A stretch of 37,944 nt of DNA from a virus, in the IMG/VR virus record IMGVR_UViG_3300025717_000003, positions 1-37,944 of that record; one strand, given 5' to 3'. The stretch's first letter is position 1. Every line of letters begins with the position of its first letter. The position numbers were made by a program, and so were the translations under genes. Positions 1-37,944 of this stretch are shown one piece after another. The notes below the pieces were generated by a model. That model was not told the origin of the DNA, did no database searches, and saw only the letters and a list, made by a program, of their open reading frames with translations.

Positions 1-29
1 ATTTACTAGTGTTTTCTCTACCTGTACTT

Positions 30-58
30 AGTATAGCACAAGGTATGGAGTTTGTCAA
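30..58 (-). promoter_or_regulatory. Sigma-70 promoter reading left out of the window
   Basis: On the minus strand TTGACA (58-53), a 17-bp spacer and TATACT (35-30) are followed by AAGTACAGG, the half-palindromic operator-like sequence found at most promoters here, and by a leader with ACTAGTAA. It points to a gene beyond position 1 that is not in the window. Confidence 0.85.
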
Positions 59-84
59 GTGTTATTTAGAAGTAATTATCTATA

Positions 85-477
85 CTAACTCTCATTCCAT
101 ATAATCTCCGTAGCAAGAGCAATAACAGTACCCATAACTATAGACAAAATGATGATAAAAGCGTTTGAGATCTCATATCCCAAACTGGCTATCATTTGCC
201 CTAGTATATGCCCCGGAAGATTAACTAGCCCACTATACAACCCTGTAGCTGTCATTACAACATCAATCATAGATGCTATGATGATTACAGACATAAATAC
301 TACATTGTTATGGGCTTTCTTATTCCTAATGCCCATGTGCTCTAGATATGTAAACGTCAATTGACTGAATACCGCAAGGGCAACAGCCAGGGTATAATCA
401 CTCCCAAACGCTACATAGAACATATAGTTTGCATAAGCTCCCATAATCCACAACCCAACGGCGATAACCTTTAACAT
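85..477 (-). CDS. Small four-helix membrane protein
   Basis: This 130-residue protein is mostly hydrophobic, with four likely membrane segments near residues 3-22, 28-45, 58-80 and 104-124. A short charged cytoplasmic-type loop, GIRNKKAHNN, lies between the second and third. I recognise no family. It starts 12 nt after the stop of the 490-765 gene, behind a good GAGGAG ribosome site, so the two form a transcription unit driven from the leader at 766-842. Phage membrane proteins of this size can be superinfection-exclusion or lysis-related factors, but nothing in the sequence decides between these. Transcription continues toward the left edge and I see no terminator. Confidence 0.7.
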   Translation of the reverse strand: MLKVIAVGLWIMGAYANYMFYVAFGSDYTLAVALAVFSQLTFTYLEHMGIRNKKAHNNVVFMSVIIIASMIDVVMTATGLYSGLVNLPGHILGQMIASLGYEISNAFIIILSIVMGTVIALATEIIWNES

Positions 478-489
478 CTTAATCTCCTC

Positions 490-765
490 TTATTCGGTAT
501 AATCTGCAAACACTGCTATATCTTCTACCTTTAGAATAATTGTATCACCTTCCAGTGTAACTCTATCCTTGTGAACTATACCCGTTCCTACTCCAGGTAT
601 ATCTAGTAGTATCGTAGGGCTATTAACACATACATAATCCACCCTTCCAACCACACTCTTTGTACTACCTTCTTCTGTTTTCTCTTCTGTGTGTTTAATC
701 TTTTTAGATACTATTTCTGCATTATGTACTTCTACTAGTGTACCTCTTTTTACTACGTTCCTCAT
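490..765 (-). CDS. Hypothetical small soluble protein
   Basis: This 91-residue protein has no recognisable family. It has a basic start (MRNVVKRG), a charged central stretch rich in Lys and Glu, and a C-terminal half of alternating hydrophobic residues that suggests a small beta-barrel. The upstream leader (766-842) is nearly identical to leaders in front of the genes at 13154 and 13436, although the encoded proteins differ. This is the clearest example of an expression leader reused with unrelated coding regions. The ribosome site is AAGAAGG, 7 nt before the ATG. Confidence 0.65.
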   Translation of the reverse strand: MRNVVKRGTLVEVHNAEIVSKKIKHTEEKTEEGSTKSVVGRVDYVCVNSPTILLDIPGVGTGIVHKDRVTLEGDTIILKVEDIAVFADYTE

Positions 766-842
766 CTTGTTACCTTCTTTCTGTTTACTATTAGTAGTAT
801 ATACTAGTTTTTGGAAGAGAAACTAGCAAAACTCTTCTCTCT
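766..842 (-). promoter_or_regulatory. Type II leader: hairpin/operator plus ribosome site (copy 1 of 3)
   Basis: Read on the minus strand this holds GAGTTTTGCTAGTTTCTCTT, a CTAGTTT/AAACTAG inverted repeat, TATACTACTAATAGTA and CAGAAAGAAGG. It matches 13075-13153 and 13365-13435 almost base for base. No TTGACA lies at the correct distance from TATACT, so the promoter may need an activator, or the inverted repeat may be an RNA hairpin. Confidence 0.65.
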
Positions 843-855
843 CTTATTTACCGTT

Positions 856-1233
856 TTACAATCGCTCGGTTACAATCTCAACCGAGCGGACAACCTCGTA
901 GAAACTTTCGTCAGGCTCGAAAATGAACGTTGCACTACCATCCTCACTCACAATACGCTTCATCCCCTGAACCCTTATCAGGGTGCCTCCGTTCTTAGTG
1001 AAATTGGAGAATTTGAGGATACTCTCCAGCAAATTCACAGGCAGAACGGCTTCTACAACCTCTGCCTCCGCAGCGATTGCATCAAAACGTGCAACCGCTT
1101 CCCTGGTGTTGTTTGGCAGAGTTTCGGAGGTCTCTACGATAATGCTGTTGTCTCCGAAAATCCGTCGAAGTTCCGCTACCTGTTCTTCTCCAGCTTCATG
1201 GCGCGTCAGTCTCAATATCCTTATCTCTTTCAT
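856..1233 (-). CDS. Hypothetical protein, GC-rich foreign gene
   Basis: This 125-residue protein begins MKEIRILRLTRHEAGEEQVA and has an acidic character overall. The spacing of hydrophobic strands and helices suggests a small alpha/beta fold, but I recognise no family. Its base composition is unlike its neighbours: one sampled 60-base stretch is about 55% G+C, against about 35% for the replication genes. It nevertheless sits behind the standard phage promoter at 1282-1310 with a good AGAAAGAAGGGG ribosome site. I infer a recent acquisition placed in a phage expression cassette directly behind element A. Confidence 0.7.
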   Translation of the reverse strand: MKEIRILRLTRHEAGEEQVAELRRIFGDNSIIVETSETLPNNTREAVARFDAIAAEAEVVEAVLPVNLLESILKFSNFTKNGGTLIRVQGMKRIVSEDGSATFIFEPDESFYEVVRSVEIVTERL

Positions 1234-1281
1234 ATTCTTACCCCTTCTTTCTGGTTACTAGTGTTTTTCCTATCTGTATAC

Positions 1282-1310
1282 AGTATACCATACCTTTTCC
1301 TACTTGTCAA
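1282..1310 (-). promoter_or_regulatory. Sigma-70 promoter with CTGTATACAG operator
   Basis: Minus strand: TTGACA (1310-1305), 17 bp, TATACT (1287-1282), then GTATACAGATAGG. The -10 box runs into the palindrome CTGTATACAG. The leader CACTAGTAACCAGAAAGAAG is shared with the gene at 12850. It drives the 856-1233 gene. Confidence 0.9.
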
Positions 1311-1347
1311 CCCCTATTCTCAAGGAATTTTAAAGTATTTATCTTTC

Positions 1348-1587
1348 ATATCGAGAGGCATATTCGCACTTTTATTACATATATCACGGTGCATTCTAAT
1401 CACATATTTTGCAACACAATTGTACTGATTTTCAACTAAGGAATTTTCCATATCTAGATACCTGAAGGCATATTTTAGCCCTAAATTTTTAGTCTATTTA
1501 TCCCATTACAAAGCCTAAAAGCCCAATTTAGACACAGTAAATAAAATAATATACGTTTTAAGTGATTGCAAAGGGATAAATAGACTA
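1348..1587 (-). ncRNA. Structured intergenic element, copy A
   Basis: This is the minus-strand copy of a three-copy element. Its 5' arm (1587-1562) and 3' arm (1515-1490) form a stem of about 22 bp: 15 perfect pairs beginning TAGTCTATTTATCCC, then a mismatch and a G-U. After the stem comes the conserved block from CAGGTATCTAGATATGG (1464-1448) to the GCCTCTCGATAT end near 1348. The whole 1234-1618 gap is filled by this element plus promoter and leader. It lies after the stop of the 1619-2104 gene and before the promoter of the 856-1233 gene. Whether it acts as RNA or DNA is unknown; the paired changes between copies favour a folded strand. Confidence 0.7.
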
Positions 1588-1618
1588 TATAGAAAAATGC
1601 TCTAGAAAATTCTGTGGT

Positions 1619-2104
1619 TTAGATAATATCGTATTCTTCTGACGTTCCTTCTATTAGTAGTCTATTAAGAAAGTTTGTACTATTACTATCTAGTTTTGGG
1701 AGTCTATCTCCCTGTGCGCAAGAGATAATAGTAGTTGAACGTATATTTGCAAGCTTAATCTGGTATTGTTGCTCCTGGGAATAATAACCCCATTTGTAAA
1801 ACCTTATAGCAATACCGATAGCAATACCCATAGAAGCAATAATGCTAGATAGCAACAGAAATAGAACAGTATACCTCTTTGCAATAAGTACGATGGGCAT
1901 ATGCTCTTCTTGCCAGTGTATAGCTTCATTCTCTTCTAAATTAAGCATCGTACTCTCGTGCTGTACCCTACGCTCTCGAGTACTTTCTAATTCTGGTTTT
2001 ACTACACCATATACCGCTACAATAGCAATAATAGCTATTCCTAATAGAGCAAGAGCTAGTTTTCCCACTTTATCTCCCTTAGAGGTATTGTTGCCCCATA
2101 CCAT
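1619..2104 (-). CDS. Two-helix membrane protein
   Basis: This 161-residue protein has two membrane segments near residues 14-35 and 78-101. They are separated by a charged loop rich in Glu and Arg, and a soluble tail of about 60 residues follows. I chose the ATG at 2104 because it overlaps the stop of the upstream small gene as TAATG, the usual sign of coupled translation. A TTG start at 2119 would add five residues inside the previous gene. No family is recognised. The two-helix layout with a polar tail is compatible with a lysis or envelope protein, but that is only a guess. Confidence 0.65.
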   Translation of the reverse strand: MVWGNNTSKGDKVGKLALALLGIAIIAIVAVYGVVKPELESTRERRVQHESTMLNLEENEAIHWQEEHMPIVLIAKRYTVLFLLLSSIIASMGIAIGIAIRFYKWGYYSQEQQYQIKLANIRSTTIISCAQGDRLPKLDSNSTNFLNRLLIEGTSEEYDII

Positions 2105-2268
2105 TACAATATGGGGCAATATACTTCCATTACAATCTTTCCATATTCACGCTTTATCTCGTAGGCAACATATTCTTTGTAGCTGGTTTTGATGATTGCA
2201 AACTCTATAGTGTCGAAAACATAGATTGTACGTGGTGTAACTTCCATACCCTGTTCTACCGTAAGCAT
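2104..2268 (-). CDS. Small hypothetical protein (54 aa)
   Basis: A short reading frame of 54 residues starts MLTVEQGMEVTPRTIYVFDT and ends VYCPIL. It is supported by position: it lies 41 nt behind a strong promoter (2309-2337), has AAGGAG 6 nt before its ATG, and its TAA overlaps the next ATG (TAATG). Its many alternating Ile, Val and Tyr residues suggest a small beta-rich protein. Function is unknown. Confidence 0.65.
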   Translation of the reverse strand: MLTVEQGMEVTPRTIYVFDTIEFAIIKTSYKEYVAYEIKREYGKIVMEVYCPIL

Positions 2269-2308
2269 TGTGTACTCCTTAAGTAATCAATTCCTTAACT
2301 CTGTACGT

Positions 2309-2337
2309 AGTATAGCACAAGGTATGGAGTTTGTCAA
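2309..2337 (-). promoter_or_regulatory. Sigma-70 promoter
   Basis: Minus strand: TTGACA (2337-2332), 17 bp, TATACT (2314-2309), then ACGTACAGAG. The spacer matches that of the promoter at 30-58 exactly, including CTCCATACCTTGTGC, so these two are recent duplicates. It drives the 2104-2268 and 1619-2104 pair. Confidence 0.88.
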
Positions 2338-2391
2338 GTCCCAATTTAAGGGTGTAGTACCAGTTGCAAAGCAACATCCTAGATACTATGG

Positions 2392-3798
2392 TTATTGCTC
2401 TTTAAGTATGCGATGTACTTGCATACGGCTAATACCATACTTCTTTGCTATGTTCGATTTAGGCATACCATCAGCAGCATCCTCAATCAATTTGTTTCGA
2501 GTATATTCTGTTAGTTTGCACCTATTATGTCGTTTATATTCTTTCTCTAGTGGCTGATTAAGCATTTTCTTCAGAAGATTACGCATACGACTACTAGGCA
2601 AGTATAACCGTATCTGTTTCCCATTTCGTATCGCACTTATGAATATGAATTGCATAAGTTCATTGATAGCATATGTGGTGTTGTGCTTCTGTGTTGTTTC
2701 TATTCCTCTATTTACTTTTAAATGCCCTATGATGTTAGGATTAAGATATTTATCATAGAGGTATACAATGTCTGTCTTATGAGCATAGTCATTTGTTGCT
2801 TTAGTCTTTGATGGCAACCATACTTTGTATAAGGGATCTTTCCCCTCGTCTGTTTGTTCCTCTTTATATTCATAATGAATAATTTGAGGAGCAAAGTCTT
2901 TTGGACACGTATACAACACATCTTCCATTTCTACATTATGCAACAGGTTTTTGAGAATAGTCTTTAAATCTTTCATCCTATTAGCTTTGCAATAGGATAA
3001 TACTGTATCCCAATAACTAAATGAGAATTGATACCCCTTCTCTTCTATAGAACTTGTATCCATTAGCGTTATACAAGTATTCATATGGTGCAATACTTCG
3101 TCATTAGTATACCTTAGTTCCGCTTTAATGTATTGTATCTCATACCCATACATCTTTAAGAATGTTTCGAGAATTGTATTTTCAAAGTTGTGTGTTAGGA
3201 TGAATACTTTATCAAACTTATCTAATGCATCTATCTGTAATTCCCATATTGCATTGTTGTTGTAGATATAGATGTTTTGGTGTTCTCTTTCAAGCAAAGT
3301 ATACATCTTATAGGTATCTGAAGTAGTATCTAAACTGCTATAATGTACTTTGTTCGTCCAATACACTCTACCATTACTGTCTTTAGCAATGGTATCTGCC
3401 TCTAACATTTGCTTTATCTCATAATATGGTATAGAGATATGCTCTAAAGGTTCTATTGCCTCGTCTATAACGAGGTACGATTTACCCATAATGCTTTCTG
3501 GTAGTTCCTTTAATCGTTTGTACAACTGATGTGTTGTAGCAATACTATATCCCATACCATAATGATGCAATGCCCATTCTGTCTTATTACGATATTTGTC
3601 TAAATGTTTATCATTCGGTGGATGTATGAAAGTAGTATGCCTAACTCCATTAGCAATACGCTCTGCCTCACTTAATAATGGTGTGATGTATAGCCATTGT
3701 GTGTTGCTAACATCACTTTCTCGTATGATGTCCATAATGTGTGTACTCTTTCCTGTTCCTGGTAAATAGTCATATACGTAAATTGTTGGTTTTCTCAT
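2392..3798 (-). CDS. P-loop ATPase / helicase-like protein with C-terminal HTH
   Basis: This 468-residue protein has a Walker A motif at residues 12-19 (LPGTGKST) and a Walker B/DEAx motif at 110-114 (VIDEA). Between them is an ITPLLSEAERI stretch like motif Ia of superfamily 2 helicases. The C-terminal 35 residues form a resolvase/Hin-type helix-turn-helix (SNIAKKYGISRMQVHRIL). The combination suggests an ATPase that docks on a defined DNA site, perhaps a replication initiator or origin remodeller. Position supports this: it is transcribed away from the repeat-rich region at 3877-4282, opposite a UvrD-like helicase. The ATPase and HTH are seen in the sequence; the initiator role is inference. 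Confidence 0.72.
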   Translation of the reverse strand: MRKPTIYVYDYLPGTGKSTHIMDIIRESDVSNTQWLYITPLLSEAERIANGVRHTTFIHPPNDKHLDKYRNKTEWALHHYGMGYSIATTHQLYKRLKELPESIMGKSYLVIDEAIEPLEHISIPYYEIKQMLEADTIAKDSNGRVYWTNKVHYSSLDTTSDTYKMYTLLEREHQNIYIYNNNAIWELQIDALDKFDKVFILTHNFENTILETFLKMYGYEIQYIKAELRYTNDEVLHHMNTCITLMDTSSIEEKGYQFSFSYWDTVLSYCKANRMKDLKTILKNLLHNVEMEDVLYTCPKDFAPQIIHYEYKEEQTDEGKDPLYKVWLPSKTKATNDYAHKTDIVYLYDKYLNPNIIGHLKVNRGIETTQKHNTTYAINELMQFIFISAIRNGKQIRLYLPSSRMRNLLKKMLNQPLEKEYKRHNRCKLTEYTRNKLIEDAADGMPKSNIAKKYGISRMQVHRILKEQ

Positions 3799-3846
3799 AT
3801 AATTAACCTTCCTTGCTTATACTATGTGTGATTACTCACTATGGAT

Positions 3847-3876
3847 AGTATACCATATGTATTGGTACTTTGTCAA
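3847..3876 (-). promoter_or_regulatory. Promoter of the leftward ATPase gene
   Basis: Minus strand: TTGACA (3876-3871), 18 bp, TATACT (3852-3847). The sequence CATGTATTGGTACTTTG within it recurs near 4038-4052 without a complete -35 box, so part of the promoter was copied into the repeat region. Confidence 0.75.
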
Positions 3877-3884
3877 GGAATAAT

Positions 3885-3919
3885 CTATACCCATTAGATA
3901 TGTATCTAATTCCTTATAC
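3885..3919. repeat. 35-bp direct repeat R1, copy 1
   Basis: This copy begins CTATACCCATTAGATATG and is identical to 4124-4158. It contains the near-perfect palindrome TTAGATATGTATCTAA (3894-3909), a plausible dimer binding site. Confidence 0.85.
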
Positions 3920-3921
3920 TT

Positions 3922-3939
3922 TATACTGTATACAGTATA
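3922..3939. promoter_or_regulatory. 18-bp perfect palindrome, operator-like
   Basis: TATACTGTATACAGTATA is its own reverse complement. Its core ACTGTATACAG is the sequence that follows the -10 box at promoters 1282, 7338 and 18609, but here no -35 box is present. It is therefore a promoter-less site, as with the stoperators known from some phages. Confidence 0.7.
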
Positions 3940-3965
3940 CCTATTGTTGCAAGATACATAATACA
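3931..3965. repeat. 35-bp direct repeat R2, copy 1
   Basis: It begins TACAGTATACCTATTG and contains TTGCAAGATACATAATACA. It is identical to 3995-4029, 64 bp further on, and overlaps the right half of the palindrome at 3922-3939. Confidence 0.85.
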
Positions 3966-3970
3966 CATTA

Positions 3971-3991
3971 AGCCGCCCTTACGGGGCGGCT
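3971..3991. other. GC-rich hairpin between R2 copies
   Basis: AGCCGCCC and GGGCGGCT form an 8-bp stem around a short loop. It is the only strongly GC-rich stretch in the region. No T-run follows on the plus strand (TACATAC) and only a weak one on the minus strand (AATGTG), so it is not a typical terminator. A replication or primosome hairpin is possible. Confidence 0.55.
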
Positions 3992-3994
3992 ACA

Positions 3995-4029
3995 TACAGT
4001 ATACCTATTGTTGCAAGATACATAATACA
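3995..4029. repeat. 35-bp direct repeat R2, copy 2
   Basis: Identical to 3931-3965. The GC-rich hairpin lies between the two copies. Confidence 0.85.
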
Positions 4030-4123
4030 ATACCCCATGTATTGGTACTTTGCAAGTCATATTATGTTAATATTGTGTTAGAGTGTGTATGTGTAACGTT
4101 GCCTTATACTTTATACAGTATAC

Positions 4124-4158
4124 CTATACCCATTAGATATGTATCTAATTCCTTATAC
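4124..4158. repeat. 35-bp direct repeat R1, copy 2
   Basis: Identical to 3885-3919, again with the TTAGATATGTATCTAA palindrome (4133-4148). TATACAGTATACC precedes it. Confidence 0.85.
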
Positions 4159-4282
4159 CTACTACAGTATACTGTATACTTATAGATCTATACATATATA
4201 ACCGTGAACTAGGATGTTGCTTTGCAATCAGTTAAAACACTCCTCTTTATAAGTGAGATATGTTCCACTTTACCATACCCCA

Positions 4283-4311
4283 TTGACATAGGGCAAGAAA
4301 TATGATATAAT
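4283..4311 (+). promoter_or_regulatory. Perfect-consensus sigma-70 promoter
   Basis: TTGACA (4283-4288), 17 bp and TATAAT (4306-4311) match the consensus at all 12 positions. The downstream ACTAAGTAGTAG differs from the operator-like sequence at the other promoters. It drives the UvrD-like helicase gene. Confidence 0.92.
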
Positions 4312-4364
4312 ACTAAGTAGTAGATCATCGAGATACTAAGGGTATATAGTATAGGAGTACACAA

Positions 4365-5816
4365 ATGGAATATTCAGCATACCAAAAAGCAATATTTGAT
4401 TACTTACAACATAACAAAGGGAATCTTATAGTAGAGGCTGTTGCTGGTAGTGGTAAATCATTTACTTTAGAACATAGTATTCGTTATCTATTGCAACATA
4501 GCCCTACTACACGTATCCTTGCTGTAATGTTTAATAAGCATAACCAGACTTCATTGAGCAATAAGTTAGAGCAGTATGGGGATACTGTTGATGTTAAGAC
4601 ATTACACAGTATAGGTTATAATATGTTAATGCAATCATACGGTAGACTTACACTAGATACCAACAAATATTATACCCTTATCGAGAATTTCATAAAGCAA
4701 TATAAGTTACCAGTAACCATCATACCTGAATTACGAAAAGTAATACACTTTGCACAAGTAACAGAATCATATCAATTGAACGAGTATACAATACAAACAC
4801 TTTTAAACACATACAATATACCTATAGAACATTTAAGTAACAAGAAGTTAGTTTCATACTGCAATGCTATTATGAAAGTAGGTTTAAAGCATACACAGCA
4901 AGGATATATTGACTTTAATGATATGATCTTTGCTCCTAATGTATTAGGATTACAGTATACCTACACTCCAGACATAATACTTATAGATGAAGCACAAGAT
5001 TTAAGCAATGCACAATTAGGTATAGCATTACGTATAGGTAGTATGAATAGTAGGTATGTTGCTTTTGGAGATAGTAAGCAAGCTATACAAATGTTTGCTG
5101 GTAGTATGAGTAATTCAATGAAGATAATACAGAGTAAAACTAATGCTCATACATTGCCATTAAGTATATGTTATCGGTGTCCTTCGTCACACCTAGACCT
5201 TGCACGTAAGATAGTACCATACATTGAGAACAAACCAGATTGCATAGAAGGTAGTATAGAATACATCACAAAGAGCAAAGCTATTGATATGTTTGCTGAA
5301 GGTGATTTAATTATATGTAGACATAATGCTCCTATGATACGATTAGCCATACGAGCTATAAAGAACAATGTTGCTGGTGTAAAGGTACGAGGTAGAGATA
5401 TAGGCAAAGACATAATGAAGCATTATAAGGCAATAAAGAAAGAATATGGAAATGTGAATGAGGAAACAATGCAACAGTATAAATCAGATATGATAGCTAA
5501 ATACACAGATAGGGGTCTTTCAGAAAATTCTATTGCTATCTTAAAGGATACCATAGAATGCCTTGCTTCAATACAAGAACATTACGATAATGTTCAGCAA
5601 GGTATAGACACACTCTTTGCTGATACAGGTACAGGCATAATCTTTTCCTCAGTACATCGAGCAAAGGGAAATGAAGCTGAAAGAGTATTCATACTAGAGC
5701 CAGAGTTATTAGATAAGGATTATGCGGATAGTAACTGTGAGCAAGTACAACAGCGCAAGAATGTGAAGTATGTTGCTCTTACACGAAGTAAGGGCACCTT
5801 GGTATTTGTACAGTAA
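4365..5816 (+). CDS. UvrD/PcrA-like superfamily 1 DNA helicase
   Basis: This 483-residue ATP-dependent helicase shows the SF1 motifs in order: Walker A AVAGSGKS (residues 25-32), LHSIGYNML as motif Ic, the DEAQD box (208-212), FGDSKQAI as motif III, YRCP as motif IV, a SSVHRAKGNEAERVFIL stretch as motif V and VALTRSKGTLVFV as motif VI. At 483 residues it is shorter than cellular UvrD (about 720), as phage versions often are. It probably unwinds DNA during replication or repair. Its promoter matches consensus perfectly, so strong early expression is likely. No gene overlaps it, and element B begins 42 nt after its stop. Confidence 0.92.
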   Translation: MEYSAYQKAIFDYLQHNKGNLIVEAVAGSGKSFTLEHSIRYLLQHSPTTRILAVMFNKHNQTSLSNKLEQYGDTVDVKTLHSIGYNMLMQSYGRLTLDTNKYYTLIENFIKQYKLPVTIIPELRKVIHFAQVTESYQLNEYTIQTLLNTYNIPIEHLSNKKLVSYCNAIMKVGLKHTQQGYIDFNDMIFAPNVLGLQYTYTPDIILIDEAQDLSNAQLGIALRIGSMNSRYVAFGDSKQAIQMFAGSMSNSMKIIQSKTNAHTLPLSICYRCPSSHLDLARKIVPYIENKPDCIEGSIEYITKSKAIDMFAEGDLIICRHNAPMIRLAIRAIKNNVAGVKVRGRDIGKDIMKHYKAIKKEYGNVNEETMQQYKSDMIAKYTDRGLSENSIAILKDTIECLASIQEHYDNVQQGIDTLFADTGTGIIFSSVHRAKGNEAERVFILEPELLDKDYADSNCEQVQQRKNVKYVALTRSKGTLVFVQ

Positions 5817-5828
5817 ATTCTTTTCCAT

Positions 5829-5857
5829 TTGAAAAGAGACGTAATTTTTAGTATACT
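5829..5857 (+). promoter_or_regulatory. Putative promoter directly before element B
   Basis: TTGAAA (5829-5834), 17 bp and TATACT (5852-5857) would start transcription about 7 nt later, at the base of the closing stem of element B (5859). Copies A and C lack an equally good match, so this site is only suggestive of separate RNA synthesis. Confidence 0.5.
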
Positions 5858-5858
5858 C

Positions 5859-6080
5859 AATATTCCCCATTGCAATCACTTAAATCAATCAATCTGATAA
5901 ATACCTGATAAAATGTGGTTTAAGGCTTTGCAATGGGGAATATTAAAATCAAATAAGAGGGTACAGGTATCTAGATATGGAAAAATCATATGTTTAAAAT
6001 CAGTACAATTGTGTTGCAAAATATATGATTACAATGCACCGTGATATATGACAAATTATTGCGAATATGCCTCTCGATAT
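5859..6080 (+). ncRNA. Structured intergenic element, copy B
   Basis: A perfect 17-bp closing stem, AATATTCCCCATTGCAA (5859-5875) with its complement at 5928-5944, encloses a loop with TGATAAATACC and TGATAAAATGT, both also in copy C. An inner CTTAAA/TTTAAG pairing is visible. The conserved block runs from CAGGTATCTAGATATGG (5964) to GCGAATATGCCTCTCGATAT (6061-6080). Compared with copy C, the stem keeps its pairing although both arms changed sequence at the same positions. The 5817-6205 gap holds no gene; it consists of the promoter at 5829, this element, and the promoter and leader of the glycosylase gene. Confidence 0.72.
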
Positions 6081-6113
6081 ATACCACATAGCTATAGATA
6101 CCATAATGTAGAG

Positions 6114-6129
6114 AGTACTAAAGTACTAT
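6114..6129 (+). promoter_or_regulatory. AGTACTAAAGTACTAT motif, possible operator
   Basis: Two AGTACT palindromes are separated by AA. The same 16 bp occur on the minus strand at 36531-36516, just upstream of the UDP-galactopyranose mutase gene. Both lie upstream of a start codon, so a shared regulator is possible. Confidence 0.4.
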
Positions 6130-6138
6130 GGCGAAATT

Positions 6139-6167
6139 TAGACACTTGTTGCCAGATATGGTATACT
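6139..6167 (+). promoter_or_regulatory. Putative promoter of the glycosylase gene
   Basis: TAGACA (6139-6144), 17 bp and TATACT (6162-6167) are followed by AAGTAATAC, close to the AAGTACAG seen at other promoters. The -35 differs from consensus at one position. Confidence 0.7.
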
Positions 6168-6205
6168 AAGTAATACATAAGATATACTGAAAGAAGGGCA
6201 TAGAT

Positions 6206-6616
6206 ATGAGGTTATGGAGTATACACCCTAAATATTTAGACAGCAAAGGTATTGTTGCATTATGGAGAGAAGGATTACTAGCTCATAATGTTCTTGCTGG
6301 TAAAACACGTGGTTATACTAAACATCCACAGTTACATAGATTTAAAAGTGTTGCTCATATAGATATGTATCTATCAGCTGTGTATGATGAAAGTATAGCA
6401 CGAGGGTATAGGTTTAATAAGTCTAAGATAGTATATTATGACTACATACCGATACTGTTGCCTATTAGCAATAAGCAGTTAGAATATGAAGCAAAACATC
6501 TAAGGATGAAACTAGAACAACGTAATCAATCCCTTGTTGCTCTAGTAGGAACTACTCCACACCCAATGTTTTATAGTGTTGCAAGTAACCGTATTGAACC
6601 CTGGGAGATTTTATAA
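6206..6616 (+). CDS. Pyrimidine dimer DNA glycosylase (Pyr_excise family)
   Basis: This 136-residue protein carries the N-terminal signature of the Pyr_excise family: MRLWSIHPKYLD, then ALWREGLLAHNVLAGKTRGY and HPQLHRF. The family includes phage T4 endonuclease V, which cuts the glycosyl bond at UV-induced pyrimidine dimers and nicks the abasic site; annotated relatives usually have these first 50 residues. A repair role for phage or host DNA is therefore expected. It is a single gene with its own promoter and AGAAAGAAGGG ribosome site, framed by elements B and C. The assignment rests on recognising the family pattern; I did not map catalytic residues. Confidence 0.8.
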   Translation: MRLWSIHPKYLDSKGIVALWREGLLAHNVLAGKTRGYTKHPQLHRFKSVAHIDMYLSAVYDESIARGYRFNKSKIVYYDYIPILLPISNKQLEYEAKHLRMKLEQRNQSLVALVGTTPHPMFYSVASNRIEPWEIL

Positions 6617-6652
6617 ATTTATATCTCGAGTACTGTTTACTCTCTCTTACTT

Positions 6653-6865
6653 TATCCCTTTGTAAAGCCTTAAATATTTAACCACGTGATAAATACCCTA
6701 TTGATAAAATGTAGTATTTGGCTTTACAAAGGGATATTTTAATTATAGTTTAGGGTGTACAGGTATCTAGATATGGAAAATTCCTTAGTTGAAAATCAGT
6801 ACAATTGTGTTGCAAAATATGTGATTACAATGCACCGTGATATATGACAAATATATGCGAATATG
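6653..6865 (+). ncRNA. Structured intergenic element, copy C
   Basis: A perfect 17-bp stem, TATCCCTTTGTAAAGCC (6653-6669) with GGCTTTACAAAGGGATA (6721-6737), encloses a 51-nt loop containing TGATAAATACC and TGATAAAATGT as in copy B. The conserved block begins at CAGGTATCTAGATATGG (6761) and ends near GCGAATATG (6857-6865). Through that block it is nearly identical to copy A, including the AAAATTCCTTAGTTGAAAAT stretch. The gap 6617-7008 contains no gene, only this element, a GAAAGATAAATACT border also seen beside copy A and at 12743, and the next promoter. Confidence 0.72.
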
Positions 6866-6931
6866 TAACTAGACATAACAAACTATAGAGAAACGAAAGA
6901 TAAATACTTTAAAATTCGTAGGAAATAGGGG

Positions 6932-6960
6932 TTGACAAGTAGGGAAAGGTATGCTATACT
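6932..6960 (+). promoter_or_regulatory. Sigma-70 promoter
   Basis: TTGACA (6932-6937), 17 bp, TATACT (6955-6960), then GAGTACAGATAGG. The flanking ATAGGGGTTGACAAGTAGG is shared with the promoter behind copy A (1282-1310), so element and promoter were copied together. Confidence 0.9.
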
Positions 6961-7008
6961 GAGTACAGATAGGAAAAGAACAGTATATAGAAAGAAGGGA
7001 ATAAGAGA

Positions 7009-7320
7009 ATGCCAAAGTATAAGCCACGTTATGGACACCAGGAATATAAGTACCACATAGTTTGCAGTGATTATAGAACAGGAAAAGAGGAGAGAGTATC
7101 TAAGAAAGTATCAAGGAACTATGCTAATACTGTTAACCGATGTAAATCATTGTGTGAGGAAACACTATCGAATTACAATGAGTATAGGGATACCCATAAA
7201 ACACCAAACTGGAAGATGAACACATTGAGTACTGGTGGTTATGTACTAGTATATAGTCAGGGTGATAGAAAAGGGGAACCTATTATCAGCTTTGCAGTAG
7301 AAGATATTTATGATAGCTAA
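7009..7320 (+). CDS. Hypothetical protein (103 aa)
   Basis: This small basic protein begins MPKYKPRYGHQEYKYHIV and is rich in Lys, Arg and Tyr. It ends with a hydrophobic/acidic stretch (ISFAVEDIYD). No family is recognised. It is a single gene directly downstream of copy C and its promoter, with a GAAAGAAGGGAATAAG ribosome site. Its composition is phage-typical, unlike the GC-rich gene that follows. A nucleic-acid-binding role would fit the charge, but there is no direct support. Confidence 0.6.
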   Translation: MPKYKPRYGHQEYKYHIVCSDYRTGKEERVSKKVSRNYANTVNRCKSLCEETLSNYNEYRDTHKTPNWKMNTLSTGGYVLVYSQGDRKGEPIISFAVEDIYDS

Positions 7321-7337
7321 TTACTGCAAAATTACAC

Positions 7338-7366
7338 TTGACAAACCTTGCTCACTATGCTATACT
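7338..7366 (+). promoter_or_regulatory. Sigma-70 promoter with CTGTATACAG operator
   Basis: TTGACA (7338-7343), 17 bp, TATACT (7361-7366), then GTATACAGATACAG. It drives the GC-rich DUF262 gene. Confidence 0.9.
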
Positions 7367-7416
7367 GTATACAGATACAGAAAACACATAAGCAAAACTG
7401 AAAGGGAAGCAAGGGA

Positions 7417-7920
7417 ATGAAGTTCAGAGACATACCGCAGATCAGTAGGGCAAGCTACCAGACAGACGTGCCGCTTGATGCCATTGAGGACACGTTGGCA
7501 CGATACCAGCAACAGTATAACTTGAACATGGAGCCAGACTTTCAACGCGCACACGTCTGGACAGAAGAACAGCAGGTACGATTCGTTGAATTCCTGTTGC
7601 GTGGAGGGCAGAGCGGACGCACCATCCTTTTCAACCATCCAGGCTGGATGACGACATTCAAGGGTGAGTTTGTGCTGGTTGACGGTTTGCAACGATTGAC
7701 AGCAATACTCAGGTTCCTTCGAGGTGAAATTAAGGCGTTCGGGCTTGCCATTGATGAGTTTGAGGGCCGTATCCCAACGGGCATTTCGCTGACGTTGCAA
7801 GTCAACGATCTCAAGACCCGCGACGACGTGCTGCAATGGTACGTTGACCTCAACGCTGGCGGGACGGTTCATACCGATGAAGAAATCGCTAAAGTGAAAC
7901 GGATGAAGGAACAGGTTTGA
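7417..7920 (+). CDS. DUF262 / ParB-superfamily protein, GC-rich foreign gene
   Basis: This 167-residue protein shows the DUF262 pattern: an N-terminal PDFQRAHVWTEEQQ segment, then FVEFLLRGG and the DGLQRLTAI motif of the ParB/GmrS-type fold. Long relatives such as GmrSD are type IV restriction enzymes against modified DNA. This protein is only the N-terminal domain, lacks the C-terminal HNH (DUF1524) region and ends soon after it. Its G+C is about 50% in a sampled line, against about 35% in nearby genes. I infer a transferred single-domain protein placed in a phage promoter cassette; it could act as an NTP-dependent regulator or an anti-restriction decoy. Confidence 0.8.
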   Translation: MKFRDIPQISRASYQTDVPLDAIEDTLARYQQQYNLNMEPDFQRAHVWTEEQQVRFVEFLLRGGQSGRTILFNHPGWMTTFKGEFVLVDGLQRLTAILRFLRGEIKAFGLAIDEFEGRIPTGISLTLQVNDLKTRDDVLQWYVDLNAGGTVHTDEEIAKVKRMKEQV

Positions 7921-7964
7921 GGTACATCATTTGTTGGAAGTATCTAAAAACCTGGAAAGTATCG

Positions 7965-7983
7965 GGGATATTAAAATCAAATT
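7965..7983. repeat. Possible remnant of the structured element
   Basis: GGGGATATTAAAATCAAAT matches the segment after the stem of copy B (from 5935) with one base missing. The rest of the 7921-8129 gap does not align convincingly. It contains TATAAT at 8086-8091 but no good -35 box. Confidence 0.25.
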
Positions 7984-8129
7984 TGGTTATCGTATCTCCT
8001 AAGCAACACGATATATTGCATCAGCTCTAACACCATACCTCAAGTCTAAAATGAGAGGTTGGGATATGTTGTAAGCGGTAACGGGTATAATCTTAATTGT
8101 GTAATGTATAAGTAAGGGAGAATATTCTA

Positions 8130-8729
8130 ATGGCAAAGGCTAAAGTGACAAATGATATCGAAGTAATGGACACTAAACACCAAGGTATGGAACAATGGGA
8201 CGATAGTGTATTTGACGTTAATGTAAATGAACTTAATGCAGAAATCTCTAATGGCAATACGCTCTACTTGTCAAAGCAAGACAATAAAGTACAATTGCGT
8301 ATCATCTGGCAAAACACTGTAGACAAGAAGTACTTTCATATGTTTGAGAGTGACTTTCAGGGTAAGAAAGTTACCCAGGTATGTTTCAAGGCAGTACAAC
8401 TTGTCGGTGAAACCTTGGTGCCAGTAATGGTAGTAGGCAAACCGACACACGTTAAAGAGATTAATCGTATTTTGCAAGCGGTTAAAGAAGATAACGGTAT
8501 TAAACCGTTGTCACCTAAAACAGGTATTGTGCTTACTTTCAGTAAAGAAGGTACAGGAATACAGACGAAGTATCACGTCAACCCCACACTCAAACAGATT
8601 GACGTAATGGAGCACTATTACAATAGTTTTGATGAGAGCATAGAGGAGTTTGTTGCAAAACTGACAAAACCAAAAGAGAACACACAGAATAACTTTGATA
8701 TAGACGACAAAGACTTGTTTGACGATTAA
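8130..8729 (+). CDS. Single-stranded DNA-binding-like protein
   Basis: This 199-residue protein has a predicted OB-type beta-rich centre and a strongly acidic tail ending NNFDIDDKDLFDD. Tails of this kind in T7 gp2.5, T4 gp32 and bacterial SSB recruit replication partners. It is the first gene of the row with the DnaB-like helicase, and a hairpin follows its stop (8746-8780), which fits an abundantly made protein. I see no signature that fixes the SSB family, so the call rests on tail, size and context. Confidence 0.6.
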   Translation: MAKAKVTNDIEVMDTKHQGMEQWDDSVFDVNVNELNAEISNGNTLYLSKQDNKVQLRIIWQNTVDKKYFHMFESDFQGKKVTQVCFKAVQLVGETLVPVMVVGKPTHVKEINRILQAVKEDNGIKPLSPKTGIVLTFSKEGTGIQTKYHVNPTLKQIDVMEHYYNSFDESIEEFVAKLTKPKENTQNNFDIDDKDLFDD

Positions 8730-8745
8730 AGAGGAAACTGTTATA

Positions 8746-8780
8746 CTACTAGGGGTATGGGTACACCATATCCCTAGTAG
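8746..8780 (+). terminator. Long hairpin after the SSB-like gene
   Basis: CTACTAGGGGTATGG (8746-8760) pairs with CCATATCCCTAGTAG (8766-8780), with a single G-U, around a 5-nt loop. Only AATTT follows, so it is more likely a partial terminator or a transcript-stabilising end than a full terminator. The next gene starts 18 nt later. Confidence 0.55.
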
Positions 8781-8797
8781 AATTTAAGGAAGTGGAG

Positions 8798-9010
8798 ATG
8801 AATATTATGCAAACTATTACACAGGTAGACGACTTGTTGCAAAGCGGAATTAAACGAGATTATGAATATAGCACAGCATATTCTGTGCTATTGGGGGACA
8901 CTTACCGTATTGCTAAAAGTAACCCTGAAGCATTAGAAGAATTGCGGAACAAGTACCTGGGTAAGTATTTGGCAATGACAGTTAGTCGGGGGAATAAGTA
9001 TGCTCCATAA
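8798..9010 (+). CDS. Small hypothetical protein upstream of helicase
   Basis: This 70-residue, mostly helical protein follows the SSB-like gene. I chose the ATG at 8798 because AAGGA (8786-8790) is 7 nt before it; the GTG at 8792 would be too close. It overlaps the helicase start by 11 nt, so the two are translationally coupled. A small protein directly upstream of a DnaB-type helicase may be a loader or a domain separated from the helicase, but I see no motif that shows this. Confidence 0.6.
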   Translation: MNIMQTITQVDDLLQSGIKRDYEYSTAYSVLLGDTYRIAKSNPEALEELRNKYLGKYLAMTVSRGNKYAP

Positions 9011-10082
9011 ACTTGTCTACTTAGTAGCAGAACACGGTATGCCCGCAATACCGAAAGCATTAAAGCAATACACTCCTCAGTATGAATTACTTACAAGTAT
9101 AGGTAAAGACGGTTTAACAAGTGCTGCTTTGCTTAAAGATATTAGTCTAACCCGATTAGAAGAATTATATCAGCAAGGCAAAGACAGTATGTCAAAAGAA
9201 GGTAGTGGTAGCCAGCAAGACATAAGAGCAATCCTCACAAAGCATATGTATCAGCAAGTAAAAGATGCTGGTACAATGCCATTAGAGGAACAGCTAGAAC
9301 TTTACTCAATTATAGCAGCATTCAGCAAAGGTAAAGTTAGTCTCGTAGAAAATGATACAGGTTCCTTCGATGACATTAAGCCAGATGACCATACCATTAC
9401 ACCTTCAGGCTTTGCCCCCATTGATTATCTCAGTGGGGGTTTCGTACCACACACCCTTATGCTTATAGGGGCAAGTAGTGGTAGTGGTAAAACATCAATG
9501 ATGCTATCTATTGCAGATGATATTGCAAAACAGCATAGCAAACGAGTAGTATTTGTAAGCCTGGAAATGACACGTAATGCTGTTGCTAATAGAGCAAAAC
9601 ATCTTGCGCTAAAGGACAATACAGATAATCTTATTATAGCAGGCAGTGTATCTATGAATGACATAGAAGAGTATGCAGACAATAACACTATCATCATCGT
9701 AGATTATGCAGACTTGCTTATTACGAAGTATGGTTCAGACACACGACTAGATATTGCAACTATTTATGCAAACTTGTTGAGAATGAGCAAGCGTGCTTTC
9801 TTGCTCATAACTGCTACACAGTTAAACCGTGATGCGACTATCACACTTAACTCTCTCTCGGAGAGTAGCTATAAAGCGTTCTACTCTGAAGCTGTATACG
9901 CCATATCTAAGGGCGGTATGGCAATAGGTGATAGCACGAGTAACACAGTATCATTTATGTGTCTAAAGCACCGTTATGCAGTGTCTGGTAACAAATGTTC
10001 TTACAACTACAATTATGAAACATTGCAAGTAACATCAGAACCTGTGAGTGGGGAAGTGTTGGCATATGATATGGAAATCTAG
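9000..10082 (+). CDS. DnaB-like replicative DNA helicase
   Basis: This 360-residue protein has a RecA-fold superfamily 4 helicase domain in its C-terminal two thirds. Visible motifs are Walker A GASSGSGKTS (157-166), VVFVSLEMTRNAVANR (motif H1a region, as in DnaB), a Walker B strand ending IIIVDYADLL and the ITATQLNR motif. The N-terminal 120 residues are helical and lack a clear primase zinc finger. The primase is a separate gene at 18658. It is expected to form the hexameric ring that unwinds the fork. It begins inside the previous gene. Confidence 0.87.
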   Translation: MLHKLVYLVAEHGMPAIPKALKQYTPQYELLTSIGKDGLTSAALLKDISLTRLEELYQQGKDSMSKEGSGSQQDIRAILTKHMYQQVKDAGTMPLEEQLELYSIIAAFSKGKVSLVENDTGSFDDIKPDDHTITPSGFAPIDYLSGGFVPHTLMLIGASSGSGKTSMMLSIADDIAKQHSKRVVFVSLEMTRNAVANRAKHLALKDNTDNLIIAGSVSMNDIEEYADNNTIIIVDYADLLITKYGSDTRLDIATIYANLLRMSKRAFLLITATQLNRDATITLNSLSESSYKAFYSEAVYAISKGGMAIGDSTSNTVSFMCLKHRYAVSGNKCSYNYNYETLQVTSEPVSGEVLAYDMEI

Positions 10083-10126
10083 AGTGACAAATTCTATTAA
10101 ATGATATAGAAACAAGGGGGTAAACT

Positions 10127-10528
10127 ATGAAAGCCATTAAGAACTGGAATAAGGAAAACTGGCAAGATATCTATGAAGAAGTATGCAAGGACGTTGCTAT
10201 CTATCCTACGGGAAACAGTATGGTGTGGAGTGACCAGGGTAAACAGGTTACTGTGTTCCTTGATGAGATGTACTTGTTGCCAGCATTAGCAGGAGAAGTG
10301 GGAGAGTTGCTTTCAATCTATGCTAAAGCAACACGAGATAACCAGGGGAACATAGAAGAGGAAGATATGGAGAAAATTAGCAAAGAGCTAGGCGATATCC
10401 TATTTATGGTGAATCAGCTTGCTAGGGGTAACAATGAAACTCTAGAAAGCATTGCACGAAAGAACGCTAACAAACTATTATCTAGGAAAGAACGGGGTAC
10501 AATTAAAGGTAGTGGGGATAACCGATAG
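10127..10528 (+). CDS. MazG-like nucleotide pyrophosphohydrolase
   Basis: This 133-residue protein has the all-alpha NTP-pyrophosphohydrolase signature: LAGEVGELLSIYAKA with the EVGEL metal-binding Glu pair, then KELGDILFMVNQLA supplying further acidic ligands. Family members hydrolyse NTPs or dNTPs to NMP and pyrophosphate. In phages they adjust nucleotide pools, remove modified nucleotides or lower ppGpp. It sits between the helicase and the ribonucleotide reductase, which suits a nucleotide-metabolism role. The ribosome site is AAGGGGG. The next gene's GTG overlaps its TAG by one base. Confidence 0.85.
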   Translation: MKAIKNWNKENWQDIYEEVCKDVAIYPTGNSMVWSDQGKQVTVFLDEMYLLPALAGEVGELLSIYAKATRDNQGNIEEEDMEKISKELGDILFMVNQLARGNNETLESIARKNANKLLSRKERGTIKGSGDNR

Positions 10529-10716
10529 TGCAAGTACATTTGTCTATTGATAATGGAGTATCCACTATTGAGATAGGCCTTGTAGTGGATACTTTTGAGT
10601 ACTTATACGCTATAGTAGAGAATATACTAGACGACTATAGCCCGTGTATAGTTCAGATAGCCACTCTATTTACTAGTGAAGTATTCGATAGTTTGCCTGA
10701 TGTTAGTTTGAATTAA
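10528..10716 (+). CDS. Small hypothetical protein
   Basis: This 62-residue acidic protein is rich in Ile, Val and Asp. It starts with GTG overlapping the MazG-like stop codon (TAGTG), so it is read by reinitiation. No family or motif is recognised. Confidence 0.5.
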   Translation: MQVHLSIDNGVSTIEIGLVVDTFEYLYAIVENILDDYSPCIVQIATLFTSEVFDSLPDVSLN

Positions 10717-10725
10717 GGGGGGATA

Positions 10726-10890
10726 ATGGAGTACTTTGTAATTAGAATTACAGAACATAGTGTAGCGTGTGCTAATATCATTGAACCGACAGAAGGGGGA
10801 TATAGAGTAGAGTATAGGGGTATGATCTACTGGGTTTATGGACATAAGCCTGGAGATGAAATTAATCTAGTGGACTTGCGAATTAATTAA
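10726..10890 (+). CDS. Small hypothetical protein (54 aa)
   Basis: A short frame begins MEYFVIRITEHSVACANI and ends VDLRIN. Support is a very strong AAGGGGGG site before the ATG, a 9-nt gap from the previous stop, and a rho-independent terminator 17 nt after its own stop. The residue pattern suggests a small beta-sheet protein. Function is unknown. Confidence 0.6.
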   Translation: MEYFVIRITEHSVACANIIEPTEGGYRVEYRGMIYWVYGHKPGDEINLVDLRIN

Positions 10891-10907
10891 AAAAGAGAGA
10901 TACGAAT

Positions 10908-10943
10908 ATGCCCTGGTATAATAGCCAGGGCATTTTAGTCTTT
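10908..10943 (+). terminator. Rho-independent terminator
   Basis: ATGCCCTGG (10908-10916) and CCAGGGCAT (10925-10933) form a 9-bp stem with an 8-nt loop, followed by TTTTAGTCTTT. It closes the SSB-helicase-MazG unit. The reductase gene starts 22 nt after the stem. Confidence 0.85.
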
Positions 10944-10954
10944 ATGGGGGATGT

Positions 10955-12738
10955 ATGAGTATCAATGAAGAGCTATGGAAAGGAAAGTATGCTGCATACC
11001 CTGGTGAAACATATGAACAGGGTTGTACGAGGGTAAGTGAAGCCCTAGGTATTCCTCAATTAGAAAGCATACTGAGGAAAGAGTTATTTAGTGTTGGTGG
11101 TAGAGTTTGGTATGGAGCTGGGAAGTCTAAGCCGTATATGGTCAATTGTGGGTTGTTCAGTGTTGACGATAGTGCAGAAGGTTGGGCTAGTTTAGCACAC
11201 GATGTACAACTATCCCTGATGAAGGGTATGGGATGTGGAGTAGATTATTCGGCGATACGGCCTTATGGGTCATACATAGCTGGTAGTGGTGGTACGGCTA
11301 GTGGTGCAATAAGTACAATGCATATTATCAATGAGATTGCTAGACACATTATGCAAGGGAACACGAGAAGGGCGGCTTTGCTCTCTCAACTTCACTGGAA
11401 ACACGGTGATATGGATACCTTCATAGACGTTAAGAACTGGAATGAGGAGTATACCCGACTAAAGACAATAGATGCAATAGGCTACCCAGCACCACTGGAT
11501 TTAACTAACGTATCTGTTCGGCTAGATAATGACTTTCTAGATGCATATTACAATGGAGATAGTGTTGCTCATACGGTGTGGAATACGACTACATATAATA
11601 TGTTTAGCACTTCAGAACCCGGTATTCGATTTAATGCTGATAACCAGATATTAACCAATGCGTGAAATATAACGCGCCTTTAGCCAGTAATGGCTATCGA
11701 ATAACCTGAATAACAGGGAAAGCCTAGAGATAGGCAATCCTGTGGGGAATAGTGCAAAGATGCAAACTAACCCGCAACGACTACCAAAGGATACCCTACA
11801 CCGAAGTGGGGTATGTGGTATAGTCTGAACTGCACATATAATCTAATCTATGAAAGTGCAGATAACATAATGGTGGTGAAGTGGTTTCAGCATATGATAG
11901 AGATACTTGTGTTCTAGGAAGTATAAATCTAGCAAACATCACACACATAGACCAAATGGAAGAAGTAATCAAATGGGCTATGCTAGCTTTATTGCGCATA
12001 CGACATAGAAGTATGTATCCTACTGAGGAATTCAAGCAAGTAGCAACACAACACCCTCGTGTTGGGCTAGGTGTTATGGGCTTGCATAACTGGCTTATAC
12101 ATCGAGGGTTGAAATATGAATGGTGCAATGAGCTAGATGAATTGTTCAGTGTTTTGCAAGATATGGCAATCTATTATGGGGAGTATTGGTGCAATAAGTA
12201 TGGGTATGCTCAATTAGAAGGTCATATAGCGCACGCGCCAACAGGTAGTATTTCTAGATTGTTTGGTGGGGTATCATCTGGCATTGAACCAATATTTGCA
12301 CTTGCGTATAAGTGGCGATATACGCTTAACAATGAGCTACAAGAGCAAGTAGTAATTGATAGCAATGTTGAGACATTTATGCAACAAGGCATATATGTTA
12401 GCAGCATTGAAGATGCGTATAGCCTTGCCGCTTTAGAAGATGGGTTTAAGCGTCGGGTAGAAATGCAAGCACATATTCAGAAGTATTGCGATAATGCCAT
12501 AAGCAGCACTATCAATCTACCACAATGGGGAACAGAACATAACAATGAGCAAACTCTAGACAAATACCGTGCTATCTTGCTTAGGTATATGCCATATCTA
12601 AGGGGAATAACAGTATATGCTAATGGTAGTCGTAGTGGACAACCATTGACAGCTATACCAATTGAGGAAGCATTGAGAGAGAAGCACGAGACAGACAGCC
12701 AGTACAGTAATTGTAGCAATGGTGCTTGTGCTCTATAG
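10955..12738 (+). CDS. nrdJ: Class II (B12-dependent) ribonucleotide reductase, intron-split
   Basis: Exons 10955-11663 and 11873-12738 join to a 524-residue reductase. It reduces ribonucleotides to deoxyribonucleotides with a cobalamin radical. Visible features are Cys65 (MVNC), the active-site motif NACGE (235-239) with radical Cys237, Cys249 in YDRDTC, GVMGLHNWL, the late GITVYANGSRSGQPL signature, and the redox tail Cys517-x4-Cys522. Cysteine spacing fits class II NrdJ, and no NrdB-type subunit or N-terminal ATP-cone is present. Without splicing the first exon ends at a TGA made by the intron, so the enzyme depends on correct splicing. Confidence 0.9.
11664..11872 (+). ncRNA. Group I self-splicing intron in nrdJ
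   Basis: This 209-nt ORF-less intron has the standard features. The last exon base is U (11663) and the last intron base is G (11872). Exon GCGU pairs with intron GCGC (11674-11677), giving the U-G wobble of P1. GACTA (11779-11783) pairs with TAGTC (11821-11825) as P7. ATACCC/GGGTAT with an inner CAC-CGAA-GTG (11791-11814) forms P8. Joining restores Asn-Ala-Cys-Gly-Glu in frame. The junction could shift by one base because G flanks both ends; the U-G rule favours the position given. Confidence 0.93.
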
Positions 12739-12768
12739 ATATGAAAGATAAATACTGCATAATACTAC

Positions 12769-12797
12769 TTGACAAACCATGTAGGGTATGCTATACT
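12769..12797 (+). promoter_or_regulatory. Sigma-70 promoter
   Basis: TTGACA (12769-12774), 17 bp, TATACT (12792-12797), then ATATACAGATAA. The leader CACTAGTAACCAGAAAGAAG is identical to that of the 856-1233 gene. GAAAGATAAATACT (12743-12756) precedes it, as beside copies A and C. Confidence 0.9.
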
Positions 12798-12849
12798 ATA
12801 TACAGATAAAAAAGAAAAACACTAGTAACCAGAAAGAAGGGGTAAGACT

Positions 12850-13071
12850 ATGAAAGAGATTATGTTTAATGGGTATACGATTATCGTACGACAAACGGAC
12901 AACGGAAACTATGAAGCGGTGATTGTGAAGCCAAATGGGGAATATGTTGCAGATTTCAACCACTGGGACCAAAAGGTGGTGGTTATGGTAACAGGCAATA
13001 CAGAATCACAAGTAATAGTAAAAGAGGCAAAAGAGATAGTTTTGGAGGATATGCATATCTACGGTAAATAA
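12850..13071 (+). CDS. Small paralogous protein, member 1
   Basis: This 73-residue protein begins MKEIMFNGYTIIVRQTDNGN and continues with YEAVIVKPNGEYV. The next gene has the same pattern (HKIIVSKTPSEYQAVIIKPD), so the two are diverged paralogues of an unrecognised small family, probably beta-rich. It is separately expressed from the promoter at 12769. Small early phage proteins of this type often bind host enzymes, but there is no evidence here for a particular target. Confidence 0.65.
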   Translation: MKEIMFNGYTIIVRQTDNGNYEAVIVKPNGEYVADFNHWDQKVVVMVTGNTESQVIVKEAKEIVLEDMHIYGK

Positions 13072-13074
13072 GAG

Positions 13075-13153
13075 AGAAAAGAGTTTTGCTAGTTTCTCTT
13101 CATTATAAAAACTAGCATATACTACTAATAGTAAACAGAAAGAAGGTAACAAG
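13075..13153 (+). promoter_or_regulatory. Type II leader, copy 2
   Basis: GAGTTTTGCTAGTTTCTCTT, then ATTATA, the second inverted-repeat arm AAAACTAG, TATACTACTAATAGTAAAC and AGAAAGAAGG. This copy has a few extra bases in the loop of the CTAGTTT/AAACTAG inverted repeat compared with 766-842 and 13365-13435. The changing loop beside constant arms supports a hairpin. Confidence 0.65.
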
Positions 13154-13360
13154 ATGAAGGAAGTATCAATGGTGGAATACCTTGATCATAAGATTATAGT
13201 GTCGAAAACACCTAGTGAATATCAGGCAGTTATTATAAAGCCTGATGGAACCTTTGCAAAAGTCACACAGAACGGTTGTATTTGCTATACTAATGCAAAG
13301 TACAAAGGGGATTGCATCACCCTGGCAAGACACATTATTATGTTAGAAGAATACGTATAA
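13154..13360 (+). CDS. Small paralogous protein, member 2
   Basis: This 68-residue protein starts MKEVSMVEYLDHKIIVSK. It is related to the 12850 gene and, at DNA level, to the truncated copy at 13436. It is expressed from the type II leader, unlike its paralogue, so coding regions and leaders have been recombined. No motif identifies its role. It contains three Cys/His residues near the middle, without a metal-site spacing I trust. Confidence 0.62.
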   Translation: MKEVSMVEYLDHKIIVSKTPSEYQAVIIKPDGTFAKVTQNGCICYTNAKYKGDCITLARHIIMLEEYV

Positions 13361-13364
13361 CGGA

Positions 13365-13435
13365 AAAGAGTTTTGCTAGTTTCTCTTCCAAAAACTAGTA
13401 TATACTACTAATAGTACACAGAAAGAGGGTATACG
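13365..13435 (+). promoter_or_regulatory. Type II leader, copy 3
   Basis: Nearly identical to the leader at 766-842 (read on the minus strand), including the CTTCCAAAAACTAG loop version. It ends AGAAAGAGGGTATACG before the truncated gene. Confidence 0.65.
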
Positions 13436-13489
13436 ATGAAGGAAGAATCAATGGTGGAATACCTTGGACATAAGATTATAGTTATGTAA
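13436..13489 (+). pseudogene. Truncated third copy of the small paralogue
   Basis: ATG AAG GAA GAA TCA continues as MVEYLGHKIIVM before a TAA, giving only 17 residues. The first 12 or so codons match the 13154 gene almost exactly and then the similarity stops. It marks an incomplete tandem duplication of leader plus gene. Confidence 0.7.
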
Positions 13490-13525
13490 GAAACAATCTT
13501 ATAGAGATAAATGCTGCTTATTTGT

Positions 13526-13596
13526 GGGGATGATAGGGTTTCGACTAGAGTAGGGGTTAGCTTAACGGTCAAGGGGTATACCTTCGGGTATGCCCC
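13526..13596 (+). ncRNA. Structured leader before the DpdA/transporter operon
   Basis: The 5' part, GGGGATGATAGGGTTTCGAC, is followed by a GTTA-GCT-TAAC mini-hairpin and a strong hairpin GGGGTATACC-TTCG-GGTATGCCCC (13573-13596) with a UUCG tetraloop. It lies 28 nt before the transglycosylase-like gene, where no canonical terminator is needed. A riboswitch sensing a queuosine precursor would fit the two following genes, but it does not match the preQ1 class I consensus as I know it. The first 20 bases also resemble a tmRNA 5' end. Structure seen; function unproven. Confidence 0.45.
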
Positions 13597-13623
13597 ATAC
13601 TTATCAATTTATGAGGTTATACT

Positions 13624-14385
13624 ATGAAGTTTTATGTAGGTATACATATGCCAAACTGGATACCTCGAATGCAGATACCATTTATGGTTTCGAGAAGGAT
13701 ATTAGAGAAAAGAAAGAAGTTACCACGTGCAAACGTGGGATATGCGCTAGATAGCGGTGGATTTACTGAGTTGTCTAAATATGGTAAGTGGAGCCAAACT
13801 CCACAACAATATACCGACATAGTACATAGAATAGTAGACGGTGTAGGAAGAAAGCCAGACTTTATTGCACCACAAGATAGTATGTGTGAACCCTTTATAT
13901 GCCAAAAGACTAAAAGAACAGTAGAACAGCACATGGTAGATACTGTTGAGAACTTCATTTTACTACGTCAACTTGTAGATACATCCCTTTATGTATTGCC
14001 AGTCATACAAGGGTATACGCTAAATGAGTATCTACAGTGCATATACCTGTATGAGCAATACGGTATTGTGTTATCTCAATATCCTATTGTAGGGCTAGGG
14101 TCTATATGTAGACGACAAAAGACGAAAGAGGGTATCAATATAATCCAAACCATTGCTAGTATGGGTATATCACTCCACGGTTTTGGCTTAAAGACAACAG
14201 CACTAAAAGAAGTCTCTACCAATATTGCAAGTGCGGACAGTATGGCATGGTCATTCGCTGGTAGAAGGATACCGAACCCTAGCGGCAAGACTAAGAACCT
14301 GGCGAATGACTACGGATATATGATGAAGTGGTATAATACGTTAAAAGATAGTTGTGAGGGGTTAAATGAAGAAATATGTTGCTGA
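13624..14385 (+). CDS. dpdA: DpdA-like DNA 7-deazaguanine transglycosylase
   Basis: This 253-residue protein belongs to the tRNA-guanine-transglycosylase superfamily. ALDSGGFTEL (41-50) is the base-binding DSGGF motif of TGT; it is followed by an IAPQDSMCEP segment, an IVGLGSICRR strand end, HGFGLKT and ASADSMAWSF, whose Asp may be the nucleophile. It is much shorter than tRNA enzymes and lacks their zinc-site Cys cluster. Phage DpdA proteins of this type exchange guanine in DNA for preQ0 or a derivative, protecting it from restriction. The next gene, a queuosine-precursor transporter, supports this reading. The start follows ATGAGGTT, a modest ribosome site. Confidence 0.8.
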   Translation: MKFYVGIHMPNWIPRMQIPFMVSRRILEKRKKLPRANVGYALDSGGFTELSKYGKWSQTPQQYTDIVHRIVDGVGRKPDFIAPQDSMCEPFICQKTKRTVEQHMVDTVENFILLRQLVDTSLYVLPVIQGYTLNEYLQCIYLYEQYGIVLSQYPIVGLGSICRRQKTKEGINIIQTIASMGISLHGFGLKTTALKEVSTNIASADSMAWSFAGRRIPNPSGKTKNLANDYGYMMKWYNTLKDSCEGLNEEICC

Positions 14386-14842
14386 TGTACTGTACGTGCT
14401 TTCGGTTGTGTTGGCAAATACTATGGTAGGTATATTAGGAGAAAGTGCAGCATACATAATACCATTGGTGCTCATAGCTGTAACGATGACAACCAGGGAT
14501 ATATTGCACCAAACACGGAAACGGTGGTATATGTTCTTCCTTATTGGTGTTGGTAGTGTGTTGTCATATCTTCTTTGTGTAGACTTCTTACCCATTGCCA
14601 TTGCGTCGTCAAGTGCGTTCCTTGCCTCTGAGATTGTAGATTATATAGTATTCCAAAATCTCAAAGGTAGTTGGGCAACTCGTGCGTTCATAAGTAGTGT
14701 AATAAGTAGTCCAATCGACAGCGCGGTATTCATAACTATCGCGTTTGGTTTTAACCCCATACTAATTTTGGTTCAGACTACATTGAAAATTATAGGTGCA
14801 TTGTGGACAATTTGGGTATATGAGAAGGTAAAGGAAGGGTAA
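14366..14842 (+). CDS. VUT/YhhQ-type queuosine precursor transporter
   Basis: This 158-residue membrane protein has five or six hydrophobic segments. It matches the short VUT (DUF165, QPTR) family: VVLANTMVG at the start, MTTRDILHQ after the second segment, GVGSVLSYLL, then ASEIVDYIVFQ and SPIDSAVFITIAFG. The family imports preQ0, preQ1 or queuine; E. coli YhhQ is the studied member. It overlaps the DpdA-like gene by 20 nt. The phage shows no precursor synthesis genes (FolE, QueD, QueE, QueC) in this window, so I infer that it salvages the modified base from outside the cell. Confidence 0.82.
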   Translation: MKKYVADVLYVLSVVLANTMVGILGESAAYIIPLVLIAVTMTTRDILHQTRKRWYMFFLIGVGSVLSYLLCVDFLPIAIASSSAFLASEIVDYIVFQNLKGSWATRAFISSVISSPIDSAVFITIAFGFNPILILVQTTLKIIGALWTIWVYEKVKEG

Positions 14843-15304
14843 ATGCTATACGTAGGTATGGATTGTAGTATCAAAGATGTGGCTTTTGCAGTATCTAGCA
14901 AAAATGTTTCAGTACACTATAGTACTGGATTGTCCCTTGAAAGTGATATTGCAGAATATATGAGGAAGGCAAATGACGTATCTTACTGGCTTACATCACT
15001 TGATGAGGATTACACCTTACTTATTGACTTTACGATGTTTGCAATGAAAGCTAGACAATCACAAATGCGATTGAATAGCCTATTCATAGGGTGTATTATC
15101 GGTATAGTAGGTACAGACAATATAAAACTAATTGAACCGCTAAACGTCCGCAAGGCATTAGGACTAAAGGGGAATTGTGAGAAAGAATTGGTATACGAGA
15201 AATTCAATACATTGTATCCACAATACAATATCTATACATATACGATAAACCATATACAAGATGCTATTGTGTTGAGTGTTCTAGGGGAAAAGGGGAAACT
15301 ATGA
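14843..15304 (+). CDS. RuvC-like Holliday junction resolvase
   Basis: This 153-residue RNase H-fold nuclease has the acidic residues expected of RuvC. Asp7 lies in the first strand (YVGMDCSI), an Asp in LLIDF ends a later strand, and the C-terminal INHIQDAIVLS helix carries the final Asp with a preceding His. LIEPLNVRKALGLKGN resembles the RuvC P-x-x-V-K segment. It would cut four-way junctions before packaging or during recombination. It starts directly after the transporter stop (GGGTAA ATG) and overlaps the next gene by 4 nt (ATGA), so it belongs to the modification operon. Confidence 0.75.
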   Translation: MLYVGMDCSIKDVAFAVSSKNVSVHYSTGLSLESDIAEYMRKANDVSYWLTSLDEDYTLLIDFTMFAMKARQSQMRLNSLFIGCIIGIVGTDNIKLIEPLNVRKALGLKGNCEKELVYEKFNTLYPQYNIYTYTINHIQDAIVLSVLGEKGKL

Positions 15305-16128
15305 ACGTAGAAGAGATTATAGAACGCAAAATACCTGTGCTGGCTAGTTTTAGTGGGGGTAAAGATAGTTGTGCTATGGCACTATATTTGCTCTATGAGA
15401 GTGGAATACCAAAAGAGCAAATACGTCTCCTGTTCGCTGATACAGGATGGGAACATCATTACACTTACTCCACAGTACTACGAATGGCAATGCATCATCC
15501 TATACAAATAGTTAGGAGTAAGAAGTATGATGGTATGGTAGGACTTATGGAGAAACGAGGGATACCTACACAGTTAGTTAGATATTGCACCCAAGAACTA
15601 AAGGTATTTCCTTTAAGAGAATATCAGAATAGGTATGATGAGTACATAACTGCTAAAGGTATACGGAAAGAAGAGGGTACGTATAGGAATGGTAGGGGTG
15701 AAGTTGACGAATTTGAATTAGATTTAGGTACTATGATGTATTCATGGTACCCAATAAGGAATTTCACTTTGCAAGATGTGTGGGATATACACGCAAAGTA
15801 TAGGTTTGAGCGTAATAAGTTATATGATTTAGGTTGTAACCGTGTGGGGTGTATGCCCTGCATTTATGCTAGTAAATCCATACTTAAACTTACTGGAGAA
15901 CTTTTACCAGAACACATAGAAGAAGTACGCAAAGCAGAACAGAAAAGAAACTTTCCGTTCATATCTCCTATAGGCAAGGCTAAGTTTCATAACAAGGTAG
16001 CAAACAACGGTAAGCCATATGCTGATATTGACGCAATACTTAAGTGGGCTAATATGACAACGAAAGAAGTAAGAGCGTATAACCCAGAGGATGACCAGGA
16101 TACTTGTAGTAGTGGATTATGTGAATAA
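15301..16128 (+). CDS. PAPS-reductase-family PP-loop protein with Cys cluster
   Basis: This 275-residue protein has the PP-loop SGGKDS (18-23), FADTGWEH (45-52), RYCTQELK (94-101) and a GCNRVGCMPC cluster (178-187). With Cys96 these make a likely Fe-S site. Such proteins adenylate a substrate or handle sulfur. Relatives include PAPS reductase and the DndC protein of DNA phosphorothioation. Phages often carry them with unknown substrate. Its place behind a DNA transglycosylase makes a further step in nucleic-acid modification plausible. The C-terminal CSSGLCE adds two more cysteines. No DndA, DndD or DndE partner is visible. Confidence 0.8.
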   Translation: MNVEEIIERKIPVLASFSGGKDSCAMALYLLYESGIPKEQIRLLFADTGWEHHYTYSTVLRMAMHHPIQIVRSKKYDGMVGLMEKRGIPTQLVRYCTQELKVFPLREYQNRYDEYITAKGIRKEEGTYRNGRGEVDEFELDLGTMMYSWYPIRNFTLQDVWDIHAKYRFERNKLYDLGCNRVGCMPCIYASKSILKLTGELLPEHIEEVRKAEQKRNFPFISPIGKAKFHNKVANNGKPYADIDAILKWANMTTKEVRAYNPEDDQDTCSSGLCE

Positions 16129-16137
16129 GGAGATAGA

Positions 16138-16401
16138 ATGAAAACAGAACAATTGATTGAAAACCGTCAATCCCAGTATAACGATGCGTGGTTATATACT
16201 GGTAGTGTTATGCAAACATTCAATGATGTGCTACACCAGAGCAATCTATTTACACGTTCACCGTTTGCACATAACTGGGTACTCATCCTCAGTAAATTGT
16301 TTCGAGCTTTGCATAGCCCATACAATGTAGACCACTGGCAGGATATAATGGGGTATTGCAAGCTGATAGTGGATTATATAGACGAAAGGAATGGGGAATG
16401 A
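16138..16401 (+). CDS. DUF6378-like phage protein
   Basis: This 87-residue helical protein begins MKTEQLIENRQSQYNDAW and contains NVDHWQDIMGYCKLIVDYI. That matches the common phage family (DUF6378-like) with a conserved D-H-W-x-D-I-x-G-Y motif. Function of the family is not known to me. It is 9 nt after the PP-loop gene and its TGA overlaps the next ATG, so it is part of the same operon. Confidence 0.6.
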   Translation: MKTEQLIENRQSQYNDAWLYTGSVMQTFNDVLHQSNLFTRSPFAHNWVLILSKLFRALHSPYNVDHWQDIMGYCKLIVDYIDERNGE

Positions 16402-16994
16402 AACTTCTTGTTGCTTGTGAGTATAGCGGTATAGTAAGAGAAGCTTTTGCAAAGATGTATCCTTGTTGGTATGTATGTAGCTGTGATATCTTGCCTACAG
16501 AAAAGGATTGCAGCCATAACTCTTTCCATCATATAGGGAATGTCCTTGATATACTTTATGAGGATTGGGATATGATGATAGCACATCCCCCGTGTACATA
16601 CCTGGCTATTAGTGGGGCAAGATGGTTTAATGATGAAGGTAGGAGAGAGAAGCAACAAGAGGCATTGCAGTTTGTGAAAACGTTACTAGATGCACCTATA
16701 CTCCATATAGCGTTAGAAAATCCTGTAGGGATTATCTCTACTCACATACGCAAACCTGACCAGTACATACAACCATATGAGTATGGGCATAACGAGCGTA
16801 AGAAAACAGGATTGTGGCTAAGGGGTTTACCCCTACTGCAACCGACACATATAATCACCGAAAATATACAAACAAGCATACACCATTGCCCACCATCTAA
16901 AGATAGGGGCAAAATTCGTAGTAAGACATTTCAAGGTATAGCTGATGCTATGGCTATTCAATGGGGTAGTTATGTAGAAAGGAGTGAGGTATGA
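16398..16994 (+). CDS. Cytosine-C5 methyltransferase-like protein
   Basis: I chose the ATG at 16398 (MKLLVACEYSG) because it overlaps the previous TGA as ATGA; a start at 16356 would lie inside the preceding gene. The 198-residue protein has the SAM-binding N-terminus ACEYSGIVREAF, a catalytic-type HPPC loop (63-66), an ENPVG motif and a KTGLWLRGLP segment. These are features of a short phage family related to DNA cytosine-C5 methyltransferases. It lacks a target-recognition domain, so specificity is unclear, and methylation of a free or unusual base is possible. It overlaps the next gene by 4 nt. Confidence 0.72.
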   Translation: MKLLVACEYSGIVREAFAKMYPCWYVCSCDILPTEKDCSHNSFHHIGNVLDILYEDWDMMIAHPPCTYLAISGARWFNDEGRREKQQEALQFVKTLLDAPILHIALENPVGIISTHIRKPDQYIQPYEYGHNERKKTGLWLRGLPLLQPTHIITENIQTSIHHCPPSKDRGKIRSKTFQGIADAMAIQWGSYVERSEV

Positions 16995-17558
16995 AACGTC
17001 TACTCAAACACAGAGACGAATTAAACGTTATGCTATTAGCCAGTGGAAACTTTCCATTGGTATATTTATGGTTTACCACAGATAGTGATAGCTTACTGAT
17101 GAATACTTTTGGAGTGGTAGCGTGTATTGCTTTAGATATGACCGTTGTATTGCAAAGCAATAAGAAGCAAAAGAATGTGTTTACCTGGTTTGCAATCGTT
17201 ACGGCTACCCTATTTACCTCTGGGATTGCCATAGAACTATATGGCAAAGAAGGATGGTTACACGCTTCATTTAGCATCGTGCTGCTATTCACGTCACTAT
17301 CGAATAGTATAGATGTATCACAGAAGCATAAGAAAGCAGTATCAGCACGAGGTAAGACTGCACAGAAACAATCACTCACAGTAAGAGAGCAACATCTGGG
17401 TGTATGACTATCTGAAAGAACATCAGATAGAGCATACAACGAGTAAGGAATTATCCGAAGCAATGGGTATGAATGATAACTCACTTCGGGTATATCTATC
17501 TGGGTTAAAACGCAAAGGATATTTACAGGTAGAGAATGGCGCTGTATCAGTTTTATAG
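16991..17558 (+). pseudogene. Membrane protein with C-terminal HTH, frame broken
   Basis: The first frame (16991-17407) encodes 138 residues with three or four membrane segments and a polar tail ending LTVREQHLGV. It stops at TGA (17405-17407). The next frame continues to 17558 with VYDYLKEHQ and a winged-helix-type domain (SKELSEAMGMNDNSLRVYL). Removing one G from GGG at 17398-17400 joins them as HLVYDYLKEH. The same linker and HTH follow in the damaged gene at 17698. It could be a membrane-anchored one-component regulator that has lost its DNA-binding half, or the break could be a sequence error. Confidence 0.6.
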
Positions 17559-17644
17559 ATTGCGATATATCAATATAGGATTGCGATATATCAGTATAGG
17601 ATTGCGATATATCAGTATAGGATTGCAATATATCAGTGATATAG
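17558..17644. repeat. Four tandem 21-bp repeats
   Basis: GATTGCGATATATCAGTATAG is repeated at 17558-17578, 17579-17599, 17600-17620 and 17621-17644; the last unit carries a 3-bp insertion. Each unit contains the palindrome GATATATC. The 21-bp period places sites on the same face of the helix, as in iterons, centromere-like partition sites and cooperative operators. The first repeat starts at the last base of the HTH frame. Confidence 0.9.
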
Positions 17645-17697
17645 GCGATTGTAATAGGGGATAAATTAACCTAATAAAAATGTAAGGAGAAAGATAA

Positions 17698-18234
17698 ATG
17701 AGTTACGTATACCTCATACGAGAAACAGGGTGACACCGACAAGTATAAGATAGGGATAACTGATAGCCCAAAACGACGCATAGACACTTTACAAACTGGC
17801 AATTCTAATGAGCTAACATTTACGCGGGTATACATTGTGGAAACTTTCCAAATACTATAGCAAGTTCAATTGAAACCTTGTTGCACTATACGTACAGTAA
17901 AAAGCATGTACGGCTAGAATGGTACAATCTTTCAGACAATGATATTGATGATATAGATATGTTTGTAACACCCAATTTTTCTCGTAGATGAGGATGAACA
18001 AGACAATAGATACTCTCTAGGGTTATATACCTATAGATGAAGATATTTACTCAGAACAGAAACAACCACTCACAGTAAGAGAGCAACATCTGGGTATTCG
18101 ACTATCTGAAAGAACACCCCAATGCATCATACAAAGAATTGTCTAACGCTATGGGGATAACAGAAAGCACCATTCGTACCTATATAAAGTCATTGAAAGA
18201 TAAGGGGATATATCCGGTACTTATAGTGATATAG
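17698..18234 (+). pseudogene. Decayed GIY-YIG-like (T5orf172/MUG113) plus HTH gene
   Basis: ATG at 17698 opens MSYVYLIRETG and stops at a TGA. Similarity then continues across frames: DKYKIGITDSPKRRIDTLQT, LEWYNLSDNDID, an acidic linker, LTVREQHL, and FDYLKEHPNASYKELSNAMG. Six one-base changes restore one frame: extra G at 17728-17730, 18020-18022, 18092-18094 and 18204-18207, extra T at 17976-17980, and one base missing at 17845-17849. The rebuilt protein of about 175 residues has a T5orf172-type domain and the HTH of the upstream gene. AAGGAG precedes the start. The intact relative is at 18296. Confidence 0.7.
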
Positions 18235-18239
18235 TACCG
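18215..18239 (+). terminator. Hairpin at the end of the decayed gene
   Basis: CGGTACT (18215-18221) pairs with AGTACCG (18233-18239). TTATAGAAGG follows without a T-run, so termination would be weak. Confidence 0.35.
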
Positions 18240-18295
18240 TTATAGAAGGGTGATTGTAATCAGATATATGTGAAGTTAGATAAAAGGAATGATGT

Positions 18296-18631
18296 ATGAA
18301 GCCAACGTACATATACCTTTTGCAACTTGATTGTGAGCCTTACTACAAAATAGGGGTTACTAGCGACTTGATAAGAAGGAAAGATAATCTACAAACTGGT
18401 AACCCCTTTGAATTGAGGTATTTTCATACTGTACGTTGCAAAAGTAGGTATATTGCATATAGTACGGAAACCACACTACACCATAGATACAAGAGATATC
18501 ACATTCGTCTCGAATGGTATCACTTACCCCTAGACAAGTTACTTGACGCGGTATCTATTATATCTCAAGTGGGGGAAACAGTATCTTTTGATAAGCTAAA
18601 AATGGGTATTGACAATCAGTGTAGGGTATGA
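18296..18631 (+). CDS. T5orf172/MUG113 (GIY-YIG-like) protein
   Basis: This 111-residue protein starts MKPTYIYLLQLDCEPYYKIG and has the pattern of the T5orf172/MUG113 group of the GIY-YIG superfamily. YIYLL and YYKIGVT stand for GIY and YIG; a basic RRKDNLQTGNP loop, a YSTETTLHHRY helix with the Glu, and LEWYHLP follow. Family members are nucleases or nuclease-like domains in phage proteins, some attached to DNA-binding domains. This copy lacks the HTH found in the damaged relative upstream. The end of the gene contains the promoter of the primase gene. Confidence 0.75.
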   Translation: MKPTYIYLLQLDCEPYYKIGVTSDLIRRKDNLQTGNPFELRYFHTVRCKSRYIAYSTETTLHHRYKRYHIRLEWYHLPLDKLLDAVSIISQVGETVSFDKLKMGIDNQCRV

Positions 18632-18637
18632 TATACT
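18609..18637 (+). promoter_or_regulatory. Promoter for primase, inside the preceding gene
   Basis: TTGACA (18609-18614), 17 bp, TATACT (18632-18637), then GTATACAGATAG. The last codons of the previous gene supply the -35 box and spacer, so coding and promoter sequence overlap. Confidence 0.85.
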
Positions 18638-18657
18638 GTATACAGATAGAGGGATAT

Positions 18658-19422
18658 ATGGCATACTATAAGAACACAATACATAACAACCGCCTATTCA
18701 TTCGTTGCATAGAGTGTGGGGATAGCTATAAACGGCAGCACATTGCCCATATGGGAATAGACCTGGCAACAGGCTTATGGTATTGCCATAGGTGTGGTAG
18801 TGGTGGAAGGCTTACTGCTAACCAATTCTTAGAATACACTTCGGGTATTACTATATCAATGCCTGAAACTCTCATAGAGCTAGACCACTACCATACCTTA
18901 CCACATATTCTAGTAGACGAACGGTATACATTGCTTATAAGCCAGCAAAACATTGATATGGGATATAGGCAATGGGCAATGAGAAAGCCTAATGGTGAAG
19001 TCATCGGGTACCATCATAGGTATGCTGGTGGCAAACAATCAGAGAATATAGGCTATCGAGGGTTAGGGTATGTTGGCAAAGAGCTATCTTCTACGAATAT
19101 ATTGCGTGTAGTAGAAGGGGTATACGATGTGGTTTTGCCCGACAGTGTATGTGTGTTTGGCAAAATCACACGCTCTTCTATCAAACTATTACAACACTAC
19201 CCACTATGCCTTACACCAGATACCGACATAATCTACAGCAGGCATAACCTATTTCTCTTTGCTAAAACAGTGCAACACAGTAGCAATGTGGAGTATGTAG
19301 AGATATTGCCATCACGGGTTAAAGATGCTGGTGATATGTTTGCATATGACCAGGAAGCAAGAGGAAAGATTGTTACTCGTAATTGGTTTATCAATCGTAT
19401 GAAAGAGAAGGGGATATTATGA
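18658..19422 (+). CDS. DNA primase with zinc finger and Toprim domain
   Basis: I chose the ATG at 18658 because GAGGG lies 6 nt before it and the promoter at 18609-18637 starts transcription about 15 nt upstream; an in-frame ATG at 18628 would precede the -10 box. The 254-residue protein has a Cys4 zinc ribbon (Cys17, Cys20, Cys43, Cys46) and a Toprim region with VVEG (151-154) and a later TPDTD. That is the plan of the primase half of T7 gp4. It is smaller than DnaG and would make primers for the polymerase encoded next. Confidence 0.82.
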   Translation: MAYYKNTIHNNRLFIRCIECGDSYKRQHIAHMGIDLATGLWYCHRCGSGGRLTANQFLEYTSGITISMPETLIELDHYHTLPHILVDERYTLLISQQNIDMGYRQWAMRKPNGEVIGYHHRYAGGKQSENIGYRGLGYVGKELSSTNILRVVEGVYDVVLPDSVCVFGKITRSSIKLLQHYPLCLTPDTDIIYSRHNLFLFAKTVQHSSNVEYVEILPSRVKDAGDMFAYDQEARGKIVTRNWFINRMKEKGIL

Positions 19423-19430
19423 TACACGCC

Positions 19431-19459
19431 TGGACTAACCGCCCTATCTGTGGTACAAT
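19431..19459 (+). promoter_or_regulatory. Putative promoter for DNA polymerase
   Basis: TGGACT (19431-19436), 17 bp and TACAAT (19454-19459) with a TGG extension before the -10 box. It lacks the palindrome found at other promoters. An AGAAAGGATATAGG ribosome site precedes the ATG at 19493. Confidence 0.5.
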
Positions 19460-19492
19460 ACATTAAAGTAGTATTAGTAGAAAGGATATAGG

Positions 19493-21577
19493 ATGAATAT
19501 ATTGCACATCACAAATTTACCTACACTGCACACTAACCTAAAGAGTATACCGCACCACACCATAACAGAAACTACTTTGCCGAAGGTGCGTAAAGCGGTA
19601 CAGAAGTTTGACTTTGCAGAATACGACAAAGTATTGCTCACTGGTGCAAAAGTCATACAAGTAGCCTTAGAACTTGCTGGGATATACGGCAAAGACAACA
19701 AAGCCAGTGAGGGTACCTTTAGCACTCATAACTATCACGGCTTTTGGTTTAAGATAGGCTCTTGCTGGTGTATGGCTACGTATGGTGAAACCGATAGCAT
19801 AACACTTAGTTATCAAAACTTAGACATACAACGGTTTAGTGGTAAGCCGTCTCTACCTGCTATAGATGTGGACATAATACCACACATAGCTACAAAGCAA
19901 GTAGATATTGTACTAGACATAGAGACAACAGGGTTAGATTATCGAAATGAGGGCATAACAAGCATACAAGTCTATTATCCATCGTTAAATACCGTATCCT
20001 ACATTGATACAAACATCCCCATTATCATAGAACAACTATATGACTATATAGCTCACTCAAAGTGCAAGGTCATAGGACATAATCTAATGTTTGACCTATG
20101 CTTCCTCAGTAACGCAATAGGTAAGTCATTCTTTGATTTTGATATTGTAGATACAATGCTCTTAAGCAAAGCACGAGGTTGCCACCATAATTCATTGAAA
20201 CATCTGGCTACACAACACAGCAAGTATCATCCCAATGCGTATAAAGTCAATGGAGCATACAACAAAGAATATGCCATTGTGGATACTCTTTGCACATATG
20301 ATATATACCAACACTACACGAGCAAGCCATTGCGTCCTATAGATCATCTTACAATGAAAAGTCTACAGGTATTCGGCAATGCCAAGTTGTCGGGTATATA
20401 TGTAGATATGTCAAAACTAGACGCTGTGTATAGTGAACTTCAGCAAGAGATTGCGGTATTAGAGCAAACGTTGAACCAGTATGCTCCTATAGAATGGGGC
20501 AACAATAATCAGGTATCCGAAGCACTACAGCGCAATGGCATACGACTAAATACAAAGACAGCTACTGGTAAGTATAGTGTGTCTGTACAGGCTTTAGAGC
20601 CGTTGAAAGAGAGGTATACTGTAGTGGATACACTGTTGCAATATAGGACACTCACAAAGCTACTAGGAACGTTCTATAGCACATACAAGGACACTTTAGA
20701 CATAGAGCACCCATACCTACACCCTGAAGTGAAGGTATTGGGTACCGATACTGGTAGGACGTCTTGCGTCAAACCAAACATACAACAGGTACCAAAAACG
20801 GTAAAGCGCATATTCACAAGCCGTTATGATGGTGGTAGCATTGCACAATTTGACCTTGCACAATCAGAATTACGATGTGCAGTATGGTTGTCTGGAGATA
20901 CTCTCTTTGCAGAAGCATTGCAGCAAGATGCTCATAAGGTTACTGCTAGTAAGGCATTTGGTGTACCTATGGAGGAAGTAACAGACACCCAACGTAAAGC
21001 AGCAAAAGCTGTGAATTTTGCTGCATTATACGGTGCAACAAGTGCTAGTAATTTAGCACAACGCACGGGTGCTGAAGAAAGTGCTATACAAGCATGCTTT
21101 GATGTATTGCAAACAGCGTATCCTCAACTAATACAATGGCAACAGAAACAAGTAGCTATTGCACTTCGTCATATACGAGGTATGGATACTTACAAGAAAG
21201 TAAGGGATTATAGGTACAGCTATCAGTATGGGGGTAGGGGAAAGGTAAGAAGGGAAGCAATGAACACTCCTGTACAGGCTATCTCTGCTTACATATGCCT
21301 AGAACTATGTTGCTATATAGCAGAACGTCTAAAAGAGTATAAAAGTATGCTCATTATGCAAATACACGATAGTGTGTTCATTGACACACACCCATCAGAA
21401 GTGGACATAGTGACCAAGATATGCAAAGAGGCTTTCTTACACCTTAACAGCATACCTCAATTGAATACCCTTCCTGGATGGGGATTGATACCGTGTGGGG
21501 GAGAATTGACGTTTAATCAGTCTATGTATGATGAGAGTGAAGATATAATAGCGTTGTCTAGTGAAGGGAGTAAGTAA
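19493..21577 (+). CDS. Family A DNA polymerase with 3'-5' exonuclease
   Basis: This 694-residue replicative polymerase has a proofreading domain (Asp142 and Glu144 in LDIETTGLD, Asp201 in HNLMFDL, Asp270 in the last motif). Polymerase motif A has Asp454 and Glu459 (FDLAQSELR); motif B has Arg501, Lys505, Phe509 and Tyr513 (RKAAKAVNFAALYG); motif C is IHDS (624-627). Motif C has Ser where cellular enzymes usually have Glu (HDE), and motif A has QSELR rather than QIELR. No 5' nuclease domain is attached; that activity is encoded separately at 21727. Phe509 fits discrimination against dideoxynucleotides. Confidence 0.93.
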   Translation: MNILHITNLPTLHTNLKSIPHHTITETTLPKVRKAVQKFDFAEYDKVLLTGAKVIQVALELAGIYGKDNKASEGTFSTHNYHGFWFKIGSCWCMATYGETDSITLSYQNLDIQRFSGKPSLPAIDVDIIPHIATKQVDIVLDIETTGLDYRNEGITSIQVYYPSLNTVSYIDTNIPIIIEQLYDYIAHSKCKVIGHNLMFDLCFLSNAIGKSFFDFDIVDTMLLSKARGCHHNSLKHLATQHSKYHPNAYKVNGAYNKEYAIVDTLCTYDIYQHYTSKPLRPIDHLTMKSLQVFGNAKLSGIYVDMSKLDAVYSELQQEIAVLEQTLNQYAPIEWGNNNQVSEALQRNGIRLNTKTATGKYSVSVQALEPLKERYTVVDTLLQYRTLTKLLGTFYSTYKDTLDIEHPYLHPEVKVLGTDTGRTSCVKPNIQQVPKTVKRIFTSRYDGGSIAQFDLAQSELRCAVWLSGDTLFAEALQQDAHKVTASKAFGVPMEEVTDTQRKAAKAVNFAALYGATSASNLAQRTGAEESAIQACFDVLQTAYPQLIQWQQKQVAIALRHIRGMDTYKKVRDYRYSYQYGGRGKVRREAMNTPVQAISAYICLELCCYIAERLKEYKSMLIMQIHDSVFIDTHPSEVDIVTKICKEAFLHLNSIPQLNTLPGWGLIPCGGELTFNQSMYDESEDIIALSSEGSK

Positions 21578-21578
21578 A

Positions 21579-21752
21579 GTGGAAAAGCGAAAGAGGATAG
21601 TACCTTATTCTAGTGGAGAAGAGCAAGATTATTACGGTAAGCTTAATTATGCATATCTGAACAAACCAGGAAAGAAGAAGAGGATTAAGCGACGGCACCA
21701 TAAAAGGGAAAGAAGGGAATTAAAAAATGAAAGTAGGTATGACAATGAATAA
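21579..21752 (+). CDS. Small very basic protein
   Basis: This 57-residue protein is rich in Lys and Arg (KKKRIKRRHHKRERREL) and likely binds nucleic acid. I prefer the GTG at 21579, 1 nt after the polymerase stop, because GAAGGGAG lies 8 nt upstream; a GTG at 21561 would overlap the polymerase end. Its last 26 nt overlap the nuclease gene. No family is recognised. Confidence 0.5.
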   Translation: MEKRKRIVPYSSGEEQDYYGKLNYAYLNKPGKKKRIKRRHHKRERRELKNESRYDNE

Positions 21753-22536
21753 TGGAATATCATTTGTGGCTGATATGGGGTACATAGTGTATACATATGC
21801 TTTTAATCCAGAAGTATGGTATGCCGATATGGCATGCCAAAAGTATACAATGCTATCAGGGTGTGTACTGGCTGATGAGAATAGGTTTTCTTATAGGAAA
21901 GAGCATAATAAAGAATATAAGGCAAACAGAAAAGATTATGGAGATAAACCAGAACACATCAAAGCCCGTGCATTTTGGAAAGAACTTAGATGCAATGCCC
22001 CATATAATGGACTTCATATAATCTCAATGTTTGGGGCAGAAGGGGATGATATTGTTGCCCTTTTATCCATACAAGAGGGACTATCTATTATAGGGATAGA
22101 TAAAGACTACTATCAGATACCTAATGCTACAATACATAATGCAAAAGGTGATACAATGGGTATAAGAGAGGATAAACTACCCAAGGCTTTGGAAGATGTA
22201 GCGTGGAATAACGAGACCTGGCTATTACATCTAGCTATCAATGGGGATGTATCAGACAATATACCACGTCTAACACCTAAAGGTAGAAGTGGTTTACGGC
22301 TAGAATATGATGCTCTCACAGCAGACAACCCTACTGAACGAGCATATAAGCTTTTTGGTGATGAATTTCTAGATAATCTATACCAGGTCATTTTACCATA
22401 CCCTAAACTAGTAGATACGGATATGACTAGAGAAGATGTGTATGAGCTGTACTCAAGAGGATTATGGTATGACACAGTACGCAATATGACTGAACGCATA
22501 CCATTGCCTAATGTAGGAGATATCTATGGGGTATAA
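21727..22536 (+). CDS. FEN/5'-3' exonuclease
   Basis: This 269-residue protein matches the separate 5' nuclease domain of DNA polymerase I and phage flap endonucleases. YKANRKDYGDKPE is the arch-type basic segment, GAEGDDIVALL carries paired metal-binding Asp residues, IIGIDKDYYQI gives the next Asp, and NGDVSDNIPRLTPKG is the family's GDxSDNIPG-type helix-hairpin-helix entry. It would remove RNA primers and flaps behind the polymerase encoded just upstream. It starts inside the basic protein gene with AAAGGGAAAGAAGGG before it. The GI-G after SDNIP is altered to RLTPKG. Confidence 0.85.
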   Translation: MKVGMTMNNGISFVADMGYIVYTYAFNPEVWYADMACQKYTMLSGCVLADENRFSYRKEHNKEYKANRKDYGDKPEHIKARAFWKELRCNAPYNGLHIISMFGAEGDDIVALLSIQEGLSIIGIDKDYYQIPNATIHNAKGDTMGIREDKLPKALEDVAWNNETWLLHLAINGDVSDNIPRLTPKGRSGLRLEYDALTADNPTERAYKLFGDEFLDNLYQVILPYPKLVDTDMTREDVYELYSRGLWYDTVRNMTERIPLPNVGDIYGV

Positions 22537-22702
22537 ACAATTATGGAAAATACTTTCTACTCTAGAGAAAGAAATATACTTTCAAAGCAATGCTTTCTTG
22601 CTAGTAGAAGAGGTAGCCGATATACATATGTACTGGGAAAACAAGCAATACATAAAGTTCAGATATGGTGTTGCTAGGCTTATGTCTATTATGAGGTACT
22701 AA
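22526..22702 (+). CDS. Small hypothetical protein (58 aa)
   Basis: A short frame overlaps the end of the nuclease gene by 11 nt and begins MGYKQLWKILSTLEKEIYF. It has GTAGGAG 7 nt before its ATG. The protein is helical with many aromatic and charged residues. Its stop falls inside the hairpin at 22701-22728, suggesting the end of the transcription unit. Function unknown. Confidence 0.6.
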   Translation: MGYKQLWKILSTLEKEIYFQSNAFLLVEEVADIHMYWENKQYIKFRYGVARLMSIMRY

Positions 22703-22728
22703 TAAACACTGAATTTTTAGTGTTTATT
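22701..22728 (+). terminator. AT-rich perfect hairpin
   Basis: AATAAACACT (22701-22710) and AGTGTTTATT (22719-22728) pair perfectly around GAATTTTT. The stem is AT-rich and followed by CAAAAAT, so it is a weak terminator or a transcript end-protecting structure. Confidence 0.5.
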
Positions 22729-22749
22729 CAAAAATACCAAAATTGGGTA

Positions 22750-22778
22750 TTGACGGATGGGAGAATAGGGTGTATACT
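22750..22778 (+). promoter_or_regulatory. Sigma-70 promoter
   Basis: TTGACG (22750-22755), 17 bp, TATACT (22773-22778), then AAGTACAGATAG and a CACTAGTAAACAGAAAGAGA leader. It is the last rightward promoter before the convergence point. Confidence 0.85.
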
Positions 22779-22826
22779 AAGTACAGATAGATAAACCACT
22801 AGTAAACAGAAAGAGAGAAGTACACA

Positions 22827-23015
22827 ATGGATAGCACGGTAGAAAAAGTATACACTCAGTTCGTACACAATGTTTGCACACACTTCTGGTACTACAAAGG
22901 ACTACTGATTATAGATATGAGCAAGAACACATCAGACTACACCATATATCACGAAAATGGGAAATGGGATATAGCAAGTCCTACCGACATTGTAACAGGC
23001 AACAAAATTAAGTAA
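22827..23015 (+). CDS. Hypothetical small protein (62 aa)
   Basis: A single 62-residue frame between a stock promoter and a strong terminator, so it forms a complete expression cassette. It begins MDSTVEKVYTQFVHNVCTHF and ends GNKIK, with aromatic residues in the middle. No family is recognised. The promoter-gene-terminator layout is that of a moron, a small accessory gene expressed independently. Confidence 0.62.
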   Translation: MDSTVEKVYTQFVHNVCTHFWYYKGLLIIDMSKNTSDYTIYHENGKWDIASPTDIVTGNKIK

Positions 23016-23029
23016 CCACAAACTAAAAG

Positions 23030-23072
23030 AACCCCTAGGGTATACCTAAATGGTACACTCTAGGGGTTTTTC
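23030..23072. terminator. Bidirectional terminator at transcription convergence
   Basis: AACCCCTAG (23030-23038) pairs with CTAGGGGTT (23060-23068), with further pairing inside, and TTTTTCTATTTCT follows. On the other strand the stem is followed by CTTTTAGTTTG. It separates rightward replication genes from leftward structural genes. Confidence 0.9.
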
Positions 23073-23132
23073 TATTTCTAGACTATATCTTGTTGTGATG
23101 CATAGGCATTAGCATAAGCGTTGAATATACCA

Positions 23133-23381
23133 CTAACTGATTTTGGTATCTATATCCATATCTGTACTATCTACTGCATAATTCGCAATGGCATAACTCA
23201 TATTATCCGTGTGTTTAGTAGTATTTCTAAGCACATCATAGGCAAAAGCTAGTCTATTAGCGTGATTATCTGTAGTATCACTTTCTGCAACAATAGATAT
23301 TGCAGTTTTAATAAGAGACATATAGCATTGTTGACGAAAAGTAACTGTTTCCGCAATAGAATATGTGTCTATATAACTCAT
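23133..23381 (-). CDS. Small protein at the end of the structural operon
   Basis: This 82-residue helical protein begins MSYIDTYSIAETVTFRQQC and is followed by AISIVAESDTTDNHANRLAFA. Small proteins with this start occur near tail or head-joining genes in phages, but I cannot assign a role. Strong GGGGG ribosome site 8 nt before its start; the preceding fibre gene ends 14 nt upstream. It is the last gene before the convergence terminator. Confidence 0.6.
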   Translation of the reverse strand: MSYIDTYSIAETVTFRQQCYMSLIKTAISIVAESDTTDNHANRLAFAYDVLRNTTKHTDNMSYAIANYAVDSTDMDIDTKIS

Positions 23382-23395
23382 TTGTTTCTACCCCC

Positions 23396-25342
23396 TTACA
23401 ATTCTGAAGTAAATTCTACTAGTCCTGCTGTACCACCAGTTCTTAATTGATACATAGTCCCATTAGTAAAACTTCCGGTTTTAGTACCATACAAAGTAAG
23501 AACATTTGCGTATAGTTTATAGACTATCAGTCCGGTAGGAATGATGCTAGTAGTGGAGTAGAACTGAAACATTCCAGGAGAAGTAGTCATAATAGGCTCA
23601 GTCCGTAACACACCAGACAAAGACATAATAACAATAGAATTATCTGATGATATACCCATACCGAAAGATAGCCTTGTATAGGTATCGGCATACTTTGCGT
23701 AGCAATACCTTTGACACAAAGCTAATTCCTCTCCTATACTACGCTGTTGAAAAATATTAGGAGTATCCCCCTTCTCTACTTGTATTGCTTCTATATCTAA
23801 TGTAGCATTTTGTGCTATTGCATCTTCACTCCATATGAATACTATCAGGTTATTCATATCATTTGGTACATTGCCCGTAGAAGTATCACTAAAACTAGAA
23901 TATGTAGACCCATCACAAGCAATATTGCCTGTTAGTACCACATCTAAATTAGAAGACTTAAAGAAGTTACCTGCTGTGTAAGTAGAAGAAGTCCAAGAAT
24001 TAACTATATCTTTAGCAGTATCACTAAAATGAGGACTAGGACTTGTTGCGCTATCCCCATCTTCTGTACCTGACCACGCTAGAACAGCATAACGAACATT
24101 GCCCGATACTGATAATTTGACATTGCCAGATATAGAGATTTTATCCCCTCGTACCTGCTTACAGTTTACCCCCTCAATTATCTGTGCTATTCCTATCCTT
24201 TGAGATGTGGCGTTTGGTTGTGTTAATCTAATACAGTAGGGTTGTGTATTGCCTGTTTGTCTCGATACATTGATAGCAGCAGATTGATATAGCACATACC
24301 ACCTATCTACTGTATAATCGAATTCAGATACACTTGTATGGCTTGCTCCTCTTTGCCATACGGAAAAACTACCATTGATAAGTAGATTATTGCCTATACT
24401 AGTGGGTACAATAGGAGTTACATATTCGAGGGTACCATCACTAGATACACTCGCAATATCCCCTTCATTTGCCCCACTTGTATCTGGGACTATTCCACTA
24501 CTAGTACTACTTACTGTTGGCAATGCAGCAGTATCTATAACTCCACTACTATCTGTGTCATAGGTAGTTGTTAACATAACAGTATCAGGCAATGTGAAGT
24601 ATTGCCAGGATACACCATCGTAGTATGCTAATAGTCCCAAGGTAGTGTTAAAGAAATAATCTCCTTCTGATGGGGCAATAGGGAACGTATCTCCACTATC
24701 TATTGAGAAAGTACCACTATCTCCATTAACCCATTTTTCTGTATCAGCATCGTATATAAGGCTTTGCCCCTCAGTAGGCAATACGATGCTAGTATCAGTC
24801 AAACCTGATAAAGTACTACTACCTCCACTACCACCACCACTACCACTACCACGGCTATAATAGTATGTACCGCCTCGATACTTTTTGATAGTATCTAGCT
24901 CTTCAGATAGCTGATTGATATCATCTATAGACAGCCTACGAAGTTGCAATATTCCATTATCAGTTATCGGTACCTCTTTATCACTAGTAAAGGGTACAGT
25001 GTGATAATCCACTATGCTATGCTGTTCTAATTGATATGGGTCGGGCATATCTACTATATCATCTACAGTATGCCTATGTTCTATAGGGGGGAAACGAGTA
25101 GGTTTATCAATTATATTAGCCCATACCATAAAAGATGATATCATACTAGGCAAAGACTTAATGTTTTCGTCAAGGGTAGTAGATAGAGCGTCAATAGAGT
25201 TATGCATATTAGATATAGTACTATCTATCTGGCTTTTAAGAGAGTATAGTTCTCTTGTGATATGCATATAGGATAGAACTATATTGTCTTTCTTTGCCTC
25301 TTCTTTAGCTTTTGTGTATATCTGTTTCAATATATTAGACAT
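23396..25342 (-). CDS. Fibre / receptor-binding structural protein
   Basis: This 648-residue protein has an N-terminal coiled region of about 70 residues, then a proline- and histidine-containing stretch with HRHTVDDIVDMPDPY. A Gly/Ser hinge (SGSGGGSGGSSTLSGL) at about residues 170-185 is followed by a beta-rich C-terminus. NLLINGSFSVWQRG, VDRWYVLYQ and the late ALCQRYCYAKY are signatures of phage tail or head fibre modules that often bind sugars. It probably contacts the host surface. The hinge resembles that in the 28269 gene. It follows the connector gene by 11 nt. Confidence 0.78.
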   Translation of the reverse strand: MSNILKQIYTKAKEEAKKDNIVLSYMHITRELYSLKSQIDSTISNMHNSIDALSTTLDENIKSLPSMISSFMVWANIIDKPTRFPPIEHRHTVDDIVDMPDPYQLEQHSIVDYHTVPFTSDKEVPITDNGILQLRRLSIDDINQLSEELDTIKKYRGGTYYYSRGSGSGGGSGGSSTLSGLTDTSIVLPTEGQSLIYDADTEKWVNGDSGTFSIDSGDTFPIAPSEGDYFFNTTLGLLAYYDGVSWQYFTLPDTVMLTTTYDTDSSGVIDTAALPTVSSTSSGIVPDTSGANEGDIASVSSDGTLEYVTPIVPTSIGNNLLINGSFSVWQRGASHTSVSEFDYTVDRWYVLYQSAAINVSRQTGNTQPYCIRLTQPNATSQRIGIAQIIEGVNCKQVRGDKISISGNVKLSVSGNVRYAVLAWSGTEDGDSATSPSPHFSDTAKDIVNSWTSSTYTAGNFFKSSNLDVVLTGNIACDGSTYSSFSDTSTGNVPNDMNNLIVFIWSEDAIAQNATLDIEAIQVEKGDTPNIFQQRSIGEELALCQRYCYAKYADTYTRLSFGMGISSDNSIVIMSLSGVLRTEPIMTTSPGMFQFYSTTSIIPTGLIVYKLYANVLTLYGTKTGSFTNGTMYQLRTGGTAGLVEFTSEL

Positions 25343-25353
25343 ATTCTACCCCT

Positions 25354-25848
25354 TTAAAAGTCATCACCTTTGATACTGTACTCTACTGCTTTTGCACTAT
25401 AGTGATTATGCATCTCTTTGAGTGTTTCAATCCTTTCGTTTCGTTGAAAGTTCCCATCTCCTGTACTAAAGCTATACTCTTTTCGCAATACTGCAATAAG
25501 AATAGTTATACATTCTGCTGCACTAGCATAGATATTGCAAGTTAACCCGTCAACGTATAGCCTACTTTGCTCTTCTGTGAATTTCCAGTATCCCCTAATT
25601 AGATTAGATGTACTAGGCGATACCTCAGTATCATCACTATCATAGATTGTTGCTTCTATCCAGTTTCCGCTAGATGCTCTATATACTTTCTTGCTACTAT
25701 GAGCGGGCATTATTTCTAGCTGAAACACTTGTACACTATGTCTATCTATAACATCTTCTATGATAGTATCGCTTAAGTCTTGGGGAATACTACTATCTCC
25801 TATTAGATAACGGATACTGGTTATTGTGCTTGTATATGATGCTGCCAT
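25354..25848 (-). CDS. Head-tail connector-like protein
   Basis: This 164-residue protein begins MAASYTSTITSIRYLIGD, followed by an acidic helix SDTIIEDVIDRHSVQ. That resembles the start of gp6-type head-tail adaptor proteins, which open with short helices after a turn. A beta-rich centre and a C-terminal helical end with KEMHNHYSAKAVEY follow. Located between MuF-like and fibre genes, it would fit the ring under the portal. The match is by pattern and position, so the exact adaptor type is uncertain. Confidence 0.58.
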   Translation of the reverse strand: MAASYTSTITSIRYLIGDSSIPQDLSDTIIEDVIDRHSVQVFQLEIMPAHSSKKVYRASSGNWIEATIYDSDDTEVSPSTSNLIRGYWKFTEEQSRLYVDGLTCNIYASAAECITILIAVLRKEYSFSTGDGNFQRNERIETLKEMHNHYSAKAVEYSIKGDDF

Positions 25849-25867
25849 ATATTTAATCTCCTAATAT

Positions 25868-26191
25868 TTAACCCTGCTTTCGCTTTTTAAGCCGTATAGT
25901 ACATCTGCAGTTTGGGTGATACTTAGGCAAAATGCCTTTTTCTGGACTATCTCCACTAGCTACTTGTTTCATCATTTTCTCTATTTCTGCTTGTGCTTCT
26001 TCTCTAGAGAATTTTCCAGGGAATATGTATTCACTATTATGTTTAGGACTACATACTTTACACGTTCTTTCATCCCTTCTTACGATAACAACAGCTTTTA
26101 TAGTATACTTAGGTAAATCATCTAGAGCTTTCTCTTTATCCCCTCGAACAAACCTCAATACTCCCTTTAGTATCCTACCTATAATCCCCAT
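25868..26191 (-). CDS. MuF-like minor head protein, C-terminal domain only
   Basis: This 107-residue protein has the zinc-binding-type ends of the Mu gpF / SPP1 gp7 family: ERTCKVC (Cys44, Cys47), then SEYIFP and the closing YHPNCRCTIR (His92, Cys95, Cys97). The usual family member is two to four times longer, with an N-terminal helical part; here only the C-terminal domain is present, with a short basic lead. It probably enters the capsid or connector with the portal. It overlaps the preceding 26175 gene by 17 nt. Confidence 0.75.
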   Translation of the reverse strand: MGIIGRILKGVLRFVRGDKEKALDDLPKYTIKAVVIVRRDERTCKVCSPKHNSEYIFPGKFSREEAQAEIEKMMKQVASGDSPEKGILPKYHPNCRCTIRLKKRKQG

Positions 26192-26738
26192 TACGATATT
26201 CCTCTTTCAACAGGTCGGGTAAGTATTCCAAACTCCACATAATATAGAGCTTACATAAAGTGTCTATATCGGTATTCATATCAATACATAACGTCAATAG
26301 CCTACTTTCAGAATAAACCTTCTCTCGTTTACCTTCAGATATCCATTTAGTATTGCTTGCTTCTAATAGTGGAATAATCTCTATAGGCATATACCGTTGA
26401 GTTATGTACTCTACTGTCTTCTGTATAGGTAGTTCTACGAATAAGTCTATAGGTATAATCCCATATAAAGGTTTATTGTCAAGCAATGGGTATACTTCTT
26501 TCTTCACAGTACCTTTTGCAACAACAAGCAGACTGTCTGTTAATGCTTCCATAGCATTGTAAAAAGGATAATTGTCATTCCAGTACGGTTTCACAGCACG
26601 ATAGATAAGTAGTTCATCACGTTCTAAATCAGATACATTACTAGCCTTTGTTGCTACATAATCTATACTATCATCATTGCAATGTCTACAAGTGCATTGT
26701 GGCTTCTTTACCATAGACTTTTTCATAGACTTTAACAT
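26175..26738 (-). CDS. Hypothetical head-region protein
   Basis: This 187-residue, mainly helical protein begins with a basic segment and a CTCRHC cluster (Cys15, Cys17, Cys20) that could hold a metal. It lies between the portal group and the MuF-like domain. Because MuF proteins normally have a long helical N-terminal part that is missing downstream, this gene could encode that part separately. I see no direct sequence match to support that idea. Confidence 0.55.
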   Translation of the reverse strand: MLKSMKKSMVKKPQCTCRHCNDDSIDYVATKASNVSDLERDELLIYRAVKPYWNDNYPFYNAMEALTDSLLVVAKGTVKKEVYPLLDNKPLYGIIPIDLFVELPIQKTVEYITQRYMPIEIIPLLEASNTKWISEGKREKVYSESRLLTLCIDMNTDIDTLCKLYIMWSLEYLPDLLKEEYRNGDYR

Positions 26739-26740
26739 AG

Positions 26741-27004
26741 TTATTCCCCTATATCAGCCTTTAGCAAAGTCAATAACTCCTCATCTACACTTTTAATGCT
26801 ATTCATATCTATAGAAGAGCTATCTATTTGTGCAATGTTCATTGCATCTTTGACGCTTATACCACACTCACATAGAGTTTTGACGTTATTTATCTTTGTA
26901 GTGAGTATTTGATTATTGTCTAGATATTCTGTATATGCTTTCAGGTCATTTTCTAGAGATTCTACTCTACTAAGCAAGATATTTATAGCGGTATCAATAT
27001 CCAT
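26741..27004 (-). CDS. Small coiled-coil protein after portal
   Basis: This 87-residue acidic protein has a helical first half, VESLENDLKAYTEYLD, with coiled-coil character. It overlaps the portal gene end by 11 nt and is 2 nt from the next gene. It could be a scaffold-like or assembly helper, judged only by size, charge and position. Confidence 0.5.
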   Translation of the reverse strand: MDIDTAINILLSRVESLENDLKAYTEYLDNNQILTTKINNVKTLCECGISVKDAMNIAQIDSSSIDMNSIKSVDEELLTLLKADIGE

Positions 27005-28256
27005 TGTTTCCCCCTAGTCTCTTTATTGTCTCTTCTGATATGTGTGGTAGTGATATAACCTCGTCTTCTACTTCTACTTGTTCTCTCTCTATAGAAACAA
27101 GATTATCTGTATCTACTGTATTATAACAATCTTCTATGGGATAACCCATCATTTCTCGTGCTTCATTGATTGTTATAATACCACCGTATACAAGCTTTTG
27201 GACATTAGCCGCTTTATCTACTTCTTTCTCTTGCAATACTTCTAACTTATTGAATTGAAAACTAAGCTCTATGCCGTATTCATAGAAGAATGTTCTATTT
27301 AGCTCTTCTGCAATGAAGGTAGCTTCTGGTATAATGGTATTCTCATAAAATGATAGTCTTTCCTCTTTTGCCGTAGCATAATTAGCAGAAGATGGTATCA
27401 GCAAAGATAGAGGGACACCCATAGCTATAGTTATCTCTTCCCTCTTCTGTTCTGATATAGTCCCATACTCCATATCTTTCAATCCATCTCCTACAGACAT
27501 AGGGTTAACATTTGCACTTGTAACAGCAGTATTCCATGCTGACTTCACTCCAGATACAAGCTTTGACCACCATTGCTCTAGTTGAGATAGTTGCTCTCTA
27601 GTGGGTTTATCCAATACATTATCACTACCAACAGTCAATAGTGTTGCCTTTATTGCCCCTCTTTTAAAGAAGTTTGTTGTGAAAGTATCCATATTATACA
27701 TAGCATCACTACTAGCAAGAGCTACTTGTACAGGAGATATTCCAGGGTACCTTGTATCTACGATATTAGGGTACCATATCGCTATGATATCCTTGTGCTC
27801 TATATTCGTAGTGATATTGTATGCGTTGAATATGTAGTAATCTGGTGCAAACGCATTTGTGCTATAATATGGAGTGATACTATTCGGCGGTATAGATATC
27901 GGCAAAGGATTAAAACCATACTCGTTAGTGTTCCTCAGTAGATATGCTGAACCGCTTAGGCAAAGTGATGCTTCTATATAGAATAAGTAATCCTTTAAAT
28001 TCTTATGAAATTCCCTTATTGGTTGTGGTACTTCGTCGTTTGGATTATATTCTTTCCCTCTCCATTGATAGATTATGGGTATAGCTGATATAGTCTTTGC
28101 CCTAATATCCACACAACGATAGAGTGTCGGTACACTATTATATAGTAATGGGTAGGAATGTAGGGAATTGTCGGTATAATAGTCCTCTTCCCTTAGAAAA
28201 TCATCTAAGGTAAGACTTTTGATATTGTGCTTTGCTTTATCGTGTTTAAGAAACAT
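26994..28256 (-). CDS. HK97-family portal protein
   Basis: This 420-residue protein has the order typical of the phage portal family. VPTLYRCVDIRAKTISAIPI is the N-terminal helix, followed by a YLLRNTNEYGFNPLPI-type crown strand, YPGISPVQVA and GAIKATLL. SVGDGLKDMEYGTISEQKRE and ITIAMGVPLSLL are the clip/stem region, and KLVYGGIITINEAREMMGYP is a signature near the C-terminus. It forms the dodecameric ring through which DNA enters the head. Its gene is downstream of the capsid gene, not between terminase and protease as usual. Confidence 0.9.
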   Translation of the reverse strand: MFLKHDKAKHNIKSLTLDDFLREEDYYTDNSLHSYPLLYNSVPTLYRCVDIRAKTISAIPIIYQWRGKEYNPNDEVPQPIREFHKNLKDYLFYIEASLCLSGSAYLLRNTNEYGFNPLPISIPPNSITPYYSTNAFAPDYYIFNAYNITTNIEHKDIIAIWYPNIVDTRYPGISPVQVALASSDAMYNMDTFTTNFFKRGAIKATLLTVGSDNVLDKPTREQLSQLEQWWSKLVSGVKSAWNTAVTSANVNPMSVGDGLKDMEYGTISEQKREEITIAMGVPLSLLIPSSANYATAKEERLSFYENTIIPEATFIAEELNRTFFYEYGIELSFQFNKLEVLQEKEVDKAANVQKLVYGGIITINEAREMMGYPIEDCYNTVDTDNLVSIEREQVEVEDEVISLPHISEETIKRLGGNNGY

Positions 28257-28268
28257 AGTTTAACCTCT

Positions 28269-28730
28269 CTATAGAGCACCCACATCTGCAATATTCGCTA
28301 TCGGAACCCATATGTTCTGGCTTGTATCGCTACTGAACAATACTAATGCTTCCTCATTCGCAAGGGAAATTGATGTGGGCATACTAGCAACAAGATATAT
28401 GTAGTTACTAGCAGCACAAGATATGGTGTAAAAAGCACCAGCACCTATCATAGCTACAATACGGGGGGTATCCGTAATGCTAGGCAAAGTCATATTAGCT
28501 TGCACTACCACTAAAACAATAGCTTCTGTTGGGAGAATTGAACCTGCACTTGTATGTAGTATAAATTCTGTACCAGCACCACTACCACCACCACCACCAC
28601 TATCAAAATAGGTATTAAGAACGGACAAAGCAACACGCTTATTAGCGCCAGACCTTTGCAATAGCACGTTGTCTGTACCAGCAAGACCACCTACTTCTGT
28701 AATTGCATCATATGTGCTAATCTTTCCCAT
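28269..28730 (-). CDS. Short fibre-like protein
   Basis: This 153-residue protein starts ISTYDAITEVGGLAGTDNVL and continues LLQRSGANKRVALSVLNTYF, a module seen at the N-terminus of many phage tail and head fibre proteins. It then has a DSGGGGGSGAGT hinge and an Ala/Ser-rich beta domain. The hinge parallels that in the 23396 fibre, so the two may attach by the same plan. It could be a head fibre, since it lies between capsid and portal genes. Confidence 0.6.
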   Translation of the reverse strand: MGKISTYDAITEVGGLAGTDNVLLQRSGANKRVALSVLNTYFDSGGGGGSGAGTEFILHTSAGSILPTEAIVLVVVQANMTLPSITDTPRIVAMIGAGAFYTISCAASNYIYLVASMPTSISLANEEALVLFSSDTSQNIWVPIANIADVGAL

Positions 28731-29323
28731 TATGCTTCTCCTAAGATATAATCATACCCTTCATCTAGTATATATGCAAAATCCTCATCTAGGACATAAT
28801 CAATACTGCTGTCTGGAGTTATACTGTATTGCGCGGGTATTTCGAGGCAATCTAATATTGCTATGGTTTTGTTAGTAGAATATGAAAGTATCCTTTCGAC
28901 ACTCCATACCTTACCACCTATAAAGGCAAAATGCCCATAGTATTGTGTTTGTAGACCTGACGCAAACGTTCTTTGATGTGTATATATATCATACTCATCA
29001 GTAACACCAGCAGGTATAAATATCATTAGCCCTGATAACGCATAGCTTTGTCCACTAGCTGACCTGTATACACTACCCCCACTCTTCTCAACCCTACAAG
29101 GTATATCTAATATAGATATGGCTTCTGTAAAGGGTGATGGGTTTGTAGATGTAAATATAGGTGCCTCAGACGGGTCATCATCTGCTACGAATGCTTGTGT
29201 GGTATCTCCTACCCATTCCCCCCAAATTGGTTTTATGTCTACAGTATCTATAAGGCGATTATGTAGTACGCTTCTCATAGAATAAAGCTCATAATTTGAA
29301 AGTATAGGTGTTTCAAAAGCCAT
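28730..29323 (-). CDS. Structural protein near portal (head completion type?)
   Basis: This 197-residue beta-rich protein begins MAFETPILSNYELYSMRSVL and ends with repeated IDYVLDEDFAYILDEGYDYI units, an acidic, Tyr-rich tail of three similar turns. No family is recognised. Placed between the decoration-like protein and the small fibre, it is probably virion-associated. Its stop overlaps the next ATG by one base. The repeated tail is unusual and could be a protein-binding strip. Confidence 0.5.
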   Translation of the reverse strand: MAFETPILSNYELYSMRSVLHNRLIDTVDIKPIWGEWVGDTTQAFVADDDPSEAPIFTSTNPSPFTEAISILDIPCRVEKSGGSVYRSASGQSYALSGLMIFIPAGVTDEYDIYTHQRTFASGLQTQYYGHFAFIGGKVWSVERILSYSTNKTIAILDCLEIPAQYSITPDSSIDYVLDEDFAYILDEGYDYILGEA

Positions 29324-29392
29324 TATATTACTCCTAAACCGAAAAAGAAGGGCAATACCCCTATTATGAAGTATTGCCCCATATATTAAACC

Positions 29393-29863
29393 TTAACTTT
29401 CTACTTCTGTAACACTATCTAGCTCCGTAGGAACAGTTTTATACCTATTGCCATACGTAACAACCGTACCACTAATAGACAAAGTATCGGCACCCGTAGG
29501 ACTTGCTGTAGCAATAATCCTAAGATATGGGTGTGTACTTGGCAATGCAATACCGTCTACCTCAATACCGATAATAGAATTTGTACCACCAGTATTAGTA
29601 GCCGCGGTATTAACTGCACTCCACGCAAAAGCAGTAGCACTACCTGCTGTGTTGTACGAGGCACTACCATACTCTACTTTGGCAGTAACAGTATAATCAG
29701 CTTCACTGCCTACAGACACAATAGCGAGTGCCTTATCAGCTACTCGCATATCTACACTGTCAGTAGGGATAGAAGTAGCAGCAGTAGTACCTGAAGAAAG
29801 AGACTGAGGAGTAACACTAGCGGCTACTCCCAAACGTTCATAGAGTTTTGCTTCAGTAGACAT
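29393..29863 (-). CDS. Probable capsid decoration protein
   Basis: This 156-residue protein is rich in Ala, Ser, Thr and Val with alternating strands, for example VDMRVADKALAIVSVG and YLRIIATASPTGADTLSISG. It directly follows the capsid gene and has a good ribosome site. Head decoration or stabilisation proteins typically have this size, composition and place. A major tail protein is the main alternative, though tail genes are otherwise missing from the window. Confidence 0.55.
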   Translation of the reverse strand: MSTEAKLYERLGVAASVTPQSLSSGTTAATSIPTDSVDMRVADKALAIVSVGSEADYTVTAKVEYGSASYNTAGSATAFAWSAVNTAATNTGGTNSIIGIEVDGIALPSTHPYLRIIATASPTGADTLSISGTVVTYGNRYKTVPTELDSVTEVES

Positions 29864-29880
29864 AATTTATTCCCCCTTTA

Positions 29881-31560
29881 TTACTGGCATTTTACAAATG
29901 GGCTAACAGTATCGTCATCACCACTACCAATCGCAATAGTGCCATCAATCCATGGTTGACCATCACCACGCCAAATAAACCGCCAGGTAACGTTATCATT
30001 CAGAAAACCAACGTGCTCACTCGATTTAACACTAAGACCTTGTTTTTGCCCGATAGCATAGTATCCAAAGTCAGCCAACAGAATACCACCACTAGCAACA
30101 GTAGATGGAAGTACTTCACTAAATTCAATGGGAATACCCATAAAAGTCAACTTAGGAGTACCCTGCATATCTGGCATAAATCCAACAGCATCATTGTCAA
30201 GTGCAAAAAGCAAGTGTGACAGCAGTGGATTAACAAGCCATACTGCTTTTTTAAGAGAACTACTAATCAAACGACTACGCATTTTAGCGAATTCCGCAAG
30301 AGTAGGCGTTGCATCAGTAATATCTACGTTAATAAGCACATCAGGCTTATTGTAAAGTCCCAAAGGTTCGCCTACACCAGAACCGTTAATAAAGAGATAA
30401 TCTTTTCGATAAGCAAGTGCTTCTGCTACCAGGCTAGTCAACACACTTTCAATAGTCATAGGACTATCAGTCATAAGTTCTTGTGTAACTTGGGTGTAAC
30501 CTGCTTGTTTGTGAGCAGTAAGAGTAATTTGGTCAAAGGCAGGTTGTGTTTCGCTTAGTGCTTCATTTTCCCCTACTTTGACAAACTTAACACCACCATG
30601 GTACTGGCTTTGTCCTGCTACATAATCCCCTGATTGACGCAACACTGGAATATCTAGCGTACGGTTTGCCATAGGAAATACCCGTGCAAGGCGTTCAATG
30701 ACACTAGCCTCTCGAGTTGCTTTAAGCAGGGTATTGATAAACTGTTCTGGTACAGTATATCCCCCATCCTCTCCAGTACCCTCGTTAAGACTTTTCACAC
30801 CATATACATTTTTAAGTCGTTTGGTATCGTTACGATACACCGCAAGGAAATAGTCACCCAAAGACTTAATGCCATTGCCCGCGCTATCACTATCTCCACC
30901 TTTAGTAGAGAATTGCAAAGAACTGGCAGGTTTTGCATTGTTCATTGTTTCCAGGATAGTCTTAATTTGTGTTTCTAGGTTATCAATCTTATTATTAAAT
31001 ACTTTCATACTTTCTTTCTCTTCTTCTACTTTAGTCCCTTCTTCATTCTCCATTTCTTCACTAGTACCCGTAATTTCTTCTTTCTCTTTCTGTTCTTTTT
31101 CCATATCCATAGTTTTTACTCCTCTTATTGTTGCAATTGTTTCAGACATAGCGGGTATTGGGGTGATACTCAATTCCCCCATATCCCATCGTTTAATAGT
31201 CCCCTCAGTATCCCTTATAACGGTATGTGATAATGCCCCACTAGACAACCCTACTGCTTTTGCAGTAATTAGCTTCTCTATTTCTTCTATGTATCTATTA
31301 TGTTTATCTAATTCAATTTCAAATTTGATACCAAAATCATCTATCTGATATGCCTTGACTGTTCCTATAGGATTATTCAACCCTGTACCATCTTTAGATT
31401 GCAATGTGTGGTTATAGTATACAGGCATACCCGTAACGTCTCGACTAAAGCCGAAGTGGGTATCTTTTGTAAAGGTTTCTCCTACTAAGTCCGGTGTATC
31501 AAAGATGATACCATATCCTTCTATGGTATCTGTATCTTTTCTCTTTACTTCATATCTCAT
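29881..31560 (-). CDS. Fused prohead protease and major capsid protein (HK97 fold)
   Basis: This 559-residue protein joins two normally separate genes. Residues 1-150 form an HK97-type prohead protease with VYYNHTLQ (catalytic His51) and AVGLSSGALSH (catalytic Ser near 106-107). An acidic linker at 155-190 and a coiled coil at 190-215 resemble the delta scaffold domain. From about 230 on it is a major capsid protein: SLNEGTGEDGGYTVPEQ, ERLARVFPMANRTLDIPV, YTQVTQELMTDSP and GSGVGEPLGL are all familiar HK97 capsid features. Self-cleavage after assembly would release the protease. The overlap with the previous gene is 4 nt. Confidence 0.9.
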   Translation of the reverse strand: MRYEVKRKDTDTIEGYGIIFDTPDLVGETFTKDTHFGFSRDVTGMPVYYNHTLQSKDGTGLNNPIGTVKAYQIDDFGIKFEIELDKHNRYIEEIEKLITAKAVGLSSGALSHTVIRDTEGTIKRWDMGELSITPIPAMSETIATIRGVKTMDMEKEQKEKEEITGTSEEMENEEGTKVEEEKESMKVFNNKIDNLETQIKTILETMNNAKPASSLQFSTKGGDSDSAGNGIKSLGDYFLAVYRNDTKRLKNVYGVKSLNEGTGEDGGYTVPEQFINTLLKATREASVIERLARVFPMANRTLDIPVLRQSGDYVAGQSQYHGGVKFVKVGENEALSETQPAFDQITLTAHKQAGYTQVTQELMTDSPMTIESVLTSLVAEALAYRKDYLFINGSGVGEPLGLYNKPDVLINVDITDATPTLAEFAKMRSRLISSSLKKAVWLVNPLLSHLLFALDNDAVGFMPDMQGTPKLTFMGIPIEFSEVLPSTVASGGILLADFGYYAIGQKQGLSVKSSEHVGFLNDNVTWRFIWRGDGQPWIDGTIAIGSGDDDTVSPFVKCQ

Positions 31561-31877
31561 TCTAGTTTATCCTCTCGTGCATCTTTATCTTCTTTCAATA
31601 TCCTTGCTGCTTGTTTATAACTATCTACATTGCTACCATCAAAAGCAATAAGCAATGCATTATGTATCTGTTTCAATGATGCAACAGTATTCAGATATTG
31701 TGCTACTAGAGAATTGTTATTTTGTAGCAATTTGTCTACTGTTTCTGTATACTCTTCTAAACTATCCCTAAAATCTTTAACTTCATTCTTTAGAAACTTA
31801 AAGATATAGATTAAAACTGCAATAAGGATACCAGCATAACCAGTATCTTTAATCAATTCTACTACATATTCTTCCAT
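31557..31877 (-). CDS. Single-span membrane protein with coiled coil (holin-like?)
   Basis: This 106-residue protein has one membrane segment near residues 14-30 (YAGILIAVLIYIFKFL) and then a charged coiled coil of about 70 residues. This layout resembles BhlA-type holin-like proteins. Its position between the terminase and capsid genes is odd for a lysis gene, so a membrane tether for head assembly or a different role remains possible. Its stop overlaps the protease-capsid start. Confidence 0.5.
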   Translation of the reverse strand: MEEYVVELIKDTGYAGILIAVLIYIFKFLKNEVKDFRDSLEEYTETVDKLLQNNNSLVAQYLNTVASLKQIHNALLIAFDGSNVDSYKQAARILKEDKDAREDKLE

Positions 31878-31889
31878 ATACCCCCTAGA

Positions 31890-33077
31890 TTATTCTCTTA
31901 ATGCCCATACACCTAATGCGAGGGCTATCACTATATCATCATTATACCCTGCTGGTGCACTATACTTACCGTTTTTCTCCTCAAAAACACTAAGCTCTTG
32001 TATCATATCCTTATTATTTAGCAAAGTTATCTTCTTTTGTTCTAAAAACACTATCAGGTTATTGATAAGATGCTCTTTTATCTCTTTTGTCAAAGTAACA
32101 GGCTTAAGTGGTAGATTAAGTGGGGTTAGATACTGCATTACTGGAACTCCCATACCTGTTGCATCTATCCTCATTATTTCTGGATTGTATCTCTTATTGA
32201 GAGTTACTAGCATATCCCCTAGTACCTGTAATTCCCATTGTCCTTTGTAACACTGTACTACCTCTTTATCTGTTACGTCAATAACCACTATAGCGGTATA
32301 ATCGTGCTGGAAAGCAATATCTATGCCCATTGCATAGGTATGACCGTCAACATACTCTTTTGGCTTTCCTGTTGCTACTTCGAGTACATTTGAAAATAGT
32401 TGACCATCAGATATAAATTCAGCTAAAATCTCTTGCCGATATACTCTTTCTGGCAATGTCTCTTTTAGTGCATCTAGCTCACTATGAGGTATATAGGGAT
32501 TGCTATATGATGAGAAATTCCATTGCTTGTATTCTGTCGAGGCATATATATCAGCAAAGTAGTTTTGTCCCTTAGGGGTACCAATCACCCATAGACTACC
32601 CTCATAATCTATCAAAGTAGGCTTTATCACTTGCTCTATTAGCTCTTTTAACTTTGTAACAACACCACCTTCATCTATTATTGCAAGAGCATATTTTCTA
32701 CCTCTCATTCTATCTGGCTTTTCTGCACTCTTAAAGTCTATACGAATATCTGTATCGGGGATATATATAGTCCTATTTGCCTTATTCGCTATAGCATTGC
32801 CAGGTATGTATTTTAGTGTTTCATCCCATACTGGTGTTAAATCGTCAAACGTAGGAGCTACATATAAACGAGGTGCATTGCGATAATGATATAGGAGTAG
32901 GAACGCTGCTAAAGTGCTTTTTCCAAGTCTTCTGCCAGCACATAGAACATTATATCTCTTTGCTTCTTTTATGACAATATCTTGTATGGAGTGAAGAGTA
33001 GGGAATTCCTCATAAGACTGTGTATATGGGTTCCTCTTCTTTATGTCCCTTAGACAATTCTGTAATCTGTTCCCCAT
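31890..33077 (-). CDS. terL: Terminase large subunit
   Basis: This 395-residue packaging motor has Walker A AGRRLGKST (47-55), Walker B ALAIIDEGG with Asp135-Glu136, and a coupling-type VIGTPKGQNYF segment. The RNase H-fold nuclease has Asp253 in YAMGIDIAFQHD, Asp about 306 in RIDATGMG and Asp380-Asp381 in YNDDIVIALAL. It translocates DNA into the head and cuts the concatemer. The start at 33077 has GGAG at a good distance and overlaps the end of the upstream small gene by 68 nt. Confidence 0.92.
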   Translation of the reverse strand: MGNRLQNCLRDIKKRNPYTQSYEEFPTLHSIQDIVIKEAKRYNVLCAGRRLGKSTLAAFLLLYHYRNAPRLYVAPTFDDLTPVWDETLKYIPGNAIANKANRTIYIPDTDIRIDFKSAEKPDRMRGRKYALAIIDEGGVVTKLKELIEQVIKPTLIDYEGSLWVIGTPKGQNYFADIYASTEYKQWNFSSYSNPYIPHSELDALKETLPERVYRQEILAEFISDGQLFSNVLEVATGKPKEYVDGHTYAMGIDIAFQHDYTAIVVIDVTDKEVVQCYKGQWELQVLGDMLVTLNKRYNPEIMRIDATGMGVPVMQYLTPLNLPLKPVTLTKEIKEHLINNLIVFLEQKKITLLNNKDMIQELSVFEEKNGKYSAPAGYNDDIVIALALGVWALRE

Positions 33078-33252
33078 ATTCTACTCCATAGCTTGTAATC
33101 TCGTTTCGTATACTTCGTATCTCTTTCCTTGCACCTAATGCTGCTATAAACGAGTTATTATCAATAGCACGTTCGTATAGCTCTTCGAGTTTCTCTATTT
33201 CTTTATGTAATTGCTCTATGTATTCTAATACAGTAGATATTTGTGGTTTCAT
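33010..33252 (-). CDS. Possible terminase small subunit
   Basis: This 80-residue, strongly helical protein has a coiled-coil core (LEYIEQLHKEIEKLEELYE) and a helical repeat around LGARKEIRSIRNEI. Size, helical build and position right before terL fit a small terminase. I do not see a DNA-binding HTH. The long overlap with terL (68 nt) and with the upstream glycosyltransferase (4 nt) shows compact coding. Confidence 0.55.
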   Translation of the reverse strand: MKPQISTVLEYIEQLHKEIEKLEELYERAIDNNSFIAALGARKEIRSIRNEITSYGVEYGEQITELSKGHKEEEPIYTVL

Positions 33253-33977
33253 TCTATATACTCTTTGCGAATAAAGCCAGTATGCCTATAGTCTGGTATC
33301 ATTATGTATGCTGTCTTTTCATCGTAATGGATATGTCCATTTGGTATACCAAAATTGCAATATTGCTTTATACCAGCATTGATACAGTCAACGGAAAATG
33401 TAGTATCGCAATGCGCAACATATCCCCAATTTTCTATCTCTCGTGCTGTCTGTTGTCTGAATTCAATCTTTGCTAACGTATCTCTACTAATACACGTAAA
33501 CCCTAGCCCCATACCATCACACTCTACTATATCCTTACCCTGTAACCAATTTGAATAGTTTAGAACAAATTTATCAGCAGTATAGTAGTATCCCTTATCA
33601 GGATTTAAAGCAACTGCACAGCTAGATAGATTATTAGCATTACGAAACACATAGGGAGAATATATAACACCAGCATCATACGCGATAGCACTTTCGACTA
33701 AAGATTGAATATCTGTATCTCTCAATATTATATTATCATCTTCCAAGCTTATCATATAGTCATATGAACCACTACCATTTACTGATAGAAATACCCCTCT
33801 TGCTTCATTCATCTTATGGGTGATGGTATCTATTCCCCTAGCTTCTTCTTTAGGATACCCTAGATACATTTGGAATAGATCTAGTCGCCCTATTGTATAT
33901 TTCTGGTTGACTACGCTGTTAAACCATAGATAGTTCGGCCTATACAATGATGTAACAACTAGAACATCAGTTGTCAT
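33249..33977 (-). CDS. GT-A-type glycosyltransferase
   Basis: I chose the ATG at 33977 because AAGGGGGG lies directly before it; an in-frame ATG at 33998 would extend the N-terminus by seven residues. The 242-residue protein begins MTTDVLVVTSLYRPNYLWFN and has SLEDDNIIL (Glu79-Asp80-Asp81), a nucleotide-sugar and metal-binding acidic motif, then VIYSPYVFRN and a C-terminal NFGIPNGHIHYDE. It likely transfers a sugar from a nucleotide donor to an unknown acceptor. It sits between the packaging genes and the moron-like gene, near a second transferase and the galactopyranose mutase. Confidence 0.72.
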   Translation of the reverse strand: MTTDVLVVTSLYRPNYLWFNSVVNQKYTIGRLDLFQMYLGYPKEEARGIDTITHKMNEARGVFLSVNGSGSYDYMISLEDDNIILRDTDIQSLVESAIAYDAGVIYSPYVFRNANNLSSCAVALNPDKGYYYTADKFVLNYSNWLQGKDIVECDGMGLGFTCISRDTLAKIEFRQQTAREIENWGYVAHCDTTFSVDCINAGIKQYCNFGIPNGHIHYDEKTAYIMIPDYRHTGFIRKEYIE

Positions 33978-34003
33978 ATACCCCCCTTTTAACGGCATAA
34001 CAA

Positions 34004-34032
34004 AACCCTCTTGCTAATATGACAAGAGGGTT
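34004..34032 (-). terminator. Terminator after the 34058 gene
   Basis: Minus strand: AACCCTCTTG and CAAGAGGGTT form a 10-bp stem around 9 nt, followed by TTGTTATG. It closes a promoter-gene-terminator cassette with the promoter at 34689-34717. Confidence 0.8.
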
Positions 34033-34057
34033 ACTTTACTTCTATTTAGAATTATAC

Positions 34058-34642
34058 TTAGTCAAACCATAAATCTGCTGCGATACGTTCCTCCCAAGAC
34101 ACCATTTTAATAGTAGCTCCGTCATACATACCATACATTGCCTTGGGCGCTCCGTACAGCCTACCAGACCGAGATATACGAAACACTTTGTTTGCTGGCA
34201 ATTCAGCTATGTATTGGGAGTTTCCCCCCATCCTTCCTGCTATACCTTGGGCTATTACTCCTTGTACTAGGGTCAACAATGGGGAGGGATGAAACCCCTT
34301 TTCCACATCATTCCAATCTATTCTATCCCCTGTAACTTTAGCACCACCGCGATACCCCGCGGTATGTTTCATAACTACAATGCACTTGTCGGTGGTATCT
34401 GTATCATTGTCTGGGGATATAGCTATGAATTTAGGGTTTCCTGTACGTGTTTTCCCTAGGGTTACATTCGTTACTTTCTCCTCTGGGGTTGCATTAGCCA
34501 CAGGTATATATGCTTTGATACGTCCCCTACCTTGTTCCCCTACACTAATTACAGTAATAGTAACATCAGCACCTTTTAGCTGCTGTTCTTCTACAAGTAC
34601 GCCCAATTCTGCCGAACTATTCCCAACAGTAAAGATTTTCAT
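34058..34642 (-). CDS. Moron-like gene of unknown function, GC-richer
   Basis: This 194-residue protein begins MKIFTVGNSSAELGVLVEEQ and contains GRIKAYIPVANATPEEKV and an AGYRGGAKVTGDRIDW segment. I recognise no family. It has its own promoter (34689-34717) and terminator (34004-34032) inside an otherwise continuous leftward operon, the classical moron layout. A sampled line of the gene is about 45% G+C, above the surroundings. These points suggest late acquisition and expression independent of the structural genes. Confidence 0.65.
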   Translation of the reverse strand: MKIFTVGNSSAELGVLVEEQQLKGADVTITVISVGEQGRGRIKAYIPVANATPEEKVTNVTLGKTRTGNPKFIAISPDNDTDTTDKCIVVMKHTAGYRGGAKVTGDRIDWNDVEKGFHPSPLLTLVQGVIAQGIAGRMGGNSQYIAELPANKVFRISRSGRLYGAPKAMYGMYDGATIKMVSWEERIAADLWFD

Positions 34643-34688
34643 TCCTATATCCTTATGACTTATATGAGTACCTCACTCATCTGTATAT

Positions 34689-34717
34689 AGTATAGCATAT
34701 CTCTGGGATTTTGTCAA
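34689..34717 (-). promoter_or_regulatory. Promoter with its -35 box in a hairpin loop
   Basis: Minus strand: TTGACA (34717-34712), 17 bp, TATACT (34694-34689), then ATATACAGATGAG. The -35 box is part of CTGGGAT-TGACAAA-ATCCCAG, a 7-bp inverted repeat that also contains the last codons of the upstream glycosyltransferase gene. The hairpin could end that transcript while the promoter starts the next. Confidence 0.8.
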
Positions 34718-35457
34718 TCCCAGATTTTATACTTATGACGAATGAGTACTGGCATACCATATACCAACAACGTCTTACCGTCGTTAGCTATGTCTACCCC
34801 ATCAGGTATACCGTAGTGGTTATGAGTATGAAACGAATATCCAAGTATCTTTGTTGGTACATCTGTGTTCATTGCATACGATAGGGCGAATTGTTGTTTT
34901 GCATAATGTTCTAGCAAGGAATTAGCCTGATACCAGTATCGCATATACGCAATGTATAGCGCAAGTAGATTACGTATAGTACCCACTAGAACACCAGTAT
35001 TATACCCTACCATATTATGACTGTTGGGAAAAGCATAGTGGTATAGCTCTTCATCTTTTATGGTAAGTCTCTTTGCCATAGCATACAAGGAACTATCGTA
35101 CCAATTATCTATCCCAGCATACACATAATGCGATATGTCCATAGGAACATCAATAAACATCAAGTCCCTTTGATATACTATATCAGCATCAGTAAACACT
35201 ACGATATCTTCTAATTGATATCCATTATCTAACAACCAAAACAAGTATTCACCGTGTTGCAGACAATTATTTATGCTGTCTTTAGCAGGATTTACCCGTA
35301 CATACTCTATGTAGTCTGTATCTTCTTTATCATATCCTACTGTGAATACTACTTTATCTACTGAGGTATTTTTGATATTGTCTAACGAAGTAATATAGGG
35401 TGCTGCTTTGTGCTCATATCCTTTGTCAAACCCTGTTGCTACTACTATTTTACGCAT
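34714..35457 (-). CDS. Glycosyltransferase with DxD motif
   Basis: I chose the ATG at 35457 because AAAGGGG lies 7 nt before it; an in-frame ATG at 35475 would extend further into the mutase gene. The 247-residue protein starts MRKIVVATGFDKGYEHKA, has Asp90-Ala-Asp92 in VVFTDADIVYQRD, then YNTGVLVGTIRN and a late FHTHNHYGIP. That is the plan of GT-A (GT8-like) enzymes acting with UDP-sugars. The start lies inside the mutase gene by 8 nt, so the two are made together and it may use UDP-galactofuranose, a logical but unproven link. Confidence 0.75.
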   Translation of the reverse strand: MRKIVVATGFDKGYEHKAAPYITSLDNIKNTSVDKVVFTVGYDKEDTDYIEYVRVNPAKDSINNCLQHGEYLFWLLDNGYQLEDIVVFTDADIVYQRDLMFIDVPMDISHYVYAGIDNWYDSSLYAMAKRLTIKDEELYHYAFPNSHNMVGYNTGVLVGTIRNLLALYIAYMRYWYQANSLLEHYAKQQFALSYAMNTDVPTKILGYSFHTHNHYGIPDGVDIANDGKTLLVYGMPVLIRHKYKIWD

Positions 35458-36478
35458 TATCATACCCCTTTGCAATCTTTAAACTACTTGCTATAACACT
35501 ATCCATATTCTGATATTGGTATAGACCTAGCCTACCTATAGGAATAATGTTTTTGGGTACATCTCTGGAGATATACTCCATATAGCTCTTATCAATAAGC
35601 CACGGCATAGGATATGCCTTTGTTCCTATAGCATCAGTAGTGTATTCTCTACATCTAATAGGATTATTGTAGTAGGAGATACGCGGTAAATTAGAAGATA
35701 GATACGTACGGGTATAGGGTATAGCCATATCTAGATGGTTGACTATGCTTTCTGTCTGATGGATTGTATCGGTATCTATACTCACATATCGGTATGGTAG
35801 ATACCACCCTGTAAGCTCTCCTATACAACCACTATAGAAATAAGTATCTTTTGGGCTATACATAGACATATCCCAAGATACACCATACTGAATACCTATA
35901 TTCTTATGGTTAATCATATTTTGCAGCATTGCAGTATATCCATTTATAGGTATACCCTGGTATTTATCTCGAAAGTATGATGTACTATAATCTTCCCGTA
36001 CTACCACGCGTTGAACTATACCCGGTGGTAGTTTTGATAGGGGCAATCCCCATTGTTTTCGACTATAACCAGAAAATACGATATTGGTATATGCTACCCC
36101 AAACCTATCTATCAGGTATTCATATGCATTGTTGTAAGTTCCTACACTAGGGTATGGGTAGTTGTGGTCTTCTCCATACACAGCATCTAAACTGCGTAAC
36201 GATACAGGCAAAGGTATCTCTCTATTTCCATACTTACCTATAACCTTATGTTCATATGGGTATATGTGTGTGAACCGTGACACATAGTCATACACCATCT
36301 TGTTGTTAGTATGGAAGATGTGCATACCGACTAGTTGGTATCCTTGCTCATCTTTCACCATACCACCGATAACACTATCTCTTTCGAGTATCTGTACTTT
36401 ATACCCTTTATCAGCAAGATATCCTGCTACGGTACACCCTGCTAAACCACTACCAACAACTATTATCTTTGTCCCCAT
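35450..36478 (-). CDS. glf: UDP-galactopyranose mutase
   Basis: This 342-residue flavoenzyme interconverts UDP-galactopyranose and UDP-galactofuranose. It shows the FAD motif VGSGLAG (8-14), GMHIFHTNN, YPYEHKV, LPVSL, a SGYSRKQWGLPLSKLPPGIV segment, DKYQGIPINGYTAML and a closing IPIGRLGLYQYQNMD, each recognisable from bacterial Glf. Length is near the usual 360-390. It is rare in phages. With two glycosyltransferases next to it, it probably supplies galactofuranose for decorating virion proteins, phage DNA or the host surface. The shared 16-bp motif at 36516 lies upstream. Confidence 0.9.
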   Translation of the reverse strand: MGTKIIVVGSGLAGCTVAGYLADKGYKVQILERDSVIGGMVKDEQGYQLVGMHIFHTNNKMVYDYVSRFTHIYPYEHKVIGKYGNREIPLPVSLRSLDAVYGEDHNYPYPSVGTYNNAYEYLIDRFGVAYTNIVFSGYSRKQWGLPLSKLPPGIVQRVVVREDYSTSYFRDKYQGIPINGYTAMLQNMINHKNIGIQYGVSWDMSMYSPKDTYFYSGCIGELTGWYLPYRYVSIDTDTIHQTESIVNHLDMAIPYTRTYLSSNLPRISYYNNPIRCREYTTDAIGTKAYPMPWLIDKSYMEYISRDVPKNIIPIGRLGLYQYQNMDSVIASSLKIAKGYDNA

Positions 36479-36515
36479 TATATCATACTCCTAATATCTT
36501 CTGTACATTACGTCA

Positions 36516-36531
36516 ATAGTACTTTAGTACT
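36516..36531 (-). promoter_or_regulatory. AGTACTAAAGTACTAT motif upstream of glf
   Basis: Identical in sequence to 6114-6129, read on the minus strand. TTGACG follows directly, but I find no -10 box at 17 bp, so the promoter position is unclear. Confidence 0.4.
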
Positions 36532-36543
36532 ACATAAGAAATA

Positions 36544-36564
36544 CCCCCTAGATTAACTAGGGGG
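36544..36564 (-). terminator. Hairpin terminator between glf and the 36587 gene
   Basis: CCCCCTAG and CTAGGGGG form an 8-bp stem with a 5-nt loop. TATTTCTTATG follows on the minus strand and CAATTTTT on the plus strand, so it may act in both directions. Confidence 0.7.
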
Positions 36565-36586
36565 CAATTTTTAAAGTATTTAGATA

Positions 36587-37162
36587 TCACAAATTGAGAA
36601 GATATGAGTATGGCACCTTCTCCTCAACTTGGTTACAAAACTCCTGCCAACAATCTAGCTTATGGCTATGTCTTTGTTCTACTATAGTTCGCAATACCTG
36701 GTAGTTACCATACCAATACCTCAATTGCATATAGCTACTTGGCAACAATCCTATTAGCCTTTGCCAGATAGTTTTATCTCTTGTGCGCTTGAAATACTGT
36801 AAGTAATCATTCAATAGATACAATATAACCGGTGGTATATGTGTTGCAAAGTGTGTTTGTTCAAAACTATCTATTTTATGCAACGTATGCATCGTTGACG
36901 TTGACAATGTTGTTGTTCCTACTTTGTATGTATCAATCTGTTTCCACATATATAGTGGAGCATAGATACTGAGTGTTATGTTCAATGTACGCATAACTTT
37001 GCTATGCGAATTGCCCGCTTTGATTAACTTTTCTAGCAATACTCTATCGTTATCCCCTAAAACGTCCCTCGTACTATCACTATTCCTTTGTGAGTAATAA
37101 CTTAGTCTACACCCTTGCATAGATATTTGCCAGTTTGGTGTATCTAAAATATCTATTCTCAT
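36587..37162 (-). CDS. ThyX-related conserved phage protein
   Basis: This 191-residue protein has a pattern common in phage genomes: GDNDRVLLEKLIKAGNSHSK, then YAPLYMWKQIDTYKVG, a TLSTSTMHTLHKI motif, DKTIWQRLIGLLPSSY and HKLDCWQEFCNQVEE. I regard it as a distant relative of flavin-dependent thymidylate synthase ThyX. It lacks the RHRxxS motif of that enzyme, so the catalytic role is doubtful. It starts within the ATPase gene by 4 nt. It may affect thymidylate supply or act on modified pyrimidines. The family pattern is seen; the function is not established. Confidence 0.6.
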   Translation of the reverse strand: MRIDILDTPNWQISMQGCRLSYYSQRNSDSTRDVLGDNDRVLLEKLIKAGNSHSKVMRTLNITLSIYAPLYMWKQIDTYKVGTTTLSTSTMHTLHKIDSFEQTHFATHIPPVILYLLNDYLQYFKRTRDKTIWQRLIGLLPSSYMQLRYWYGNYQVLRTIVEQRHSHKLDCWQEFCNQVEEKVPYSYLLNL

Positions 37163-37917
37163 AGAGATACCCTATCGCTAATATCTACTTTCACAACCCT
37201 GAACATATCCTCATAATCTTTACCCGCTACACTATACCTAACATAAGGCTTATTGACTTCTATCATACAGAAATTCTCAAGCATATCGCTTGCACGCTCA
37301 AAGCCAAGCTGCTTAACGAGTTTAGATTGAGAAAGTACTACTAGCCATATGTTAACTTTCCTGGCTTCACTACTTATCTGTTTCAATGCTTCCGATACAA
37401 CACCCTTTTTCGTATTCGCAGTAATAGCGGGCAATTCGTCAATCACTAGAAACACATCATTGAACTTGACTTTGCTATCAGCATAATATTGTTGGTATCG
37501 AGTATTCATAAGCTCTAGTACCGCTTGAATACCACCTTCTATCTCTCCATATTCCCTACCACCACCTATACATTTTTGCAATCCCCATTGTCCTTGCCTA
37601 TGATGTGGATTGAGAACTATAAACGAGGCATTAGGGATTGTATCCATAATCTGTTTAAAGGTATACTCTACATATGTAGACTTACCTGTACCTGTACTTC
37701 CATAGATTAGGAGATGGTACCCATACCATTTAGGCAATGTGGACTTTGATAGTTTACCTAAGAAACTATTCATTCTAGCAATCCACTTTGCAAAATCTTC
37801 TTTTATCCCTACTTTGTTATCGGCTCGTTTACCTTTGCCCTTCTTTGGCTTTATCAAAACATAGATAATGCCGATTACAATAAGGGCAATTTCTGCTTTA
37901 AAGATATAGTCTTCCAT
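37159..37917 (-). CDS. FtsK/HerA-like membrane-anchored ATPase
   Basis: This 252-residue protein has an N-terminal membrane segment (residues 8-22, EIALIVIGIIYVLI), a basic stretch, Walker A YGSTGTGKST (72-81), Walker B VFLVIDELP (155-163) and IWLVVLSQS as a sensor strand. It fits the HerA/FtsK/TcpA class of DNA-pumping or plasmid-transfer ATPases. In a phage it might move DNA at the membrane, aid genome entry, or substitute for partition. A good AAAGGGGGAAT ribosome site precedes it. Only 27 nt of the window remain upstream. Confidence 0.75.
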   Translation of the reverse strand: MEDYIFKAEIALIVIGIIYVLIKPKKGKGKRADNKVGIKEDFAKWIARMNSFLGKLSKSTLPKWYGYHLLIYGSTGTGKSTYVEYTFKQIMDTIPNASFIVLNPHHRQGQWGLQKCIGGGREYGEIEGGIQAVLELMNTRYQQYYADSKVKFNDVFLVIDELPAITANTKKGVVSEALKQISSEARKVNIWLVVLSQSKLVKQLGFERASDMLENFCMIEVNKPYVRYSVAGKDYEDMFRVVKVDISDRVSL

Positions 37918-37944
37918 ATTCCCCCTTTAGTATAAGTCCCCCTT

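Follow-up and report, generated by a model that had tools for sequence, protein, structure and literature searches.

The dpdA locus

The DNA analysed here, below called the window, is a virus record of 37,944 bases (G000) that has no terminal repeat and may be incomplete. Its plus strand carries a gene, dpdA (13624..14385), for a 253 amino acid protein of the TGT superfamily (PF23859, phrog_1279), a predicted DNA guanine transglycosylase with the motif DSGGF at D43. It is followed on the same strand by a gene of the VUT/QPTR family (YhhQ family; PF02592, phrog_4899; 14366..14842), encoding a protein of 158 amino acids with six predicted helices that is a predicted importer of queuosine precursors. 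The two reading frames overlap by 20 bases (14366-14385), dpdA being the first. The initial annotation had described a TGT-superfamily gene with DSGGF overlapped by a VUT/YhhQ gene, and order, strand and overlap were all found as described. Its start of dpdA at position 13526 had to be corrected: the actual open reading frame starts at 13624, and 13526 lies 98 bases upstream, out of frame, where a tmRNA 5'-end motif begins. Shine-Dalgarno-like sites, seen in the sequence, precede both genes: GAGG (13613..13616, plus strand) upstream of dpdA, and GAGGGG (14356..14361, plus strand), within dpdA, upstream of the VUT gene. The two genes may form a unit and are probably translated together.

Sequence and folding of the dpdA leader indicate a hairpin (13573..13596, plus strand) with a stem of 10 bp and a UUCG loop; poly-U is absent on its 3' side. 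A riboswitch in the leader was considered and rejected: no Rfam family reached its gathering score, and a weak tmRNA match was the sole hit. The sequence GGGGATGATAGGGTTTCGAC (window 13526-13545), upstream of dpdA, fits a tmRNA 5' end with zero mismatches, and a 22-mer of this motif recurs in an intact permuted tmRNA of another viral contig (L178:250-587). An acceptor piece belonging to the window copy was not found, and the copy seems to be a remnant. Further upstream, a small gene (13154-13360) is duplicated together with its leader within window 13076-13489. The second copy breaks off near 13489, immediately ahead of the tmRNA remnant and dpdA, and this suggests insertion of the segment at that place.

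The DpdA protein

The window protein is assigned to the DpdA family, with 192.8 bits (E 8.7e-57) against PF23859, above the curated cut-off of 27 bits, and an E value of 1.9e-63 against phrog_1279. A structure model built on 57 relatives had a mean pLDDT of 95.2. Its best fold match in the PDB was a tRNA-guanine transglycosylase, 4q8p (E 1.2e-5, TM 0.63), and its best viral fold match was a protein of mycobacteriophage Bella96 (TM 0.88); the sequence profile of DpdA found no match among PDB sequences. Residues D43, D85, Q129, G130 and G159 are invariant in the 57 relatives and D205 is conserved in at least 90 % of them. By analogy with TGT enzymes, D43 would be the aspartate of DSGGF and D205 the likely nucleophile. 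A profile alignment with E. coli TGT was weak (E 0.069), with the DSGGF correspondence alone visible, and D205 is probably the counterpart of the TGT nucleophile. As modelled, the window DpdA has a TGT fold with conserved putative active-site residues.

With such a fold the protein might act on host tRNA, the gene pair then altering a queuosine-type tRNA modification during infection and leaving DNA untouched. QPTR transporters indeed normally supply tRNA queuosine synthesis (PMC11130926). However, the window protein has 253 residues against 375 for E. coli TGT, it matches the DpdA family of Pfam and not the TGT family, and QueF, QueA and QueG-like genes were not seen among the scanned window proteins. 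We regard a tRNA target as improbable.

Phage relatives of the window DpdA come largely from mycobacteriophages, which make up 391 of the 400 phage records matched, at about 37-40 % identity. The Orion-type singleton DpdAs of mycobacteriophages belong to the same Pfam and PHROG families, and synthesis genes are absent from them as from the window; Orion itself, judged by its cluster mates, presumably falls in the PF23859/phrog_1279 group. One mycobacteriophage with a singleton DpdA, Murucutumbu, has no VUT gene nearby, whereas the window pairs its DpdA with an importer. A zinc-knuckle-like motif, C..H..C..C, lies close to the C-terminus of 61 of 171 relatives; it is lacking in the window DpdA (residues 215-236 region), and also in the DpdA of the closest relative of the window, G001.

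The putative transporter

The VUT protein scored 41.6 bits (E 2.1e-10) against PF02592, above the cut-off of 27.2 bits, and matched phrog_4899 with an E value of 1.1e-25. Its model consists of six helices (pLDDT 89.6). Comparison of this fold with the PDB gave no significant matches and a weak likeness to ECF S components (TM about 0.55). By profile comparison the protein is homologous to E. coli YhhQ (QPTR), which is matched by the VUT family profile with an E value of 1.8e-8, although the two differ in length (158 versus 221 amino acids) and are distant in sequence. Against TIGR00697, the NCBIfam equivalog for queuosine precursor transporters, it reached 25.7 bits, below the cut-off of 50.95. 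Because of these scores below the NCBIfam cut-offs, family membership is claimed here and equivalence with the transporter is not: judged by its sequence, the window protein is a member of the VUT/QPTR family and a predicted transporter, distant from the characterised ones. Members of this family differ in substrate, the E. coli QPTR taking preQ0 and preQ1 and the Chlamydia QPTR taking queuine (PMC11130926), so the imported base is not predictable from the sequence.

Precursor synthesis genes

Searches for QueC, PTPS/QueD, FolE and radical-SAM (QueE) proteins found no match in the 37,944-base window, which may be incomplete; the synthesis genes are missing there, as the initial annotation had stated. 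Among thirty window proteins scanned against Pfam no other queuosine-pathway family was found, QueF, QueA and QueG-like families included. The closest relative, G001, has 34,867 bases and a 127-bp direct terminal repeat, which marks it as an apparently complete, circular assembly. Its DpdA, 66-72 % identical to that of the window, spans the junction of the contig ends; the next gene, which overlaps it, encodes a VUT-family protein (phrog_4899, E 3e-20) that is 32 % identical to the window VUT. In G001, too, QueC, PTPS/QueD, FolE and radical-SAM proteins were all unmatched.

In 51 DpdA records VUT was present in at least 22, QueC in two, PTPS in two and FolE in one. The VUT counts are lower bounds, since the Pfam search missed the VUT of G001, and many of the viral records may be fragments. 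Any synthesis gene at all was carried by 2 of the 51 records, so the expectation that DpdA normally comes with synthesis genes does not hold for the PF23859 subfamily. No record had both VUT and a synthesis gene (0/51). A mutual exclusion of the two was nevertheless dismissed: with two records carrying synthesis genes the pattern lacks statistical significance, and both kinds of gene occur together in Seuratvirus CAjan and in Enterobacter phage EC151 (EC151: PMC8310023).

Recurrence of the DpdA-VUT pairing

Single-protein scans of viral contigs gave no matches. A DpdA profile succeeded instead, and yielded 80 viral and 80 bacterial loci, the latter mostly from Actinomycetota; the two sets overlap in some prophages (e.g. 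L078, L142). The VUT family profile was too diverse to serve as a search query. VUT lay beside DpdA in 22 of the 80 viral and 22 of the 80 bacterial loci, in all cases on the same strand, and was the most frequent neighbour family of DpdA in an unbiased clustering of neighbours. The distance between the genes was within 300 bases in 43 of 44 cases and within 35 bases in nearly all. With trimmed reading frames VUT precedes DpdA in 45 loci, and DpdA comes first in two, namely the window and Sinorhizobium phage phiLM21. VUT also stands beside DpdA on an Embleya plasmid. About 70 % of the PF23859 loci have no adjacent VUT, and the importer is therefore not required by all members of this family.

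Mapped on a DpdA tree (FastTree), the VUT label needed 22 changes, and supported branches make at least 6 of these unavoidable; shuffled labels needed 41. Gain or loss of the association has therefore happened repeatedly, which argues for a functional link beyond common descent alone; the pairing is not due to chance.

A second DpdA family shows the same arrangement. Six phage records, representing four phages, had a VUT match at E 1e-5, and in all of them VUT adjoins a DpdA of phrog_887, as the window pair adjoins. The four are Pectobacterium phage PEAT2, Acinetobacter phage AB3P2, Flyfo siphovirus Tbat1_6 and Escherichia phage ECO111 5-P. Their DpdAs, unlike that of the window, go undetected by PF23859; this is an independent pairing, and VUT adjacency recurs with two DpdA families, PF23859/phrog_1279 and phrog_887. 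Like the window, PEAT2, AB3P2 and Tbat1_6 lack QueC, PTPS and FolE. In the literature, of which coverage was partial, we found no description of such close and repeated DpdA-VUT adjacency involving two DpdA families, so that priority is uncertain.

Proposed import of a base and modification of phage DNA

The best reading of the locus, and a probable one, is a DNA base exchange fed by imported 7-deazaguanine. The VUT/QPTR protein would reside in the host membrane and import a free 7-deazaguanine base, most likely preQ0 or preQ1, and DpdA would exchange guanines of the phage DNA for this base after replication. As the base would be imported, synthesis of the precursor by the phage would be unnecessary. 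DNA modified in this way would resist some restriction enzymes, giving partial resistance. In other phages dPreQ0 makes up about 28 % (Rosebush) and about 32 % (CAjan) of the G, and deletion of dpdA in CAjan abolished both dPreQ0 and restriction resistance, the DNA being fully digested (PMC6884629). Salvage modification had already been put forward in the initial annotation. The gene identities and the missing synthesis genes agree with it, and it is strengthened by the same pair, again without synthesis genes, in the apparently complete G001 and by the recurrent adjacency; transport by the VUT protein, the identity of the imported base, action on DNA and protection from restriction are predictions.

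Uptake of precursor has been considered before. Phages that have DpdA and lack synthesis genes were reported by Hutinet et al. (2019; PMC6884629), who proposed for them a host or exogenous precursor and noted YhhQ homologues in phages that did not correlate with any group. YhhQ is also found in about 9 % of bacterial dpd islands (PMC11888242). What is new is evidence that the two genes recur as a unit; the precursor-uptake idea itself had been published (PMC6884629).

The base could instead come mostly from the queuosine pathway of the host, DpdA acting on DNA and VUT topping up the supply. Like the window, CAjan and EC151 have DpdA and a VUT-family protein, in their case a preQ0 transporter, but unlike the window they carry FolE, QueD, QueE and QueC; for EC151 it was proposed that the transporter raises the preQ0 level alongside the full synthesis pathway (PMC8310023). 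The many PF23859 loci without an adjacent VUT would also fit a supply by the host. The window and G001, however, have kept an importer in the absence of synthesis genes. Furthermore, mycobacteria, the hosts of most described relatives, have no queuosine pathway (PMC6884629), and the bacterial DpdA loci belong mainly to Actinomycetota. Supply chiefly by the host is considered unlikely.

A change of function in singleton DpdAs has also been suggested as a possibility, and in the DNA of Orion, a phage of this group, 7-deazaguanine was not detectable; Orion and its host both lack precursor synthesis (Hutinet et al. 2019; PMC6884629). The window DpdA could accordingly be inactive or have another role, such as attachment of 7-deazaguanine to protein; in type IV CBASS, a TGT-family enzyme is reported to take part in nucleobase-protein conjugation (PMC11996544). 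The conservation of the putative active-site positions across the DpdA family speaks against inactivity, and neither DpdA (P0001) nor VUT (P0002) of the window was matched in PADLOC (2023 library). The recurrent pairing with a precursor importer, moreover, implies that a base is used. Divergence of this kind appears improbable to us.

Returning to base exchange fed by import, a broader proposal, which we advance tentatively and hold to be somewhat doubtful, is that DpdA and VUT constitute a self-contained, mobile, salvage-only module that was assembled repeatedly and travels in phages, prophages and plasmids. Singleton PF23859 DpdAs would then be active and dependent on import, and Orion-type phages would be unmodified just for want of the base. 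Most phages with a PF23859 DpdA lack precursor synthesis; the pairing with an importer makes the putative activity of such DpdAs testable. If DpdA does draw on an imported base, the restriction protection of the DNA of such phages depends on what neighbouring microbes release.

Other genes in the window

Two genes after VUT lies a gene (15301-16128) for a PAPS-reductase-like ATP-pyrophosphatase with weak similarity to SspD and BrxP. It was considered as the missing QueC and rejected, its Pfam match being PAPS_reduct only and QueC being unmatched in the window. Similar genes occur near DpdA in Streptomyces phages, on a M. aubagnense plasmid and in another contig (G014). The linkage to DpdA is loose and largely confined to one Streptomyces phage lineage, a further reason for rejecting the gene as the missing QueC.

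The class II ribonucleotide reductase gene of the window is split into two reading frames (10955-11665 and 11881-12738) with about 215 non-coding bases between them (11665-11881). The interruption is conserved in G001 (L175 5192-5494) at about 71 % identity. It was unmatched in Rfam at E values up to 1, and contains ACGACTACC and GGTATAGTCTGA, which resemble the P7 strands of a group I intron. In a region of early type, 7417-7917 encodes a protein with a GmrSD N-terminal domain that weakly resembles the defence proteins NsnA and PD-T4-2_A. A UDP-galactopyranose mutase-like protein (PF03275, E 2.8e-29), unusual for a phage of this size, is encoded at 35453-36478.
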